Of a stretch of 64,000 bases of DNA, positions 1-64,000 are shown one piece after another; the first letter of the stretch is position 1; every line of letters starts with the position of its first letter. The position numbers and the translations under genes were made by a program. The notes beneath the pieces are model-generated. The model was not told the origin of the DNA. It did no database searches and worked only from the letters and a program-made list of their open reading frames with translations. The stretch comes from an uncultured Psychroserpens sp. (lineage in GTDB: Bacteria > Bacteroidota > Bacteroidia > Flavobacteriales > Flavobacteriaceae): the NCBI RefSeq assembly GCF_947501425.1, contig NZ_CANMVN010000010.1:1-64000 (forward strand), read 5' to 3'.

Positions 1-190
1 CTCACTGCGCTCGCCCTTCCTCAACGCTCCGCTTTGAACATAAGAAAGCTTTGCTTATAAATTCAAGCGAGCTTGATGTAACGCTTCGCTTTGAACTTCG
101 GATTGACTCACTGCGCTCGCCCTTCCTCAACGCTCCGCTTTGAACATAAGAAAGCTTTGCTTATAAATTCAAGCGAGCTTGATTTAACGC
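1..190. repeat. Two copies of a 106-bp-period direct repeat
   Basis: A block starting ctcactgcgctcgcccttcc at position 1 recurs at 107 and stays almost identical for about 83 bases, with one visible difference (gatgtaacgc versus gatttaacgc). Smaller sub-repeats aacgctyCGCTTTGAAC lie at about 23, 80 and 129. Each unit holds inverted repeats such as ATAAG-AAAGCTTTG-CTTAT and TCAAGC-GA-GCTTGA. No ORF fits. The array is cut by the window edge, so more copies may lie outside. It adjoins the 3' end of a tRNA gene. Its function is unknown. Confidence 0.85.
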
Positions 191-210
191 AAAGCTTTCT
201 TATGTATTCG

Positions 211-284
211 TGACCTCGAGAGGATTCGAACCTCCAACCCTCAGAGCCGAAATCTGATATTCTATCCAGTTGAACTACGAGGCC
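211..284 (-). tRNA. tRNA-Arg (anticodon TCG)
   Basis: The minus strand folds as a cloverleaf. The acceptor is GGCCTCG paired with CGAGGTC (one G-U), the anticodon stem is TCAGA/TCTGA around the loop TTTCGGC, and the T arm is GGAGG-TTCGAAT-CCTCT. The anticodon TCG reads CGA and related Arg codons. CCA is not encoded. The gene starts only 9 bases after the stop of the yqeY-like gene on the same strand, so the two may be co-transcribed and the tRNA released by processing. Confidence 0.92.
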
Positions 285-293
285 TAATTATTT

Positions 294-743
294 TTAAGAC
301 AACTTAGCTTTGACAATAGTAGATATGGTTTTACCATCTGCTTGTCCTGCTAATTCTTTATTAACAATCCCCATAACTCTTCCCATATCCTTCATACCTT
401 CTGCACCTATGTCCTCAATAGTCATCACTACAACTTTTTCTATTTCTTCTTCACTCAATGCTTCTGGCAAAAACTGACTAATAACCTCAGCTTGGTCTAT
501 CTCAGGTAAAGCTAAATCTTTTCGATCTTGTTCTAAGTATATGGCTGCACTATCCTTACGCTGTTTTACTAACTTCTGAAGGATTTTAAGCTCTTCCTCT
601 TCGGTTAACTCTTCATTTCCTCCTGACGATGTCTTAGCCAATAAAATGGCAGATTTTACCGCTCTAAGAGCTTCTAAAGCTACTTGATCTTTTTCTTTCA
701 TTGCTGCTTTCATTGCAGTCATTACATCATTTTGTAAACTCAT
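294..743 (-). CDS. GatB/YqeY domain protein
   Basis: A soluble 149-aa protein that matches the YqeY family along its whole length, from the N-terminal MSLQNDVMTAMKAAMKEKDQVALEALRAVKSAI to the C-terminal small helical domain (DMGRVMGIVNKELAGQADGKTIS). This domain is shared with the tail of GatB, where it helps bind tRNA during Asp/Glu amidation. Free-standing YqeY has no firmly established role, although tRNA binding is suspected. It is separated from ftsZ by a terminator, so it is its own unit, and it runs into tRNA-Arg 9 bases downstream. TATATTCG on the minus strand near 762-769 resembles a -7 element. Confidence 0.9.
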   Translation of the reverse strand: MSLQNDVMTAMKAAMKEKDQVALEALRAVKSAILLAKTSSGGNEELTEEEELKILQKLVKQRKDSAAIYLEQDRKDLALPEIDQAEVISQFLPEALSEEEIEKVVVMTIEDIGAEGMKDMGRVMGIVNKELAGQADGKTISTIVKAKLS

Positions 744-820
744 AACGCATGATTTGATTTAGAATGCGAATATATGAAAAAAGAAAGTGGTTTTTGAGTA
801 ATATGCATTGGTATTACTAC

Positions 821-860
821 TTAAAAAAACCCGAAAAGTCTATCTCAACTTTTCGGGTTT
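821..860 (-). terminator. Intrinsic terminator of the dcw cluster
   Basis: A perfect 13-bp stem AAACCCGAAAAGT/ACTTTTCGGGTTT (827-839 and 848-860) with an 8-base loop. On the minus strand it is followed by a run of seven T. It lies 33 bases beyond the ftsZ stop and separates the cell-division cluster from the yqeY-like gene. Confidence 0.9.
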
Positions 861-893
861 AACAAAGTGTGAAACACTAAACTAAATTTGCTA

Positions 894-2834
894 TTAATCT
901 ACGTTGTCGTGTAAAAATGAATTGTTACTTCTCAATTGAATATCATCGTTGTCGTCAGTAGTCACCGATGTTCTCGAAGCGTTGGTTTCTGATGAATGCT
1001 GAGCATCCTCTAAATTCACACCTTGTCTTTTATATGCAGGTTCTTTTTCAATTTCATCTATTTTTGCCGTATTGAACTTGTAATTGAAATCTTTCATCTT
1101 GCGACGTCTTTCATCTGCTCTTTCCTTTAGTAATTCTGAAATAGGGCTATTCATTGGGTCGATCTCATCGATCACCTCTTCTTCATCAACTTCGGTTTCA
1201 ATAACCTTTTTTTCAAATACAATATCTTCTTCTACCTCAGGTTCTGGCTGAACTTTAACTTTAGCCTCACTTTCATTCATAGCAGACTCATAAGTCATAA
1301 AATCATCTAAAGCATAACGCTTTTCTCCCTCTTCATTGGCTTCAGTCACAGGAACGATTTCTACATGTTCCTTAACTTCCATATCTTTCACCTCGTCATC
1401 TAAACTGAAAATAGTTTTGTCTTGCTGATCTTCAACTTCATCTTCAGACGCTCCAAACGATAATGGTAAATCAAACGTTAATGTGATCTGCTCTTCCTCT
1501 ACCTCTTCAATAATTGGTTCTTTTTCCTCCTGAATTGGTGTTATAACAAATTCTTCAACGTCTACTTTATGGTCTAAAACTTCATCATAAACAACATTGA
1601 TATTTCTGATAATGTCTGTTGTAGTTATTAATTCAGTTTCACTATTTCCAGAAATTTCATCACTTTCATCTTCATCTTCCATTAAGGTATGAATAACCAC
1701 TTCTGGTGCTTTTTCTTCTTCTTTTTCAAGAATAATATCTGGTGTAATAATCGCTGGATCACTTTCAGTAACATGCACATCATCATTTCGATCATCTTCT
1801 AAAGCATGAACCACTTTCTTTTGTTCAGTATTTGAAATTTCATGCTGTTGATCAATATCAAAGCCAGTAGCAATAATAGTTACAGAAATAGACTCTTGTA
1901 AAGATTCATCTTCACCAACACCCATAATAATATTTGCACCATGACCTGCTTCCATTTGAATATGGTCATTAATCTCACCTATTTCATCAATAGTGATTTC
2001 TTGAGAGCCAGAAACGATAAGCAACAATACGTTTTTAGCTCCAGTAATTTTATTATCGTTTAATAATGGCGAATCTAAAGCCTTCATTATCGCTTCCTGC
2101 GCTCTGGTTTTACCAGAAGCTGTAGCAGAACCCATGATTGCTGTACCACTATTACTTAACACCGTTTTAGCGTCTCGTAAATCTATGTTTTGAGTATAGT
2201 GATGGGTAATAACTTCTGCAATTCCTCTTGAAGCAGTTGATAGTACTTCGTCTGCTTTTGAGAATCCAGCTTTAAATCCTAAATTACCATATACCTCACG
2301 TAATTTATTGTTATTGATAACTACTAAAGAATCAACATGTGCTCGGAGTGTTTCTACTCCTTTTTGCGCTTGTTCATTTCTTGTTTTTCCTTCAAACTGA
2401 AAAGGCATCGTTACAATACCTACAGTTAAAATATCTAGTTCTTTTGCTAGTTTGGCAATTATTGGAGCAGCTCCTGTTCCTGTACCACCACCCATTCCAG
2501 CCGTTATAAACACCATTTTTGTATTGGTATCTAACATACGACGTAAATCTTCTAAACTTTCTACGGCAGCTTGCTCTCCTACTTCCGGATTTGCTCCTGC
2601 ACCTAAACCTTCGGTTAAATTAACTCCTAATTGGATTTTGTTCGGGACACCACTGTTTTGCAGTGCTTGGGCATCTGTATTACATATAACGAAATCAACA
2701 CCTTTAATCCCTTGTAAAAACATGTGATTAATAGCGTTACTTCCTCCTCCACCTACTCCTATCACTTTGATGACATTAGATTGGTTTTTAGGTAGATCAA
2801 ATGCAATGTTGCCTAACTCGTTGTTGTTGCTCAT
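894..2834 (-). CDS. ftsZ: Cell division protein FtsZ with long acidic tail
   Basis: This is the tubulin-like GTPase that forms the cytokinetic Z ring. The GTP-binding signature GGGTGTGAAP lies near residues 114-123, after the N-terminal GVGGGGSNAINHM nucleotide-binding loop, and the polymerisation domain ends near residue 325. A roughly 300-residue extension follows, very rich in Glu and Asp, making the protein 646 aa against about 390 in E. coli. Close to the end is EPAYKRQGVNLE, probably the conserved C-terminal peptide that binds FtsA, followed by about 35 more polar residues. Long FtsZ tails are usual in Flavobacteriaceae. This is the last gene of the dcw cluster, directly after ftsA and before a strong terminator. 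Confidence 0.98.
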   Translation of the reverse strand: MSNNNELGNIAFDLPKNQSNVIKVIGVGGGGSNAINHMFLQGIKGVDFVICNTDAQALQNSGVPNKIQLGVNLTEGLGAGANPEVGEQAAVESLEDLRRMLDTNTKMVFITAGMGGGTGTGAAPIIAKLAKELDILTVGIVTMPFQFEGKTRNEQAQKGVETLRAHVDSLVVINNNKLREVYGNLGFKAGFSKADEVLSTASRGIAEVITHHYTQNIDLRDAKTVLSNSGTAIMGSATASGKTRAQEAIMKALDSPLLNDNKITGAKNVLLLIVSGSQEITIDEIGEINDHIQMEAGHGANIIMGVGEDESLQESISVTIIATGFDIDQQHEISNTEQKKVVHALEDDRNDDVHVTESDPAIITPDIILEKEEEKAPEVVIHTLMEDEDESDEISGNSETELITTTDIIRNINVVYDEVLDHKVDVEEFVITPIQEEKEPIIEEVEEEQITLTFDLPLSFGASEDEVEDQQDKTIFSLDDEVKDMEVKEHVEIVPVTEANEEGEKRYALDDFMTYESAMNESEAKVKVQPEPEVEEDIVFEKKVIETEVDEEEVIDEIDPMNSPISELLKERADERRRKMKDFNYKFNTAKIDEIEKEPAYKRQGVNLEDAQHSSETNASRTSVTTDDNDDIQLRSNNSFLHDNVD

Positions 2835-2916
2835 AAAATCTCTTTTACTCTATTTATACTTTATTTCCCCCAAATATCTTCAACAGTCCTACCCAATTGA
2901 AGATGTATGATATTAT

Positions 2917-4254
2917 TTATTCTGCGTTATCTAAAAAATCTTTAACGCGCTCTGTTAACTTATCTAAAAATGATTTTCGCTCCTTTTTCGGTTGCTGAAT
3001 CGTTTCTTCTTGTTGAGAACTATTGTCATCAGAATGCTCTTCAGACACTTGCTCCATTTGTTGAACTTCTTTTTCTACATGCTTACGGTCTTGACGCTTT
3101 AATCCATCCATGACCAAACCAACAGCTGTAGCAAATAACGGACTCGCAATATCATCATCACTATCTCCTGCTAAATGCTCATTTGGATATCCTATTCTGG
3201 TATCCATTCCTGTAATATATTCTACCAACTGCTTTAAATGTTTTAACTGGCTACCTCCTCCTGTTAATACAATTCCTGCAATTAATTTTTTCTTTTGCTC
3301 CTCATGTCCATAGTTCTTTATTTCTACATAGACCTGTTCTATAATCTCAACAACTCTAGCATGAATAATCTTAGACAGATTTTTTAATGTGATCTCTTTG
3401 GGTTCACGACCACGTAATCCAGGAATAGAGACAATCTCATTATCTTTATTTTCTCCAGGCCATGCAGATCCAAATTTTATTTTTAATAATTCAGCTTGCT
3501 TCTCAATAATTGAACAGCCTTCTTTAATATCTTCGGTAACCACATTTCCACCGAAAGGTATTACAGCTGTATGACGAATAATCCCATCTTTAAAAACCGC
3601 TAAATCAGTTGTACCACCTCCAATATCTATTAAAGCAACACCTGCTTCTTTTTCTTCCTGGCTTAAAACTGCATTTGCAGAAGCCAGAGGTTCTAAAGTG
3701 ATACCTTCTAATTCTAATCCAGAACTTTTAACACATCGTCCAATATTTCTAATGGATGATACTTGTCCAACAACCACATGAAAATTAGCTTCTAATCGTC
3801 CGCCATACATTCCAATAGGTTCTTTAATTTCAGCTTGACCATCGATCTTATACTCTTGTGGTAAGACATGAATGATCTCCTCACCTGGCAACATCACTAA
3901 TTTATGTACTTGATTAATCAATCGATCTATATCTTCCTCATCTATCACTACCTCAGAATTAGCTCTAGTGATATAATCACTGTGTTGTAAACTTCTAATA
4001 TGCTGACCAGCAATACCAACAGTAACCTCTTCTATTTTCATTCCAGCTTCTGCCTCGGCTTCTTGAACGGCTTGCTGAATCGATTGGATAGTTTGCGTTA
4101 TGTTATTGACCACACCACGATGTACTCCCAAACTTTTGGATTTTCCAATGCCTAAAATTTCGGCTTTGCCATATTCATTCTTACGACCAATCATAGCCAC
4201 AATTTTTGTGGTTCCGATATCGAGTCCTACTGAAATTTTATTATTTTCCATCAC
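2917..4254 (-). CDS. ftsA: Cell division protein FtsA
   Basis: An actin-like ATPase that tethers FtsZ filaments to the inner membrane. The phosphate-1 motif DIGTTKIVAMIG is at residues 8-19, and the phosphate-2 motif DIGGGTTDLAVF lies near residue 211. The SHS2 domain sits between them. The last residues, KKERKSFLDKLTERVKDFLDNAE, form an amphipathic helix fitting the membrane-targeting sequence. A Gln/Glu-rich linker precedes that helix. The start abuts the ftsQ stop (0-base gap), which suggests coupled translation, and ftsZ follows after 82 bases. Confidence 0.97.
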   Translation of the reverse strand: MMENNKISVGLDIGTTKIVAMIGRKNEYGKAEILGIGKSKSLGVHRGVVNNITQTIQSIQQAVQEAEAEAGMKIEEVTVGIAGQHIRSLQHSDYITRANSEVVIDEEDIDRLINQVHKLVMLPGEEIIHVLPQEYKIDGQAEIKEPIGMYGGRLEANFHVVVGQVSSIRNIGRCVKSSGLELEGITLEPLASANAVLSQEEKEAGVALIDIGGGTTDLAVFKDGIIRHTAVIPFGGNVVTEDIKEGCSIIEKQAELLKIKFGSAWPGENKDNEIVSIPGLRGREPKEITLKNLSKIIHARVVEIIEQVYVEIKNYGHEEQKKKLIAGIVLTGGGSQLKHLKQLVEYITGMDTRIGYPNEHLAGDSDDDIASPLFATAVGLVMDGLKRQDRKHVEKEVQQMEQVSEEHSDDNSSQQEETIQQPKKERKSFLDKLTERVKDFLDNAE

Positions 4255-4974
4255 TTATTTTTTGGTGCAAATCACTTGCTTATCAAATTTTAAATTCACT
4301 AGTTTATAACTATCTAGTGCTTTATCTTTCATGGCTTTCTTGTAAAAAGCTTTAAGATTATCTATTTTTTTATCTAATAATTCTAAGGTTCCTAAATGGA
4401 TATTAAAATCATGAGATCTAAATTTTAAATCAATGGTTTTATCTTGGTTTTGATGAATTAATACTACATGCTTCATCAAAAACTCATCAGCTTGTACTTT
4501 TTTTGCTACAACATGTACATTAGCCAAATCATTTTTTTCAATATAACCAGTAACTAAAGGCACGCGTGCACTGTAATTTGTTGATAAAGGCATAAACGAG
4601 CCAGTCTCATCAATGTAATAAGATGCATTTGTGCTTACTCTTGCAATAGGTTTTTTCTGTTCAATTTCAGCAGTGATTAAGCCATCAACACTCATAAACA
4701 CTTGTGCTTGCTTGATCATTGGATTAGAGTTTAGGGCAGTTTCTAATTCGTTCAAATCTATAATATCTTTAGGCTTATTCGTAACACTCTCCTGATTTTG
4801 TATTAACAATTTACTAACAGTCTCATGGGTTACAAAAAGATTATCATCTCCAACAAATTTTATATTTGGAGCCTCTACTTTTCTAGTAGAATTTCTAACA
4901 GATGAAAACGCATACAAAAACCCCACTAACACTAGTAGTAACACAACTTTTATATAGCTATAATTAACTTGCAA
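4255..4974 (-). CDS. ftsQ: Cell division protein FtsQ/DivIB
   Basis: A bitopic division protein that scaffolds FtsL and FtsB in the periplasm. It has a short cytoplasmic start, one membrane segment (VVLLLVLVGFLYAF, about residues 9-23), then a POTRA-like domain containing AEIEQKKPIARVS and the FtsQ beta domain with YYIDETGSFMPLS. At 239 aa it has the family's usual length. Sequence similarity in this family is weak, and position between murC and ftsA supports the call. It overlaps the end of murC by 11 bases. Confidence 0.92.
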   Translation of the reverse strand: MQVNYSYIKVVLLLVLVGFLYAFSSVRNSTRKVEAPNIKFVGDDNLFVTHETVSKLLIQNQESVTNKPKDIIDLNELETALNSNPMIKQAQVFMSVDGLITAEIEQKKPIARVSTNASYYIDETGSFMPLSTNYSARVPLVTGYIEKNDLANVHVVAKKVQADEFLMKHVVLIHQNQDKTIDLKFRSHDFNIHLGTLELLDKKIDNLKAFYKKAMKDKALDSYKLVNLKFDKQVICTKK

Positions 4975-6316
4975 GGCTCAATGCGTTTTTTATATGTTTA
5001 ACTTCTTCTCCTATATCTCCTGCTCCAATCGTTAAAATTACGGGAGCATTTGACAACTTAATAGTTTGTATCAACTCTGATTTTTGAACTAACTTTTTAT
5101 TTTTATTTTCAATTTTACTTAATAACCATTTTGAGGTCACTCCTTCAATTGGGAGCTCTCTTGCTGGATAAATATCCAACAATAACACTTCATCAAATTT
5201 TGATAAACTCGCAGCAAATTCACTTACAAAATCTTGCGTTCTACTATACAAATGCGGCTGAAAAACAGCCAAAACCTTTTTGTCTGGATACATTTCTCTT
5301 ACAGCTTGATGAACTGCATTGATCTCTTCTGGATGGTGGGCATAATCATCAATATAAACAAGATCATCTGTTTTAATATGGTAGGTAAATCTTCGCTTTA
5401 CACCTTTATAGGATGCTAAAGCTTTGGCGAGCTGCGGATGAGGGAGTCCATATTCTACAGACATCGCCAAGGCTATTAATGCATTCGACAGATTGTGTCT
5501 ACCAGGTAGGCTAAATTTGAAATTTTCTAGTAGTGTATTTGGTGTTTTGACATCAAACACGTAACTACCATTTACTATTTTTATGTTTTTTACAGAATAA
5601 TCTGAGTTGTCCTCGATTCCATAAGTAATTCCTTCTATTGGTAATCCATTTTTAACGAATAGTTTTCCGTTAGTTTTTATTTTTTTAGAAAAATCTTCAA
5701 ATGATCTGACCAATTCTGACGCATCGCCATATATATCCAAATGATCTGCGTCCATAGAGGTGATACAGGCAAAATCTGGTGCTAAGGTTAAAAATGAACG
5801 ATCAAACTCATCAGCTTCGACAACCGTTACCTTTGTACCATTCAAGATCAAATTAGAATCATAATTTTCACTAATTCCTCCTAAAAAAGCTGTCACTTCT
5901 ACATCACATACATTCAACAAGTGTCCTAAAATACTTGTCGTTGTTGTTTTTCCATGTGTACCAGCTACTGCTAGACAAAAGGTTTGTTTTGTAATCTCTC
6001 CTAATACCTGAGAACGTTTCATGACCTGAAATCCTTCCGACTTAAAATAATTTAATTGGTTGTGTGATTTCGGAATTGCAGGAGTATATACTACGAGTGT
6101 ATCTTGGACATTAGAAAATTTAACATCGATATGTTTGACATCATCCTCAAAATGAATTGAAACTCCTAAATCTACAAGCGCATCAGTTATATCTGTTCTA
6201 GTTTTGTCATAGCCTCCAACAGTCATTCCCTTTGCCACAAAATAACGAGCCAAGGCACTCATTCCGATGCCTCCAATACCTATAAAATAAACGTTATTTG
6301 TATGTCCTAAATCCAT
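4964..6316 (-). CDS. murC: UDP-N-acetylmuramate--L-alanine ligase
   Basis: A cytoplasmic ATP-dependent ligase that adds the first L-Ala to UDP-MurNAc. The N-terminal domain begins with the Rossmann-like YFIGIGGIGMSALA motif, the ATP loop is AGTHGKTTTTS near residue 118, and the middle and C-terminal Mur ligase domains contain VVEADEFDRSF and DDYAHHPEEI, the MurC signature. At 450 aa it is a normal length. Its stop overlaps the ftsQ start, and murG ends directly upstream with no gap. Confidence 0.97.
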   Translation of the reverse strand: MDLGHTNNVYFIGIGGIGMSALARYFVAKGMTVGGYDKTRTDITDALVDLGVSIHFEDDVKHIDVKFSNVQDTLVVYTPAIPKSHNQLNYFKSEGFQVMKRSQVLGEITKQTFCLAVAGTHGKTTTTSILGHLLNVCDVEVTAFLGGISENYDSNLILNGTKVTVVEADEFDRSFLTLAPDFACITSMDADHLDIYGDASELVRSFEDFSKKIKTNGKLFVKNGLPIEGITYGIEDNSDYSVKNIKIVNGSYVFDVKTPNTLLENFKFSLPGRHNLSNALIALAMSVEYGLPHPQLAKALASYKGVKRRFTYHIKTDDLVYIDDYAHHPEEINAVHQAVREMYPDKKVLAVFQPHLYSRTQDFVSEFAASLSKFDEVLLLDIYPARELPIEGVTSKWLLSKIENKNKKLVQKSELIQTIKLSNAPVILTIGAGDIGEEVKHIKNALSLAS

Positions 6317-7411
6317 TTACTGTTTCAACAATTTTTCTACTTCGTCAACTATATCTTTTGTTGCATTAACTAATGCTAATTGTTTTATGTTTTGACTCAA
6401 TTCCTGCCTTTTTTCCGAAGAAGACATTAACTCATCAAAGTGAGTTTCAAACTGAGCATCTAATTCACTTTCCTTAATTAGGATAGCTGCATTTTTATCT
6501 GCTATAGCTTTTGCATTTTTGGTTTGATGATCTTCGGCTACATTAGGTGATGGAATAAAAACAACCGGTTTCCCAACTACACAAAGTTCAGATACCGAAC
6601 TTGCTCCTGCTCTTGAAATAATAATATCTGCAGCGGCATACGCCATATCCATAGTATTTAAAAAAGCATGAACCTGAACATGGTCCAGCTCATTATAATG
6701 TTTGTATTGCTGGTAATACAATTTTCCACATTGCCAGATCAATTGGATATTCTGAGATTGAAAGTATTCTAATTTATCTTCAATTAATTGATTGATACGC
6801 CTTGCTCCTAAACTACCGCCTAAAACCAGAAGTGTATGTTTACTATGTATCAAGGTAAATGCATCTTTACCTTCTATGTGTTTATTGGACACATTAAGTA
6901 GGTCTTTACGAATGGGATTTCCAGTAAGAATAATTTTCTCCTTAGGAAAGAATTTATCCAGACCTTCATAAGCTACACAAATCTTATCCACTTGTTTTGA
7001 CAATAACTTATTAGTGATACCAGGATATGAATTTTGCTCCTGTATTAAGGTAGGAATACCTTTGGATGTTGCTGTCTTAAGTAATGGTCCGCTGGCAAAT
7101 CCACCTGTACCTATTGCAACATCTGGTTTAAACGTATTGATGATTTTACGAGATTTCAACAAACTTGATATGAGCTTAAATGGAAACATTAAGTTTTTGA
7201 GTGTTAGCTTACGTTGGATTCCAGAAATCCAAAGTCCTTCAATCTCATAACCAGCTTGAGGCACTTTTTCCATTTCCATACGATCTGAAGCTCCTACGAA
7301 TAAAAACTCAGCATCTGGAAAACGAGATTTCAATTCATTTGCAATAGCAATTGCAGGATAAATATGACCTCCTGTTCCACCACCTGATAATATGATTTTA
7401 TATCTACTCAT
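6317..7411 (-). CDS. murG: Lipid II synthase MurG
   Basis: A GT-B glycosyltransferase that transfers GlcNAc from UDP-GlcNAc to lipid I on the inner face of the membrane, giving lipid II. The N-terminal loop [19 protein letters not shown] (residues 9-27) is the donor/acceptor G-loop. GTGGFASGP and the UDP-binding region [17 protein letters not shown] near residue 265 are also present. At 364 aa it matches the family. It overlaps the ftsW stop by one base and abuts murC. Confidence 0.97.
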
Positions 7412-8604
7412 TAAATGGTTTCACTTAAAATTTCTAATGGGTTATCGTCGTTGATTTCTTGTTCCTTTATTTGTTCTCGTTTAGCACTAACACTCAGTAT
7501 AATTCCAATCGCCAAACAGGTCATCCAGATAGATGTTCCACCACTACTTATTAATGGCAGTGTTTGACCTGTTACTGGAAATAACTCCACAGCAACAGCC
7601 ATATTTATCAATGCTTGAAATATGATAGGTAAACCAACACCTAACACCAATAGCTTTCCAAAAACTGTATCTGATTTTTGTGACACTATCACAATTCTGA
7701 ATAACAACCACGAATACAAGAGCAATAAGAATAAGCCACCTATCAATCCATACTCTTCAATAATTATGGCGAAAATAAAATCAGATGACGACTGAGGCAG
7801 TACATTTTTTTGCGTACTCTTACCAGGTCCTTTTCCTTGAATTCCTCCAGACGCTATGGCTATTTTAGCATTTTCAATCTGATAATCTGCCTCTGTATCC
7901 TCTCCATTTGCAAAATTTTCTATCCTACTTATCCAGGTATCTACACGATTAGGCATAGCATCCGGAAATGCTTTAGCTACTAATATAAAAAGCACCAATG
8001 CAACAATTCCTGCACCTATAACTACAGCAAGATATTTTAAAGGGTAACCTCCAATAAAGGTTAACATCATAACCATAAGAAATATAATGGCTGTTGTTGA
8101 AAAATTAGCAGGCAAAATCAGTATCAACACAAGAAATACTGGTGTCCAGAGTGGCAATAATGTCTCAACAAATGAGATTTTCTTATCTTGTATTTTAGAT
8201 AAATAGCGTGCCACATATACCATCAACACTACAGCTGCCAAAGTAGAAGTCTGAAATGACATCCCAACAAACGGAATTTGGATCCAACGGCTGGCATTAG
8301 CACCATCAATTGTAGTGCCCTGTAACATTGTAACAACCAACAAGACAATGACTATAGGAATCATAATCATGGATAATCCTTTGAAATATCTATATGGAAT
8401 TTTATGAACACCATACATGATTGCAAACCCTAAAAAGAGATGCATAAAATGCTTTACAAAAAATCCGAAAGTATTACCCGACCCTCCAACATATGCTAAA
8501 TTACTTGCAGCACTATATACAGGTAAGAATGAGAAAATTGCCAACAACGCTGCAATAGCCCATATCAATCGATCTCCCTTTATGTTTTTAAATAGTGCTT
8601 GCAC
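7411..8604 (-). CDS. ftsW: Peptidoglycan polymerase FtsW
   Basis: A SEDS-family membrane protein, the glycan polymerase of septal peptidoglycan working with FtsI. About ten hydrophobic segments span the sequence. The SEDS signature appears as [10 protein letters not shown] (residues about 103-112) and as [10 protein letters not shown] near residue 350. The large periplasmic loop carries [37 protein letters not shown], typical of FtsW/RodA. Context next to murG and murD selects FtsW over RodA. It starts 10 bases after the murD stop. Confidence 0.95.
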
Positions 8605-8614
8605 TTGTATTTTG

Positions 8615-9946
8615 TTATAAGTTTCTTACTGCTTCCTTAAATTGACGACCTCTATCTTCATAATTCTCAAAAAGGTCAAAACTTGCACATGCTGGCGACA
8701 ACAACACATTATCTCCAGCCTCTGCCACCTTATAAGCTATTTTTACTGCTTCGCTCATATATTGAGTTTCAACAATTATGTCAACCATATTACTAAAGTT
8801 CTCCATTAACTTGGCATTATCAACTCCAAGGCAAATAATAGCTTTCACTTTTTCGTTAACAAACTGAAATAGCTCTTTATAATTGTTGCCTTTATCTTCG
8901 CCACCTACAATCCATACTGTTGGTGCATCCATGCTCTCTAAGGCGAAATATGTCGCATTGACATTGGTTGCTTTAGAATCATTGATATATTGTACTTTAT
9001 TAATTTTAAGTACATGTTCTAACCGATGCTCTACACCCTGAAAATTTTCTAAACTTTCACGAATAGTTTGCTTTCTAATTTTAAGCAAATGTGCCACTGT
9101 TGAAGCAGCCATTGCATTTTTAATGTTGTGTTTTCCCTCTAATGCTAAATTTGCTGTTGGCATAATTATCTGATTATTATCTATTGTTATTTTTATATTG
9201 TCTTTGTCCAAATACGCTCCATTCTCAATAGGTTTTATCAATGAAAATGGTAATAAAATTGATTGAATAGGATGGGTCTCTAACCACTTAGAAATCACCT
9301 CATCATCTGCATCATAAATAAAATAATCTGATGCTGTTTGATTCTCTACTATCCTGAATTTTGAGGCGATATAATTTTCAAATACGTAATCATATCTATC
9401 TAAATGATCTGGTGTGATATTGGTTAAAATCGCGATATGCGGTTTAAAATCAATAATATCGTCAAGCTGAAAACTACTGATCTCCAAAACGTAATTTGGA
9501 TAATCTTTCTCTAAAATCTGCTTCGCAAAACTGTCTCCTATATTACCTGCTAAACCAACATTTAACTCCTCTTTTAACAAGTGGTGTGTCAAACTTGCTG
9601 TTGTTGTCTTACCATTACTACCTGTAATTCCAACAATAGTTGCATTGGTAAATTTTGAAGCAAATTCGATTTCAGAAACAACAGTTATTCCTTTAGCCCT
9701 AATCTTTTTAACTAAAGCAACTTTATCAGGAATTCCTGGGCTCTTCATTACGATATCAGCATTTAGAATTTGTCCTTCAGAATGTTGACCATCCTCAAAT
9801 TCAATCTCATTATGTATAAGAACTTGTTTGTACTTTTCTTTTATATTTTGGTTATCAGAAACGAAAACCTGAAATCCTTTTGCTTTTCCTAAAAGTGCTG
9901 TTCCAACACCACTTTCACCTCCTCCAAGAATCACTAATCGTTTCAT
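8615..9946 (-). CDS. murD: UDP-N-acetylmuramoyl-L-alanine--D-glutamate ligase
   Basis: A cytoplasmic ligase that adds D-Glu to UDP-MurNAc-L-Ala. It begins with a nucleotide-binding fold (LVILGGGESGVGTALL), carries the ATP loop GITGSNGKTTTASL near residue 107, and has a Mur ligase centre with LDRYDY and the C-terminal LLSPACASFDLFENYEDRG typical of MurD. At 443 aa it has the expected length. The start abuts the mraY stop. Confidence 0.97.
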   Translation of the reverse strand: MKRLVILGGGESGVGTALLGKAKGFQVFVSDNQNIKEKYKQVLIHNEIEFEDGQHSEGQILNADIVMKSPGIPDKVALVKKIRAKGITVVSEIEFASKFTNATIVGITGSNGKTTTASLTHHLLKEELNVGLAGNIGDSFAKQILEKDYPNYVLEISSFQLDDIIDFKPHIAILTNITPDHLDRYDYVFENYIASKFRIVENQTASDYFIYDADDEVISKWLETHPIQSILLPFSLIKPIENGAYLDKDNIKITIDNNQIIMPTANLALEGKHNIKNAMAASTVAHLLKIRKQTIRESLENFQGVEHRLEHVLKINKVQYINDSKATNVNATYFALESMDAPTVWIVGGEDKGNNYKELFQFVNEKVKAIICLGVDNAKLMENFSNMVDIIVETQYMSEAVKIAYKVAEAGDNVLLSPACASFDLFENYEDRGRQFKEAVRNL

Positions 9947-11188
9947 CTATCTAATTTTCAATGTCACAATTGATATGATGGCCAATAGAATTCCTATAAT
10001 CCAAAACCTTGTAACTATTTTACTTTCGTGATATCCTGATTTCTGATAATGATGATGTAAAGGCGACATCTTAAAAATGCGTCGACCTTCGCCATATTTT
10101 TTTCTTGTGTATTTGAAATAGCTAACTTGCATTATGACAGATAAATTTTCAGCTAGGAAAATTCCGCATAGCACTGGTATCAGCCATTCCTTACGAACAG
10201 CAATAGCAATTACAGCTATAATACCTCCAATGGTTAAACTCCCAGTATCACCCATAAAGACCTGTGCTGGATAGGCATTATACCATAAAAATCCTATGAG
10301 TGCTCCTACAAAAGCTGCGATATAAATAGTGATTTCTTCAACCCTTGGGATGTACATAATATCTAAGTAATCTGAAAAGATAATGTTACCAGAAACCCAA
10401 GCGAAAATCCCTAAAGTGAGTACAATTATAGCTGATGTACCTGCAGCTAAACCATCGATACCGTCAGTTAGATTTGCACCATTAGACACTGCTGTAATAA
10501 TAATTATGGATGCTAGAATAAAAATAATCCAAGCATATTTTGATAATTCTGGACTAATCCATGTAATTAAATCGGCATAATCAAATTCATTCCCTTTCAC
10601 AAATGGAATTGTTGTCTTTGTTGACTTTGCCTCTTCTTCGAATAACTTCGAAGGTGAAATATTTGGATTCTCAGCCAAAAGTATAATTTGCTGTTCTTCA
10701 GGCAGTTTTTCTTTCATAGTAACATCATCATGGAAGTACACTGTAGCTCCTACGATTATCCCTAAACCAACCTGACCTAACACTTTGAAGCGCCCTTTCA
10801 GCCCTTCCTTATTATTCTTGAACTTCTTAATATAATCATCAATAAATCCGATGGTTCCCATCCAGATTGTTGTTACAATGAGAAGAATGATATAAATGTT
10901 TTCAAGTTTCGCTAATAATAATACTGGAATCAAGGTTGCCAAAATAATGATGATTCCACCCATTGTTGGTGTTCCAGCTTTTTCAACTTGACCTTCAAGC
11001 CCAAGATCTCGAATCGTTTCTCCAACCTGTTTCTTTTGGAGAAAGCGAATGATACGTTTACCAAAAATTGTCGATATCAGCAATGAGAGGATAATTGCAA
11101 CCGCAGCTCTAAAAGTTAAAAACCCAAAAAGCGAGGCTCCAGGGAACTGAAACTGCTGTTCTAAATATTCGAATAGGTAATACAACAT
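9947..11188 (-). CDS. mraY: Phospho-N-acetylmuramoyl-pentapeptide transferase
   Basis: A polytopic membrane enzyme that moves phospho-MurNAc-pentapeptide to undecaprenyl phosphate, making lipid I. Catalytic signatures are visible: [42 protein letters not shown] and the basic cytoplasmic [10 protein letters not shown]. At 413 aa it is about 50 residues longer than the E. coli enzyme. The excess is a polar insertion after the fourth membrane segment (around [20 protein letters not shown]). It follows murE with a 7-base gap. Confidence 0.96.
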
Positions 11189-11195
11189 ATTTATA

Positions 11196-12659
11196 TTATT
11201 TCTGCAACTGCTTTAAAAATTCTTCTACTATTTTATAATCGTCAAAATCGGTACGCTCACCCTTGATTTCCTGATAGGTTTCATGACCTTTTCCTGCAAT
11301 TAAAATGATGTCTTTAGACTTAGCCAATTGGCAAGCTGTTTTGATGGCTTGCTTTCTATCAACAATCGACATGGTCTTTTTAAAATTTTGAGGCTCGACC
11401 CCTTTTTCAATATCTTCAATGATAGTCTCAGGGACTTCACTTCTAGGATTATCACTAGTGAATATCACTTTGGTACTCAAGGCAGAGGCAATATGCCCCA
11501 TTTTAGGTCGTTTGGTCTTATCTCTATCTCCACCGCAACCTACAACTGTAATCAATTCTTCATTATTTGTGCGGATGCTATTGATGGTTTCCAATACATT
11601 TTTAAGCGCATCTGGTGTATGCGCATAGTCAACAATAGCAGTAACTTTCTCTTCGGAAATAAAATATTGAAAGCGACCACTCACGCTCTCCAATTCACTA
11701 ATTAATCGCAGCACCTCAACCTTTTCTAAACCTAACAAATCTGCTGTTCCATAAATAGCTGCAATGTTATAGGCATTAAAACTTCCGATGAGTTTTGTCC
11801 ATAATTCACTTTCATTAAGCTTTAATAGCAATCCACTAAATTCATTCTCTAGAATCTGCGCTTTGTAATCGGCATAGGTTTTTAGTGCGTAAGTATATTT
11901 TTTGGCCTGTGTATTTTGCAGCATTACCAAACCATTTTTATCATCAATATTCACCAATACAAAGGCTTGTTTAGGTAAATTATCAAAGAATGATTTTTTG
12001 ACGTCACGATACTCAGCAAATGTCTTATGGTAATCTAAATGATCATGAGTGATATTGGTAAAAATCCCGCCTACAAAATACAATCCCTCAGTCCTGTATT
12101 GATGAATACCGTGAGAACTCACTTCCATAAAACAAAATTCTACGCCTTCATCATTCATCATCTTCAAATATTTGTTGATTGTCAATGAATCTGGAGTAGT
12201 ATGTGTGGCCTTGTATTCGGTATTATCTACCATAATTCTAACTGTAGATAACAAACCAACTTTATAGCCTGCTTTTTTAAACAATTGGTACAGTAAGGTT
12301 GCAATTGTAGTTTTTCCATTGGTACCAGTAATACCAACGAGTCTTAAATTTCTTGAAGGGTTTCCGTAAAAATTATCAGCCATGTAAGCAAGAGCCTGAC
12401 TTGTATTCTCAACTTCTATATATGTGATTCCATCTTTCAATTGAGCAGGCAACACCTCACAAACGATAGCAATTGCTCCTTGTGCTATGGCTTTATCTAT
12501 AAACTCATGTCCATCTACAATTGTACCTCTTATAGCCACAAACACATCACCATCTGCTACCTGTCGAGAATCAAAGTGCAAAGCATTAACCTCAATACCA
12601 GTGCTTCCTGCCACAGCATTAATAGTAACCTTATATAATATGTCTTTCAGTTGCTGCAT
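11196..12659 (-). CDS. murE: UDP-MurNAc-tripeptide ligase MurE (meso-DAP type)
   Basis: Adds the third amino acid to UDP-MurNAc-L-Ala-D-Glu. The N-terminal domain has [15 protein letters not shown], the ATP loop is [14 protein letters not shown] near residue 109, and the C-terminal domain carries SDNPRSE. The DNPR motif is the established marker for meso-diaminopimelate rather than lysine. At 487 aa it is a standard size. It overlaps the ftsI stop by one base. murF, which usually follows murE in other bacteria, is missing here. Confidence 0.97.
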
Positions 12660-14662
12660 TAGGTTCTTAAAACAATTACTTGGTTTGGTTTTACTTTCAC
12701 GCCTTTATCGACAGACTGAGATCTTATAGTTCCTACGCCTTCCATCTTAACTTTAAGCCCCATATTTTCTAATAATGCCAGTGCATCCATTGCAGGAAGA
12801 CCAACAACATTTGGCATAATCGTTTTATAAGTCTGTGCAATCGTATAGAAAGCCTCGTATTTCTCATCAACTTCTGTATTGACAACTTCTAAAGATTCTA
12901 CCTCATCAATTAGAGGCGTTTCAGTATATATTTTTTGTGCGATTCTTTTAAACACAGGCCCCGAAACGTCTGCGCCATAATATCCAACCTTGGTGCTTGG
13001 TTTGTGTATAACTACAATACAAGAGTATTTAGGATTATCTGCTGGGAAATAACCTGCAAATGATGAAATATATCTCGGGTTTTTAGACCAATCTTCCATC
13101 CAATACTCAGTTCTAGCCGTTCCTGTTTTTCCTGCCATTGAGAAGTTTTCAGAATACATACGACGACCTGTCCCTCTAATAACTACATTTTTGAGTATCT
13201 CTTGAATTTCATTCAAAGTTTTATCTGAACAAATCTTTTGATGAATTACCTCTTTATTAAAAACTTCTATTTCTCTATCAAATTCTTTAACAGCTTTTAT
13301 GAAGCGTGGCTTTATCATTTCACCATTATTAGCTAGAGCGTTATAAAATGCTAAGGTTTGCAAAGGCGTCATTCGCAAATTGTAACCAAAAGCCATTGAC
13401 TGTAAAGCAGCTCTACTCCATTTTTCATGACCTGGTTCAGGTATAAATGGATCACCTTCACCTTTAATTGAAACACCAAGCGGTTCGTGGAGTTTCCAAC
13501 TTTTTAAACGGTTAATAAATTTCTTTGGATTCTCAGAGTAGTTTTCATCAATAATTGTTGCTAAACCGATGTTCGAAGAAACTTCCAATGCACGAGCTGC
13601 AGAAATTTTTCCATAGCCACGTGAATCTGTAATAGGCTTTCTCCTTCTCGGAAACATCTTTGAGCCCAATTTTGTATCTACCACAGTTGATGTGTCAATA
13701 AGCTTATCTTCAAGCGCGGCCATCATGGCCATCACTTTAAATGTAGAACCAGGCTCATGAGACTCCCAAACAGCGTAATTTCTTTTTTCATAATAATTAC
13801 CTTTTTCTGTTCTAGCAAGATTAGTAATCGCTTTAATTTCTCCAGTTTCAACATCCATAACCACAGCACAACCATGCTCAGCCTCGTATTTCTCTAATTG
13901 ACCAAGCAAAGAGTGATGTGCTATATCTTGAATATTAACATCAATAGTAGTATAGACATCATGTCCATCTTGAGGCTCTACCTGATTATAATCTACAATA
14001 GGCTTCCATTGTCCGTTACCAATTTTCTGTTTTAGACGCTGTCCGTTAACACCTCGCAAATACTTTTCTCCAAAAGCACCATCAATACCTGCTCTACTCA
14101 CATTTCCGTCCTCGTCAACGCGCTCATAACCAATAGCCCGCTCGGCAATTCCACCCATTGGATGCTCGCGTCTTGTTGTTTGCTCTACTATGAGCCCGCC
14201 CTTTATTGCTCCAAGCTCAAGCATTGGAAAGTTTCTCAATCTGATATAGTCTGAATAACTAATATTTCTTGCCAATAGGAAATAACGATTCTTGTTGGCT
14301 CGTGCTTTTCGGATGTTTTTCTGATATGTGCTTGAGGGTTTTCCTGAATAAGCTTCAAGAGAGTCTGCTAACGACTTAATGTATTTATTGAAGATTTCCT
14401 CTTTAGGTTGGATGGCATCAATGCGAATATCGTATTTGGGAATTGAAGTAGCTAACAAGCTACCATCTGCGGAATAAACATTACCTCTGTTGGCAGGAAT
14501 TTCTACATTTTTCACTGTTCGCTCTTCAGCAAGGCTTCTGTATTGATCCCCTTGAATGAATTGAATACTGCACAACTTAAACACAACAGCCATCGCAAAG
14601 ACAAACATACTGCCAGCTATGAAATACAATCTGTTTAATATGTTAGTTTCGGTTGTTGCCAA
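12659..14662 (-). CDS. ftsI: Division-specific penicillin-binding protein with PASTA domain
   Basis: A class B PBP, the transpeptidase that cross-links septal peptidoglycan. It has an N-terminal membrane anchor (YFIAGSMFVFAMAVVFKL), a PBP dimerisation domain, and a transpeptidase domain with the triad EPGSTFK (SxxK), SSN (SxN) and GKTGTAR (KTG). A single PASTA domain ends the protein (TIMPNVVGLPAMDALALLENMGL). At 667 aa it is longer than E. coli FtsI because of the PASTA tail. The start codon is TTG: no ATG or GTG lies between it and the in-frame upstream stop. Confidence 0.95.
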   Translation of the reverse strand: MATTETNILNRLYFIAGSMFVFAMAVVFKLCSIQFIQGDQYRSLAEERTVKNVEIPANRGNVYSADGSLLATSIPKYDIRIDAIQPKEEIFNKYIKSLADSLEAYSGKPSSTYQKNIRKARANKNRYFLLARNISYSDYIRLRNFPMLELGAIKGGLIVEQTTRREHPMGGIAERAIGYERVDEDGNVSRAGIDGAFGEKYLRGVNGQRLKQKIGNGQWKPIVDYNQVEPQDGHDVYTTIDVNIQDIAHHSLLGQLEKYEAEHGCAVVMDVETGEIKAITNLARTEKGNYYEKRNYAVWESHEPGSTFKVMAMMAALEDKLIDTSTVVDTKLGSKMFPRRRKPITDSRGYGKISAARALEVSSNIGLATIIDENYSENPKKFINRLKSWKLHEPLGVSIKGEGDPFIPEPGHEKWSRAALQSMAFGYNLRMTPLQTLAFYNALANNGEMIKPRFIKAVKEFDREIEVFNKEVIHQKICSDKTLNEIQEILKNVVIRGTGRRMYSENFSMAGKTGTARTEYWMEDWSKNPRYISSFAGYFPADNPKYSCIVVIHKPSTKVGYYGADVSGPVFKRIAQKIYTETPLIDEVESLEVVNTEVDEKYEAFYTIAQTYKTIMPNVVGLPAMDALALLENMGLKVKMEGVGTIRSQSVDKGVKVKPNQVIVLRT

Positions 14663-14666
14663 TGTA

Positions 14667-14984
14667 TCAGTTCTGTGATTTTACTTTTATTTTTTTTGGT
14701 GGAATCTCTGAAATTTTAATTCCTTTTTTTGCGACTTTTTTAATAATTGATGATTCCATTTTCAACTTCATCAATTTTGATCTCCCGTCAACAAATGCTG
14801 ATCTATACTCTTTTACTTCATTCTTTAATCTTGCAATCTCATAGACTTTCTGATCGGCACTATGAGAACTTGCTATCATGATAATTGCTAAAACGGAAAT
14901 GAAAATGATAATCCTCCAGTTTTTAAAAGAATCATCACTCACTAAAAACTTACCTCTCAGTATGCTATAAATATTCCTTTTCAT
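14667..14984 (-). CDS. ftsL: FtsL-like cell division protein
   Basis: A small bitopic protein of 105 aa: a short cytoplasmic N-terminus, one membrane segment (WRIIIFISVLAIIMIASSHS, about residues 23-42), then a helical stretch likely to form a coiled coil (KVYEIARLKNEVKEYRSAF). It ends in a basic tail. FtsL proteins diverge strongly, so the call rests on topology, size and the conserved place between rsmH and ftsI. It overlaps the rsmH end by 4 bases and ends 4 bases before ftsI. Confidence 0.85.
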   Translation of the reverse strand: MKRNIYSILRGKFLVSDDSFKNWRIIIFISVLAIIMIASSHSADQKVYEIARLKNEVKEYRSAFVDGRSKLMKLKMESSIIKKVAKKGIKISEIPPKKIKVKSQN

Positions 14985-15886
14985 AACTTTTCAGCAATAC
15001 GAAGCTTTGCGCTTCTAGCTCTATTATTTTGAGCTATTTCCTCTTTAGTTGGAATTATTAAACCACCAACCTTTTTAAGTGGCACTTCAAAATTCCCAAA
15101 GACATCTCGTTCTGGCTCACCTTCGAACAATCCGTTTCTTATAAAACGTTTAACCAATCTATCTTCCAAAGAGTGATAGGATATTAAGCTCAAACGCCCA
15201 CCTTTTACTAACACCTCAGGCGACTGTTGCAAAAATTCCTTTAAGGCTTCAATCTCCTGATTCACTTCTATTCTGATGGCCTGATATATTTGAGCCAACA
15301 CTTTATTCTCTTTTTTATGATTGAGAAATCTTTTGAGCGCGAGTTTTAATTGTTCGCTTGTTTTAATTTCTCCATCGCGACGCACTTCAACGATTGCTCT
15401 TGCCATTGCTGGCGCTTGCCTTAACTCTCCATACTGAAAAAGCACTTGTCTAATTTGCTCTTCCTCATAATCATTAATCACGTGATAAGCCGACAACTTA
15501 TCGTCTTGATTCATGCGCATATCCAAATCTGCTTCAAACCGTGTAGAGAATCCTCTTTCGGCTACATCAAATTGATGTGAAGACACTCCAAAATCTGCAA
15601 GAATACCATCAACTTGTTTTACACCATAAAACCTTAAAAAGCGTTTGATGTATCTAAAGTTTTCATTGATCAACGTAAATCGCTCATCCTCAATAGCATT
15701 TAAAAGAGCGTCTTTATCCTGATCGAAAGCAAACAACTTTCCTTTTGGTCCCAGATACTTTAATATTTCTTTACTATGACCTCCACCTCCAAAGGTGACA
15801 TCTACATAAACACCATCAGGTTTGATATTCAAACCTTCAACCGTTTCTTTTAGTAATACTGGATTATGATATTCCATCGTCATCAT
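14981..15886 (-). CDS. rsmH: 16S rRNA m4C1402 methyltransferase RsmH
   Basis: A SAM-dependent enzyme that N4-methylates C1402 of 16S rRNA in the decoding centre. The SAM-binding signature is VDVTFGGGGHSKEIL near residue 28. Family motifs FDQDKDAL, GILADFGVSSHQFD, RGFSTRFEADLDMRM and ISYHSLEDRLVKRF all follow. The length of 301 aa is normal. The first codons read MMTMEYHNPVLL, so the start could be residue 1, 2 or 4. Any choice overlaps the mraZ end by 14-23 bases, indicating translational coupling. Confidence 0.97.
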   Translation of the reverse strand: MMTMEYHNPVLLKETVEGLNIKPDGVYVDVTFGGGGHSKEILKYLGPKGKLFAFDQDKDALLNAIEDERFTLINENFRYIKRFLRFYGVKQVDGILADFGVSSHQFDVAERGFSTRFEADLDMRMNQDDKLSAYHVINDYEEEQIRQVLFQYGELRQAPAMARAIVEVRRDGEIKTSEQLKLALKRFLNHKKENKVLAQIYQAIRIEVNQEIEALKEFLQQSPEVLVKGGRLSLISYHSLEDRLVKRFIRNGLFEGEPERDVFGNFEVPLKKVGGLIIPTKEEIAQNNRARSAKLRIAEKL

Positions 15887-16331
15887 CTTGTCCCATCACT
15901 TCTTCGGCCAAATCTGCAAAATCACCTGTTGCATCATCAATAGCTTTCTCGTACTTATCCTTATCCCATATCTCAATGATATTTATTGCTGAAGCAACAA
16001 CGATATCTTTTTTAATTCCAGAAAAAGCCACCAGATCTTTTGGAATGAGCAAACGACCTGCTGCATCCACTTCAACCATTTTCAATCCAGCTGTAAAGCG
16101 ACGAATGAAATCATTGTTTTTCTTCTTGAAACGGTTAAGTTTATTGACTTTTGACATCAAAACTTGCCATTCACTCATTGGATAGAGCTCCAAACACGGC
16201 TGAAATACTGCACGCTTCAAAACAAACCCATTCTGCAAGGCAGGAAGAAGCTGTTTCTTCATGGCAGCAGGAAGCATCAGCCGTCCTTTGGCATCTACTT
16301 TACATTCGTATGTTCCAATTAAAGGGTTCAA
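15864..16331 (-). CDS. mraZ: Transcriptional regulator MraZ
   Basis: The first gene of the dcw cluster. It encodes a 155-aa DNA-binding protein with two SpoVT/AbrB-like half-sites: GTYECKVDAKGRLMLPAAMK near the N-terminus and KMVEVDAAGRLLIPKDL near residue 85. MraZ assembles into rings and binds direct repeats upstream of its own gene, repressing the cluster in the bacteria studied. Three GTGG repeats at 10-bp spacing lie 55-78 bases upstream. The acidic end QDDDDGIS overlaps rsmH. Confidence 0.96.
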   Translation of the reverse strand: MNPLIGTYECKVDAKGRLMLPAAMKKQLLPALQNGFVLKRAVFQPCLELYPMSEWQVLMSKVNKLNRFKKKNNDFIRRFTAGLKMVEVDAAGRLLIPKDLVAFSGIKKDIVVASAINIIEIWDKDKYEKAIDDATGDFADLAEEVMGQDDDDGIS

Positions 16332-16365
16332 AATGATTGATTTAGTATCAGTAACGATTAAGATT

Positions 16366-16409
16366 CAAATATATTGAAAATTTTACCACATTTTACCACT
16401 CTATCCCAC
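16366..16409 (-). promoter_or_regulatory. Putative mraZ promoter with three MraZ-box repeats
   Basis: On the minus strand the sequence reads GTGGGATAGA, GTGGTAAAAT, GTGGTAAAAT: three GTGG boxes with exact 10-bp spacing (complements at 16406-16409, 16396-16399 and 16386-16389). They are followed by TATATTTG (16366-16373), a consensus Bacteroidota -7 element. The boxes lie where the -33 element should be. Known MraZ operators are direct TGGG/GTGG-type repeats with about 10-bp period before mraZ, so autorepression is the likely meaning. Confidence 0.72.
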
Positions 16410-16420
16410 TTTTGTTGATA

Positions 16421-16443
16421 AATTTCCATTTAAGTTGGAAATT
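16421..16443. repeat. Inverted repeat in the mraZ/hydrolase intergenic region
   Basis: AATTTCCA and TGGAAATT form perfect 8-base arms around a 7-base spacer (tttaagt). It lies upstream of the MraZ boxes in the divergent 298-base region between mraZ and the hydrolase gene. It could be a regulator site, but no regulator can be named. The rest of that region is AT-rich with no ORF. Confidence 0.45.
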
Positions 16444-16594
16444 GAGTCATTAAATTCCCGAATAAACCCTCATAAAAACTTTAGTATCAGTCTTCTAAAA
16501 TCTGTATTTACAATCCCAATTTCATTGTTAACATCTTAAAAGAAACTTTCGATTGTAGTCATAAATTATATGCTCATGTTTTAATTGAAATACC

Positions 16595-16602
16595 TATATT
16601 TG
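16595..16602 (+). promoter_or_regulatory. Putative -7 promoter element
   Basis: TATATTTG matches the Bacteroidota TAnnTTTG -7 consensus and lies 28 bases before the ATG of the alpha/beta hydrolase gene. No clear TTG -33 element is seen at the usual spacing. Confidence 0.45.
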
Positions 16603-16629
16603 TTTTTGACCAAAATGACTAACTAGTAC

Positions 16630-17394
16630 ATGGCGCACCGTTTAAAGAAAGAGAAAGACTACAGGTATATTGAAGTTGGAGAAGGCACACCAATAATTGT
16701 GCTTCATGGGTTGATGGGTGGATTGAGTAATTTTGATGCAGTCACAGATTTTTTCAGCCAAAAAGGCTACAAAGTCTTAATTCCGGAGCTACCAATTTAC
16801 ACCATGTCTCTCTTAAAAACCAATGTTAAAAGCTTTGCAAAATACTTATCAGATTTTATAGATTTTAAAGGTTTAGACAATGTTATCTTATTAGGAAACT
16901 CTTTAGGTGGCCATATTGGTTTATACCATACAAAACTATATCCAGAAAAAGTAAAAGCACTAATAATTACAGGAAGCTCAGGTTTATACGAAAGCGCTAT
17001 GGGTGGTGGTTATACAAAACGTGGTGACTATGAAGTGATCAAGAAAAAAGCACAAGAAGTATTTTATGATCCAGCTGTTGCTACCAAGGAAATTGTTGAT
17101 GAAGTTTACGAAACGGTTAATGACAGAAATAAACTCATTAAAACCTTAGCTATTGCAAAAAGTGCCATAAGACACAATATGGGTAAGGATCTTCCAAAAA
17201 TGGTTTTACCAGTTTGTATCATTTGGGGTAAAAATGACACAGTTACTCCGCCTGAAGTTGCAGTAGAATTTAATCAGCTTTTACCAAATTCGGATTTATT
17301 TTGGATTGATAAATGTGGTCATGCAGCTATGATGGAGCATCCTGATGAGTTTAACCAAATCCTTCATGATTGGTTATCCGCTAAGAAATTATAG
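16630..17394 (+). CDS. Alpha/beta hydrolase
   Basis: A soluble 254-aa alpha/beta-fold hydrolase. The oxyanion region is VLHGLMGGLSNF (from about residue 25), the nucleophile elbow is GNSLGGHIG (Ser near residue 94), the acid is probably Asp in WGKNDTVTPP, and the catalytic His lies in KCGHAAMMEHPDEF near the C-terminus. The whole triad is present, so it should be active, but the substrate cannot be read from the sequence. It is followed after 30 bases by engB on the same strand, and the two may form an operon. Confidence 0.88.
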   Translation: MAHRLKKEKDYRYIEVGEGTPIIVLHGLMGGLSNFDAVTDFFSQKGYKVLIPELPIYTMSLLKTNVKSFAKYLSDFIDFKGLDNVILLGNSLGGHIGLYHTKLYPEKVKALIITGSSGLYESAMGGGYTKRGDYEVIKKKAQEVFYDPAVATKEIVDEVYETVNDRNKLIKTLAIAKSAIRHNMGKDLPKMVLPVCIIWGKNDTVTPPEVAVEFNQLLPNSDLFWIDKCGHAAMMEHPDEFNQILHDWLSAKKL

Positions 17395-17424
17395 TTCTGT
17401 AACTACTAACTTTTAAGAACTATC

Positions 17425-18033
17425 ATGATTATAAAAACTGCAGAATTTGTAATAAGTAATTCTGATGTGGACAAATGTCCAAAGGATCAGATACCAGAGT
17501 ATGCCTTTATTGGTCGTAGTAATGTTGGCAAATCCTCATTGATCAACATGCTCACTAATCATAAAAATTTAGCAAAGACTTCTGGCAAACCTGGAAAAAC
17601 ACAACTCATCAATCATTTTTTAATCAACAAAGAGTGGTTTTTGGTAGATTTACCAGGTTATGGTTATGCCAGAGTTTCTAAAACAGCAAAAAAGAAATTT
17701 CAAAAGTTTATCACAAACTATTTTGAAAAACGGAGACAACTGGTTTCAGCATTTGTTCTGGTAGATGTAAGACACGAGCCTCAAAAAATTGATTTAGAGT
17801 TTATGGAATATTTAGGTGTTAATCAAATTCCGTTCTCTATCATATTTACAAAAGCTGATAAATTAAAACCTATGGCTATTGAGCGAAATGTAACAAATTA
17901 TTGCCAAGAGCTACTTAAAACATGGGAAGTTGTTCCTAACTATTTTGTCACATCCTCTTCAAAAGCTATTGGTAGAGATGATGTATTACAATTTATAACA
18001 GACACCAATACAGAAATTGAAGCAATGCGTTAA
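17425..18033 (+). CDS. engB: Ribosome-biogenesis GTPase EngB/YsxC
   Basis: A small 202-aa TRAFAC GTPase needed for assembly of the large ribosomal subunit. The G1 motif is GRSNVGKSSLINML (about residues 29-42), G3 is DLPGYGYARVSK, G4 is TKADKLKP and G5 is TSSSKAIG. Spacing and length fit EngB and not Era or Der. It starts 30 bases after the hydrolase gene and ends 11 bases before the sulfotransferase gene. Confidence 0.96.
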   Translation: MIIKTAEFVISNSDVDKCPKDQIPEYAFIGRSNVGKSSLINMLTNHKNLAKTSGKPGKTQLINHFLINKEWFLVDLPGYGYARVSKTAKKKFQKFITNYFEKRRQLVSAFVLVDVRHEPQKIDLEFMEYLGVNQIPFSIIFTKADKLKPMAIERNVTNYCQELLKTWEVVPNYFVTSSSKAIGRDDVLQFITDTNTEIEAMR

Positions 18034-18044
18034 TTTAAATAATC

Positions 18045-18851
18045 TTGAAAGTTAATTTTCTTATTATTGGAGCAGCTAAATCAGCCACTACTAGTTTAAG
18101 TAATGCGCTAACAATGCATCCTGAGGTCTGTTTTAGCAATCCTAAAGAGCCTCAGTTTTTCAGTAAAAATGATTGGAGAGCACACCTTACGAGCTACCAT
18201 TCTCAATTTGCAAAAAAAGCAAAATTATACGGAGAGGGTTCTACTAATTACACCAAGTATCCGTCATTTAATACCAATATTCATGATGACATCTATGAGT
18301 ACAATCCAGACATGAAACTCATCTATATTATGCGTCATCCTATTGAAAGAATCATTTCTCATTACATTCACTCATACAACAGAGGTTATGAGACTTCTAA
18401 GCCAATTGATGATGCTATTATGTCTAATCCACATTACATCAATATTTCTCGCTATGCTATGCAGATAACACCATATATTGAACGGTTTGGACGTGACAAA
18501 ATATTACTCTTGTTCTTTGATGATTTTATTTCGAAACCTCAAGAGGTTTTAGATCGAACATTTAAGTTTCTAAACGTAAATTCTATAACCGTTGACAAGA
18601 ATGACCTAGATAGTAATAAAAGTTTCAATAGAAGTGTGTTACATTATAAATATGATCACCCGAAAACGCTTTCAGAAAAACTCAAAAAGGTTGGATTGAT
18701 TATTAAAAATTACTTTAACTCAGACTTCATAAGTTCAAAGCCTCAAATTTCAGAAGCAACAAAAGCACACATCATCAATAGTGTAAAAGCTGATATTTCT
18801 GTTATTGAAACACTTACCAAAAGAGATTTATCGCATTGGTTAGATTATTAA
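18045..18851 (+). CDS. Sulfotransferase family protein
   Basis: A 268-aa PAPS-dependent sulfotransferase fold. The 5'-phosphosulfate loop is IIGAAKSATTSLSNAL at the N-terminus, and the 3'-phosphate site is YIMRHPIERIISHYIHS near residue 105. Such enzymes sulfate carbohydrates or lipids, but the acceptor is unknown. The start must be TTG, because only ata and atc codons separate it from an upstream in-frame stop. The stop overlaps the convergent permease gene by 3 bases. Confidence 0.85.
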   Translation: MKVNFLIIGAAKSATTSLSNALTMHPEVCFSNPKEPQFFSKNDWRAHLTSYHSQFAKKAKLYGEGSTNYTKYPSFNTNIHDDIYEYNPDMKLIYIMRHPIERIISHYIHSYNRGYETSKPIDDAIMSNPHYINISRYAMQITPYIERFGRDKILLLFFDDFISKPQEVLDRTFKFLNVNSITVDKNDLDSNKSFNRSVLHYKYDHPKTLSEKLKKVGLIIKNYFNSDFISSKPQISEATKAHIINSVKADISVIETLTKRDLSHWLDY

Positions 18852-19942
18852 GACTTCACGTCTAAAGCATCTCTGAGCGCATTACCAATAAGCATAAAAG
18901 CCATAACTAAGATCATAATACACAATCCTGGTATTAGTGCTAAATAAGGTTTTCCCAGAATGATATAATTGTAATGGTCTTTAATCATTGCTCCCCAACT
19001 TGCCATTGGAGGTTGCGCACCAATACCTAAAAAACTCAGTCCGCTTTCAATTAAGATTGCTGCTGCAAAATTGGCTGCAGAAATAACAATAATTGGTGCC
19101 ATAATATTAGGCAAGATATGCTTAGTTATGATTCTATAATCGTTAAATCCCAAAGCTTTAGCTGCAGTAACATATTGCATTTCTTTGGCACTTATTATCT
19201 GACCTCTAACTACTCTTGCCACCTCAACCCACATTGTTAAACCTACTGCAATAAAAACTTGCCAAAACCCCTTATCAAGTGCTAATGTAATTGCAATAAC
19301 TAGAAGCAGTGTTGGAATGGACCAAGTGACATTGATAATCCACATAATTAATGCGTCAGTCTTTCCGCCATAATATCCTGCTATACTTCCCATAAAAATA
19401 CCAATGAGCAAAGAGATCAATACAGCAACAAATCCAATTGTAAACGATATTCTAGAGCCAATAAGAATTCTGCTTAATAAATCTCTTCCATACTTATCTG
19501 TTCCGAATAGAAAGGTTTTTGTTTCAATAAAAGGTTTGTAGTCTTGATTGGGAAACACATTTAATTCTATGGTCTTACTAACTCCTACAAGACCATCAGA
19601 GGCGTATTCTGTATAATGTAATTGATCATTTTCTATTGAATATTCTGAAATTGGAATTTCCTGATCTGTATTCTTTTTCCCAAATAACAATCTAGAGACC
19701 AAGCTTTGATCATCGACAATTTCAGAAGGAATTCTAAGCATTTCAACTTCAAATCCTGGTCGTTGTGAATGTATGGATAAATGCATTTGATTTGCATTTT
19801 GGGAATTATCTGGAGCAATGACATAAGCGAACAACGCTATAAGACCAATAAGAGCTATTAGCCAAAAACTCAAAACGCCCCAAAAGTTTTTCTTAAACTT
19901 TCGGAGCGCTAATTGTGTTAATGAGTCGCTTGATTTACTCAT
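18848..19942 (-). CDS. ABC transporter permease, DppC/OppC type
   Basis: An inner-membrane subunit of a peptide/nickel-type ABC importer. The N-terminal OppC_N-like helix (FWLIALIGLIALFAYVIAPD) is followed by about 85 periplasmic residues. The BPD transmembrane domain has the EAA loop region AAKALGFNDYRIITKHILPNIMAPIIV and ends with GNALRDALDVKS. The 364-aa length exceeds typical DppC (about 300) because of the periplasmic segment. No partner permease, ATPase or binding protein lies nearby, so the rest must be elsewhere. It follows the tail-specific protease gene by one base. Confidence 0.9.
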   Translation of the reverse strand: MSKSSDSLTQLALRKFKKNFWGVLSFWLIALIGLIALFAYVIAPDNSQNANQMHLSIHSQRPGFEVEMLRIPSEIVDDQSLVSRLLFGKKNTDQEIPISEYSIENDQLHYTEYASDGLVGVSKTIELNVFPNQDYKPFIETKTFLFGTDKYGRDLLSRILIGSRISFTIGFVAVLISLLIGIFMGSIAGYYGGKTDALIMWIINVTWSIPTLLLVIAITLALDKGFWQVFIAVGLTMWVEVARVVRGQIISAKEMQYVTAAKALGFNDYRIITKHILPNIMAPIIVISAANFAAAILIESGLSFLGIGAQPPMASWGAMIKDHYNYIILGKPYLALIPGLCIMILVMAFMLIGNALRDALDVKS

Positions 19943-19943
19943 T

Positions 19944-22133
19944 TTAATTTTTTACAGACGTGGCTACCTTTTTAATTTCATAAGTCATTTTGAGGTCATT
20001 AAGTACATTCAAAGCTTCCTCAATATATACATCTTTACTAAGACTTACATGCCAACGCTTACGTTTTTCTCTTAAAACCGAATCTTTATCCATTAGTTCA
20101 ATCTCATATGGTAATGATTGGAAAGTTAAATTTGTTTTATAATCTGATAACTTTTCAAATCGCTTAGATTCTTCTTCATTACTTTCAAGAGCCTTTTTGT
20201 AGTCTTCGTAGTTAAGTGAGTAAATTTCTCTATCTCTAATTTTCTTTACCCATTGTGCATTGGCATCGATAAGCTTTAACTGCTCATTGTTTGCCATTCG
20301 CTCTTTACTCTTAGCAATAGTAGTATCATAATCGTAATAGCTTCCCCATAGTTTATAGTCTACTGGATCTATTTTATCCCAAGGCAATGGATTTTCCTGA
20401 TCTTTCTCTCCAATATCGATATAACTGTAACGATCTGGTACGACAACATCACTTTTAACACCTTCTAACTGTGTAGAGCCACCGTTAATTCTATAGAATT
20501 TTTGGGTAGTAAACTTTAAAGCTCCCATATCTCCGTTACTATTTTGTCTGACAATTCGGTTAAGGTCCAATACATTTTGCACAGTTCCTTTTCCGTAGGT
20601 TTGCTTACTTCCAATAACTATGGCTCTTTTATAATCTTGCATAGCAGCTGCTAAAATTTCAGAAGCAGAAGCAGAAAGCTCATTTACTAATATTACTAAT
20701 GGACCATCCCAAACAATAGATCTGTCTTTATCTCTAAGGACTTCTTTTGGCTCTCCTGCTGTCTTCACTTGTACTATTGGTCCTTCATCGATGAACAATC
20801 CACCCATATCAACAACAGTTTGTAGAGATCCTCCTCCATTATTTCTTAGGTCTAGAACCAATCCTTCAACACCTTCAGATTTTAATCTTTCAATTTCCAA
20901 CTTAATATCAGAGGCTGCATTTCGTTTGTTATAATCTTCAAAATCAACATAAAACTTTGGTAAGTTAATAACACCAAACTTCTTATTGTCTTTAATTACT
21001 GTTGATGATTTTGCATAGGTTTCTTCAAGCTCAACGATATCTCTTGTAATTGTAATATCTTCTATTTGGCCATCTACTTTTTTCAAAGTAAGTGTGACAT
21101 CAGTACCTTTTGGGCCTTTTATAAATTTGATAGCATCGTCTAAACGCATGCCAACAATATTGATTCCTTCATCTTCATTTTCTTGTCTCACTTTGACGAT
21201 TTGATCACCAACTTCTAATTCATTTTGTCTCCAAGCCGGACCACCACTAATGATTTCGTTAACGATAATCGCATCCATTTTTTTCTGTAGTCTTGCTCCA
21301 ATACCTTCAAAATTACCAGACATGGCTACATCAAAACGATCTTTATCTTCTGGAGCAAAATAGAATGTATGCGGATCAAACTCTTCAACAATTGCGTTGA
21401 TGTAGACAGCAAACCAATCTTTGCGTTGTCTGTCATCAATAAAATCATAAAGCTCATCAAGAGATCTTTCAGTAGCTTCTCGTGCTTCTTCTTCTAATTC
21501 GCTTAATGATTTTTTTACTTTCACATTTACAGCCTTTCCAGTTGATTTCTCAAGGTCAATATCACTATTTCCAGTTGAGGAATAATCAGCATTATTTGAA
21601 TTTTTCTGATCAGAAATAAGATCATCATAATTAGCAATGGTTGAGAATTTAAGCTGTTTTCTCCAGCGTTCTTTCATTTCCTTTTTTGAATCTACATAAT
21701 CTAAATCTTCATAATCAGTAGAAAACTCCTCTACTACAGAAAAATCAAAAGGTTCAGATAGTACATCCTTGTAAATTTCTTTTGATTCTTCGATTCGCTT
21801 CAATAATCGGTTATGAGTTAGATTGAAAAATGAAACATCGTAAGCTTTAAGCTGATCGTCAATTTGGTCTTTGTAAGCTTCAAATTCTTTGATATCTGAG
21901 GCATGGAAATAACGTTTAAAAGGATCTAATTGCTCGAGATAATCATCAAAAACTTCCTCAGAAAAACGGTCATTAAGATCTTGAGGGTTAAAGTGCCCTT
22001 CTTCTAATACATAAGTGATTAACTGAATGAGCAGCTTATCTTTATTTGGGTCTTGAAATTTTTTAGTTGTAAAACTGCACGAGGCAAAAGCTAAAAGTAA
22101 AACTAATAGCAGCAGTTTATAATTCCTCTTCAT
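19944..22133 (-). CDS. Carboxy-terminal (tail-specific) protease, lipoprotein
   Basis: An S41A protease of the Prc/Tsp family that degrades or trims periplasmic proteins from the C-terminus. The start at MKRNYK gives a clean lipoprotein signal (LLLLVLLLAFASC). The ORF-track start 11 codons upstream would spoil it. An N-terminal helical Prc domain is followed by a PDZ domain (MSGNFEGIGARLQ onward) and the S41 core. The catalytic Ser lies in ELSASASEILAA and the Lys in GSKQTYGKGTVQ. A C-terminal DUF3340-like region ends the protein. At 729 aa it is slightly longer than E. coli Prc. Confidence 0.93.
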   Translation of the reverse strand: MKRNYKLLLLVLLLAFASCSFTTKKFQDPNKDKLLIQLITYVLEEGHFNPQDLNDRFSEEVFDDYLEQLDPFKRYFHASDIKEFEAYKDQIDDQLKAYDVSFFNLTHNRLLKRIEESKEIYKDVLSEPFDFSVVEEFSTDYEDLDYVDSKKEMKERWRKQLKFSTIANYDDLISDQKNSNNADYSSTGNSDIDLEKSTGKAVNVKVKKSLSELEEEAREATERSLDELYDFIDDRQRKDWFAVYINAIVEEFDPHTFYFAPEDKDRFDVAMSGNFEGIGARLQKKMDAIIVNEIISGGPAWRQNELEVGDQIVKVRQENEDEGINIVGMRLDDAIKFIKGPKGTDVTLTLKKVDGQIEDITITRDIVELEETYAKSSTVIKDNKKFGVINLPKFYVDFEDYNKRNAASDIKLEIERLKSEGVEGLVLDLRNNGGGSLQTVVDMGGLFIDEGPIVQVKTAGEPKEVLRDKDRSIVWDGPLVILVNELSASASEILAAAMQDYKRAIVIGSKQTYGKGTVQNVLDLNRIVRQNSNGDMGALKFTTQKFYRINGGSTQLEGVKSDVVVPDRYSYIDIGEKDQENPLPWDKIDPVDYKLWGSYYDYDTTIAKSKERMANNEQLKLIDANAQWVKKIRDREIYSLNYEDYKKALESNEEESKRFEKLSDYKTNLTFQSLPYEIELMDKDSVLREKRKRWHVSLSKDVYIEEALNVLNDLKMTYEIKKVATSVKN

Positions 22134-22313
22134 CATATCTGTAATTTTTTTTGTTATAAAACGCATTTACAAGAAATTAATTCTTTAGTCATGTAAAATA
22201 ATGCTAAAATTTATAATTTCTACTAAAGTAATTGAAAAAATCATGCCAATAAAATCAAGTGCTACTAATTTTTTGTTAAACCTTTATTTATAGGAAATTC
22301 AAGCGTGTTTACC

Positions 22314-22321
22314 TATTTTTG
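22314..22321 (+). promoter_or_regulatory. Putative -7 promoter element for surE-lpxB
   Basis: TATTTTTG matches TAnnTTTG and lies 23 bases before the surE ATG in the divergent 211-base gap after the protease gene. No clear -33 element is visible. Confidence 0.4.
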
Positions 22322-22344
22322 CAAATACAAAATCCAGATACTTT

Positions 22345-23118
22345 ATGTCAGAAAAACCTCTTATTTTAGTCACTAATGATGATGGAATTACAGCACCAGG
22401 TGTTAGAACTTTGATCGATGTGATGAAAACAATTGGAGATGTTGTAGTTGTTGCTCCTGATAGTCCGCAAAGTGGTATGGGACATGCTATAACGATAAAC
22501 TCCACACTTCATCTTGATAAAGTGAGTAATAACAATATAGAAGAATATAGTTGTTCAGGTACACCTGCCGACTGTGTTAAATTAGGAATAAGACAAATAC
22601 TAAAAAGACGTCCGGATCTTTGTGTATCTGGTATTAACCATGGCTCTAACTCATCAATTAATGTGATTTATTCAGGTACTATGAGTGCAGCTATTGAAGC
22701 TGGTATTGAAGGTATTCCTGCTATTGGATTTTCCTTATGTGATTACAATTGGAGTGCTAATTTTGACCATTGCAAATCATATGTAAAAGCTATAGCTGAA
22801 AATGTCTTAAAACATGGATTAGATCATGGCACTGTTTTAAATGTTAACTTTCCTAACCTAGAGAAGAGAGATATTAAAGGTGTTAAAATCTGTAGACAAG
22901 CTAAAGCAAATTGGGAGGAAGAGTTTGATAAACGACAAAACCCTTATGGGAAAGATTATTACTGGCTGACAGGTAAATTTGTCAATTTAGACCAGGGCGA
23001 AGATACTGATGAATGGGCACTTGCTAATGGTTATGTATCTTTAGTTCCTATTCAGTTTGATCTCACAGCGCACCATAGTATACAAAATTTAAACACTTGG
23101 GATTTTAATGAAAAATAA
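22345..23118 (+). CDS. surE: 5'-nucleotidase SurE
   Basis: A metal-dependent nucleoside monophosphatase of the SurE family, active on 5'/3'-nucleotides and short polyphosphates in characterised members. The metal site VTNDDGITAPG (residues 8-18) is intact. VVAPDSPQSGMGHAIT and SGINHGSNSSINVIYSGTMSAA give the rest of the active site. At 257 aa it has the standard length. It overlaps the following small membrane gene by 11 bases and begins a surE-small ORF-lpxB run. Confidence 0.97.
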   Translation: MSEKPLILVTNDDGITAPGVRTLIDVMKTIGDVVVVAPDSPQSGMGHAITINSTLHLDKVSNNNIEEYSCSGTPADCVKLGIRQILKRRPDLCVSGINHGSNSSINVIYSGTMSAAIEAGIEGIPAIGFSLCDYNWSANFDHCKSYVKAIAENVLKHGLDHGTVLNVNFPNLEKRDIKGVKICRQAKANWEEEFDKRQNPYGKDYYWLTGKFVNLDQGEDTDEWALANGYVSLVPIQFDLTAHHSIQNLNTWDFNEK

Positions 23119-23392
23119 AGATTTAATAATTGGTCTAGTTGTTGGGATATTAGCTAGTGCTCTAGGTTTATTTATAGTACTGCTCATATTTGGTAAAGGA
23201 AACTCTATAGCAGATTCATTAGAAGTCTCCATTAATAGTGGTGTTTTTACTAAATTAATGAGTATGGGAGCGATTTTGAATTTGGGAGCTTTCTTCCTAT
23301 TTATAAAAAGAAATGAAGATCGAAAAGCCAAAGGAGTTCTTATCGCAACAATTATTGTGGCTGTTCTCACCATAATCGTTAGATTTGCTTAA
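23108..23392 (+). CDS. Small membrane protein between surE and lpxB
   Basis: A 94-aa protein with two or three predicted membrane segments: LIIGLVVGILASALGLFIVLLIF (residues about 6-28), LMSMGAILNLGAFFLFI, and VLIATIIVAVLTIIVRF at the C-terminus, with a basic loop KRNEDRKAKG. I recognise no named family. It overlaps surE by 11 bases and lpxB follows 23 bases later, so it is translated within the same operon. The antisense ORF at 23089-23373 is a shadow. Confidence 0.75.
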   Translation: MKNKDLIIGLVVGILASALGLFIVLLIFGKGNSIADSLEVSINSGVFTKLMSMGAILNLGAFFLFIKRNEDRKAKGVLIATIIVAVLTIIVRFA

Positions 23393-23415
23393 CCCTTAAT
23401 GGGCAAATTATTGAA

Positions 23416-24525
23416 ATGAAATATTACATCATAGCTGGCGAGGCCTCTGGAGACTTACATGGTTCCAATTTGATGAAAGCATTACAAAAAGAAGATGGTA
23501 ATGCCGATTTCAGATTTTGGGGAGGCGACCTTATGCAAGCTGTTGGTGGCACTCTGGTAAAACACTATAAAGAACGCTCTTTTATGGGTTTTGCTGAAGT
23601 CATCCTTAATCTCAGGAAGATACTCGGACTTATAAAATTTTGTAAAGATGATATAGATGACTTTAAGCCTGATGTTATCATTTTTATTGACAACTCCGGA
23701 TTTAACCTTCGTATTGCGAAGTGGGCAAAAGAACAAGGCTATAGAACACATTATTATATTTCACCTCAGGTTTGGGCGTCAAGAGCAGGTCGCGTTGAAA
23801 AAATCAAGCGCGATATTGATGCCATGTATGTTATACTTCCTTTTGAAAAGGAATTTTATAACAAGTACGACTATAATGTCAATTTTGTGGGCCATCCCCT
23901 TATAGATGCCATTGCTGATAGAAATCAGGTTGACGAACATAGTTTTAGAAAAGATCATAAGCTTAGTGACAAACCTATAATAGCCCTTCTGCCTGGAAGT
24001 CGTAAACAAGAAATCACAAAAATGCTAGGTGTGATGTTGAGTTTGGTTGATGATTTTCCTGATTATCAATTTGTAATTGCAGGTGCTCCAAGTCAGGATT
24101 TTAGTTTTTATAAACCTTTTATCAAACAGGATAATGTGGCTTTTATTTCAAATAAAACCTATGATTTGCTTAGCGTATCTACCGCTGCCTTGGTAACTTC
24201 AGGAACTGCAACATTAGAAACAGCCTTATTTAAAGTTCCTCAAGTAGTTTGCTATAAGGCTAATGCAATTTCATATCAAATTGCTAAACGTATTATTACA
24301 TTGAAATTTATTTCATTAGTTAACCTCATCATGGATCGTGAAGTTGTTACCGAATTAATTCAAGGTGACCTCAACAAAAAGCGTCTTAAAAAAGAACTCA
24401 ATCGTATTCTAGATGAAGACCATCGTATCCAATTTTTTATTGACTATTACGATCTAGAAAAAAAATTAGGTGGAAAAGGTGCCAGTGAGAAAGCTGCTAA
24501 ATTGATTTTTGAAAGTTGTAAATAA
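23416..24525 (+). CDS. lpxB: Lipid-A-disaccharide synthase
   Basis: A peripheral inner-membrane glycosyltransferase (GT19) that joins UDP-2,3-diacylglucosamine and lipid X to make the lipid A disaccharide. It starts with YIIAGEASGDLHGSNLMKAL and contains IDNSGFNLRIAKWAKEQGY, YYISPQVWASRAGRV, LLPGSRKQEI and TSGTATLETALFKVPQVVCYKAN, all typical LpxB blocks. At 369 aa it is full length. It confirms a Gram-negative envelope and is probably co-transcribed with surE. Confidence 0.97.
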   Translation: MKYYIIAGEASGDLHGSNLMKALQKEDGNADFRFWGGDLMQAVGGTLVKHYKERSFMGFAEVILNLRKILGLIKFCKDDIDDFKPDVIIFIDNSGFNLRIAKWAKEQGYRTHYYISPQVWASRAGRVEKIKRDIDAMYVILPFEKEFYNKYDYNVNFVGHPLIDAIADRNQVDEHSFRKDHKLSDKPIIALLPGSRKQEITKMLGVMLSLVDDFPDYQFVIAGAPSQDFSFYKPFIKQDNVAFISNKTYDLLSVSTAALVTSGTATLETALFKVPQVVCYKANAISYQIAKRIITLKFISLVNLIMDREVVTELIQGDLNKKRLKKELNRILDEDHRIQFFIDYYDLEKKLGGKGASEKAAKLIFESCK

Positions 24526-24600
24526 GATTGTTGAAAACACATATGCCATCCTAAAATCAAACAAAAAGAATTATATATTTTTAGGCATTATTTACAATTC

Positions 24601-25116
24601 ATGAAAAAAATCATCCTACTTATTGCGCTTTGCTTCTGCTTTACTAATTGCAAATCGTCTAAACGTATTGTTACAAAAAAACCTAGAACTACCAATAAGA
24701 CTGAAAGGTCAACGACTCCTGTATTAGCTTCCGCAGAGGTGAAGAACATCATTGATTACGCTAAAACTTTTGAAGGGACGCGCTACAAATATGGAGGCAC
24801 AACCAAAAGAGGAATGGACTGTTCTGGTCTTGTAGTCACTGCTTTTAAAAAAGAAGATATCATATTACCTCGAACAACAGCAGATTTATCAAAACGTGGT
24901 GAATGGATTGACGTTAAGGATGTTCAAGAAGGTGACTTACTGTTTTTTGCAACTAAGAAAAATAGTAGAAAAATTAATCATGTAGGTATTGTTACTCAAA
25001 GCAGACCAGGTTATGTTGAGTTTATACACTCTACCACGAGCAGAGGCGTGATTACTTCTAAATTATCAGAGCGCTACTGGTATTTAGCCTATGTTCAAGC
25101 AAGACGAGTGATGTAG
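24601..25116 (+). CDS. NlpC/P60 family lipoprotein
   Basis: A probable peptidoglycan endopeptidase anchored as a lipoprotein. The signal MKKIILLIALCFCFTNC carries a lipobox with Cys17. A basic Thr-rich linker follows, then the NlpC/P60 domain from about residue 50. The catalytic Cys lies in GMDCSGLVVTAF, the His in NHVGIVT, and the third polar residue is probably the His in FIHSTTSRGV. At 171 aa it has a single domain. Members cleave the D-Glu to meso-DAP bond. The gene is alone, between lpxB and comEC. Confidence 0.92.
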   Translation: MKKIILLIALCFCFTNCKSSKRIVTKKPRTTNKTERSTTPVLASAEVKNIIDYAKTFEGTRYKYGGTTKRGMDCSGLVVTAFKKEDIILPRTTADLSKRGEWIDVKDVQEGDLLFFATKKNSRKINHVGIVTQSRPGYVEFIHSTTSRGVITSKLSERYWYLAYVQARRVM

Positions 25117-25155
25117 TTTATTTTCTATATATAGAATATTTACTATATTGAGTGT

Positions 25156-27195
25156 GTGAAACCACTCAATACGATAATAATAAATTTTACATTGTTCCTA
25201 ACATTAGGGATTACTCTGGCGTATGGACTGAAAATCCATTTCACCCTTTCATTCTTTGGTGTACTGTCTGGATTTTTATTGCTTTCCGTTTTTTATTTTA
25301 TTCCTAAACGGCAATTTCAAAACCGCATCTGGTTTGGCTTTGCTGCATATATATCAATGATAGGTTTAGGAATATTTACCTATACTATTCACGATCAAAA
25401 AAATAGCTCAAAACACTACTCTAAAGTTTCCGATCTAAAAAAAGGGACAGCTAACGCCATTACATTTAAGATTAGAGAGCGCTTAAAACCAAGTGCTTAT
25501 TACGATAAGTATATCATAGATCTGATCAAAGTTGATGATGAATCTGTAATTGGCAAATCATTACTAAATATCAAAAAAGATACGATACAAAACAACTATA
25601 ATATTGACGATGTGCTTTTGATATATTCAGAATTCAAAATCATACCCAATCTGTTAAATCCAAACCAATTTAACTACAAAGCTTACTTAGAGAAACAATA
25701 TATCTATCATCAATTAGTTGTAGATGAACATTCGATATTAACGTTAAGATCTCAGCAAAATTCCTTATTTGGTTATGCCGAACGATTTCGTCAAAAGATC
25801 AATAGGAAATTAAAAACCTACAGTTTTAAGTCTGATGAATTGTCCATCATCAATGCACTATTGCTTGGTCAACGACAAGACATGGATCAAAGCGTGTACA
25901 ATAGTTATGCTAATGCAGGAGCAATTCACATATTAGCCGTTTCGGGTTTACACGTTGGTATTATCCTTTTCATTTTAAACGTCATCCTTAAACCCATTGA
26001 ACATATTAAACATGGTAGAACAATTAAAATCACCAGTATTTTATTACTGCTATGGAGCTTTGCAATTATAGCAGGATTATCTGCCTCTGTTACAAGAGCT
26101 GTTACCATGTTCAGCGTTGTAGCCATCGCGATAAATTTGAAACGAACTACAAATATTTACAATACACTAGCCATTTCAGTATTTATTCTTCTACTCTTCA
26201 AACCCATGTTCTTATTTGATGTTGGTTTTCAAATGAGTTATCTGGCAGTTCTTTCCATTGTATCAATACAACCTTTAATTTATAAACTATGGCGACCAAA
26301 ATGGCGGATTACCAATTATTTCTGGCAGATCCTTACGGTTACTATTGCAGCACAAATGGGAGTTGTTCCTATAAGTTTATATTACTTTCACCAATTTCCC
26401 GGTTTATTCTTTGTATCTAATTTAGCAATTATACCTTTTCTCGGATTGATATTAGGCTTTGGAATAATCGTTATTGTTTTAGCATTATTTGATATACTTC
26501 CTTCAGCAATAGCAGATACCTACGGAACTATTATTGGTGGGATGAATGATTTAGTCTCTTGGGTATCTGAACAGGAGCAATTCCTATTTCGCAATATTTC
26601 TTTTGAACTTCCACAACTTATATCATGTTATCTCTTAGTGTTAGCTTTTACATTACTGTGGAAAGCACCAAATTATAAACGCCTCATGTTTTTACTAATT
26701 TCATTGCTATTGACTCAAGGTGCTTGGTTTTATTCAACAAATAAAAACTCTAAAAATACTTTTGTAATTTTTCATAAAAGTAGATATACCATGATTAGTC
26801 AGCAATCAAACTCAACATTGAGAGTATATGACAATCTGGATAGCATTGCTACATTAAATGATAAGGTTATTACAAACTATGATATAGGTCATTTTATAAC
26901 ATCTATTGAACGGGACAGCTTACAATCTGTATACCAATTTCAGAATAAAACCATTTTAGTGATTGATAGTTTAGGAGTTTACAATGTGAAAAGGTTTCAA
27001 CCAGATTATGTATTACTTCGGAATTCACCACAAATCAATATGGAACGTTTAATCGATTCTATTCAACCACAACTCATCATTGCTGATGGGAGTAATTATA
27101 AATCTTATGTAAACCGATGGAAAGCAACATGTACAAAACGAAAACTCCCTTTTCATCATACAGGTGAAAAGGGAGCTTTTATTTTAAATAAGTAA
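25156..27195 (+). CDS. ComEC/Rec2 family DNA-uptake membrane protein
   Basis: A large polytopic protein (679 aa) with the ComEC arrangement. An N-terminal membrane pair is followed by an OB-like DUF4131 domain, then the Competence core with LLGQRQDMD, ANAGAIHILAVSGLHVGII and GLSASVTRA, about eight further membrane helices, and a short C-terminal soluble region. The beta-lactamase-like domain of long ComEC proteins looks degenerate or absent. It should carry single-stranded DNA across the inner membrane. The start is GTG. The last codons contain a terminator hairpin. Confidence 0.9.
   Translation: MKPLNTIIINFTLFLTLGITLAYGLKIHFTLSFFGVLSGFLLLSVFYFIPKRQFQNRIWFGFAAYISMIGLGIFTYTIHDQKNSSKHYSKVSDLKKGTANAITFKIRERLKPSAYYDKYIIDLIKVDDESVIGKSLLNIKKDTIQNNYNIDDVLLIYSEFKIIPNLLNPNQFNYKAYLEKQYIYHQLVVDEHSILTLRSQQNSLFGYAERFRQKINRKLKTYSFKSDELSIINALLLGQRQDMDQSVYNSYANAGAIHILAVSGLHVGIILFILNVILKPIEHIKHGRTIKITSILLLLWSFAIIAGLSASVTRAVTMFSVVAIAINLKRTTNIYNTLAISVFILLLFKPMFLFDVGFQMSYLAVLSIVSIQPLIYKLWRPKWRITNYFWQILTVTIAAQMGVVPISLYYFHQFPGLFFVSNLAIIPFLGLILGFGIIVIVLALFDILPSAIADTYGTIIGGMNDLVSWVSEQEQFLFRNISFELPQLISCYLLVLAFTLLWKAPNYKRLMFLLISLLLTQGAWFYSTNKNSKNTFVIFHKSRYTMISQQSNSTLRVYDNLDSIATLNDKVITNYDIGHFITSIERDSLQSVYQFQNKTILVIDSLGVYNVKRFQPDYVLLRNSPQINMERLIDSIQPQLIIADGSNYKSYVNRWKATCTKRKLPFHHTGEKGAFILNK
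27141..27180. terminator. Bidirectional terminator inside the comEC 3' end
   Basis: CTCCCTTTTCA (27145-27155) pairs perfectly with TGAAAAGGGAG (27165-27175) around a 9-base loop, flanked by AAAA on the left and CTTTT on the right. It lies within the last codons of comEC (KLPFHHTGEKGAF) and just beyond the stop of the convergent thioredoxin gene, so it can serve both strands. Confidence 0.7.
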
Positions 27196-27199
27196 GTAA

Positions 27200-27754
27200 T
27201 TACTCTTGAAATTCTGCTTTAAAAGCCTTGTAATAGGTATTAAATTCTTCTTGCGTTTTGATGTTCTTATAGTCATCAGTATGGAACAACTTCAAATACA
27301 ACTCTATTTGTTGTGGTCTCATATAGCCGCTGATAGGTTGAATCACTTTGCCTTCTTCATTAAAATAAACGATAGTAGGATAAGCCCTCACACCTAGTGC
27401 GCGTGTTAATTCATGTGCACTATTACGACGATTTTTCAATTCTTCTTTATAATTAGCATTTTTATATGCTTTTCCATTGTAATTGACAACGGAGTTTCCT
27501 TCGCCGTTAAATTTTACCGCATAGTAATTCTTATTGATATACTCAACAACATCCTTATTGTGAAATGTGTTTTTATCTAACATCTTACATGGACCACACC
27601 AATTGGTATAAACATCCATCATTATTTTCTTTGGATTTTTCTTTTGAGCCGCTAAAGCTTCTTCAAAGGACATCCAATTAATTTCCTGAACCTGGGCTAA
27701 AGCAAATGTTGATGACATCAACACTACTGCTAATAATAATACTCGTTTTCTCAT
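27200..27754 (-). CDS. Secreted thioredoxin-family protein
   Basis: The start at MRKRVLLLAVVLMSSTFALAQ gives a clean Sec signal peptide. The ORF-track start 20 codons upstream would lie within the preceding terminator. The mature protein has a thioredoxin fold with the active site TNWCGPCKML, followed by NTFHNKDVVEYINKNYYAVKF, and the cis-Pro region VRAYPTIVYFNEEG. A roughly 20-residue insertion with NGKAYKNANYKEEL lies between the two halves. About 184 aa. It probably acts as a periplasmic thiol reductase; the partner is unknown. Confidence 0.9.
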   Translation of the reverse strand: MRKRVLLLAVVLMSSTFALAQVQEINWMSFEEALAAQKKNPKKIMMDVYTNWCGPCKMLDKNTFHNKDVVEYINKNYYAVKFNGEGNSVVNYNGKAYKNANYKEELKNRRNSAHELTRALGVRAYPTIVYFNEEGKVIQPISGYMRPQQIELYLKLFHTDDYKNIKTQEEFNTYYKAFKAEFQE

Positions 27755-27791
27755 AACTTGATTTGTTGCAAAAGGTATACCGAACTTACAA

Positions 27792-27817
27792 AAAATGCTC
27801 CTAATTAGGAGCATTTT
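27792..27817 (-). terminator. Intrinsic terminator after the first POT gene
   Basis: AAAATGCTCCTAATTAGGAGCATTTT is a perfect 26-base palindrome with an adjoining A run that reads as T on the minus strand. It lies 25 bases beyond the stop of the peptide transporter and before the true start of the thioredoxin gene. Confidence 0.85.
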
Positions 27818-27842
27818 GGGTTATTTTAACGATTTTATTCGA

Positions 27843-29627
27843 TTAACGAACATTATGCATTAACTTCTTAAGTAATGGATTTAAAAGTATTGAAAGAATT
27901 CCTACACCTATAGGAATTAGGGTAAAAATCAAGAAGAACGTCCCTAAAGAATACTCTTCTGATATTTTATCTATCATCCCTCCCATTTTTCCAGCAGCCT
28001 TTTGACCAACAGCAATAGCTAAGTACCAAACTCCAAACATAAATCCAATCATTCTCGCAGGCACTAGTTTACTCAAATAAGAGAGTCCAACTGGCGATAT
28101 ACACAACTCTCCCATAGTGTGCAATAAATATGCAAGTACAAGGAATATCATACTCACCGATGCTGTTTTTGCACCTGATGGGATTTCAGAAGCGCCATAA
28201 GACAATATAGCAAATCCTAAACCTAATAATATAAGTCCAATTCCATATTTCATCGCAGCACTAGGATTGTATTTGCTTTCCCACCATTTAGAAAATAGAG
28301 GTGCTAGTGTGATTATGAAAAATGAATTTAATATAGCGAACCAAGAAGCTTCAACTTCTGTAACATCAGCTGAAAGTTTAACATACAATCTGTAAATCAC
28401 CAACACCCACAGACCAAGAAAAGCAATTGCCAAAATAATATTTGACAGACCAATTCTTGAAAAAGTCTTTTTTGCGAGTAACCAAAGTACCCATGTGATA
28501 ATGATTAAAGGTATTGTAGTTAAAAGAGTATCAACAACACTAAATATGGTACCTGCATTACCTTCTAAGGTACGATCTGTAAAGTCTCCAGCAAATAGGG
28601 CCATAGAACCTAAAGATTGTTCAAAAAACGCAAAGAAAAACACCGTGAATACTCCAAAAATAGACACTGCTATAATACGATCTCTAACAATTGGAATATA
28701 GCGTATTATACGAATGACAAGTAAAATTAAAAACAATAATAACGCAACTAAAACCACTACATTAGTGCCGCTTAAACTTCCTACTTCAAATGGCAAAATA
28801 TTGATGTCTCCTATTTTTTCGATTGGATCATTAAACAAATACAATAAACCGCCAATCGATGATAATACAATCAATACTTTATCAAATAAAGTAAATGGAT
28901 TTAACTTTTCATCTACCTCAGCCTCTTCATGTTCAGCTGGGCTTTCTTCATTTATGTTTTGAGGTAACTCAACCTGATGTACTTTAGATGGTTTTGCACC
29001 AATACTCCCAAATAGGCTACCTGCCAACCAAAATTGCAACATCCCTAACATCATAAAAATTCCAGCCAGTCCAAACCCCCAAGACCAACCATAAGTCTCA
29101 CCTAAATATCCACAAAGTAGCATACCAAAGAACGCACCTGCGTTAACACCCATATAAAAGATGGTATAAGCACCATCTTTTTTAGCCTCTTTACCTTTAT
29201 ACATTTCAGATATAATAGAGGTAATATTAGGCTTAAAAAATCCTGTTCCAATAATCAATAAAGCTAATCCGAGATAAAAAGTAAATGTTGTTTCTAAAGC
29301 CATAGAAGCATGCCCAAGTGTCATAATTATACAACCAATTACTACTGCAATTCTGTAACCAGTTATTTTATCCGCAATCCAACCACCAATAATAGGTGTT
29401 AAATAGAGTAAAGACGCATAGGTTCCAATCAAAGACAAAGCGTTTTCGCTAGACCAATCTAAGCCTGGATTATCTCCTATAAGAGGAGCGGTCAGAAAGT
29501 ATACAAGAAGAATTCGCATTCCGTAGAATGAAAAGCGTTCCCACATTTCAGTAAAAAATAAAACAAACAGTCCGGCTGGATGACCAATGACTTTGTCTTT
29601 AAAAAGATTTTCGATATCTGTATTCAT
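27843..29627 (-). CDS. POT-family peptide transporter (first copy)
   Basis: A proton-coupled oligopeptide symporter of the major facilitator superfamily, 594 aa with about 14 hydrophobic helices. The family signatures are FFTEMWERFSFYGMRILLVYFLT (helix 1, with the ExxERFxYY-type proton motif) and GTGFFKPNITSIISEMY (helix 4). A polar cytoplasmic linker lies around residues 220-245. It imports di- and tripeptides. Together with the second POT gene and the DPP-IV gene upstream it forms a peptide-use locus. Confidence 0.95.
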   Translation of the reverse strand: MNTDIENLFKDKVIGHPAGLFVLFFTEMWERFSFYGMRILLVYFLTAPLIGDNPGLDWSSENALSLIGTYASLLYLTPIIGGWIADKITGYRIAVVIGCIIMTLGHASMALETTFTFYLGLALLIIGTGFFKPNITSIISEMYKGKEAKKDGAYTIFYMGVNAGAFFGMLLCGYLGETYGWSWGFGLAGIFMMLGMLQFWLAGSLFGSIGAKPSKVHQVELPQNINEESPAEHEEAEVDEKLNPFTLFDKVLIVLSSIGGLLYLFNDPIEKIGDINILPFEVGSLSGTNVVVLVALLLFLILLVIRIIRYIPIVRDRIIAVSIFGVFTVFFFAFFEQSLGSMALFAGDFTDRTLEGNAGTIFSVVDTLLTTIPLIIITWVLWLLAKKTFSRIGLSNIILAIAFLGLWVLVIYRLYVKLSADVTEVEASWFAILNSFFIITLAPLFSKWWESKYNPSAAMKYGIGLILLGLGFAILSYGASEIPSGAKTASVSMIFLVLAYLLHTMGELCISPVGLSYLSKLVPARMIGFMFGVWYLAIAVGQKAAGKMGGMIDKISEEYSLGTFFLIFTLIPIGVGILSILLNPLLKKLMHNVR

Positions 29628-29653
29628 AGGAAATATATTTAGTTAGAAAAGAG

Positions 29654-29691
29654 AAGCCCTTATCCTGCTGCAATGAGCATAGCAAGGGCTT
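29654..29691 (-). terminator. Possible hairpin after the second POT gene
   Basis: AAGCCCTT and AAGGGCTT form 8-base arms around a 22-base loop that can pair further. It lies in the 77-base gap between the two POT genes. On the minus strand it is followed only by CTCTTTTC, so it may be a weak terminator or a processing or attenuation hairpin. Confidence 0.45.
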
Positions 29692-29704
29692 ATATATGTG
29701 TTTA

Positions 29705-31534
29705 CTAGTCGTTAATACTAGGATCTGCCAATTCATATGGTTCCTGCTCAAGCATTTCATGCTCATGGTCTTCTGCACCGTGAGTTAACTTTTTCAATTT
29801 TTTAAGGAATAAAATTAATAATAACCCAAAAGCAACTGTAAAGATTACCAACCATTTAAACGTAGCATATTCTTGTTCACTCTGCTGCTCTTCAAGTACG
29901 AAAGATACGCCATAGTCTTTCCCATCTCCTTTATTTCCAATAATCTGAGCTTTATCTTTATCTTTTTCGAAAACAAGTTTTGCATGGTATGGATTTGAAG
30001 CAGTCACATTATTCTCGGTTAGAGTAGTCATTAATTCGGCTGTATTTGAATCCTCACCTGAAGACAATTCAAACAACATATTAAGATCTGTGCCTGTTTC
30101 ATATTCTTTAAAAACTACTTTACCATTCTCAGGATATACTTTAGACTTTATGCTAAAGTTTTTGTCTTGATTAATTGGGTAATCATAGATATCAACAATT
30201 TTCTTATCTAAATTCTTGATTTCCATTGAGTCCTTTGACATAAACGGTAACACCTCTTGCTTACTAACAACCATGGTTCCCTCAAAAGGTTCTAACTGAG
30301 CTGATTCACCAATACTACCAGCCAATTTATTTCCAAAACCAGTTGCTGCAAAATATACACCCATCATAATAGATGCATACTTTAAAGGTGCTAGTTTAGT
30401 AATGAATGACAGTGCCACAGGTGATGTACATAGCTCGCCTATAGTATGAAATAAATATGCCAAGAAGATCCATATCATAGCAGCTTTACCGAAGGTTTCT
30501 GCACTAGCTTCTTGAGAGGCAAACATCATAAAAACATAACCTAGTCCCATGATAATTGTACCTACTGCCATTTTAAATAGAGATGACGACTCTCTCCCTT
30601 TCTTCTTCCACCAAATCCAGAATCCTCCAATAACAGTTCCGAATATAATAATGTATCCAGCATTAAGAGATTGAAATACAGCAGCTGGAATTTCTGCAAG
30701 CGAACTCCAACCCGTTGTTCTGTCTACTTTTGCATCTGTGTAAAGATTCATCAATCCTCCTGCTTGTTCGAAAGCTCCCCAAAACACAACAACTATCAAG
30801 AAAGATATGAGTAATACAACAACACGATCTTTTTCAATTGTATTAAGTGGTCTTTTTGCTGCCAGACGTTCTTCCTCAGAAGCTTCACTACCTCCAGTGA
30901 ACTCACCAACACCTTTTAAGAATTTTTGTCCCCAAATAAATACAATTTGACCAAGCACCATTCCTATTCCTGCTAATCCAAATCCATAGTGCCAACCATA
31001 ATAATAAGCTACCAGACCCACAGTAATACTGGCTAAGAATGCACCAATATTAATTCCTATATAGAATATGGTGAAACCACTATCACGACGAATATCGCCC
31101 TCTTTATAAAGCCCACCTACCATAGTAGATATATTTGGTTTTAGACCACCAACACCCAAGATAATTAAAATTAATCCGGTGAAAAACGCCCAGTTTTGAG
31201 GAATAGCTAGTATTCCGTGTCCGAAACAAAGCAATAGTCCTCCAAGCATTACAGTTTTCTTTTGTCCTAAAAACTTATCAGCAATCCATCCACCAGGAAT
31301 AGAAGCTACATATACCAACATTGTATACCATCCATATAACCAAATGGCATCCTTATTGCTCCAGCCCAGACCTGGATCAATTGCAGTGGCAGAAGTTGCC
31401 ATGTATAGTACTAATATTCCACGCATTCCATAGTAAGAAAAACGCTCCCACATTTCAGTAAAGAATAGTACAAAAAGACCTACTGGATGTCCAAATAGCT
31501 CTTTACGATTTTGATTAACTGTTGCTGTTGACAT
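29705..31534 (-). CDS. POT-family peptide transporter (second copy, extracytoplasmic insert)
   Basis: A 609-aa proton-coupled peptide transporter closely related to its neighbour at the N-terminus (GHPVGLFVLFFTEMWERFSYYGMRGILVLYM; GVGGLKPNISTMVGGLY). It differs by a polar insertion of roughly 120 residues (about 415-535, including KIVDIYDYPINQDKNFSIKSK) before the last membrane helix. The rest looks intact. The insert probably lies outside the cytoplasm and may help present peptides. It follows the DPP-IV gene by 24 bases. Confidence 0.94.
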   Translation of the reverse strand: MSTATVNQNRKELFGHPVGLFVLFFTEMWERFSYYGMRGILVLYMATSATAIDPGLGWSNKDAIWLYGWYTMLVYVASIPGGWIADKFLGQKKTVMLGGLLLCFGHGILAIPQNWAFFTGLILIILGVGGLKPNISTMVGGLYKEGDIRRDSGFTIFYIGINIGAFLASITVGLVAYYYGWHYGFGLAGIGMVLGQIVFIWGQKFLKGVGEFTGGSEASEEERLAAKRPLNTIEKDRVVVLLISFLIVVVFWGAFEQAGGLMNLYTDAKVDRTTGWSSLAEIPAAVFQSLNAGYIIIFGTVIGGFWIWWKKKGRESSSLFKMAVGTIIMGLGYVFMMFASQEASAETFGKAAMIWIFLAYLFHTIGELCTSPVALSFITKLAPLKYASIMMGVYFAATGFGNKLAGSIGESAQLEPFEGTMVVSKQEVLPFMSKDSMEIKNLDKKIVDIYDYPINQDKNFSIKSKVYPENGKVVFKEYETGTDLNMLFELSSGEDSNTAELMTTLTENNVTASNPYHAKLVFEKDKDKAQIIGNKGDGKDYGVSFVLEEQQSEQEYATFKWLVIFTVAFGLLLILFLKKLKKLTHGAEDHEHEMLEQEPYELADPSIND

Positions 31535-31558
31535 ATATTTATGATTATTAGTTAGTTT

Positions 31559-33784
31559 TTATCCTTTGACCTTGACTTGCTCTTCCTTTTCTTTAGTTGA
31601 CATGTCACGTTCTTTTCCTAAAGTGTTATGAATGAAATTTGTCATTTTTTTGTACAAATGCAATCTGGTGTTTCCACCATAAATACCATGATTCTTATCT
31701 GGATAGATCATCCAGTCAAATTGTTTATCGGCTTGAATTAGAGCTTCGACCATTCTCATAGTATTTTGAACATGCACGTTGTCATCTCCTGTTCCGTGTA
31801 TTAATAAGAAATCTCCTTTGAGTTTACCTACATGATTAATGGGAGAATTTTCATCATATCCCGAAGGGTTTTCCTGAGGTGTGGTCATGTAACGTTCTGT
31901 ATAGATGGTATCGTAAAATCTCCAGCTTGTTACTGGTGCTACTGCTATAGCCATTGAGAACGTATCATTACCCTTAAATAAGGCATTACTACTCATAAAG
32001 CCTCCGTAGCTCCATCCCCAAATTCCAATATTATTCTCATCGATATATGAACGTTGAGCTAACTGTTTTGCAGCAGCTATTTGATCTTCTACTTCATATT
32101 TACCCAATTCGTTTTGAGTTACTTTTTTGAAATTAGCCCCTTTGTACCCTGTTCCTCTTCCGTCGATACACACAACAATGTAACCTTCTTGTGCTAAGTG
32201 TTGATACCAATAATCGTTAGAACCATTCCATCGGTTAGCAACCTGTTGTGAACCTGGTCCAGAATATTGGTACATAAATAATGGATACGTCTTATTCTCA
32301 TCAAAATCTGCTGGCTTGATCATCCACATATTAAGTTCATTTCCATTAACCTTGATTGTGCTAAATTCTTTTTGTGAGGTTTTGTACTGTGCTAATTTTT
32401 GGGCTAGTTTATCATTATCTTTGATACTCTTGACCAAATTACCAGTCTTAGAATTATTGAGTGTATATTCTGGCGGATTTGTTGCACTTGAATAGGAGTT
32501 AATAAAATAAGTGAAGTCTGCACTAAATGATGCCGAATTGGTTCCTACGCTCTTCGTTAAGCGTTGCTTATTCTTTCCGTTAAGACCTATGGAATAGACG
32601 CTTCGGTTTATAGAACCATCTTCTGTAGACTGATAAAATATACGTTTAGATTTATCATTGTAGCCATAGTAATTCGTGACTTCCCATTCTCCAGAAGTGA
32701 CTTGATTGATCAGCTTTCCATTTTTATCATAATGATAAATATGATTCCATCCGTCTTTTTCACTCGTCCAGATAAAACTATTATCCTTAAGAAATGTCAA
32801 ATTGAAAGTCACATCAACATAGGCTTTATCTGTTTCGGCTAAAACCAAATCACCAACTAAACTTTCAGCATTGATCATCCAAAGATCTAATTCATTTTGA
32901 TGTCTGTTCATGTATTGAGCACTCAATACATTAGAATCATTGGTCCATTTAATTCTTGGAATATAAAAATCGCTATACGTCTTATCTAGCTTTACTTCGT
33001 TAGCTTTATTCTTAGCCAGGTCATAGATATGTAGCGATACATCAGAGTTGGTTTCTCCTGCTTTTGGGTATTTAAACACCTGTTGTGTTTGATATAATTG
33101 CTGACCATAAACATCCATAGAAAATTCTGGAACATCAGTTTCATCAAAGCGAATAAAAGCTATTTTATCACTTCCTTTATTCCATTCAAAAGCTCTAACA
33201 AAACTAAATTCTTCTTCATAAACCCAGTCGGTAATTCCGTTAATGATTTTATTTTTCTCACCATCAAATGTGATCTGTTGAGTTTTACCAGTATTGAGAT
33301 CTTTAACATAAAGGTTATTATTGAAACCATATCCTATTTTAGTTCCATCTGGAGAGAACGTTGGTTCTTGAATTTTATCCTCGGAAACCAGAGTTGTTGT
33401 ATTACTTTCAGTATCATAGACAAAATATTTCCCTAACGTTGAGCGTCTAAAAATAGGCTCAACCTCAGTGGCAAGCAATACTTTGGTTTCGTCTTTACTA
33501 AATGTATAATTTGTAAAATATGCAATATCATTGATGTCGGCTGAATTTACTAAGGTTTTCACCTTGCTCAGTGTTTTGTAGTCGTAGATATCAATTTGAG
33601 ACGTCCTATTTGCAAAATTTAATACCGAATATTGTTGTCCGTTCTTCATGGAATGCAGAGCATCCATTCGTTCGGTTCTAAAGCTTCCATCCCATATTTC
33701 CTCAAGTGTGATTTCTTTATTTTGTGCTGAGGCTAAAGCGGTTACAAAAAATACAAGAAGTGCAAAAGATTTCAATATGTTCAT
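31559..33784 (-). CDS. Dipeptidyl peptidase IV family serine peptidase
   Basis: A secreted S9B peptidase that removes N-terminal X-Pro type dipeptides. The start at MNILKSFALLVFFVTALASAQ gives a clean signal peptide. The track start ten codons earlier is unlikely. An N-terminal beta-propeller (residues about 30-480, with WTSEKDGWNHIYHYD) precedes the alpha/beta hydrolase domain. The nucleophile is in GWSYGGFMS, the acid in GTGDDNVHVQNT and the His in DKNHGIYGG. About 741 aa, full length. Upstream of two POT transporters, it should feed them dipeptides. Confidence 0.95.
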   Translation of the reverse strand: MNILKSFALLVFFVTALASAQNKEITLEEIWDGSFRTERMDALHSMKNGQQYSVLNFANRTSQIDIYDYKTLSKVKTLVNSADINDIAYFTNYTFSKDETKVLLATEVEPIFRRSTLGKYFVYDTESNTTTLVSEDKIQEPTFSPDGTKIGYGFNNNLYVKDLNTGKTQQITFDGEKNKIINGITDWVYEEEFSFVRAFEWNKGSDKIAFIRFDETDVPEFSMDVYGQQLYQTQQVFKYPKAGETNSDVSLHIYDLAKNKANEVKLDKTYSDFYIPRIKWTNDSNVLSAQYMNRHQNELDLWMINAESLVGDLVLAETDKAYVDVTFNLTFLKDNSFIWTSEKDGWNHIYHYDKNGKLINQVTSGEWEVTNYYGYNDKSKRIFYQSTEDGSINRSVYSIGLNGKNKQRLTKSVGTNSASFSADFTYFINSYSSATNPPEYTLNNSKTGNLVKSIKDNDKLAQKLAQYKTSQKEFSTIKVNGNELNMWMIKPADFDENKTYPLFMYQYSGPGSQQVANRWNGSNDYWYQHLAQEGYIVVCIDGRGTGYKGANFKKVTQNELGKYEVEDQIAAAKQLAQRSYIDENNIGIWGWSYGGFMSSNALFKGNDTFSMAIAVAPVTSWRFYDTIYTERYMTTPQENPSGYDENSPINHVGKLKGDFLLIHGTGDDNVHVQNTMRMVEALIQADKQFDWMIYPDKNHGIYGGNTRLHLYKKMTNFIHNTLGKERDMSTKEKEEQVKVKG

Positions 33785-33903
33785 AGGGTTATTTTTTTGA
33801 TAAAATAATGTCAAGTTTACTAAAAATAATGCAAAAAACCCTAACTATTGAGTGTTAAATGCGCAATATTATGCTAATGCCTCAATAATAATACCAAGAA
33901 TAG

Positions 33904-33911
33904 TATCTTTG
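33904..33911 (+). promoter_or_regulatory. Putative -7 promoter element for the HMG-CoA reductase gene
   Basis: TATCTTTG matches TAnnTTTG and lies 51 bases before the ATG, in the divergent 178-base region shared with the DPP-IV gene. No clear -33 TTG is seen. Confidence 0.4.
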
Positions 33912-33962
33912 CAATTCGTATTTATGAGTCGTTAATTTTCGACGAATTTTAAATTTTAGTCC

Positions 33963-35279
33963 ATGACCAAAACTATTACAGGCTTTTCCAAATTATCGAA
34001 ATCAGAAAAAATCGATTGGCTTGTTAACACTTATTTTACCGATTCTACATCGGCTAAAACACTTTTAAAGCAGTATTGGAATGCAGATGAGAAGCTCCAA
34101 CAGCTTCATGATGAGTTTATCGAAAACACCATTACCAATTATTACCTCCCACTTGGTGTAGCCCCTAATTTTTTAATTAATAATAAGGTCTACGCCATAC
34201 CAATGGCCATTGAGGAAAGTTCTGTTGTTGCGGCTGCTAGTAAGGCCGCTAAGTTCTGGTATGATCGTGGCGGATTTAAAACTACAGTCTTATCGACACA
34301 AAAAATAGGTCAGGTTCACTTTATGTACCATGGTGACACAGATAAACTAGAACAATTTTTTGTTGCTCTGAAACCTAAGCTTATCGTAGAGGCAAAACCC
34401 ATTACCCAGAATATGGAAAAACGCGGTGGCGGTATATTAGATATTGAACTCAGAGATAAAACTAAGGATATAGAAGGCTACTTTCAATTGCATGCAACTT
34501 TTGAGACCTTAGATGCCATGGGTGCCAATTTTATTAACTCATGTCTTGAGCAGTTTGCAAAAACACTTAAAGCAGAAGCACAAGCTTTTAGTTTATTTTC
34601 TTCGGAAGAAAAAGACATTCAGGTAATTATGTCTATACTTTCCAACTACGTCCCAAATTGTCTGGTGAGAGCAGAAGTGAGTTGTAAGGTGGAAGAACTT
34701 ACTGAAAATGATAATATTTCGGCTCAGGAATTTGCAGAAAAATTCCTTCAAGCTGTTAATATTGCTGAAGTAGAGCCATTTAGAGCTGTTACTCACAACA
34801 AGGGAATCATGAATGGTATTGATGCTGTTGTTTTAGCTACAGGTAATGATTTTAGAGCTGTTGAAGCAGGTGTTCATGCCTATGCCTCTCGAAATGGACA
34901 ATACACTAGTTTGACTCACGCTACAATAGAAGATGGTCAATTTAAGTTTTGGATGGAAATCCCTTTAGCTTTAGGAACTGTAGGTGGACTAACAAAATTA
35001 CATCCTCTTGTAAAACTAGCACTTGAGTTACTTGGTGAACCTTCAGCAAAAGAACTCATGCAAATTGTTGCAGTGGCTGGTTTGGCACAAAATTTTGCCG
35101 CTTTAAGATCACTGACAACCACAGGTATTCAAGAAGGTCATATGAAAATGCATTTGATGAATATCTTAAATCAGTTTGAAGCGTCTTCTGAGGAAAAAGT
35201 AAAACTTGTAGAACATTTCAAAAGCAACACTGTTACACATAGTGCTGTAGTTGCTGAAATAGAAAAACTAAGACGCTAA
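33963..35279 (+). CDS. Hydroxymethylglutaryl-CoA reductase (class II type)
   Basis: Catalyses interconversion of HMG-CoA and mevalonate, the committed step of the mevalonate isoprenoid pathway used by Flavobacteriaceae. Seen are IENTITNYYLPLGVAPNFLINNKVYAIPMAIEESSVVAAASKAAKFW (substrate site with catalytic Glu), RAVTHNKGIMNGIDAVVLATGND (catalytic Lys and Asp) and GTVGGLTKLHPLVKLALELLG. At 438 aa it fits the bacterial class II ('degradative') family by sequence, though the role here is probably biosynthetic. The stop abuts the GHMP kinase start. Confidence 0.94.
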   Translation: MTKTITGFSKLSKSEKIDWLVNTYFTDSTSAKTLLKQYWNADEKLQQLHDEFIENTITNYYLPLGVAPNFLINNKVYAIPMAIEESSVVAAASKAAKFWYDRGGFKTTVLSTQKIGQVHFMYHGDTDKLEQFFVALKPKLIVEAKPITQNMEKRGGGILDIELRDKTKDIEGYFQLHATFETLDAMGANFINSCLEQFAKTLKAEAQAFSLFSSEEKDIQVIMSILSNYVPNCLVRAEVSCKVEELTENDNISAQEFAEKFLQAVNIAEVEPFRAVTHNKGIMNGIDAVVLATGNDFRAVEAGVHAYASRNGQYTSLTHATIEDGQFKFWMEIPLALGTVGGLTKLHPLVKLALELLGEPSAKELMQIVAVAGLAQNFAALRSLTTTGIQEGHMKMHLMNILNQFEASSEEKVKLVEHFKSNTVTHSAVVAEIEKLRR

Positions 35280-36200
35280 ATGAAAGGCTTCTACAGTAAC
35301 GGAAAATTATTAATTACAGGTGAATACGTCGTTCTTGATGGTGCACTTTCTCTAGCTGTTCCTAGTGTATTCGGACAATCCCTAGACATAGAAAAAGGAG
35401 ACAAAAATCTCTTAACATGGACCAGTTTTGATGAACAGGATACAGTTTGGTTTGAAGCTAAATTTAAATTAGAAAATAATCAGATTCTTGATCTGATTAA
35501 TACCAATGACAAAACAGTTGCTAAGCGATTGTTACAAATACTAAGAACTGCTCAACAGCTTAATCCTGAGTTTTTAAATGACGCTCCTGGCTATACCATT
35601 TCTACTGAACTGGGATTTCCCAAAAATTGGGGATTAGGCACATCTTCAACATTGATCAATAATATTGCAAACTGGGCTCATATAGATCCTTATCAATTAC
35701 TTGAAACTACTTTTGGTGGAAGCGGCTATGACATAGCATGCGCTTCAGCCAACCAAAGTTTAACTTACCAATTACTCCAAAATGGGCAACGAAACATACA
35801 TACAGTAGACTTTGATCCTCCATTCAAAACGCACTTGTATTTTGTCCATTTGAATCAAAAACAAAATAGTCGTGAAGGCATAGCTCAATACAAGACTAAT
35901 ACTTCAGACACTTCGTTAGCTATTTCAAGAATAAATACAATCACACAAGAGATGATCAATTGTGAAACTTTAAATGAGTTTCAAAACTTGATTAATGAAC
36001 ATGAATTACTTATTTCAGAGATTATAAAACAAACACCTGTTAAACAACATCTTTTTAAGGATTTTAACGGCAGTATAAAAAGTTTAGGTGCTTGGGGAGG
36101 CGATTTTATTTTAGTTGCTTCAGAAGCCAACCCTACGTCGTATTTTAAATCAAAAGGATTTCATACGATACTTCCCTATTCAGAAATGGTTAGGAACTAA
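35280..36200 (+). CDS. GYDIA-family GHMP kinase
   Basis: A 306-aa GHMP-superfamily kinase. KLLITGEYVVLDGALSLAVP is the N-terminal substrate motif. FPKNWGLGTSSTLINNIANW carries the ATP loop, and FGGSGYDIACASANQ contains the GYDIA motif that names this Bacteroidota family. The C-terminal AWGGDFILVAS matches GHMP motif 3. It starts with no gap after HMG-CoA reductase, so a mevalonate-pathway kinase role is a reasonable inference, but its exact substrate is not shown by sequence. Confidence 0.9.
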   Translation: MKGFYSNGKLLITGEYVVLDGALSLAVPSVFGQSLDIEKGDKNLLTWTSFDEQDTVWFEAKFKLENNQILDLINTNDKTVAKRLLQILRTAQQLNPEFLNDAPGYTISTELGFPKNWGLGTSSTLINNIANWAHIDPYQLLETTFGGSGYDIACASANQSLTYQLLQNGQRNIHTVDFDPPFKTHLYFVHLNQKQNSREGIAQYKTNTSDTSLAISRINTITQEMINCETLNEFQNLINEHELLISEIIKQTPVKQHLFKDFNGSIKSLGAWGGDFILVASEANPTSYFKSKGFHTILPYSEMVRN

Positions 36201-36233
36201 AAAAAGCTTCACAAAATGTGAAGCTTTTTTTAG
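36197..36233. terminator. Bidirectional terminator
   Basis: CTAAAAAAAGCTTCACA and TGTGAAGCTTTTTTTAG form a perfect 17-bp stem around an AAA loop, with T runs on both strands. It overlaps the GHMP kinase stop codon and lies 22 bases from the end of the convergent PPIase gene, so it can end both transcripts. Confidence 0.93.
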
Positions 36234-36254
36234 TTCTTTCTCAGACACAGAATT

Positions 36255-38414
36255 CTAGTAAAATCTATATCTATTATCTTCAATGTCTGCAGTTTCTTTT
36301 AAAGCGTTATACACTTTAGTTTGAGCAGATGTTGTTCTTGCTGTACTTAATCGGTTAGCAATAGCCTGATAGTTATCCAATTTAGTAGCTTCGTTAACTT
36401 TAGTAACCTCTACTATAAATACACCTCTGTTTCCATCGATTAACCCAGAAGTTTCACCTTCTTTAAGTCCGAAAGCCACTCCTACAACCTGTGGTTCAGT
36501 ACCTGCTCCAGAAATCGTTGGGTTTTTCATATTAACTGCTACAGCTGTATTTGCAACTCTATTCTGACTTTTAGCCACCTCATCAACAGTTGTTGCACTG
36601 ATCTTTTCACGAATCATCTGAGCTTTCTTTTCTTTTCTAATTTCTGTCATTGCAGAGGCTGAGGCATTTTCTGGATCCATTAATCCTTCCTCACCAACTC
36701 TAGTCACTTGTACTACAGCATAACCTCCACCTGGAATAGTAAAACGCTTAAAGTCACCTACTTTAGTACCTTCTTCAAATGCCCAACGTACGATTGGTCG
36801 CTGACTTCCGATTCCTGGTATATTTTCGTCTAATATCGCAATCCCATTAACTGGTTTAACAGCTAGATCACGTTCTTTAGCCATTTCCTGAAAATCTCCA
36901 TTTTGAATAGCAATCTCAAATTTTGAAGCGTCTGTAAAGACGTTATCTACAGTTTCTTCAGATGGTTCAATTTCTCTAGCTATTGTAGCTACTTTAACAA
37001 CTTTTGATGATCCTTTCTGATCTAAAATCTCAATAACGTGGAATCCAAATTGTGTTTTTACCACATCGATATCACCAACATTGTTTTGGAATTCAAAATC
37101 ACTAAACGGCTTCACCATTTGTGTGCTTGGGTGAAAATCATAAACACCTCCATTTTCAACACTTCCTTGATCTGATGACAGCGCAGTTACTAATTCTGGG
37201 AATTTTGAAGGATTAGCTTTCACAATTCTTAAAACACTATCTGCTGTTTTCTTTGCCTCTTCCTCTGTTTGCGTAACATCTGGAGCTACTCTTGTAGCAC
37301 CAACATAAGGAATTAATATGTGACGTACTTTAACAGAATCTGGCTGCTGTCTTGTAGCAACCATTTTAGTTAGTTTCATTAAATTTCCATCTTTATAAGG
37401 ACCGTAAACATCACCAACATTTAAGTTAAACAGTGTATCTACTGCTACAGCAGGCAATCCTGATTTCTTGATGAATGCATCAGCAAAACTCTGATCAGAC
37501 TCAGCAACAAAATTTACGTAATTTGCAAGATCTGCTTCTTTAACCTGACTGAAAGGTTTTATTGTATCATTCTTTCCATTTTCAAACACAACCTTTCCAT
37601 TGATATACTTATCAAAACTAGTCTTTAGAGCTTCTTCATCTTTTAAGCTTGGTACTTCCTTAAATTCTGCATACACGATATCACGAGTTGCTTCAACTTC
37701 AAACTTCTTTTTGTTTTTGTTGATGTAGTCTTTGATATCTGCTTTAGTGACTTCAACTAAGCTATCGTGAATAGTTGAGTAAGGAATATGAACATACTTC
37801 AGGTCTCTTGTTGAACTCTCGAGCATATAATCAACCTCAGCCTCATTTATAGTAGCATTAACACCAGCTTTAATCATATTGAAATAAGCTCTCTCTTGAG
37901 CAGCTACTGCTATTGATTTTTCGTTATTTACCCAATCATCGTAATTTAACTGAAATGTTCCAAGTACAGCTCTATCTGGATAAATCTCTTTCAAGTTAGC
38001 AACAAACTCAGTTAATTTATTTTCATCAAAAAGACCTGCTTCATTTTGAAATTCAGGGTATGACGAGAAGCTTTGTTGTAACAAATCTTTCATTTGATCT
38101 TCCTCAACACTCAAACCAAGCTCTTCAAACTGCGTGTTCATTATTGCACGACGTACTTGTTGATCATAAACTCTATTCATAGCCTGAGTAGACGAAGCAT
38201 TAGAGCCCATTTGTCTTTGCATGGTCTCAACCCTGTTCATAAACTCTATTCTATTGATGTTTGTTCCATTTACTGTAGCCACTACATCTTGTGATCCACC
38301 AAATAATGCATCACTATTTTTGAATAGGTCTGTAAGTACAAATGAAAATAACGCTAGTGCGATGATCAAAATCAAAAACAGTGAACGTTGTCTAATTTTA
38401 TTTAAAACTGCCAT
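36255..38414 (-). CDS. PpiD-like membrane-anchored peptidylprolyl isomerase
   Basis: A periplasmic chaperone and isomerase for outer-membrane proteins. The start at MAVLNKIRQRSLFLILIIALALFSFVLTDLF gives a single N-terminal membrane anchor. The track start 18 codons upstream has no support. A SurA/PpiD-type helical N-domain is followed by a parvulin domain around VKVRHILIPYVGATR to FGFHVIEILDQ, then a second PpiC-like region and a helical tail. About 719 aa, somewhat longer than E. coli PpiD. It is the last gene of the coaX-lptC envelope operon. Confidence 0.9.
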   Translation of the reverse strand: MAVLNKIRQRSLFLILIIALALFSFVLTDLFKNSDALFGGSQDVVATVNGTNINRIEFMNRVETMQRQMGSNASSTQAMNRVYDQQVRRAIMNTQFEELGLSVEEDQMKDLLQQSFSSYPEFQNEAGLFDENKLTEFVANLKEIYPDRAVLGTFQLNYDDWVNNEKSIAVAAQERAYFNMIKAGVNATINEAEVDYMLESSTRDLKYVHIPYSTIHDSLVEVTKADIKDYINKNKKKFEVEATRDIVYAEFKEVPSLKDEEALKTSFDKYINGKVVFENGKNDTIKPFSQVKEADLANYVNFVAESDQSFADAFIKKSGLPAVAVDTLFNLNVGDVYGPYKDGNLMKLTKMVATRQQPDSVKVRHILIPYVGATRVAPDVTQTEEEAKKTADSVLRIVKANPSKFPELVTALSSDQGSVENGGVYDFHPSTQMVKPFSDFEFQNNVGDIDVVKTQFGFHVIEILDQKGSSKVVKVATIAREIEPSEETVDNVFTDASKFEIAIQNGDFQEMAKERDLAVKPVNGIAILDENIPGIGSQRPIVRWAFEEGTKVGDFKRFTIPGGGYAVVQVTRVGEEGLMDPENASASAMTEIRKEKKAQMIREKISATTVDEVAKSQNRVANTAVAVNMKNPTISGAGTEPQVVGVAFGLKEGETSGLIDGNRGVFIVEVTKVNEATKLDNYQAIANRLSTARTTSAQTKVYNALKETADIEDNRYRFY

Positions 38415-38589
38415 TTTAATGTATAATTTATCGAATAATAAGTGGGCGAAAATACCATTTTCTATCAAATAATAAAAGTAGAATTATGTTTTTATTATCG
38501 ATTTTTTATAGGTTTCATCGATTGTTGGCTAAAGGTGAGAGTTTTTAGGTTAAAACACATAAAACATTAACAAAAGTTAAGTTGATCTT

Positions 38590-39879
38590 CTAATCTTCTT
38601 CAAGAATATGAAGCGATACACTATCAATTTTTGTTGAAGACACCTCCAGGATCTTAAACCTAAAGCGCTCAATAACAACCTCATCATCAATCTCAGGAAT
38701 CCCCTCAGTTTCGTTAACAATTAAACCTCCTAGTGTTTCATAGGTTTCATCTTCTGGAAGATTAATCTTATAAGTTTCGTTAATATAATCAACCTCTAAA
38801 CGTGCAGAAAACAAATAGTTTTCATCATCTATTTTTTCTTCTAAAAGCTCTACGCTATCATGTTCATCTTCAATTTCTCCAACAAGTTCCTCTACAATAT
38901 CTTCAATGGTCATTATTCCTGCAGTTCCACCGTACTCATCAATTACCACAGCCATGCTCTTACGCTTTTTGGTGAGTATGTTAAGCACATCTTTTACCAA
39001 CATAGTTGCAGGGACATAGACGACAGGTTTAGTTACAGATTTTATAGACTTTGGCTGTTTAAAAAGATCGAAAGAGTGAACATAACCCAGAATATCATCT
39101 ATACTCTCTTTGTAAACTAAAATTTTAGATAAACCCGATTCTATAAATAGCGTGCTTATGTTCTTGATACTATCATTAACCTCAACCGCTGTTATTTCGG
39201 TTCTGGGCACCATAACCTCTCTTGCTTTTACTTCGGAAAACTCCAGTGCGTTTTGAAAGATTTGAATCTCACTATCTACTTCATCGTGTTCTTCAACAGA
39301 TTCCATCTGTTCACTGATGTAGTTACCCAGTTCAACCTTGGTCATTGCCAGTTGCATATCTTCTCCTTCAGTTTTAAAGAAGCCTTTTAGTATTCTATCT
39401 GATATCCAAATTACAAACGATGATAAATACCAGAACAACACATAAAAAATGTAAGCCGGAAATGCAAAAATCTTTAAAAACGAATTAGCATAGATTTGAA
39501 AAAATACCTTTGGAAGAAATTCTGCAGTAAATAAAATGATAATTGTTGAGATGATGGTTTGTGTCAATAAACTCAAATCAGACAGCAAATAGTTGATTAC
39601 CTGATATTGAGAGGGTAGCATAGATTGAAACCAATCGACCAGCACATCTCCCATTACAAAACCATAGATCACCAATGCTATATTGTTTCCAATAAGCATA
39701 GTTGCAATAAATTTTGAAGGTTTCTCAGTAAGCTTAGTTAAAATTCTTGCTAAAAAATCACCTTGCTTTTTTTCAATTTCAATATGAATTTTATTGGAAG
39801 ACACATAAGCGATTTCCATTCCGGAGAAAAAAGCCGAAAGCAATAGCATGACAACAATAATAACAATGCTATAGTCCAT
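38590..39879 (-). CDS. CNNM/CBS-domain membrane protein (hemolysin family)
   Basis: A 429-aa protein with an N-terminal CNNM (DUF21) membrane domain of about four helices (MEIAYVSSNKIHIEIEKKQG; MLIGNNIALVIYGFVMGD), a pair of CBS domains (MVPRTEITAVEVNDSIKNIS; KRKSMAVVIDEYGGTAGIMTIEDIVEELVGEIEDEHD) and a C-terminal CorC/HlyC transporter-associated domain. Family members are linked to divalent cation export or magnesium balance; 'hemolysin' is a historical label. The gliding protein GldE shares the architecture, but no gldD is nearby. Confidence 0.9.
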   Translation of the reverse strand: MDYSIVIIVVMLLLSAFFSGMEIAYVSSNKIHIEIEKKQGDFLARILTKLTEKPSKFIATMLIGNNIALVIYGFVMGDVLVDWFQSMLPSQYQVINYLLSDLSLLTQTIISTIIILFTAEFLPKVFFQIYANSFLKIFAFPAYIFYVLFWYLSSFVIWISDRILKGFFKTEGEDMQLAMTKVELGNYISEQMESVEEHDEVDSEIQIFQNALEFSEVKAREVMVPRTEITAVEVNDSIKNISTLFIESGLSKILVYKESIDDILGYVHSFDLFKQPKSIKSVTKPVVYVPATMLVKDVLNILTKKRKSMAVVIDEYGGTAGIMTIEDIVEELVGEIEDEHDSVELLEEKIDDENYLFSARLEVDYINETYKINLPEDETYETLGGLIVNETEGIPEIDDEVVIERFRFKILEVSSTKIDSVSLHILEED

Positions 39880-39884
39880 GACTG

Positions 39885-40073
39885 TTACTTGTTTCTATTT
39901 TCGAATTTCTTTCTGAATTTTTTTCTGAAGAAAAACATAAATATTGCCAACCCGGCAAACAAGAAAGATATGATAACTCTAGTGCTATCAATACCAATAT
40001 TTGAGATGGCATCCCAAACAAATAGCACAGCAAAAAACAGATATGCATATTGAAAAAACTGAAGTATTTTCAT
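39885..40073 (-). CDS. Small two-helix membrane protein
   Basis: A 62-aa protein with two likely membrane helices (YAYLFFAVLFVWDAI and VIISFLFAGLAIFMFFF) and a strongly basic tail RKKFRKKFENRNK facing the cytoplasm. No named family is recognised. It sits between lptC (60 bases upstream) and the CNNM gene (5 bases downstream) on the same strand, which supports it as a real operon member. Confidence 0.75.
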   Translation of the reverse strand: MKILQFFQYAYLFFAVLFVWDAISNIGIDSTRVIISFLFAGLAIFMFFFRKKFRKKFENRNK

Positions 40074-40132
40074 TTGATAAACGTATTAGTTAATACAAAG
40101 ATAAAGATGTTTTTCGAACAATCTTAAGCAGA

Positions 40133-40702
40133 TCAATCTTTTAGTATCCCTTGCCCTCGACCTTCCATGATGGTGTAGTTATTGAATTTGGAATCTGCAT
40201 CAAAAATATCACCATAACCACTTCTAGATGATAAGGATTTTAAGTGTACAGGACTATTTGTAAACAACCATTCACGTTTCTGGTCATAATACATTTGTAC
40301 TGCGAAAAGACTATCACGTTGTGGTGTAATTAAGACCACATTACCTTGAAGGTCGATTAGGTCTGTTGCGTTGTAAACTATCGCATAATCTGCAAGAACC
40401 ACATTTTTTTGTCCGTCTTCATCATAAAGAGATAGACGAACACCATCTGGAAACTCAGAAAATGAAAAGTCTCGATTAGAATAATCTAACATTTTAGGGC
40501 TCTCCAAATTTGCAATGATTCTTCCTATAGAGTCTTCGGCTTCGGTATATTTTAAATTGATATTTTTTGCCTCACCAATAGGTTGATTTTGAAGGACACC
40601 TATTTTCTGGACTTCTTTTAGATCATTTTGACATGAAAAAAACATAGCCACAACAATTGCTGTGACTATGTAAATATTTCTATGTAAAATGTTTGTTTGC
40701 AT
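40133..40702 (-). CDS. lptC: LPS export periplasmic protein LptC
   Basis: A 189-aa protein anchored at the N-terminus (IYIVTAIVVAMFFSCQND, possibly a lipoprotein Cys) with a beta-jellyroll LptC domain. Recognisable parts are DGVRLSLYDEDGQKNVVLADYAIVYNATDLIDLQGNVVLITPQRDSLFAVQMYYDQKREWLFTNSPV. LptC bridges LptF/G in the inner membrane to LptA in the periplasm during LPS transport. Its start abuts the TPR-protein stop. Confidence 0.9.
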   Translation of the reverse strand: MQTNILHRNIYIVTAIVVAMFFSCQNDLKEVQKIGVLQNQPIGEAKNINLKYTEAEDSIGRIIANLESPKMLDYSNRDFSFSEFPDGVRLSLYDEDGQKNVVLADYAIVYNATDLIDLQGNVVLITPQRDSLFAVQMYYDQKREWLFTNSPVHLKSLSSRSGYGDIFDADSKFNNYTIMEGRGQGILKD

Positions 40703-42085
40703 TTATAGGTTTGGTACAGTTACGCTACCACCTATCCAACAACCAATCTTTATGGATTGTCCTGCATTACCTTTTGAAAATATTTCAGATTTGGTAGGTG
40801 CATTTGCTCTGTAAGAAGCTGCTGTTTTTTGAGCAACCGATTTTAAACTCGGGTCTACTTGTCCTGCTCTCAAAGCTTCCTGTGCAGCATACCAGAAGAC
40901 TGCTCTTTGTTCGAATTGATCATTTCCACAGTTCTTTGCACTAGCAGCATACATAGCAGCAATTCTCAAGTGAGGTGTTCCATCTGAAGGATTTAATTTT
41001 AAAGCCTCTCTATAGTAAGTTCTAGCTGTACCATAGCTACCTCTTTTCTTAAATCCGTTAGCAATTCTCTTAGCTAAACGTGCTTTTTTGAAACCATCTT
41101 GCTCAAGATTATATGACTCTTTGATGTACTTATCACCTTCACTAGTTTTTCCTTGCTTGTATAATACGTTAGCCACAAAGTATTTTGTGTCAGCTGATGG
41201 TGCTGTTGCATCATAAGCTTTTACTAATTCAACATATAATGGATCATCTGTACACTCTTTATTGTACATTCTACTTACAGCTCTTTTTAACCATACTGCA
41301 TCATTCTTGAAGCTTTCAAAATCTCTTTTGTACAGAGGAATTAAGTTCTCACAGTTAGCTAATTGACCTAAGTAAGTATCAAGACTTCCAGCTACTTTAT
41401 CGTTAGCTTCTAATTTTTGCTGATAGTATCTCTTGTATTGTTTATCTTTTTTACCTAAAGTTTCTCCAGCTTCTTCTTTAGCAAGAATCTTATTTAAAGC
41501 TTTAGCGTATTTTTCGTTTAAGTTCTCCAACTGCTCATTTACATCATCATACTTGTCAAACACTTTTTGAAGCTCGAACTTTTTAGCTTTGAACAAGTCT
41601 ACAGTTTTTGTAAAGTAAACATATAAGCCTTTAGTACTTGTAAAATTTGGTAAATCTTCGGTGTAAGCTTTATGAAATGCATCATAGATTTGCTCGTCAC
41701 TAAGATTAAGATCTTTTTGATTTTCATACTTCATGACACCAACATCTTCTAGAACCTCACCTAACTTATATTTACTTGAAAAGTATTCTCTACCTTTATT
41801 TAATAATACCTCATAGTCTTCAATAAATGCAACTTTTTCTGCTCCTGAAGAGTTATCGATCTTATGTTTTAAGATCTTCTCTCCATACTTGTAAATAGCA
41901 ATATTGAATTTTGGACATTTATTTCTAACTTTCATCCATGGCTCAAATGCCTCGTCATATTTCTTACTCTTAACATAGTCGTTCATCAACGTCAGGTTAA
42001 GCATACACTCTTCGTCTTGTTGCGCAAAACCAAAGTTTGTCGCCATGAACAAAGCTGCTATGATTAATGTAATTTTCGTTTTCAT
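40703..42085 (-). CDS. Secreted tetratricopeptide repeat protein
   Basis: A 460-aa protein with a Sec signal (MKTKITLIIAALFMATNFGFAQ). The mature part is mainly alpha-helical TPR-like repeats. The clearest unit is RGSYGTARTYYREALKLNPSDGTPHLRIAAMYAAS (about residues 350-385), with Lys-rich helices in the middle. It ends in a Cys- and Gly-containing segment IKIGCWIGGSVTVPNL. Such periplasmic TPR proteins act as assembly scaffolds. Its place between a putative outer-membrane barrel and lptC suggests an envelope role. Confidence 0.85.
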   Translation of the reverse strand: MKTKITLIIAALFMATNFGFAQQDEECMLNLTLMNDYVKSKKYDEAFEPWMKVRNKCPKFNIAIYKYGEKILKHKIDNSSGAEKVAFIEDYEVLLNKGREYFSSKYKLGEVLEDVGVMKYENQKDLNLSDEQIYDAFHKAYTEDLPNFTSTKGLYVYFTKTVDLFKAKKFELQKVFDKYDDVNEQLENLNEKYAKALNKILAKEEAGETLGKKDKQYKRYYQQKLEANDKVAGSLDTYLGQLANCENLIPLYKRDFESFKNDAVWLKRAVSRMYNKECTDDPLYVELVKAYDATAPSADTKYFVANVLYKQGKTSEGDKYIKESYNLEQDGFKKARLAKRIANGFKKRGSYGTARTYYREALKLNPSDGTPHLRIAAMYAASAKNCGNDQFEQRAVFWYAAQEALRAGQVDPSLKSVAQKTAASYRANAPTKSEIFSKGNAGQSIKIGCWIGGSVTVPNL

Positions 42086-42101
42086 CTTCTTTTATTTTAC
42101 G

Positions 42102-43406
42102 TTAGTTATATTTTCTTTTTTCAAACCATCTATCATTTAATGACAGACTTAAATTAACATTGAAAAAGTTTTCTTGTATGAGATTTTGGTTTGTTGTTCC
42201 TCTTCTTCCGTACTCAAAACCAATATTAGCATTTGAAAACACATTTCCAACTGGTAATCCTACTCCAAAAGATATGCCAAACTCATTTATGGTTTCATTA
42301 TTAATTTCTAAACCTGTATTCTCAAAATGAACTCCAGCTCTGTAGGTAACTCGCTTCCAGTAACTTGAAAACGAGGAATAATCTGGAATAAAAAACCCAC
42401 CAATAGATATATTAGAGGCGTTTACAAAATTAGCATTTTCTATTGAAACTATCGGATTTGAAAATTCACTTGTATTTTGAAGTGTATATTCTGCACCTAA
42501 AAACCATTTACGAGGAGCACCTATACCTGCTCCAAATGAAAACCTTGACGGTAACGTAAGGTCTGTATTGTCTAAGCCTTCACCCTCAAGATCTGCATCA
42601 ACTTCATTGAGCACAAACTCCTGACCAGTTAGTTCATTAGTTACAATAGTTGCGAATGAGCGTTCATTAATAGATGATATGTTACTTTTAGGTGAATACG
42701 TCAATCCAGCTTGAAGCTCGAGTTTCTCGTTAATCATTGTTCTGTAGGTAAGCCCAATATTAAAATTAAGACCACTCAAATCAGAACGATTACTTTCTCT
42801 AGTTTGGTATTGCACAGGGTTACCATCTTCGTCATATACAAATTCAATCACACTGTTTTGAATGTTTCCGAAGTTATAATTCATATCAACACCTAAACTC
42901 AGTTTATCGGTGATTTTATAACCCATTCCAAAAAATGCTCTATTCACACCACCTTCTCCTCTATATCTGTTTTGAAGCACACCATTTTCAGTATCTTCTA
43001 GCTTGTAACCTACTGCTGTGTAGGGAACCAATCCCAAACCAACACCAAACTTACCTAGAGGCATTGATAATGCTAAATAATCAAAAGTTGTAGAATTTAC
43101 CTTAGATTCTCCTGAATTAGCCTTTAAATTCAAGCTGCTGTGACTGGCTCCAACAGAAAATTTCACGGGACGACTTTCTTCGTTCCATAACTTAAGGTTA
43201 GGTCCTACATAGGCTCCTGGATTTCGTAAGTTGACATGAACACTATCTGTGTATATGCTCAATCCTCCCATGCTTCTGTTTTCAACAGTTCCTTTGAATT
43301 TTAGGCTTCCAATTCCGTAGAAAGAGTATGGTGAGGCAGTGCCCTCTTGAGCGTGGACATTTAAAGCAAAAAAAGCGACTAAAACTATGACAAGTTTTTT
43401 TATCAT
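42102..43406 (-). CDS. Putative outer-membrane beta-barrel protein
   Basis: A 434-aa protein with a signal peptide (MIKKLVIVLVAFFALNVHAQ), then TASPYSFYGIGSLKFKGTVENRSMGGLSIYTDS, an opening seen in FadL/PorV-like outer-membrane proteins of Bacteroidota. Alternating beta strands run to the end (FNVNLSLSLNDRWFEKRKYN). The FadL-like relation is an inference from pattern. It lies directly after coaX (start and stop share one base) and before the TPR protein. Confidence 0.75.
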   Translation of the reverse strand: MIKKLVIVLVAFFALNVHAQEGTASPYSFYGIGSLKFKGTVENRSMGGLSIYTDSVHVNLRNPGAYVGPNLKLWNEESRPVKFSVGASHSSLNLKANSGESKVNSTTFDYLALSMPLGKFGVGLGLVPYTAVGYKLEDTENGVLQNRYRGEGGVNRAFFGMGYKITDKLSLGVDMNYNFGNIQNSVIEFVYDEDGNPVQYQTRESNRSDLSGLNFNIGLTYRTMINEKLELQAGLTYSPKSNISSINERSFATIVTNELTGQEFVLNEVDADLEGEGLDNTDLTLPSRFSFGAGIGAPRKWFLGAEYTLQNTSEFSNPIVSIENANFVNASNISIGGFFIPDYSSFSSYWKRVTYRAGVHFENTGLEINNETINEFGISFGVGLPVGNVFSNANIGFEYGRRGTTNQNLIQENFFNVNLSLSLNDRWFEKRKYN

Positions 43407-44134
43407 TATTGTGAGTTATATTCTAAAATGAAATTCAAACCCTCCAAAAGAAAATTTGAGTTGGCAAATATGCTATTTTTTAATTGGTTTGACAAGAATT
43501 TGGTATCTCCTCCTGTTAAAATAACTGTTAAATCTGGATATTTTTTAACATAATCATCAATAACACCATCAATTTCTTTTAAAACTCCAAAAACAACTCC
43601 TGAGTGAATCGAGTTGTTTGTCGTATTACCGATAATCTCATCGGGCATTTCAGTCTCTAGTAACGGTAAATTTGCAGTTAAATTATTAAGTGTTCGATAT
43701 CGCAATCTAATTCCGGGTGAAATAGCACCTCCAAGATATTCATTCTTTGAGTTAATAAAATCGTAAGTAATACATGTACCTGCATCAATGACAAGCACAT
43801 TGTTATCTGGAAATTGTTCTACAGACGCACTTACCAAAGCTATACGATCTACACCTAAGCTTTTGGGTGTAGCATATAAATTTTTAAACGGTAATTTTAA
43901 CTCGTGAGATAGTTGTAGAACTTTTACTTTAGTTTCTAGAGCATTTAGATGAGACACTGTAAGACGGCCTACGGAAGAAATTATAGATTGGTTGATATCA
44001 GAATATTCCTTAAGAATATCGGATGCCATGGTTTCAAAATCATCCAACTCACCAATGATTTTCTCTTTTAGCTTGCTCTGGGAGTACACTGCAAACTTGA
44101 CATATGTATTACCAACGTCAACAATTAAATTCAT
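43406..44134 (-). CDS. coaX: Type III pantothenate kinase
   Basis: Phosphorylates pantothenate in the first step of CoA synthesis; type III enzymes are insensitive to CoA feedback. The start at MNLIVDVGNTYVKFAVY places the phosphate-1 loop DVGNT at residues 5-9, as in the family. The track start 18 codons upstream adds an unrelated polar stretch. DRIALVSASVEQFPDNNVLVIDAGTCITYDFI, GGAISPGIRLR and ILTGGDTKFL follow. About 242 aa. It is the first gene of the envelope operon. Confidence 0.93.
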   Translation of the reverse strand: MNLIVDVGNTYVKFAVYSQSKLKEKIIGELDDFETMASDILKEYSDINQSIISSVGRLTVSHLNALETKVKVLQLSHELKLPFKNLYATPKSLGVDRIALVSASVEQFPDNNVLVIDAGTCITYDFINSKNEYLGGAISPGIRLRYRTLNNLTANLPLLETEMPDEIIGNTTNNSIHSGVVFGVLKEIDGVIDDYVKKYPDLTVILTGGDTKFLSNQLKNSIFANSNFLLEGLNFILEYNSQ

Positions 44135-44273
44135 ATCTATTTTAAAAGTGCTAAATCTACGAAATGAAGATTCATTATTGTGTAGCAATTAACCAAATTA
44201 TAACATTATTTATGCTGAAATCAGCGATTTAAACCATGAAAGGCATTTTTAGTTTAAATTTTTATAGTTTCTT

Positions 44274-44304
44274 TTTGTGAATATTAAAAATGAGTCTATA
44301 TTTG
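44274..44304 (+). promoter_or_regulatory. tRNA-Phe promoter
   Basis: TTTG (44274-44277), a 19-base spacer and TATATTTG (44297-44304) match the Bacteroidota sigma-A promoter (TTG-N17-23-TAnnTTTG). It lies 22 bases before the tRNA-Phe gene. Confidence 0.8.
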
Positions 44305-44325
44305 CACTCGCATTTTTATGCAACT

Positions 44326-44398
44326 GGTGCCTTAGCTCAGTTGGTAGAGCAAAGGACTGAAAATCCTTGTGTCCCTGGTTCGATTCCTGGAGGCACCA
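44326..44398 (+). tRNA. tRNA-Phe (anticodon GAA)
   Basis: A complete cloverleaf. The acceptor is GGTGCCT/AGGCACC, the D arm GCTCAGTTGGTAGAGC, the anticodon arm AAGGA-CTGAAAA-TCCTT with anticodon GAA, and the T arm CCTGG-TTCGATT-CCTGG. CCA is encoded at 44399-44401. It has its own promoter and terminator and marks the left side of the accessory block. Confidence 0.97.
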
Positions 44399-44403
44399 CC
44401 ATC

Positions 44404-44434
44404 AAAAACCCGATTCATTTGAATCGGGTTTTTT
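44404..44434 (+). terminator. Terminator after tRNA-Phe
   Basis: AAAAACCCGATTC and GAATCGGGTTTTT form a perfect 13-bp stem around an ATTT loop, followed by a further T. It starts 3 bases after the encoded CCA. Confidence 0.92.
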
Positions 44435-44555
44435 GGTTTCTGTAGTTACCTATTCATAGCATTATTCACAAGTAAACACATAGCAATAGAAAAGCATAAA
44501 GTAAGTTTAGCCCTTATTTATTGTAACCAAAGTCCATACTAACCTTTGGCTAGGA

Positions 44556-45305
44556 GTGATTAAATTGCTAAAAAAATTTATCGTGATACATTGCTTAATA
44601 GTTGAAGATGATAAAAATACAGTTGAAAGCATAAAAGCTGTAGGCCATGATATTTTTAAAATCTCTTTTGAGAACCTCAATGAAGATCAAGACAATGCTT
44701 TAAACACAATTTTAAAAAACAAGCCTGATATTGTAATAATAAATATTGAGTCTCCTAAAATAAATTTTATAGAATTTCTGTTTGAGATCAATCAGTTTAG
44801 TGAAAACAAACCCATTTTTATAGCGCTCTCCAATTCAAAACACAAAGCATATGATTCTTACAAATATGATTTTTCTGATTTTTTATTAAAACCACTAAGT
44901 GAATTATCGATAAGAAAATGCTTTTTAAAATATCAAAAAAAATATCCAACTAGAGATATAGAAACTATTTGTCTGAAATCTTATAAGGATTACCAATATC
45001 TAAATATTGATGACATTCTTTATCTGAGAGCAGATAATAATACAACCGACTTTTATATGGCTGACGGCAGAGTAATTGGTGCTTACAAAACACTAAAAGT
45101 CTTTGAGAACTTACTACCCAAAACTTTTTTAAGAATTCACAAAAGCTTTATTATAAACAAAAATCACATCACCAGAATTCACTATGGAAAATCGATGTGC
45201 ATCATAAATAACGAACATAGAATACCCTTTACAAAAACATTTATATCTAATATAAACTTGATAAACACTTCATTATCGAAAAACACACTCATTACTTTAA
45301 ATTAA
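44556..45305 (+). CDS. LytTR-type regulator with degenerate receiver domain
   Basis: A two-domain regulator of 249 aa. The N-terminal receiver-like fold has HCLIVEDD and LLKPLS, but where the phosphorylated Asp should stand the sequence is IVIINIESP, giving Asn at about residue 63. Conventional phosphorylation is therefore unlikely. The C-terminal LytTR DNA-binding domain includes YLNIDDILYLRADNNTTDFYMADGRVI and FLRIHKSFIINKNHITRI. The ORF starts at GTG. A second GTG at 44583 (MIHCLIVEDD) is a better family-like start. No LytS-type kinase is adjacent. Confidence 0.88.
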   Translation: MIKLLKKFIVIHCLIVEDDKNTVESIKAVGHDIFKISFENLNEDQDNALNTILKNKPDIVIINIESPKINFIEFLFEINQFSENKPIFIALSNSKHKAYDSYKYDFSDFLLKPLSELSIRKCFLKYQKKYPTRDIETICLKSYKDYQYLNIDDILYLRADNNTTDFYMADGRVIGAYKTLKVFENLLPKTFLRIHKSFIINKNHITRIHYGKSMCIINNEHRIPFTKTFISNINLINTSLSKNTLITLN

Positions 45306-45416
45306 CTTCTCTATATAAAAGTAGCATTTCACTCATAGAGTAATAGTATTCACTAATACCAATCATTTTTTTTAGTTATAACTAGCAGACCTACCTAATT
45401 TGGTTCTTGAATATTC

Positions 45417-45440
45417 TTGCGTTACGAATCATAAACGCAA
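45417..45440. repeat. Inverted repeat upstream of the 49-aa lipoprotein gene
   Basis: TTGCGTT and AACGCAA are perfect 7-base arms separated by 10 bases, in the 213-base gap between the LytTR gene and the small lipoprotein gene. The arrangement would suit a dimeric regulator. The rest of the gap is AT-rich and without ORFs. Confidence 0.4.
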
Positions 45441-45518
45441 CTATTGTGCACAATTTCAAAATAATACTGCTGTGTTTACGGCATACAAAACTATTGTAAA
45501 ATCTTAAAATTTTGTACC

Positions 45519-45668
45519 ATGAAAATCTTAAAACTTTTATTAGCCTTTTTTATACTTTCAACAATCACAACCTCTTGTACACCGCAAGCATTGGATGACA
45601 ATCAAATAATAAATCCACAAGCAACAGGTAGTGAAGACAATACGGTTGATGACGGCAGTAAAGATTAA
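45519..45668 (+). CDS. Small 49-aa lipoprotein (missed by ORF track)
   Basis: ATG to TAA encodes a classic lipoprotein signal, MKILKLLLAFFILSTITTSC, with Cys20 in a TTSC lipobox. It is followed by a short acidic, Asn/Asp-rich mature part of 30 residues ending DDGSKD. It is too short for the ORF track. A strong terminator follows 10 bases after the stop. No family is recognised. It lies between a LytTR regulator and a sensor kinase. Confidence 0.78.
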   Translation: MKILKLLLAFFILSTITTSCTPQALDDNQIINPQATGSEDNTVDDGSKD

Positions 45669-45678
45669 AACCCAAAAC

Positions 45679-45718
45679 AAAAAAAGCCTTTAATAATATT
45701 ATTAGAGGCTTTTTTTTT
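45679..45718 (+). terminator. Intrinsic terminator after the small lipoprotein gene
   Basis: AAAAAGCCTTTAATAAT pairs with ATTATTAGAGGCTTTTT (one G-T pair) and is followed by more T residues. It separates the lipoprotein gene from the histidine kinase gene. Confidence 0.88.
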
Positions 45719-45742
45719 AGATTTGTTTAAAACCCAAATCCG

Positions 45743-47779
45743 TTGAAGTCTAATTGGTTAAATCAAATATTGTCTATAGTATTGTGTATTAGTTTTAGTA
45801 CTCAATCCTGTGTTAACAATAAAGAAAAGATTAAACTAAACTCCCAAAATGAAGCCAGTGACAGTATTAGTATCTGGATTAAAGCCTCAAAAAACAAATC
45901 GTATTCTGTAGAACGAAGAAAACAATTTTTAGAAACTTCCTATCAAGAAATTAAGAATAGTAAAATTGATACTTTTCAAGTAAGAAATCTTATTTCTATT
46001 GCTTATCAAAATTTAAAATTAGGCGATACTTCACTATTCAAAAAAAGAAACAACGAAGCCTTAAATATTTCCCTAAAGTTAAAAGACTCATTTGCCATAG
46101 GAGACAGTTACTGGAATTACGCCAGTTACTTTAATAAGAAGCAGGTCTATGATAGTGCTTATTATCATTTTAATCTGGCTCACAAATATTTTGATAAAAG
46201 TGGCCATATATATGAATCTGCAAAGACACAGTACGGAATGGCTTTCATTAAAGGGCGTTTTAAAGACTATTCAGGAAGCGAAGTCTTAACCATTAAAGCC
46301 ATAGAAAAATTCAAAAAAATTGAAAATTACAAATCTCTATATTCATGTTATGACCATTTAGGTCAATTGCAAAAGGGCATAAATGAATACGACAAGGCCT
46401 TATCTTATTACAATAAAGCCTTAGAGTATCTCAAAAAAATAAAAAACAACCAATCCCTTTATGAAGCAAGCCAGAATAATATTGCAAATATATATGTCAA
46501 AAAAAAGGAATATTCTAAAGCTTTGAGTTACTACAACAAGGTATTGACTAATGACACTTTAAAATCACAATATATAGATCGCTATGCCAGAGCACTTGAC
46601 AATAAGGCGCATTGTAAACTTTTGATGAAAGATACCATTGGTGTGTATAACGATTTAAATAAAGCACTTCATATTAGAGATAGTTTAAATGACAAAGGAG
46701 GCGCAGTAATAAGTAAAATTCATTTAAGTCAATATTTTACGTTCAAAAAAGACACAACTACAGCAATAAGATTTATTAAAGAAGCTAATTCACTGGCAAA
46801 AGAGATAAAAAACAGTAGAGATTATTTAGAGAGCTTATATTTGATAGCAAAACTAGACACTAAAAATTCTTCAAAATACTTGAAAAATTACATTCAATTT
46901 AGTGATAGCTTACAAAATGTAGAGCGCAAAATTCAAAATAAGTTTACTAGAATTGCTTATGAAACAGATGAGTATATAGAAGAAACCAAACGTTTATCTC
47001 AAGAAAAAATATGGATCTCTCTAATAAGCTTTGGCGTAATTTTAATACTAACATTATTATACTCTCTGAGGATACAAAAATCTAAAACTGAGAAACTACT
47101 CTTGGAAAATGATCAGCAAAAAGCCAATGAGCAAGTCTATTTGATAGCCTTAAAACAGCAAGAAAAATTAGAAAACGAGAAAATAAAAGAGCGTAATAGA
47201 ATAGCTGAAGAATTACATGATGGAATTTTAGGCAAACTATTTGGAACAAGGGTTGGACTTGGATTTCTGAATATTAATGCTGATCGACAAACAGAAAAAA
47301 AGCATCAATCTCTTTTAGATGAATTACAGACAATTGAAAAAGAAATAAGAGATGTTTCACATAAATTGAGTGAAAATCTCGATAGCTCACAAATCAATTT
47401 CACAGCAATGATTCGTCAGCTTGTCGTCAATAAAAGTAAAATTGGAAACTTTAAATATGACCTTGATTTTGATGACCACATCAATTGGCAAAAAATAGAT
47501 GATGTTATTAAAATGAATCTTTACAGGGTTATACAAGAGGCTCTACAAAATATTGTTAAGTATGCGGCTGCTAAAAATATAGGTGTTAGTTTTATATTAA
47601 ATAATAAAGATTTAAAAATAATTATAGAAGATGATGGTATCGGCTTTAAAACTAACCAAAAGAAAAAAGGCATAGGAATAAAAAACATGAAATCCAGAGT
47701 AGAAAAATTAAATGGTGTGTTTGACCTTCAATCCTCACCAAATAATGGCACTACAATTACAATACAAATTCCAATTTAA
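45743..47779 (+). CDS. TPR-containing sensor histidine kinase (HisKA_3 type)
   Basis: A membrane kinase of 678 aa. The start is TTG, giving a signal with lipobox SFSTQSC (Cys23). TPR repeats fill roughly residues 60-400 (e.g. YDKALSYYNKALEYLKKIKNNQSLYEAS). One membrane helix (WISLISFGVILILTLLYSL, about 424-442) and a coiled coil precede the HisKA_3 box ERNRIAEELHDGILGKL (His near 492) and an HATPase domain with NLYRVIQEALQNIVKYA and DDGIGF. The sensory TPR part is periplasmic. The response regulator gene follows 12 bases later. Confidence 0.94.
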   Translation: MKSNWLNQILSIVLCISFSTQSCVNNKEKIKLNSQNEASDSISIWIKASKNKSYSVERRKQFLETSYQEIKNSKIDTFQVRNLISIAYQNLKLGDTSLFKKRNNEALNISLKLKDSFAIGDSYWNYASYFNKKQVYDSAYYHFNLAHKYFDKSGHIYESAKTQYGMAFIKGRFKDYSGSEVLTIKAIEKFKKIENYKSLYSCYDHLGQLQKGINEYDKALSYYNKALEYLKKIKNNQSLYEASQNNIANIYVKKKEYSKALSYYNKVLTNDTLKSQYIDRYARALDNKAHCKLLMKDTIGVYNDLNKALHIRDSLNDKGGAVISKIHLSQYFTFKKDTTTAIRFIKEANSLAKEIKNSRDYLESLYLIAKLDTKNSSKYLKNYIQFSDSLQNVERKIQNKFTRIAYETDEYIEETKRLSQEKIWISLISFGVILILTLLYSLRIQKSKTEKLLLENDQQKANEQVYLIALKQQEKLENEKIKERNRIAEELHDGILGKLFGTRVGLGFLNINADRQTEKKHQSLLDELQTIEKEIRDVSHKLSENLDSSQINFTAMIRQLVVNKSKIGNFKYDLDFDDHINWQKIDDVIKMNLYRVIQEALQNIVKYAAAKNIGVSFILNNKDLKIIIEDDGIGFKTNQKKKGIGIKNMKSRVEKLNGVFDLQSSPNNGTTITIQIPI

Positions 47780-47791
47780 AACCGCATTAAG

Positions 47792-48475
47792 ATGGAACAT
47801 AAAACGTACTCAGTATTAATAGTTGATGATCATCCATTAATTACAGAAGCCTATAAATCTGCATTTAACTATTACAGCGATCAAAATGATTTTATATTGT
47901 TTTCTATTAAAACTGCTGAATCATGTGATGACGCTTTTAAACTAATAAATGATTATTTCACAAAAAAGAATGATCTTGATATTGTCTTCTTAGATATTAA
48001 ATTACCTCCATCTAAAGATGGTAAAATCCTATCAGGTGAAGACTTAGGCTTGAGAATAAACAAATTATTACCTGACACAAAAATTATAATTTCTACAACA
48101 TTAAATGACAACTATCGTGTACATAGTATTTTTAAAAGCTTAGATCCTGATGGTTTTTTGATAAAAAATGATATCACACCAAAAGATCTAGTCGAAGCAA
48201 TCGATACCGTTATCAACGATCCTCCTCATTACAGTAAAACTGTTGTGAAATTACTTCGGAAACAGGTCACCAACGATTTCTTATTAGATAATATCGATAG
48301 AAAAATCTTGTATGAATTATCTATTGGCACCAAAATGAAAGACCTTCCAAGTATCTTACCACTTTCAATTGCGGGAATAGAAAAAAGAAAACGACATTTA
48401 AAACATATTTTTAATATCAAAAGTCCGGACGATAAGGAACTACTTCTAAAAGCCAAAGAGAAAGGATTCATTTAA
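47792..48475 (+). CDS. Response regulator with LuxR-like C-terminus
   Basis: A 227-aa partner of the upstream kinase. The receiver domain has VLIVDDHPLITEAY and phospho-Asp in DIVFLDIKLPP, with Thr (IIISTTLND) and Lys (GFLIKND) switch residues. The C-terminal helix-turn-helix region (DRKILYELSIGTKMKDLPSILPLSIAGIEKRKRHLKHIFNI) is NarL/LuxR-like but diverged. The kinase-regulator pair, 12 bases apart, is probably one transcript ending at the hairpin at 48504. Confidence 0.92.
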   Translation: MEHKTYSVLIVDDHPLITEAYKSAFNYYSDQNDFILFSIKTAESCDDAFKLINDYFTKKNDLDIVFLDIKLPPSKDGKILSGEDLGLRINKLLPDTKIIISTTLNDNYRVHSIFKSLDPDGFLIKNDITPKDLVEAIDTVINDPPHYSKTVVKLLRKQVTNDFLLDNIDRKILYELSIGTKMKDLPSILPLSIAGIEKRKRHLKHIFNIKSPDDKELLLKAKEKGFI

Positions 48476-48503
48476 AGGCTAATAACAAACACCAAAACAA
48501 TTA

Positions 48504-48531
48504 AAAAGTAAGGGCAGTCCTTACTTTTTTT
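48504..48531 (+). terminator. Intrinsic terminator after the two-component pair
   Basis: AAAAGTAAGG and CCTTACTTTT form a 10-bp stem around GCAGT, followed by three more T. It lies directly before the ORF-track start of the GLPGLI gene, which argues for that gene's later start. Confidence 0.85.
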
Positions 48532-48591
48532 ATGCCTATAATTCAGGATTTGGCAGAAGATTTGATTTATTTAGTAGAAAGTAAATTAATT

Positions 48592-49359
48592 ATGAAAGAC
48601 ATAAAAAAAACCTTTACTACAATTCTCACCCTATTTATATTTAGCTGCTTTATCTCTGCTCAGGATTTTACTGGAATTGCTATTTACAAAACCTCATCCA
48701 AAATAAAAATGACCATGGATAGCACTGAGGTATCAGGTACTGATCAAAAAGCATTGAATGACATGGTAAAAAAATCAATGCAAAAAGAATACGAATTACG
48801 CTTCAACACAACCGAATCGATTTACAAAAAGATTGAAACCCTAAAAAAAGATGATGGTTCTCAAGGCATAGAGGTTATTGGCTTGGGCTCTGGAACCGAA
48901 GGCGGATTATACAAAAACATCAAAGACCTGACTTTAGTTGAGAATAGAGATTTATTTGGAAAACTATTTTTAGTTAGTGATACATTAGAAAAATACAACT
49001 GGCAATTAGTGGATGAATCAAGACAAGTTGGAGAGTACCTTTGCTATAAAGCGGTCTACACTAAAGAACATGACGGAAAACACGCTACAACGATAACTGC
49101 CTGGTATACGCCACAAATACCTGTAAGTAACGGACCTGCATCTTATTGGGGATTACCTGGATTAATTCTTGAAGCTGATAATGGCAGACTATCAATGATC
49201 TGCTCTAAAATTACACTGAATCCACAAGAAGAGATAGAAATAAAAGCACCCACAAAAGGAAAAAAGGTGAATGATGAAACCTATAAAAAAATCTACAATG
49301 AAAAGATCATGGAGATGCAAGAGATGTATAAATCTAAGAGAAAAAAGAGTAAAAACTAA
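48592..49359 (+). CDS. GLPGLI family protein
   Basis: The start at MKDIKKTFTTILTLFIFSCFISAQ gives a Sec signal. The ORF-track start 20 codons upstream lies at the T run of a terminator. The mature protein has the beta-rich N-part DFTGIAIYKTSSK and the name-giving motif in SYWGLPGLILEADNGRLSM near residue 185, and ends in a strongly basic tail (MYKSKRKKSKN). Total about 255 aa. The family is Bacteroidota-specific, of unknown function, and often beside TonB-dependent receptor-like genes, as here. Confidence 0.92.
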   Translation: MKDIKKTFTTILTLFIFSCFISAQDFTGIAIYKTSSKIKMTMDSTEVSGTDQKALNDMVKKSMQKEYELRFNTTESIYKKIETLKKDDGSQGIEVIGLGSGTEGGLYKNIKDLTLVENRDLFGKLFLVSDTLEKYNWQLVDESRQVGEYLCYKAVYTKEHDGKHATTITAWYTPQIPVSNGPASYWGLPGLILEADNGRLSMICSKITLNPQEEIEIKAPTKGKKVNDETYKKIYNEKIMEMQEMYKSKRKKSKN

Positions 49360-49397
49360 ACCTGAACTCATTCCTATTTCATGAATTAACCTATACT

Positions 49398-52076
49398 ATG
49401 AAGAACACGATTGTCTTTCTAATTATTCTAATATGTACTATTAAAATATTACCAGGACAAGACAAAGTGGTATTAACTGGAAAAGTACAGGACTCTTTGA
49501 GTCAACCTCTTGAATTTTCAAATGTTGTCATTTATAAAAATAAATCAACACAAATTTTTACATATGCAATTACAGATGAATACGGCAAGTTTAAGGTAGA
49601 AACTTTCAAAGACAGCTCTTACACTCTTAAGGCAAGTTTTATAGGTTTTGAAAATTATATTTATCATTTTAAAAGCGTTAAAGATGATTATAAATTAATT
49701 ACGCTCAATGAAGTAAAAGACGCTTTAGATCAAATCACCATTGTTTATGATCTTCCCGTTAAAGTTTCAGGTGATACTATTTCATACCGAGTTAATGCCT
49801 TCACAAATGGTAATGAGCGTAAATTAGAGGATGTTATCGGAAAGTTACCTGGCTTTGAAATTGATGACGACGGAAACATTAAGGTTCAAGGAAAAAAGGT
49901 CAACAAAATTATGGTCGACGGAAAAACATTCTTTTCAGGAGACACAAAACTAGCAACCAAGAATATTCCTGCAGATGTCGTTGAAAAAATAAATGTTCTC
50001 AATAACTTTAATGACATAAGACCAACAGCTGGTCTTCAAGATAATGATAAGATAGCCTTAGACATCAGATTGAAAGACGGAAAGAAAAATATCGTGTTTG
50101 GATCTGTTGAAGCTGGTTTAGGAACACACGAACGCTATAACAGTCATGCCAATATTTTTTATTTTAATCCGAAGATAAGTATCAATTTCATAGGAGACCT
50201 TAATAATATTGGTGAACAAGCTTTAACCTTTCAAGACTATTTCAAATTTAATGGAGGATTTAGAACTGCTGGTAAAAAATCATCATTTAATATATCATCT
50301 GATTTATTAGGATTAACGGGACTTCAAGACAACAAAGCACAGAATTCTATTTCAAAATTAGGGGCATTGAACTATAATTTCAATCCAAACAAAAAGCTGA
50401 GTTTTTCAGGATTTTTAATTCATTCTGAAATTGATTATGACTTACTTTCAGTAGCTCAAAAAAGCTATATCAGAGAAGACGATAACAGTTTTGAAAGTCT
50501 AAGCTCTAGGATACATCAAAAAAGCAGCTCTGACCTTATTAAATTATCTGCGAAATACATTCCTAACAGCAAATTACATTTTCAATACGATGCCTTATTC
50601 AATAATACTTCTTTATTAGAGGAAAGTGCTCGAAACTCCATATTTGATGATGAAGAGAATAATATAGACCAGAACAAAAAGAACAGACCTATGTCATTTC
50701 AGCAGAAATTAGGTATGTATTATGCTCTAAACGAAAAAAACATTTATGCCCTTGCTATGACTCATGGTCATAAAAACCAGAGAAATCCGTTACGCCTTTT
50801 TTCACAAGATAGACTATTTAATACAATCATACCCTTTACAGATTCGGGAAACTATAATGTACTTCAAAATTTAGAACAGAAAACCAATAGCTTTAGTACT
50901 GCATTAAATTATTATTATGTAATAAATCCTCTAAACCATATTAATATTAATTCTGGAGTAGATTATAACTACCAATGGCTTTCATCAAACATTGTTCAAA
51001 ACACAGGCGAAAGTGAGATTGAGTTTGATGATTCAAATCTTTTAAATCAGACCAGATATAACTTCACAGATATTTACATTGGAGTGACATACCGAACAAA
51101 ACTTGACAAACTTACTATAAATACTGGATTGGCACTACATAACTACAATGCAGAAAATGAGCAAATTCTAACAAGTTTTAAAATACATAAATCTTTAATC
51201 CTACCCAATATAAAATTGAGGTATGATTTTAAAAAAACTAGAAACTTAACACTAAATTACGATATCAACCCTGAGTTTTCTGATATTCAACGATTGACCC
51301 AAGGATTGGTTATCAAAGATTACAATGCACTATTTCAAGGAAACCCAGAGTTAAATAATGCTATATATCAAAATTTCAATTTAAGCTATTATGATTTCAA
51401 TAGCTATAACTTCAGTAACTTATATGCAGTTTTATCCTATCAAATTAAAGAAAACGACTTCAATAACACTCTCACTTATAACGATATAAATAGCATATCT
51501 TCAACCGCAAACATTTCTAGCCCGAATAAAGTATTTTCAGGTTTTGTAAATTATGATCGACGTTTTAAGCCTGTAAAAATTAATGCCTCACTAAGTATTT
51601 CAGTATTAGATTATAAGAGCATATTACAAGAATTATTTGTAGATAATCAATCCGTATCGCAAGATTACAAAGTATCTGTTGAAACACGTATGGACAACTT
51701 TCCAATTATTGAATTAGGTCTGAGAACATTATTTAATAACTACAAATCTGATGCAATTGGTAATCAATCCTATTCGTCAACCAGACCCTTTGCTAATATC
51801 GAACTTTCATTTCTAAAGGATTTTATTTTTACAGCCGATTATCAATATACATTCTACAATAATAACACTAACAATTCTACAATAGAATACGACTTTTTAG
51901 ACGCTAATTTATTTTACCAGAAAGAAGGAAGTGATTTTGAGTTCAAGCTCTCAGGAACCAACTTACTAAATACCTCTGCGATTAGGAATGATGCATTCTC
52001 TGAAAACTTCATAAGTACCTCTCAGTATTTTGTACAACCACGGTTTTTGTTGGCTAGTATTATTTACAGTTTTTAA
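49398..52076 (+). CDS. TonB-dependent receptor-like outer-membrane protein
   Basis: An 892-aa protein with a signal peptide (TIVFLIILICTIKILPGQ), a CarboxypepD_reg-like domain (VVLTGKVQDSLSQPLEFSNVVIYKNK, to about residue 100), a plug-like region (RKLEDVIGKLPGFEIDDDGNIKVQGKKVNKIMVDGKTFF), and a long beta-barrel ending LLASIIYSF with a C-terminal Phe. It fits the family of outer-membrane barrels related to TonB receptors. The ligand is unknown. It follows the GLPGLI gene by 38 bases. Confidence 0.9.
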   Translation: MKNTIVFLIILICTIKILPGQDKVVLTGKVQDSLSQPLEFSNVVIYKNKSTQIFTYAITDEYGKFKVETFKDSSYTLKASFIGFENYIYHFKSVKDDYKLITLNEVKDALDQITIVYDLPVKVSGDTISYRVNAFTNGNERKLEDVIGKLPGFEIDDDGNIKVQGKKVNKIMVDGKTFFSGDTKLATKNIPADVVEKINVLNNFNDIRPTAGLQDNDKIALDIRLKDGKKNIVFGSVEAGLGTHERYNSHANIFYFNPKISINFIGDLNNIGEQALTFQDYFKFNGGFRTAGKKSSFNISSDLLGLTGLQDNKAQNSISKLGALNYNFNPNKKLSFSGFLIHSEIDYDLLSVAQKSYIREDDNSFESLSSRIHQKSSSDLIKLSAKYIPNSKLHFQYDALFNNTSLLEESARNSIFDDEENNIDQNKKNRPMSFQQKLGMYYALNEKNIYALAMTHGHKNQRNPLRLFSQDRLFNTIIPFTDSGNYNVLQNLEQKTNSFSTALNYYYVINPLNHININSGVDYNYQWLSSNIVQNTGESEIEFDDSNLLNQTRYNFTDIYIGVTYRTKLDKLTINTGLALHNYNAENEQILTSFKIHKSLILPNIKLRYDFKKTRNLTLNYDINPEFSDIQRLTQGLVIKDYNALFQGNPELNNAIYQNFNLSYYDFNSYNFSNLYAVLSYQIKENDFNNTLTYNDINSISSTANISSPNKVFSGFVNYDRRFKPVKINASLSISVLDYKSILQELFVDNQSVSQDYKVSVETRMDNFPIIELGLRTLFNNYKSDAIGNQSYSSTRPFANIELSFLKDFIFTADYQYTFYNNNTNNSTIEYDFLDANLFYQKEGSDFEFKLSGTNLLNTSAIRNDAFSENFISTSQYFVQPRFLLASIIYSF

Positions 52077-52175
52077 TTAGATGGATTTCCCTTACTTATT
52101 GTGAGGATTATCTTTCTTTATTGTTTAAAAAAACGTATAATTTTATAACTCTAATCTTTTACAAAACAACATGTT

Positions 52176-52325
52176 ATGGAACATTTAAAGAGTTACGAAT
52201 TAACATCACCTGAATTAATTTTTGGCGGCGAAATATACGGAACAACAGCTACAATTTATGGTGAATACTATACAGATGTGTATGATTCTGACACAGGAAA
52301 TATTCGTTTCAAACCTGCATTTTAA
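52176..52325 (+). CDS. gwsA: Grasp-with-spasm RiPP precursor peptide 1 (missed by ORF track)
   Basis: A 49-aa peptide. The leader MEHLKSYELTSPELIFGG ends in double Gly at residues 17-18, as for C39 peptidases. The core EIYGTTATIYGEYYTDVYDSDTGNIRFKPAF is rich in Thr and Asp/Glu, suitable for omega-ester links. DVYDSDTGNIRFKP resembles the conserved end of the other two precursors. It is the first gene of the RiPP cluster. An out-of-frame ATG 5 bases upstream is not used. The function assignment is by context and pattern. Confidence 0.85.
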   Translation: MEHLKSYELTSPELIFGGEIYGTTATIYGEYYTDVYDSDTGNIRFKPAF

Positions 52326-52344
52326 TAGGTTTAAACTAATAAGT

Positions 52345-52494
52345 ATGAAAAAGTTTACAAAGTTTAAAATTGAAAATACCAACTTGATTTTTGGAGGCGA
52401 TCATTTACCTACAGAATATCCATACGGGACAGATGGTATTGGAAAAGACTTTTATGACGATGTTGCACATGCACTTGTGTTTATAGAGCCATAA
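52345..52494 (+). CDS. gwsA: Grasp-with-spasm RiPP precursor peptide 2
   Basis: A 49-aa peptide beginning MKKFTKFKIENTNLIFGG with the double Gly again at residues 17-18. The ORF track gives a false 90-aa version starting inside precursor 1. The core is DHLPTEYPYGTDGIGKDFYDDVAHALVFIEP. It aligns without gaps to precursor 3 (GKD-x-YD-x-x-AH-x-x-V-x-x-EP). Thr23 and Thr29 are candidate donors, and Asp/Glu in DFYDD and EP are candidate acceptors. It starts 19 bases after precursor 1. Confidence 0.87.
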   Translation: MKKFTKFKIENTNLIFGGDHLPTEYPYGTDGIGKDFYDDVAHALVFIEP

Positions 52495-52537
52495 TCATTA
52501 GTTCAACCAATTTTGAACGCATAAAAAGACAATTTTA

Positions 52538-52571
52538 TTTATTAGATCGTCTGTATATTCTATCTAATAAA
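52538..52571 (+). promoter_or_regulatory. Hairpin between precursor 2 and the DUF6624-like gene
   Basis: TTTATTAGAT and ATCTAATAAA are perfect 10-base arms around a 14-base loop. GTTCAA-N6-TTGAAC at 52501-52518 forms a second small inverted repeat. The stem is AU-rich and is not followed by a T run, so an mRNA-processing or stabilising role for the precursor transcript is more likely than termination. Confidence 0.45.
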
Positions 52572-52603
52572 ATGAAAACACACATCAATAAATCGTATTT
52601 AAA

Positions 52604-53536
52604 ATGTTAAGAGTTTTATTAATACTATCCATTACGCTTATGAGTTCAACTCATTTGATGGCACAAGAGTTTAATTATAATCCAAAAAATGAAAACAACG
52701 TTGATGACATGAGTTTCAATTTAGCAAAAACGATACTTGAAGAAACTTCTTTACAAGTAAATGAAAATAATGGTAAGCTGAATTATGCCAATTTATGGAA
52801 TATTGCCGTGGCTTATAATCTTCTTGGTAAAACTGCTGATGAAATTATACCCATTTTAGAACGAAGCAAGAAAAAAAATCCTTACAGCTTTTCGTTGATT
52901 TTCACAGAACCTATGAATATCAAAGAGAAATGGCTAAGATGCTTTACTAATGAGGAATACGACCGATGGTATATTGAAGCGCAAAATACTGTAGCGAAGC
53001 ACAAAGCCTTAGCTGAAAAAACAAAAAAGCCTTTTAATGCCAATCAAAAATATGATCCTGAACTTATTAAAGCCATAACTGAAATCAAGTTAGCCGATTC
53101 TAAGTTTCGTGACGCTGGCGACATCAATATGGATAAGCAGCGGCTTATAGATAACGAAAACATGGTTAAAATTGACGCTTTACATGACAAATACAACTGC
53201 TACATTGGGAAATCTATGGTAGGAAAAGACTTGTCTTATGTAATGTGGTCTGTAATTCAACATTCAAATTTAACCTTTATGGAAAAATATTTACCCGTTG
53301 TAAACAAGGCTATTCTGGATAAAGAATTAGACAAAAATGTTATTAAGATGCTTGTAGACAGAATCTATACAATAAAGCATGACAAACAGATTTTTGGTTC
53401 TCAATTAGGCGTTGAGATAGCTACAGATACAGAGGCTCTAGCACTTAAAGAGAAATATAGCTATAAACCATCTAATGTAGCCAAAACAAAAAAAAGAAAG
53501 AAACAAAGTTTTGATGCTTGGTTCAATCAAGACTAA
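52604..53536 (+). CDS. Secreted DUF6624-like protein
   Basis: A 310-aa protein with a Sec signal (MLRVLLILSITLMSSTHLMAQ). The first half is helical. The second half resembles DUF6624: MVKIDALHDKYNCYIGKSMVGKDLSYVMWSVIQHSNLTFMEKYLPVVNKAI followed by MLVDRIYTIKHDKQIFGSQLG. The tail is basic (KTKKRKKQSFDAW). The domain's function is unknown. It lies between precursors 2 and 3 on the same strand, so it may be an immunity, processing or accessory protein of the RiPP system. That is an inference from place only. Confidence 0.75.
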   Translation: MLRVLLILSITLMSSTHLMAQEFNYNPKNENNVDDMSFNLAKTILEETSLQVNENNGKLNYANLWNIAVAYNLLGKTADEIIPILERSKKKNPYSFSLIFTEPMNIKEKWLRCFTNEEYDRWYIEAQNTVAKHKALAEKTKKPFNANQKYDPELIKAITEIKLADSKFRDAGDINMDKQRLIDNENMVKIDALHDKYNCYIGKSMVGKDLSYVMWSVIQHSNLTFMEKYLPVVNKAILDKELDKNVIKMLVDRIYTIKHDKQIFGSQLGVEIATDTEALALKEKYSYKPSNVAKTKKRKKQSFDAWFNQD

Positions 53537-53604
53537 TATAAATTTAAGGAGTAACCTGAAAATCCTAAAAACAGAGTAAGGAAAATTTAATTTAACGATT
53601 CAAT

Positions 53605-53763
53605 ATGGAAAATTTCAATGAATTCGAGCTACAAAATCAGGAAATGATTTTTGGCGGTGAACACCAAAAAACACGTTACACGCATGACAGTGGGTCAAGT
53701 GGTAAAGACCTCTATGACACAGATGCTCATACAATTGTTTATTTTGAGCCAGATTCACCTTGA
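53605..53763 (+). CDS. gwsA: Grasp-with-spasm RiPP precursor peptide 3 (missed by ORF track)
   Basis: A 52-aa peptide whose leader MENFNEFELQNQEMIFGG ends in double Gly at residues 17-18. The core is EHQKTRYTHDSGSSGKDLYDTDAHTIVYFEPDSP. From residue 17 to 49 it aligns without gaps to precursor 2, with identical Gly33-Lys34-Asp35, Tyr37-Asp38, Ala41-His42, Val45 and Glu48-Pro49. It is 77 bases upstream of the ATP-grasp gene, the usual place for a graspetide precursor. Confidence 0.87.
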   Translation: MENFNEFELQNQEMIFGGEHQKTRYTHDSGSSGKDLYDTDAHTIVYFEPDSP

Positions 53764-53840
53764 TTTAGGTTAACATTAAATGCAAAAGATATAAATAGTG
53801 TTTTACATAAGCCTGTTTATATCTTTTTTCTTTTATTGAT

Positions 53841-54767
53841 ATGATATATATAATTTCAGAAAAAAAAGATTTAGTAACCGACTTAGTTATTGAGTGGATC
53901 ACAACTAAAAGAAAACAATTCAAACGATTTAATGATGATGAGTTCGTCAAAGATCATAGTCTATTAAAATCCAATGTCAGTAAGTTATGGTTAAGACGCG
54001 GTACATTTAACGTTATACCTAATAAGATCTTTAGTGATTTTTTCAATAGAATTCATATTTTAAATTATTTAAACAGTGAGGTAAGAGAATATAGTATATA
54101 CTTAGAGTATGCTTTAAAAAAACAATTAGAAGACAACTACATTGGATCATTTACCAAAGAGGTCTCTTCCAATAACAAACTCATCAATCTAGACATAGCA
54201 AAAAGTGCTGGTTTCAAGACACCAACAACACTTATTACATCATCAAAAAAAGAACTAATTGAATTTTATAATACTCACAAGTCAATTATAACAAAAGACT
54301 TAAGAGCTCCTGTAAACATAAAAACTAGACACAAAGCACTAATATCAACAGGCGTAAAATTAGTAAACGATCAAATGTTAGCTAAGCTGAAAGAGTATTT
54401 TGCGCCCATATTCATTCAAAAATATATTGAGAAAAAATATGAAATAAGAGTTTTTGTGTTTTCCAAAAAAATGTATGCTATGGCTATTTTTTCTCAAAAA
54501 GATGAGCAAACCAAAATTGATTACAGAAACTATAATACAGTAAAGCAAAATAGATGTGTCCCTATAAATTTGCCTAATAATATTCAGGATAAAATTTGGG
54601 CATTTATGTCCAAAACTCAAATGAATACCGGTTCAATTGATTTAATTGTAACACCTGAAAATGAATTCTATTTTTTAGAAATAAATCCTATGGGGCAATT
54701 CCATTGGTTATCTGCAAATTGTAATTATTACATTGAAAAAGACATCGCAAATTTTTTAACAACATGA
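53841..54767 (+). CDS. gwsG: ATP-grasp peptide maturase, grasp-with-spasm type
   Basis: A 308-aa ATP-grasp ligase expected to activate core Asp/Glu side chains as acyl phosphates and join them to Ser/Thr or Lys. Seen are the N-terminal MIYIISEKKDLVTDLVIEWI, the precursor-binding region, KDLRAPVNIKTR, the nucleotide motif PIFIQKYIEKKYEIRVFVF, and the metal site GSIDLIVTPENEFYFLEINPMGQFHWLS. These match graspetide ligases of the MvdD/MvdC-like type. The stop overlaps the start of the 59-aa gene (ATGA). Confidence 0.9.
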   Translation: MIYIISEKKDLVTDLVIEWITTKRKQFKRFNDDEFVKDHSLLKSNVSKLWLRRGTFNVIPNKIFSDFFNRIHILNYLNSEVREYSIYLEYALKKQLEDNYIGSFTKEVSSNNKLINLDIAKSAGFKTPTTLITSSKKELIEFYNTHKSIITKDLRAPVNIKTRHKALISTGVKLVNDQMLAKLKEYFAPIFIQKYIEKKYEIRVFVFSKKMYAMAIFSQKDEQTKIDYRNYNTVKQNRCVPINLPNNIQDKIWAFMSKTQMNTGSIDLIVTPENEFYFLEINPMGQFHWLSANCNYYIEKDIANFLTT

Positions 54768-54943
54768 CTAAAATAAAATTCAACTCAATAAAAGGCCATT
54801 TTCCATTAACGATTCAAAACGCTAAACTTGTTAATAAAGTGGTCCCTATATTCTCAAAAGGTATTGTTGCTTCAAATTACCAAAGCAATAATGTAAATCA
54901 GCAACAATTTTATAAACCTATTTCCAAAATATTACAATTTTAA
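54764..54943 (+). CDS. 59-aa protein coupled between gwsG and gwsS (missed by ORF track)
   Basis: ATG to TAA encodes MTKIKFNSIKGHFPLTIQNAKLVNK followed by a Gln/Asn-rich stretch and KPISKILQF. It has no leader GG, signal or membrane segment, and is basic. The start overlaps the gwsG stop in ATGA and its stop overlaps the gwsS start in TAATG, so it is likely translated by coupling. No family is recognised. It may be a small maturation factor or a diverged peptide substrate, but nothing shows which. Confidence 0.72.
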   Translation: MTKIKFNSIKGHFPLTIQNAKLVNKVVPIFSKGIVASNYQSNNVNQQQFYKPISKILQF

Positions 54944-56010
54944 TGACCAAAGAAGTTCCTGTTTTATATGCCAGTTGTATTCCTGTTAAAGGTGCAGCTA
55001 AAAGTATCATTTGTGATCTACAAAGACAAAACTATGTTCATATCCCTAATGACTTGTATAATATATTGACTGAACATTCAGGTAAAAGTTTAGAAGAGAT
55101 AAAAATCTTTTATGAAAATAAATATGATAACATTATTGATAATTATTTTCAAATCTTATTTAAACATGATTTTGCTTTTTTAACTGATACTCCAGAATTA
55201 TTTCCTAAACTACAATTAGAATGGCATGAACCCTTTGAGATTACAAATGCTATTGTAGATATTGATTCATCATCAAAGTTTGAATTAAATACGGTTTTAA
55301 ACCAATTAAGTAGCTTAAGTTGCAAGTTTGTTCAAATTCGATTCTATCGAAACACGTCCATAAAAGAAATAGAAAACATCTTTAGATTCTTAAATACTGT
55401 AAAATCAAATTCAATTGGAATTGAGCTCTTAATTCCATTCAACAAAAGCCTTAATGACACTAATTGTCTCCTACTCTTCAAAAACTTTAAAAGATTAAAC
55501 TCGCTAATTGTATATAATTCTCCTCAAGGAAAGAGAATCAAACCAATAGGAAATTCTAAATATTATATAAATACTGGAGTTGATATTACTTCGGAAAAAC
55601 ATTGTGGCTGTATTGATAAGTCCCTATTTTCAATAAACATAAAAGTCTTTAGCGAATCTCAGAAATTCAATTCTTGTTTAAATGGTAAAATTTCAATCGA
55701 TAAAAATGGAGATATAAAAAATTGTCCTTCAATGCCTGATTCTTTTGGTAATATAAATACCAATTCATTAGAGCAGGCAATTTTAGATAAACACTTTAAA
55801 AAATACTGGAATCTTAACAAAGATGATATCGACATCTGCAAAGATTGTGAATTTAGATATATATGCACAGATTGCAGAGCCTATGTTGAAGATCCAGAAA
55901 ACGTCAAAAGTAAACCCTTAAAGTGCGGCTACAATCCCTACAAGGGCGAATGGAAAGATTGGAGTGAGTCTAAATTAAAGAAAGAGAGCATCACATACTA
56001 TAATTTATAA
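54943..56010 (+). CDS. gwsS: SPASM-domain peptide maturase, grasp-with-spasm type
   Basis: A 355-aa protein. Its C-terminal part carries SPASM-type cysteines: HCGC near 221, SC and NCPSMPD around 245-265, then DICKDCEFRYICTDCRAY (about 298-315) and LKCGYNPYKGEW (about 327). These would bind auxiliary iron-sulfur clusters. The N-terminal part resembles a TIM-barrel-like region but has no CxxxCxxC, so the radical-SAM cluster is probably absent. My recollection is that this is typical of the family, but I cannot check. It may bind precursor or act structurally. Confidence 0.87.
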   Translation: MTKEVPVLYASCIPVKGAAKSIICDLQRQNYVHIPNDLYNILTEHSGKSLEEIKIFYENKYDNIIDNYFQILFKHDFAFLTDTPELFPKLQLEWHEPFEITNAIVDIDSSSKFELNTVLNQLSSLSCKFVQIRFYRNTSIKEIENIFRFLNTVKSNSIGIELLIPFNKSLNDTNCLLLFKNFKRLNSLIVYNSPQGKRIKPIGNSKYYINTGVDITSEKHCGCIDKSLFSINIKVFSESQKFNSCLNGKISIDKNGDIKNCPSMPDSFGNINTNSLEQAILDKHFKKYWNLNKDDIDICKDCEFRYICTDCRAYVEDPENVKSKPLKCGYNPYKGEWKDWSESKLKKESITYYNL

Positions 56011-56025
56011 AAGCATTACCCATAT

Positions 56026-58227
56026 ATGAGTTTAAAAAAATTCCCTTTCTACAAGCAAGCAGATTTTAAAGATTGCGGACCAACATGTTTGAAAATTATC
56101 GCAAAATACTATGGGAAAATAATAAACATCCAAAAACTTAGAGATTTATCTGAAACCACCAGAAGCGGAAGTAATCTTAAAAACATAGCCAATGCAGCAG
56201 AGAAAATAGGGTTTAGAAGTTTAGGTGTTAAAATTAGCTTTAAAAAATTGGAAGAAGCAACTCTTCCTTGTTTGGTACATTGGAATAAAGTGCATTTTGT
56301 GGTATTGTATAAAATTAAAAATAACAAATGTTATATTTCAGATCCAGCACATGGTAGATTAGTATATTCCAAGAAAGAATTTATTAAAAGATGGATTGGA
56401 AATAACGCAGATGACACAACACTTGAAGGTGTGACTTTATTATTAGAAACAACACCCAAATTTTATAAAGAAGAAGGTATTAACGATACTGATAATCCAG
56501 ATTTTGGATTTTCATTTTTATTCAAGTACATCTCAAAATACAAGTCGTTTCTAATAAATCTTATCATAGGATTAATAGCTGGAAGTTTAATTTCATTAAT
56601 ATTTCCCTTCTTAACTCAAAGTATTGTAGATGTTGGTATCAGAAATTACGACATACATTTCATCTATCTAATACTATTGGCTCAATTATTCCTTTTTATG
56701 GGAAGAACCGCAATAAACATCCTAAGAAGTTGGATTTTATTGCACTTAAGCACACGTATTAACATCTCATTGATATCAGATTTTTTTATAAAACTCATGA
56801 GTTTACCAATTTCATTCTTTGATGTGCGAATGACAGGAGACATTCTTCAACGAATAAATGATCATAAAAGAATTGAAACCATTCTAACTTCCTCTTCGCT
56901 TAACACTTTATTCTCAACTATAAATCTTATCATATTTGGTGGAGTCCTAGCCTGGTATAATGGATACATCTTTCTCATCTTCATCATTGGTACTGTGTCC
57001 TATTTTTCGTGGGTACTTTTCTTTTTCAAAAAACGAAGAGATCTCGATTATAAACGCTTCTCTCAAGTTAGTCAGGAACAGAGTAAAGTCATTGAACTCA
57101 TTAACGGAATGCAAGAAATAAAACTACATAATGCCGAAAAACAAAAACGATGGAATTGGGAATATTTACAAGCCAAATTATTTAAAATATCAATCAAAAG
57201 TCTCGCATTAGAGCAATATCAATCTGTTGGTTCATCTTTCATCAATGAATTAAAAAATATTCTAATTACTGTTCTTTCCGCAAAACTAGTAATAGATGGT
57301 GAAATCACCTTAGGAATGATGCTAGCCATAACATATATTGTCGGACAATTAAATTCTCCTGTTGGACAAATCATTAATTTTTTAAAAGAATGGCAAGATG
57401 CAAAAATATCCCTAGAGCGATTATCAGAAATACACAACAAAGAAGACGAAGAGCAACAGGATATAGACAAAATAAATGACATCCCAATTAATGAGGTTTT
57501 AAACGTCAATAATATTTCGTTCAAATATGTTGGCTCCAGTAAAATAGTTCTTAAAGATTTAACGCTTCAAATTCCAGCTAATAAAGTCACTGCTATAGTA
57601 GGTGTAAGCGGAAGTGGTAAAACAACGCTCATGAAGCTACTTTTAAAATTTTATGAAACAACTAAAGGAAACCTAACCTTGGGTAATATTGATTTAAAAA
57701 ATATATCACAAACCTCATGGAGAGAAAATTGTGGTGTGGTCATGCAAGAAGGGTATATTTTTAGTGACACGATAGCTAATAATGTTGCAGTAGGCGTAGA
57801 TCAAATCGATAAAAACAAACTTAAAAACGCTTTAAAAACGGCATGTATCCAAGAGTTTGTAGAGAGTTTACCTTTATCTTACAACACAAAAATAGGTATG
57901 GAAGGCATTGGCTTAAGCACAGGTCAAAAACAACGAATTTTAATAGCCCGAGCTGTATATAAAAATCCAAAATTTTTATTTTTTGACGAAGCAACATCGT
58001 CACTTGATGCCAATAATGAAAAGAAAATAATGGAAAATCTCAATCTATTCTTTGAAAACAAAACTGTAGTTGTTATTGCACATCGCCTTAGTACTGTTAA
58101 AAACGCTCATCAAATCATTGTTTTAAAAGATGGAAAAGCCATAGAAATTGGACCTCACGATGAATTAGTGAAACTGAAAGGTGATTATTATGAATTAGTG
58201 AAAAATCAATTAGAATTAGGAAAATAA
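56026..58227 (+). CDS. Peptidase-containing ABC exporter (C39)
   Basis: A 733-aa exporter that cuts the leader after double Gly and pumps out the peptide. The N-terminal C39 protease has Cys17 in KDCGPTCL, His near 89 in WNKVHFVVLY and Asp near 106 in ISDPAHG. A six-helix membrane domain follows (about 165-460). The ATPase has Walker A GVSGSGKTT (about 525), the signature LSTGQKQR (about 630), Walker B FLFFDEATSSLD and the H-loop AHRLST. It follows gwsS by 15 bases and is complete. Confidence 0.96.
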   Translation: MSLKKFPFYKQADFKDCGPTCLKIIAKYYGKIINIQKLRDLSETTRSGSNLKNIANAAEKIGFRSLGVKISFKKLEEATLPCLVHWNKVHFVVLYKIKNNKCYISDPAHGRLVYSKKEFIKRWIGNNADDTTLEGVTLLLETTPKFYKEEGINDTDNPDFGFSFLFKYISKYKSFLINLIIGLIAGSLISLIFPFLTQSIVDVGIRNYDIHFIYLILLAQLFLFMGRTAINILRSWILLHLSTRINISLISDFFIKLMSLPISFFDVRMTGDILQRINDHKRIETILTSSSLNTLFSTINLIIFGGVLAWYNGYIFLIFIIGTVSYFSWVLFFFKKRRDLDYKRFSQVSQEQSKVIELINGMQEIKLHNAEKQKRWNWEYLQAKLFKISIKSLALEQYQSVGSSFINELKNILITVLSAKLVIDGEITLGMMLAITYIVGQLNSPVGQIINFLKEWQDAKISLERLSEIHNKEDEEQQDIDKINDIPINEVLNVNNISFKYVGSSKIVLKDLTLQIPANKVTAIVGVSGSGKTTLMKLLLKFYETTKGNLTLGNIDLKNISQTSWRENCGVVMQEGYIFSDTIANNVAVGVDQIDKNKLKNALKTACIQEFVESLPLSYNTKIGMEGIGLSTGQKQRILIARAVYKNPKFLFFDEATSSLDANNEKKIMENLNLFFENKTVVVIAHRLSTVKNAHQIIVLKDGKAIEIGPHDELVKLKGDYYELVKNQLELGK

Positions 58228-58857
58228 ATGTCAGATTCAGAAAAAAAAGATATTAAATCGATAGAAATTATTCCTCCAGAAGGAAAGGCTTCTATGGGAT
58301 TTACCATCAAAGGAGAGGATGGTAAAACCATAACTGTAACCAACCCTAAAATTATAGTTAAACAATCCCCAAATGAAGATATAACTCTTAGAGATGAAAA
58401 TGTTCAGGAGATACTTACAAGTGCTCCCCATTGGATGATACGATGGGGTAACATACTATTTCTAAGCTTAGTCCTTCTCATTTTATTCTTAGCTTGGTTT
58501 ATCAAATACCCTGATACCATAAGCGAAAAAGTTAGTATCGAGCAAGAACTAAATAGTAATACTCATGTTGGATATATTACCTCTAAGAATTTTACTTTTG
58601 AAAAAGTTAAAAAGGGACAAATCGTACAATTATCTTTACTTGTGTATCCTGAATATGAAAATGGTGTTGTAATGGCTGTGGTGGACACCGTATTCTGGAA
58701 TAAACCCTTAAAGCAATATGAAGCAAAAATTAGTTTACCACAAGGGTTAACTACCACCTATGAAGTAGATATAAACCCAAACACCAACTTGGAAGCTCAG
58801 GCTAAAATCATCCTAAAAGACAAACGTTTGATTGAACATATTTTCAATCTTAAATAA
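58228..58857 (+). CDS. Short HlyD-like secretion accessory protein
   Basis: A 209-aa protein starting with no gap after the exporter. A hydrophilic N-terminus is followed by one membrane helix (GNILFLSLVLLILFLAWFI, about 74-92) and a periplasmic beta-rich segment with GYITSKNFTFEKVKKGQIVQLSLLVYPEY, resembling the barrel part of HlyD proteins. The coiled-coil hairpin and lipoyl halves are missing, so it is about half the usual length. No continuation exists in other frames before the terminator. It probably pairs with the C39 exporter. Confidence 0.72.
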   Translation: MSDSEKKDIKSIEIIPPEGKASMGFTIKGEDGKTITVTNPKIIVKQSPNEDITLRDENVQEILTSAPHWMIRWGNILFLSLVLLILFLAWFIKYPDTISEKVSIEQELNSNTHVGYITSKNFTFEKVKKGQIVQLSLLVYPEYENGVVMAVVDTVFWNKPLKQYEAKISLPQGLTTTYEVDINPNTNLEAQAKIILKDKRLIEHIFNLK

Positions 58858-58913
58858 ATCCATCTTAGCATCATAAAAACATGTATTTAGTTGAACCCCT
58901 GAATCATTTTCAT

Positions 58914-58943
58914 AAAACACCGATTTGAAAGAATCGGTGTTTT
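58914..58943 (+). terminator. Terminator at the end of the RiPP cluster
   Basis: AAAACACCGATT and AATCGGTGTTTT form a perfect 12-bp stem around TGAAAG, followed by one more T. It separates the RiPP operon from the molybdenum hydroxylase operon. Confidence 0.9.
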
Positions 58944-59014
58944 TGATTTTATAGCACCTTAAACGTATCATATATAATAAATCTGTATTTTAGTAAAGCA
59001 TTTGACGATTAGCA

Positions 59015-60037
59015 ATGACTCACGAATTTAAAGATATCGTATACCAGGCAAAGACTAACCAACAAAATGGATTGAAAAACGTCCTTGCAACTGTGGTTTT
59101 TCTTGAAGGGTCTTCTTACAGAAAACCAGGAGTGCGGATGCTTATTTCTGAAAATGGAATACTGACTGGTGCTGTTAGTGGAGGTTGTGTTGAAAGTGAA
59201 ATTAACCGTCGTGCACAATCTGTTTTTAAAGATGATAAGGCAAAAGTCATGACCTATGATGGTCGTTATCGATTGGGATGCGAGGGTATTTTATATATTC
59301 TTATCGAACCTTTTACCATCTCTGATGATTTCCTAAAAGTTTTTCAGTACACTTTGAACACGAGACAATCGTTTACAATAACATCATATTATAAAAAGGA
59401 AGATGGTGCTTTTGGTGACTTTGGAAGTGTTTTTTCCATAAACAATGACACTAATTTTTCATTTTCCGAAGCATACAAAACAAATGACATAAGTCATCTA
59501 GAATACTTCTCTCAAACACTACAGCCTAGTACCAGATTATTGATTATTGGAGGTGAACATGATGCTGTAAAGCTATGTAGCATGTCTAGTTTATTGGGCT
59601 GGGAAGTTGATATCATCACTTCTATAAAAGACCCAAAACAAATCTCTGATTTCCCCGGAGCTAAATCAGTTTCAGCTCAAACTCCTGAAATTGTAAATCT
59701 CGAAATTGACACTGAAACGGTTGTTGTTTTAATGACACACAACTATGTTCAAGATCTAAAGTATTTACTCAAATTAGAACCCTTACAACCTAAGTATATT
59801 GGAATATTAGGATCATCAAAACGAAGAGAACAATTAAAAAATGAGTTGTTTCACTACAATCCAGAACTTTCTGAAGACTTTCTGAAAAGCATCTATAGTC
59901 CTTCTGGTCTACATATTGGAGCTATCACTCCCGAAGAAATTGCTCTATCCATCTTAGCTGAAATACTATCAGTAATTAGAGGTACTCAAACAGTCTCGCT
60001 TAGAACACTAAAAGGTAAAACACATTTTAGCAAATGA
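59015..60037 (+). CDS. xdhC: XdhC/CoxI family molybdenum-cofactor maturation protein
   Basis: A 340-aa XdhC-type protein, which binds, sulfurates or inserts the Mo cofactor into xanthine dehydrogenase-family enzymes. The N-terminal domain has VVFLEGSSYRKPGVRMLISENGILTGAVSGGCVESEI. A Rossmann domain starts near RLLIIGGEHDAVKLCSMSSLLGWEVDII, and GILGSSKRREQL plus the C-terminal SPSGLHIGAITPEEIALSILAEIL match the family. Its stop overlaps the next gene (ATGA), the first of four co-directional Mo-enzyme genes. Confidence 0.94.
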   Translation: MTHEFKDIVYQAKTNQQNGLKNVLATVVFLEGSSYRKPGVRMLISENGILTGAVSGGCVESEINRRAQSVFKDDKAKVMTYDGRYRLGCEGILYILIEPFTISDDFLKVFQYTLNTRQSFTITSYYKKEDGAFGDFGSVFSINNDTNFSFSEAYKTNDISHLEYFSQTLQPSTRLLIIGGEHDAVKLCSMSSLLGWEVDIITSIKDPKQISDFPGAKSVSAQTPEIVNLEIDTETVVVLMTHNYVQDLKYLLKLEPLQPKYIGILGSSKRREQLKNELFHYNPELSEDFLKSIYSPSGLHIGAITPEEIALSILAEILSVIRGTQTVSLRTLKGKTHFSK

Positions 60038-60615
60038 CAGTTGCCATCACAATCTTAGCAGCAGGAAGTTCTTCTCGAATGAAAAAAATAAAGCAATTAT
60101 TACCCATTCAAAACAGCACTTTATTAGGTATAGCCATTGAAAATGCATTGCAATCTGATGCTGATCAGGTGTATTGTGTTTTAGGTGCTAACGCTGATTT
60201 AATCACTAATTCAATACAAAACTCAAATATTAAGATTATATACAACCCGAAGTATTCTGAAGGCTTGAGCTCAAGTATCATTGCAGGTATTGAGTATATG
60301 TCATCCAAACCATTTGATGCTACACTGATCATGCTTGGAGATCAACCAATGGTAGATTCAGAATATCTAAACAAGTTAATTATAAATTTTAAAGGGAATC
60401 CATCTCAAGTCGTTGCTTCAGAATATTCAGATAAAATAGGTGTTCCTGCTATTTTTCCAAAGACATTTTACAATCAGCTATTACAACTAAACGGCGATAA
60501 AGGAGCAAGTCTTCTTTTAAATTCTGAAACGATAAATATCAAAACTGTTACAGGAAGTTCTTTGGTAGATATTGATACAGAGGAAGATTACAACAGTTTT
60601 ATCAATTCTTTATAA
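60034..60615 (+). CDS. MocA-like molybdenum cofactor nucleotidyltransferase
   Basis: A 193-aa GT-A fold nucleotidyltransferase. The N-terminal ITILAAGSSSRMKKIKQLLPIQNSTLLG is the NTP-binding loop, NPKYSEGLSSSIIAGIEYM follows, and the metal motif is LGDQPMVDSEYL. Its place between xdhC and the Mo-hydroxylase subunits suggests CTP:molybdopterin cytidylyltransferase (MocA), which makes the cytosine form of the cofactor. The base specificity (CTP or GTP) is not proven by sequence. Confidence 0.87.
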   Translation: MTVAITILAAGSSSRMKKIKQLLPIQNSTLLGIAIENALQSDADQVYCVLGANADLITNSIQNSNIKIIYNPKYSEGLSSSIIAGIEYMSSKPFDATLIMLGDQPMVDSEYLNKLIINFKGNPSQVVASEYSDKIGVPAIFPKTFYNQLLQLNGDKGASLLLNSETINIKTVTGSSLVDIDTEEDYNSFINSL

Positions 60616-60696
60616 TTTATTTATTTGTTTATAAAATGTTATAGTCAGAGCATTTCAGTTAAATATTTTTTAACTTTAGCTAAATATCTAACAATC

Positions 60697-61158
60697 ATGG
60701 CAATATTTAATTTAAAGATCAACGGAAAAAAAGTTGATGTAGACGCAGACAAAGACACTCCTTTACTTTGGGTACTTCGCGATAAACTTAATCTAGTAGG
60801 TACAAAATTTGGATGTGGAATTGCGCAATGTGGTGCTTGTACTGTTCATTTAGATGGTACAGCAGTGAGGAGCTGTTCGCTACCAATATCTAGTTTAGAA
60901 GATGCAAATATCACTACCATTGAAGGACTTGCAAAAGATGAGTTGCATCCTGTACAAGAAGCCTGGAAAGAACTTGATGTACCTCAATGTGGTTATTGCC
61001 AAGCTGGTCAGATTATGACAGCCACCTCTTTTTTAAAAGAGAATCCTAGTCCTAGCACCCAAGATATTAGAACCGCAATGAATGGGAACCTCTGCAGATG
61101 CGCAAGTTATAATAGAATAGAAAAAGCTGTAGCACTAGCTGCAAAAAAAATGTCATAA
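60697..61158 (+). CDS. Molybdenum hydroxylase [2Fe-2S] subunit (IorA-like)
   Basis: The small electron-transfer subunit. The start at MAIFNLKINGKKVDVDADKDTPLLWVLRDKL is the family start. The ORF-track start 24 codons upstream (TTG) has no support. The plant-type ferredoxin domain has CGIAQCGACTVHLDG, and the C-terminal helical domain holds the second cluster with CGYCQAGQIMTATSFL and GNLCRCASYNRI. About 153 aa, matching isoquinoline 1-oxidoreductase alpha subunits. The large subunit starts 10 bases later. Confidence 0.93.
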   Translation: MAIFNLKINGKKVDVDADKDTPLLWVLRDKLNLVGTKFGCGIAQCGACTVHLDGTAVRSCSLPISSLEDANITTIEGLAKDELHPVQEAWKELDVPQCGYCQAGQIMTATSFLKENPSPSTQDIRTAMNGNLCRCASYNRIEKAVALAAKKMS

Positions 61159-61168
61159 GCTAAATATC

Positions 61169-63406
61169 ATGGAAAACTCAAACAAACTCACATTTAGCAG
61201 ACGTAATTTCATTCGTACATCTGCGCTTGCCACTGGAGGAATGATTATTGGATTCAATATTCTTAATGCATGTAAAGAATCTGCCGTTCCAGCAGTAGAT
61301 GTCTCAAAATTAAATTTTCAGGACTTTAATGCTTTTATAAAAATTGCTGAAAATGGCTATGTAACCATATACTCACCAAATCCTGAAATTGGTCAAGGCG
61401 TTAAAACCTCAATGCCCATGATCATTGCTGAAGAACTAGACGTTCCTTGGGAACATGTTAGTGTCGAACAAGGCGCATTAGATACTGAAAATTTTACCAG
61501 ACAAGTAGCTGGAGGCAGCCAGTCTATCAGGTTTGGCTGGGATGCACTCAGACAAACAGGAGCTACAGCTAAACAAATGTTAATCAATGCTGCGGCTGCA
61601 AAATGGAGCGTAGATGCATCTTCCTGCTCTGCTGTAAATGGCATTATTAAAAATGGAAATGGTGATGAACTTGGTTACGGTGAAGTGGTTAACGAAGCTG
61701 CACTTTTAGAAGTTCCGGAAGATATTACTCTAAAATCACCTAAAGATTATAAAATTATAGGTAAGGATGCTATAAATGTTGATATCGATAAGATTATTAC
61801 AGGAAAACCACTTTTTGGATTGGATTATAAAGTGGATGGAATGTTATACGCCACAGTGCTCAGACCACCTGCTTTCGGACAAGTATTAGAATCATATGAT
61901 GCTTCTGAAGCTAAAGCTCTGCCTGGTGTTGTAGATGTCATCACTATTGGAGAAAAAGCGCGACACTACTTAAATCAGGATAATTTTGATCCATCTGCTC
62001 ATTGGAGTGTTCGTTTAAGCGAATCAGATAAAGTGGTCGTCATTGGAAAAACCACTTGGGATGCTATTAAAGGAAAAAAAGCCATAAAAGCGGTATGGAA
62101 AGATGAGTCTCCAACGGAGAGCTCAGAGACACATGATAAGGCATTGAATGATCTCTTAAATGGAAATAAATTTGATACTAGAAGATCAGATGGTAATGTA
62201 AAACAAGCTTTTGCAAATGCCGACAAAGTGATTGAACGCGTTTATGAATCTCCTTTCTTACCTCACAACTGTATGGAGCCAATGAACTTTTTTGCAGATG
62301 TAACCAATGACAAAGTGCATTTGGTTGGTCCAATTCAAACACCTGAAGCAGCAGCTAAGGTTGTGGCTTCGTTATTAAACCGTAAACTTGAAGACGTACA
62401 TGTAGATATGACACGAATGGGTGGAGGTTTTGGAAGGCGTCTCTATGGTGATTTTGTGTATGAAGTTGCTGAAATTGCCGATAAGTTGAAACAACCTGTT
62501 AAATTGATTTCTACTAGAGAAGACGACATGACTACTGGTGTTTACAGACCAGCTATTAAGTATAAAATTGCAGCTGCACTCAAAGATGGTGAAATTATAG
62601 GATATCATTTAAAAGAAGCTGCTGTCAATAGTAATATGTATGGTTTAATTCCGCACTTTTTCCCAGCTGGAGCTATAGAGAACTATCAGGTAGATACAGC
62701 TAACTATCAAAGTAATATAACCACAGGAGCATGGAGAGCGCCTTACACCAACTTCTTAGCTTTTGCTGAACAAAGCTTCTTTGACGAAATTGCTGAAGCA
62801 TTAGAAAAAGATCCTGTACAATTACGCCTCGACCTGCTTAAAAATGTAAAAGATGGTGAAGATCCTAATATCCAATATTCTGCAAAACGAATGACTGATA
62901 CTATAAAGCTTGCTGCCGAAAAAGGTAATTGGGGAAAAGCTGGTAACGATATTCATCAAGGGTTTGCTGCCTATTACAGTCACAACACTCATGTTGCAGA
63001 GGTAGTGGATATTACCATGAAAAATGGACGACCTTCTATTGAAAAAGTTACAGTTGCTGTGGATTGCGGGATTGTTGTCAATCCAACAGGTGCCAAAAAC
63101 CAAATTGAAGGTGGTGTGATTGATGGTATTGGTCATGCTATGTATGGCGACTATGCTTTTGAAAACGGGAAACCACAAGACGTGAATTTCAATACGTATC
63201 GTTTGATTAGAATGAGTGAAACGCCCAAAGTCGTGAACACTTACTTTGTAGAGAACGAACTCTCTCCTACTGGATTAGGAGAACCTGGATTACCACCTGC
63301 AGGAGGCGCTTTAGCCAACGCTATTAAATCGGCTACAGGACAAATATTAACCAAACAACCATTTATAAAATCATTGAAAGAACGTAAGACCGATTTTAAT
63401 GTTTAA
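61169..63406 (+). CDS. Molybdopterin-binding large subunit of aldehyde/xanthine-type oxidoreductase (IorB-like)
   Basis: The 745-aa catalytic subunit. A twin-arginine signal FSRRNFIRTSALATGGMIIGFNILNAC indicates folded export, with a possible lipobox Cys. The domains fit isoquinoline 1-oxidoreductase beta: NPEIGQGVKTSMPMIIAEELD near the start, an a/b hammerhead (GKPLFGLDYKVDGMLYATVLRPP), MTRMGGGFGRRLYGDF, GAWRAPYTNFLAF and the active-site Glu in LGEPGLPPAGGALANAI. The substrate is unknown. No FAD subunit is present, so electrons probably pass to another carrier such as a cytochrome. Confidence 0.92.
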   Translation: MENSNKLTFSRRNFIRTSALATGGMIIGFNILNACKESAVPAVDVSKLNFQDFNAFIKIAENGYVTIYSPNPEIGQGVKTSMPMIIAEELDVPWEHVSVEQGALDTENFTRQVAGGSQSIRFGWDALRQTGATAKQMLINAAAAKWSVDASSCSAVNGIIKNGNGDELGYGEVVNEAALLEVPEDITLKSPKDYKIIGKDAINVDIDKIITGKPLFGLDYKVDGMLYATVLRPPAFGQVLESYDASEAKALPGVVDVITIGEKARHYLNQDNFDPSAHWSVRLSESDKVVVIGKTTWDAIKGKKAIKAVWKDESPTESSETHDKALNDLLNGNKFDTRRSDGNVKQAFANADKVIERVYESPFLPHNCMEPMNFFADVTNDKVHLVGPIQTPEAAAKVVASLLNRKLEDVHVDMTRMGGGFGRRLYGDFVYEVAEIADKLKQPVKLISTREDDMTTGVYRPAIKYKIAAALKDGEIIGYHLKEAAVNSNMYGLIPHFFPAGAIENYQVDTANYQSNITTGAWRAPYTNFLAFAEQSFFDEIAEALEKDPVQLRLDLLKNVKDGEDPNIQYSAKRMTDTIKLAAEKGNWGKAGNDIHQGFAAYYSHNTHVAEVVDITMKNGRPSIEKVTVAVDCGIVVNPTGAKNQIEGGVIDGIGHAMYGDYAFENGKPQDVNFNTYRLIRMSETPKVVNTYFVENELSPTGLGEPGLPPAGGALANAIKSATGQILTKQPFIKSLKERKTDFNV

Positions 63407-63409
63407 TTA

Positions 63410-64000
63410 TTAGGTTTTAACTCTGAAACACTCCGATAACATCTTATATAATTCTGGATGTTTACGTTTCATCAATTTTGGGTTTTCAAAAAAGTATTCT
63501 GAAGCCACAGCAAAAAATTCGGCTTGTTTAGTTCCGCCATAGGCTCTAATATCTGACTTATCATTATTGATGGCCTCCATTTTATCATGGACCAATTTCA
63601 ACCATGGAATAGCATATGTGTTTTGAAGTAATAACTCAGGAATACCATCAATATGATCATCCATTTTATCAATGAGGTGTACAAATTCATGAATAGCTGT
63701 ATTGCGCTTATCGTTTGAATTTTTAAATCCGTGATATAGCGCTTTCCTGGATAAGATCATTTTCTTTTCTAAACGCCCTGTACCAACAACACCTGCAATG
63801 CGTTTGGACTTGCTTATATCAGAAAATTCAAAATCTTCATTAAAATTATCGGGATAGATCAAAATCCCACTTACAGTAGGATAGTACCATTCCTTAAAGG
63901 CAAATACAGGAATGACAGCACTCGCTGCCACTAAAATTCTGTCCAGATCTTCAAGTTCAAAATCAACACTATCAATATAAACTTCACTCAAAAACTGCAT
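63410..64000 (-). CDS. MtfA-type zinc peptidase, partial
   Basis: The C-terminal part of an M90-family (MtfA-like) metallopeptidase. KFLSEV-like QFLSEVYIDSVDFELEDLDRILVAASAVIPVFAFKEW is followed by the zinc site NTAIHEFVHLIDKMDDHIDGIP (HExxH) and AEFFAVASEYFFENP, which carries the third ligand Glu. The reading frame is open to the window edge, and family members have about 60-70 more N-terminal residues, so the gene continues beyond 64000. It converges with the Mo operon with a 3-base gap. Confidence 0.9.
   Translation of the reverse strand: MQFLSEVYIDSVDFELEDLDRILVAASAVIPVFAFKEWYYPTVSGILIYPDNFNEDFEFSDISKSKRIAGVVGTGRLEKKMILSRKALYHGFKNSNDKRNTAIHEFVHLIDKMDDHIDGIPELLLQNTYAIPWLKLVHDKMEAINNDKSDIRAYGGTKQAEFFAVASEYFFENPKLMKRKHPELYKMLSECFRVKT

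Follow-up and report, generated by a model that had tools for sequence, protein, structure and literature searches.

Makarova et al. 2022 (Biol Direct, PMC8939145) predicted a family of small proteins, the LPL family, in the graspetide gene clusters of branch 5; by their account, no other poorly characterised group is larger. The genes of this family were described as lying 'always directly upstream of the SPASM gene', and their products as resembling the graspetide recognition motif Phhx(1,2)h, which is absent from the branch-5 precursors. A PqqD-like chaperone role was proposed for them, and LPL-lacking small proteins found at the same position were regarded as unrelated. For another graspetide system, Carter et al. 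2026 (PMC13097080) reported the first case of a graspetide synthetase that depends on a partner: the ATP-grasp enzyme MirB requires MirC, which has an RRE-like domain, and the two co-purify. The same study states that group 14 is in all cases accompanied by a SPASM protein; in our reading this group is probably identical with branch 5. In the microviridin ligase MdnC, the leader is bound by residues E191, D192 and N195 (PMC7823629). No characterised member of branch 5 (probably group 14) was found in the literature surveyed, and the literature search returned neither experiments on any LPL protein nor later work on the family.

The window, i.e. the whole stretch of 64,000 nucleotides that was analysed, carries a grasp-with-SPASM (gws) locus, of which all genes named here with coordinates are on the forward strand. 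gwsG (54767 being its last base, 53841-54767) encodes an ATP-grasp peptide maturase, or graspetide synthetase, of 308 aa (TIGR04192, E 8.2e-70), and gwsS (54943-56010) encodes a SPASM protein of 355 aa (TIGR04193, E 9.3e-107). Between the two lies a small ORF of 59 codons (54764-54943; MTKIKFNSIKGHFPLTIQNAKLVNKVVPIFSKGIVASNYQSNNVNQQQFYKPISKILQF) with its ATG at 54764 and its TAA at 54941-54943. It overlaps gwsG by ATGA, the gwsG stop TGA being located at 54765-54767, and gwsS by TAATG, as the gwsS ATG at 54943 has one base in common with the TAA. These coordinates and overlaps agree exactly with the original prediction. Dinucleotide shuffling of the interval yielded an ATG ORF of 59 aa in 0 of 2000 cases, and by such shuffles 0.0 of 98 loci would be expected to carry one by chance.

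Upstream of gwsG, two GG-leader precursor peptide genes could be located at 53605-53763 (52 aa; MENFNEFELQNQEMIFGG, then EHQKTRY...), homologous to a precursor in locus L079, and at 52345-52494 (49 aa; MKKFTKFKIENTNLIFGG, then DHLPTEY...), starting at an internal ATG of a listed 90-aa ORF. A further, probable one at 52176-52325 (49 aa; MEHLKSYELTSPELIFGG, then EIYGTT...) was read from the sequence by eye. The three precursors are mutually dissimilar and have Asp/Thr-rich cores. A gene for a DUF6624 protein is situated among them (52604-53536; PF20329, E 3.9e-07). Downstream of gwsS, a peptidase-containing ABC exporter of the GG-leader type is encoded (56026-58227; NHLM_micro_ABC1 and bacteriocin_ABC, both below cut-off), directly followed by a membrane protein gene without an NCBIfam match (58228-58857), whose product is, judging from position and sequence, probably the accessory (HlyD-like) partner of the exporter. 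The region beyond the cluster (59015-61158) contains XdhC/MocA-like genes and the gene for the 2Fe-2S subunit of a xanthine-dehydrogenase-type enzyme, which are apparently unrelated.

The small ORF has no NCBIfam or Pfam match at E<=1, so that the term 'unannotated' is valid for these two collections. Although no family had been recognised in the original prediction, the ORF, which is a real and conserved gene, fits the known but uncharacterised LPL family, both by the published description and by our own profile. It belongs to a TIGR04192/TIGR04193 locus, lies directly upstream of the SPASM gene and is free of a GG motif. At the aligned place of the LPL signature it reads FPL instead of LPL (FPLTI, residues 13-17; 54800-54814), and its residues 39-57 (YQSNNVNQQQFYKPISKIL; 54878-54934) align with the C-terminal family motif Y[QN][TS]...KP[IL][ST][KR][IL]. 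With an LPL profile trained on 51 members carrying the LPL-type motif, from which the window ORF was left out, it scored 31.9 bits, whereas none of 1049 decoy ORFs exceeded 7.8 bits and none of 2250 shuffles exceeded 10.7 bits.

Motif-bearing and motif-less members share the N-terminal (L/F)PLxF, the Y[QN][TS] and the C-terminal KP[IL][ST][KR][IL] blocks, joined by a variable linker. Among the motif-less members, 40 of 45 scored above the 99th percentile of the decoys, and a profile-profile comparison of the two halves gave a P of 2.7e-10. By these comparisons, most of the position-equivalent proteins without the LPL motif belong to the same family, which is a new element of this analysis. When 327 genomes from across the phylum were searched with a 25-sequence family profile, 11 matches at E<=1e-3 resulted, and all 11 were situated in gwsG-gwsS intervals, the family thus being found only in gws loci.

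A BLAST search with the window ORF alone gave nothing convincing in 98 relatives, since the ORF is too short and too diverged; the family is visible only via gene position and profiles. Related loci were gathered by family models of gwsS and gwsG, and the interval was read in each. The survey comprised 100 distinct gwsG-gwsS intervals of Bacteroidota; counts out of 98 include one duplicate, locus L031, which coincides with L137 and was the only locus obtained from a scan of named genomes with a single protein. An intact ATG ORF of 43-76 aa was present in 97 of the 100 intervals. In two others (L126 and L152) the frame is open without an ATG, and in L109 (genome G1044) the ORF is frameshifted, in a cluster that has also gained another gene. 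Adjacent gwsG and gwsS genes with no ORF in between, and frameshifted copies of the ORF, had been named beforehand as observations that would speak against it; the former occurred in none of the 100 intervals, and the latter in L109 only.

The LPL gene directly follows gwsG in all loci surveyed, and its start positions cluster at the gwsG stop, with ATGA in 37 of 98 loci and a location between -41 and +15 nt in 91 of 98. It is directly upstream of gwsS in at least 79 of 98. In nine loci (L092, L102, L103, L105, L106, L107, L112, L119 and L137) a DUF6624 gene, of the same family as the neighbour in the window, separates it from gwsS, and the LPL gene stays with gwsG. One of these, L112, contains two gwsG copies (one broken), each followed by its own LPL gene, on a stretch with one gwsS. 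The original prediction had tied the ORF to both maturases as a possible small partner; a probable partner it remains, but the tie is asymmetric, with an invariant adjacency to gwsG and an adjacency to gwsS that is broken in nine loci. The reverse natural experiment, an LPL gene without gwsS, was not found, because all eight candidate places for gwsG without gwsS hold a diverged gwsS along with the LPL gene.

Some further observations were made in the course of this survey. DUF6624 genes shift about within gws clusters, and some clusters have more than one copy. Where it was read closely, the gene following the LPL gene overlaps the LPL stop by ATGA at its start, and its product has a lipoprotein-like N-terminus. 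Broken copies of gwsG or of the LPL gene occur in several clusters (L112, L087 and L109). In L087 (G017), from a species of the window's own genus, gwsG is split across two frames, and in L109 a GLPGLI-type gene lies near the frameshifted LPL gene.

For 22 closely related pairs, the pooled pN/pS was 0.20 for both the small protein and gwsG, and 0.23 for gwsS. The ORF is accordingly as constrained as both of its neighbours, and the earlier expectation that it is translated is borne out by this purifying selection and by its retention in the related intervals.

The partial correlation of pairwise distances was higher between LPL and GwsG (0.61) than between LPL and GwsS (0.38; bootstrap 99.6%). 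For the N-terminal block, values of 0.51 with GwsG versus 0.14 with GwsS were obtained (bootstrap 0.998). The C-terminal block gave 0.45 with GwsG versus 0.37 with GwsS over all loci, and 0.45 with GwsS versus 0.29 with GwsG outside the largest clade (bootstrap 0.96). The interaction of block and partner was supported by bootstrapping, at 0.95 with all loci and at 0.999 when the largest clade was left out. A control with GwsG domains had a mixed outcome, and DNA linkage could contribute in part to the block-wise signal. The statistics support that the N-terminal block goes with GwsG and that, outside the largest clade, the C-terminal block goes at least as well with GwsS.

The nearest solved structure to GwsG is MdnC (5IG9), both by sequence (PDB E 3.5e-56) and by fold, and the catalytic D[FYHIW]R motif is kept in 69 of 74 GwsG proteins. 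The radical-SAM motif CxxxCxxC was found in 0 of 74 GwsS homologues and is likewise missing from GwsS of the window. The fold of GwsS was compared by Foldseek on a model of the homologue from L076, which is of moderate confidence (mean pLDDT 62). This model is similar to TigE, CteB and SuiB; for its N-terminal part, a match to the RRE of TbiB1 was obtained (prob 0.99-1.00, target TM 0.66-0.67). As modelled, GwsS looks like an RRE followed by a degenerate radical-SAM barrel and a C-terminal SPASM domain, and this annotated SPASM peptide maturase may serve as a non-catalytic scaffold.

As had been suggested with the original prediction, complexes with GwsG and GwsS were modelled. AlphaFold was given stand-ins for the complex, i.e. 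the natural in-frame gwsG+LPL or LPL+gwsS sequences that some loci have, with the stop codon in between; these read-through fusions are a modelling device only and imply no actual read-through. LPL was predicted to be disordered behind GwsG (pLDDT about 35-43) as well as before GwsS (27-39), with at most two low-confidence strands in both models, and it was docked on neither protein. Because the alignments were mostly unpaired, this lack of docking is uninformative rather than negative, and because neither partner was docked, the mechanism described below is one that we infer.

Taken together, we propose, with a probability of about 0.45, that LPL is a non-catalytic protein dedicated to the grasp-with-SPASM machinery as its third component, acting as a flexible adaptor and activator of GwsG that links it to GwsS. 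The N-terminal (L/F)PL block would bind the ATP-grasp ligase GwsG, and the C-terminal Y[QN][TS]...KPI[ST][KR]I block would reach GwsS. If the RRE-like domain of GwsS holds the precursor leader, LPL would therefore unite leader recognition with the ligase and switch the ligase on. Presence of the ORF across the 100 intervals, its constant place after gwsG even where a DUF6624 gene parts it from gwsS, the restriction of the profile matches to gwsG-gwsS intervals, the two gwsG-LPL pairs of L112, a pN/pS equal to that of the enzymes, the covariation, the fold of GwsS and the MirC precedent argue for this role. Against it count the disorder of LPL in the fusions, the C-terminal block being slightly closer to GwsG over all loci, the possible share of DNA linkage in the covariation, and the MdnC pocket residues E191/D192/N195, which are not conserved in GwsG. 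A more specific version is put forward tentatively: a catalytically dead radical-SAM/SPASM protein would hold the leader by its RRE-like domain, and the disordered, bivalent LPL of some 60 residues would clip this protein to the ligase and activate the latter. Such a separate two-part module, to which the synthetase would have ceded leader recognition, would, if true, explain the tolerance of branch 5 for extremely diverse cores.

Ranked next, and possible although rather doubtful, is a role as a leader in trans for GwsG alone. LPL would then replace the recognition helix missing from the precursor and activate the ligase as PFFARFL does for MdnC, with GwsS acting separately on the same precursor. 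We collected 110 GG-type precursor candidates upstream of gwsG from 84 loci, a pattern-based set that includes some false positives. None of their leaders contains Phhx(1,2)h, whereas a strict match is present in 42 of 98 LPL proteins; at this place the window ORF has PLTIQ, in the form hydrophobic-T-hydrophobic. The likeness of LPL to this motif had already been pointed out by Makarova et al. (PMC8939145), and the microviridin leader is active in trans in vitro (PMC7823629). The overall covariation of LPL, higher with GwsG than with GwsS, and its persistence beside gwsG when parted from gwsS point in the same direction. However, docking of a leader on GwsG in the MdnC manner is unsupported, the contact residues not being conserved, and the anchoring segment of the MdnC type is shortened in the very clade with the cleanest LPL motif. 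With a leader for GwsG alone, there is also no explanation of why the C-terminal block is conserved and covaries with GwsS, and LPL was not docked on GwsG in the fusion model.

The proposal by Makarova et al. 2022 (PMC8939145) of a PqqD-like precursor chaperone, which would bind the leader and pass it on to the SPASM protein, agrees with the conservation of LPL and with its usual place directly upstream of gwsS, but seems improbable to us. Such a role looks superfluous because GwsS appears to have its own RRE-like, probably leader-binding fold (Foldseek prob of 1.00 to the TbiB1 RRE) and lacks the radical-SAM cluster motif. Moreover, the winged-helix fold of PqqD/RRE proteins takes about 80-90 aa, whereas LPL has 43-76 aa and is predicted to be disordered in both models, and in nine loci it is not beside gwsS at all.

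That LPL might be a diverged substrate, i.e. a precursor peptide of both enzymes, had been considered in the original prediction, and is unlikely. The protein is small, encoded in the cluster, and contains Thr/Ser and mostly a few Asp/Glu. Yet it has no GG leader, as had been noted from the outset, and no GG site before a Thr/Ser-Asp/Glu core; the 98 members show a single chance GG, and true GG precursors are located upstream. LPL is basic, with a net charge of +8 in the window and a family mean of +6, and its conservation extends to both ends instead of being confined to a leader. One copy is present per gwsG, as opposed to multiple, dissimilar precursors. For 21 matched precursor pairs, a few of which are not clean orthologues, pN/pS was 0.18 in the leader and 0.48 in the core, and with its value of 0.20 the small protein evolves like an enzyme or a leader and not like a core peptide. 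It is hardly credible that the frame serves translational coupling of gwsG and gwsS only, with an irrelevant product, for despite the overlaps at both ends there is purifying selection at the amino-acid level with common motifs in about 100 loci, and the ORF persists where gwsS is not adjacent.

If GwsG does need LPL, heterologous expression of a precursor with only the ATP-grasp enzyme would be unsuccessful, as was the case for rosaritide when MirC was missing, and adding the unannotated ORF would be a simple, testable way of opening up a large untapped set of cyclic peptides. A SPASM protein without the radical-SAM cluster motif would at the same time gain a non-catalytic role.

Compared with the LPL family as described (PMC8939145), the protein studied here is likewise small, without a GG site, encoded between ATP-grasp and SPASM (TIGR04193) genes in Bacteroidota, and provided with an LPL-like N-terminal motif. 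It differs in reading FPL, nine loci break the published gene order, and most LPL-lacking proteins prove to be of the same family, with the C-terminal motif in common. Besides this unification, it is new that the gene is tied more closely to gwsG than to gwsS, that the two blocks covary with the enzymes in different ways, that GwsS looks RRE-like and lacks the cluster motif, and that Phhx(1,2)h is missing from the 110 candidate leaders but present in 42 of 98 LPL proteins. With PqqD/RRE chaperones, LPL shares the position of a small accessory encoded beside a SPASM gene, but it has no predicted RRE fold, the RRE-like fold being that of GwsS itself. The microviridin leader PFFARFL and MdnC (5IG9) offer a proposed recognition element of the same kind, Pro followed by hydrophobic residues, for an enzyme of the same family and the one closest to GwsG among solved structures, although LPL is a separate gene outside the precursor and the MdnC contacts are not retained. 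MirC (PMC13097080) is similar in being non-catalytic, in being encoded strictly together with an ATP-grasp graspetide synthetase and in being required for the activity of that enzyme. With its RRE-like and SurA-like domains, however, MirC comprises about 315 aa, while LPL has about 60 aa and is predicted to be disordered, and in gws clusters the RRE-like part resides in GwsS.
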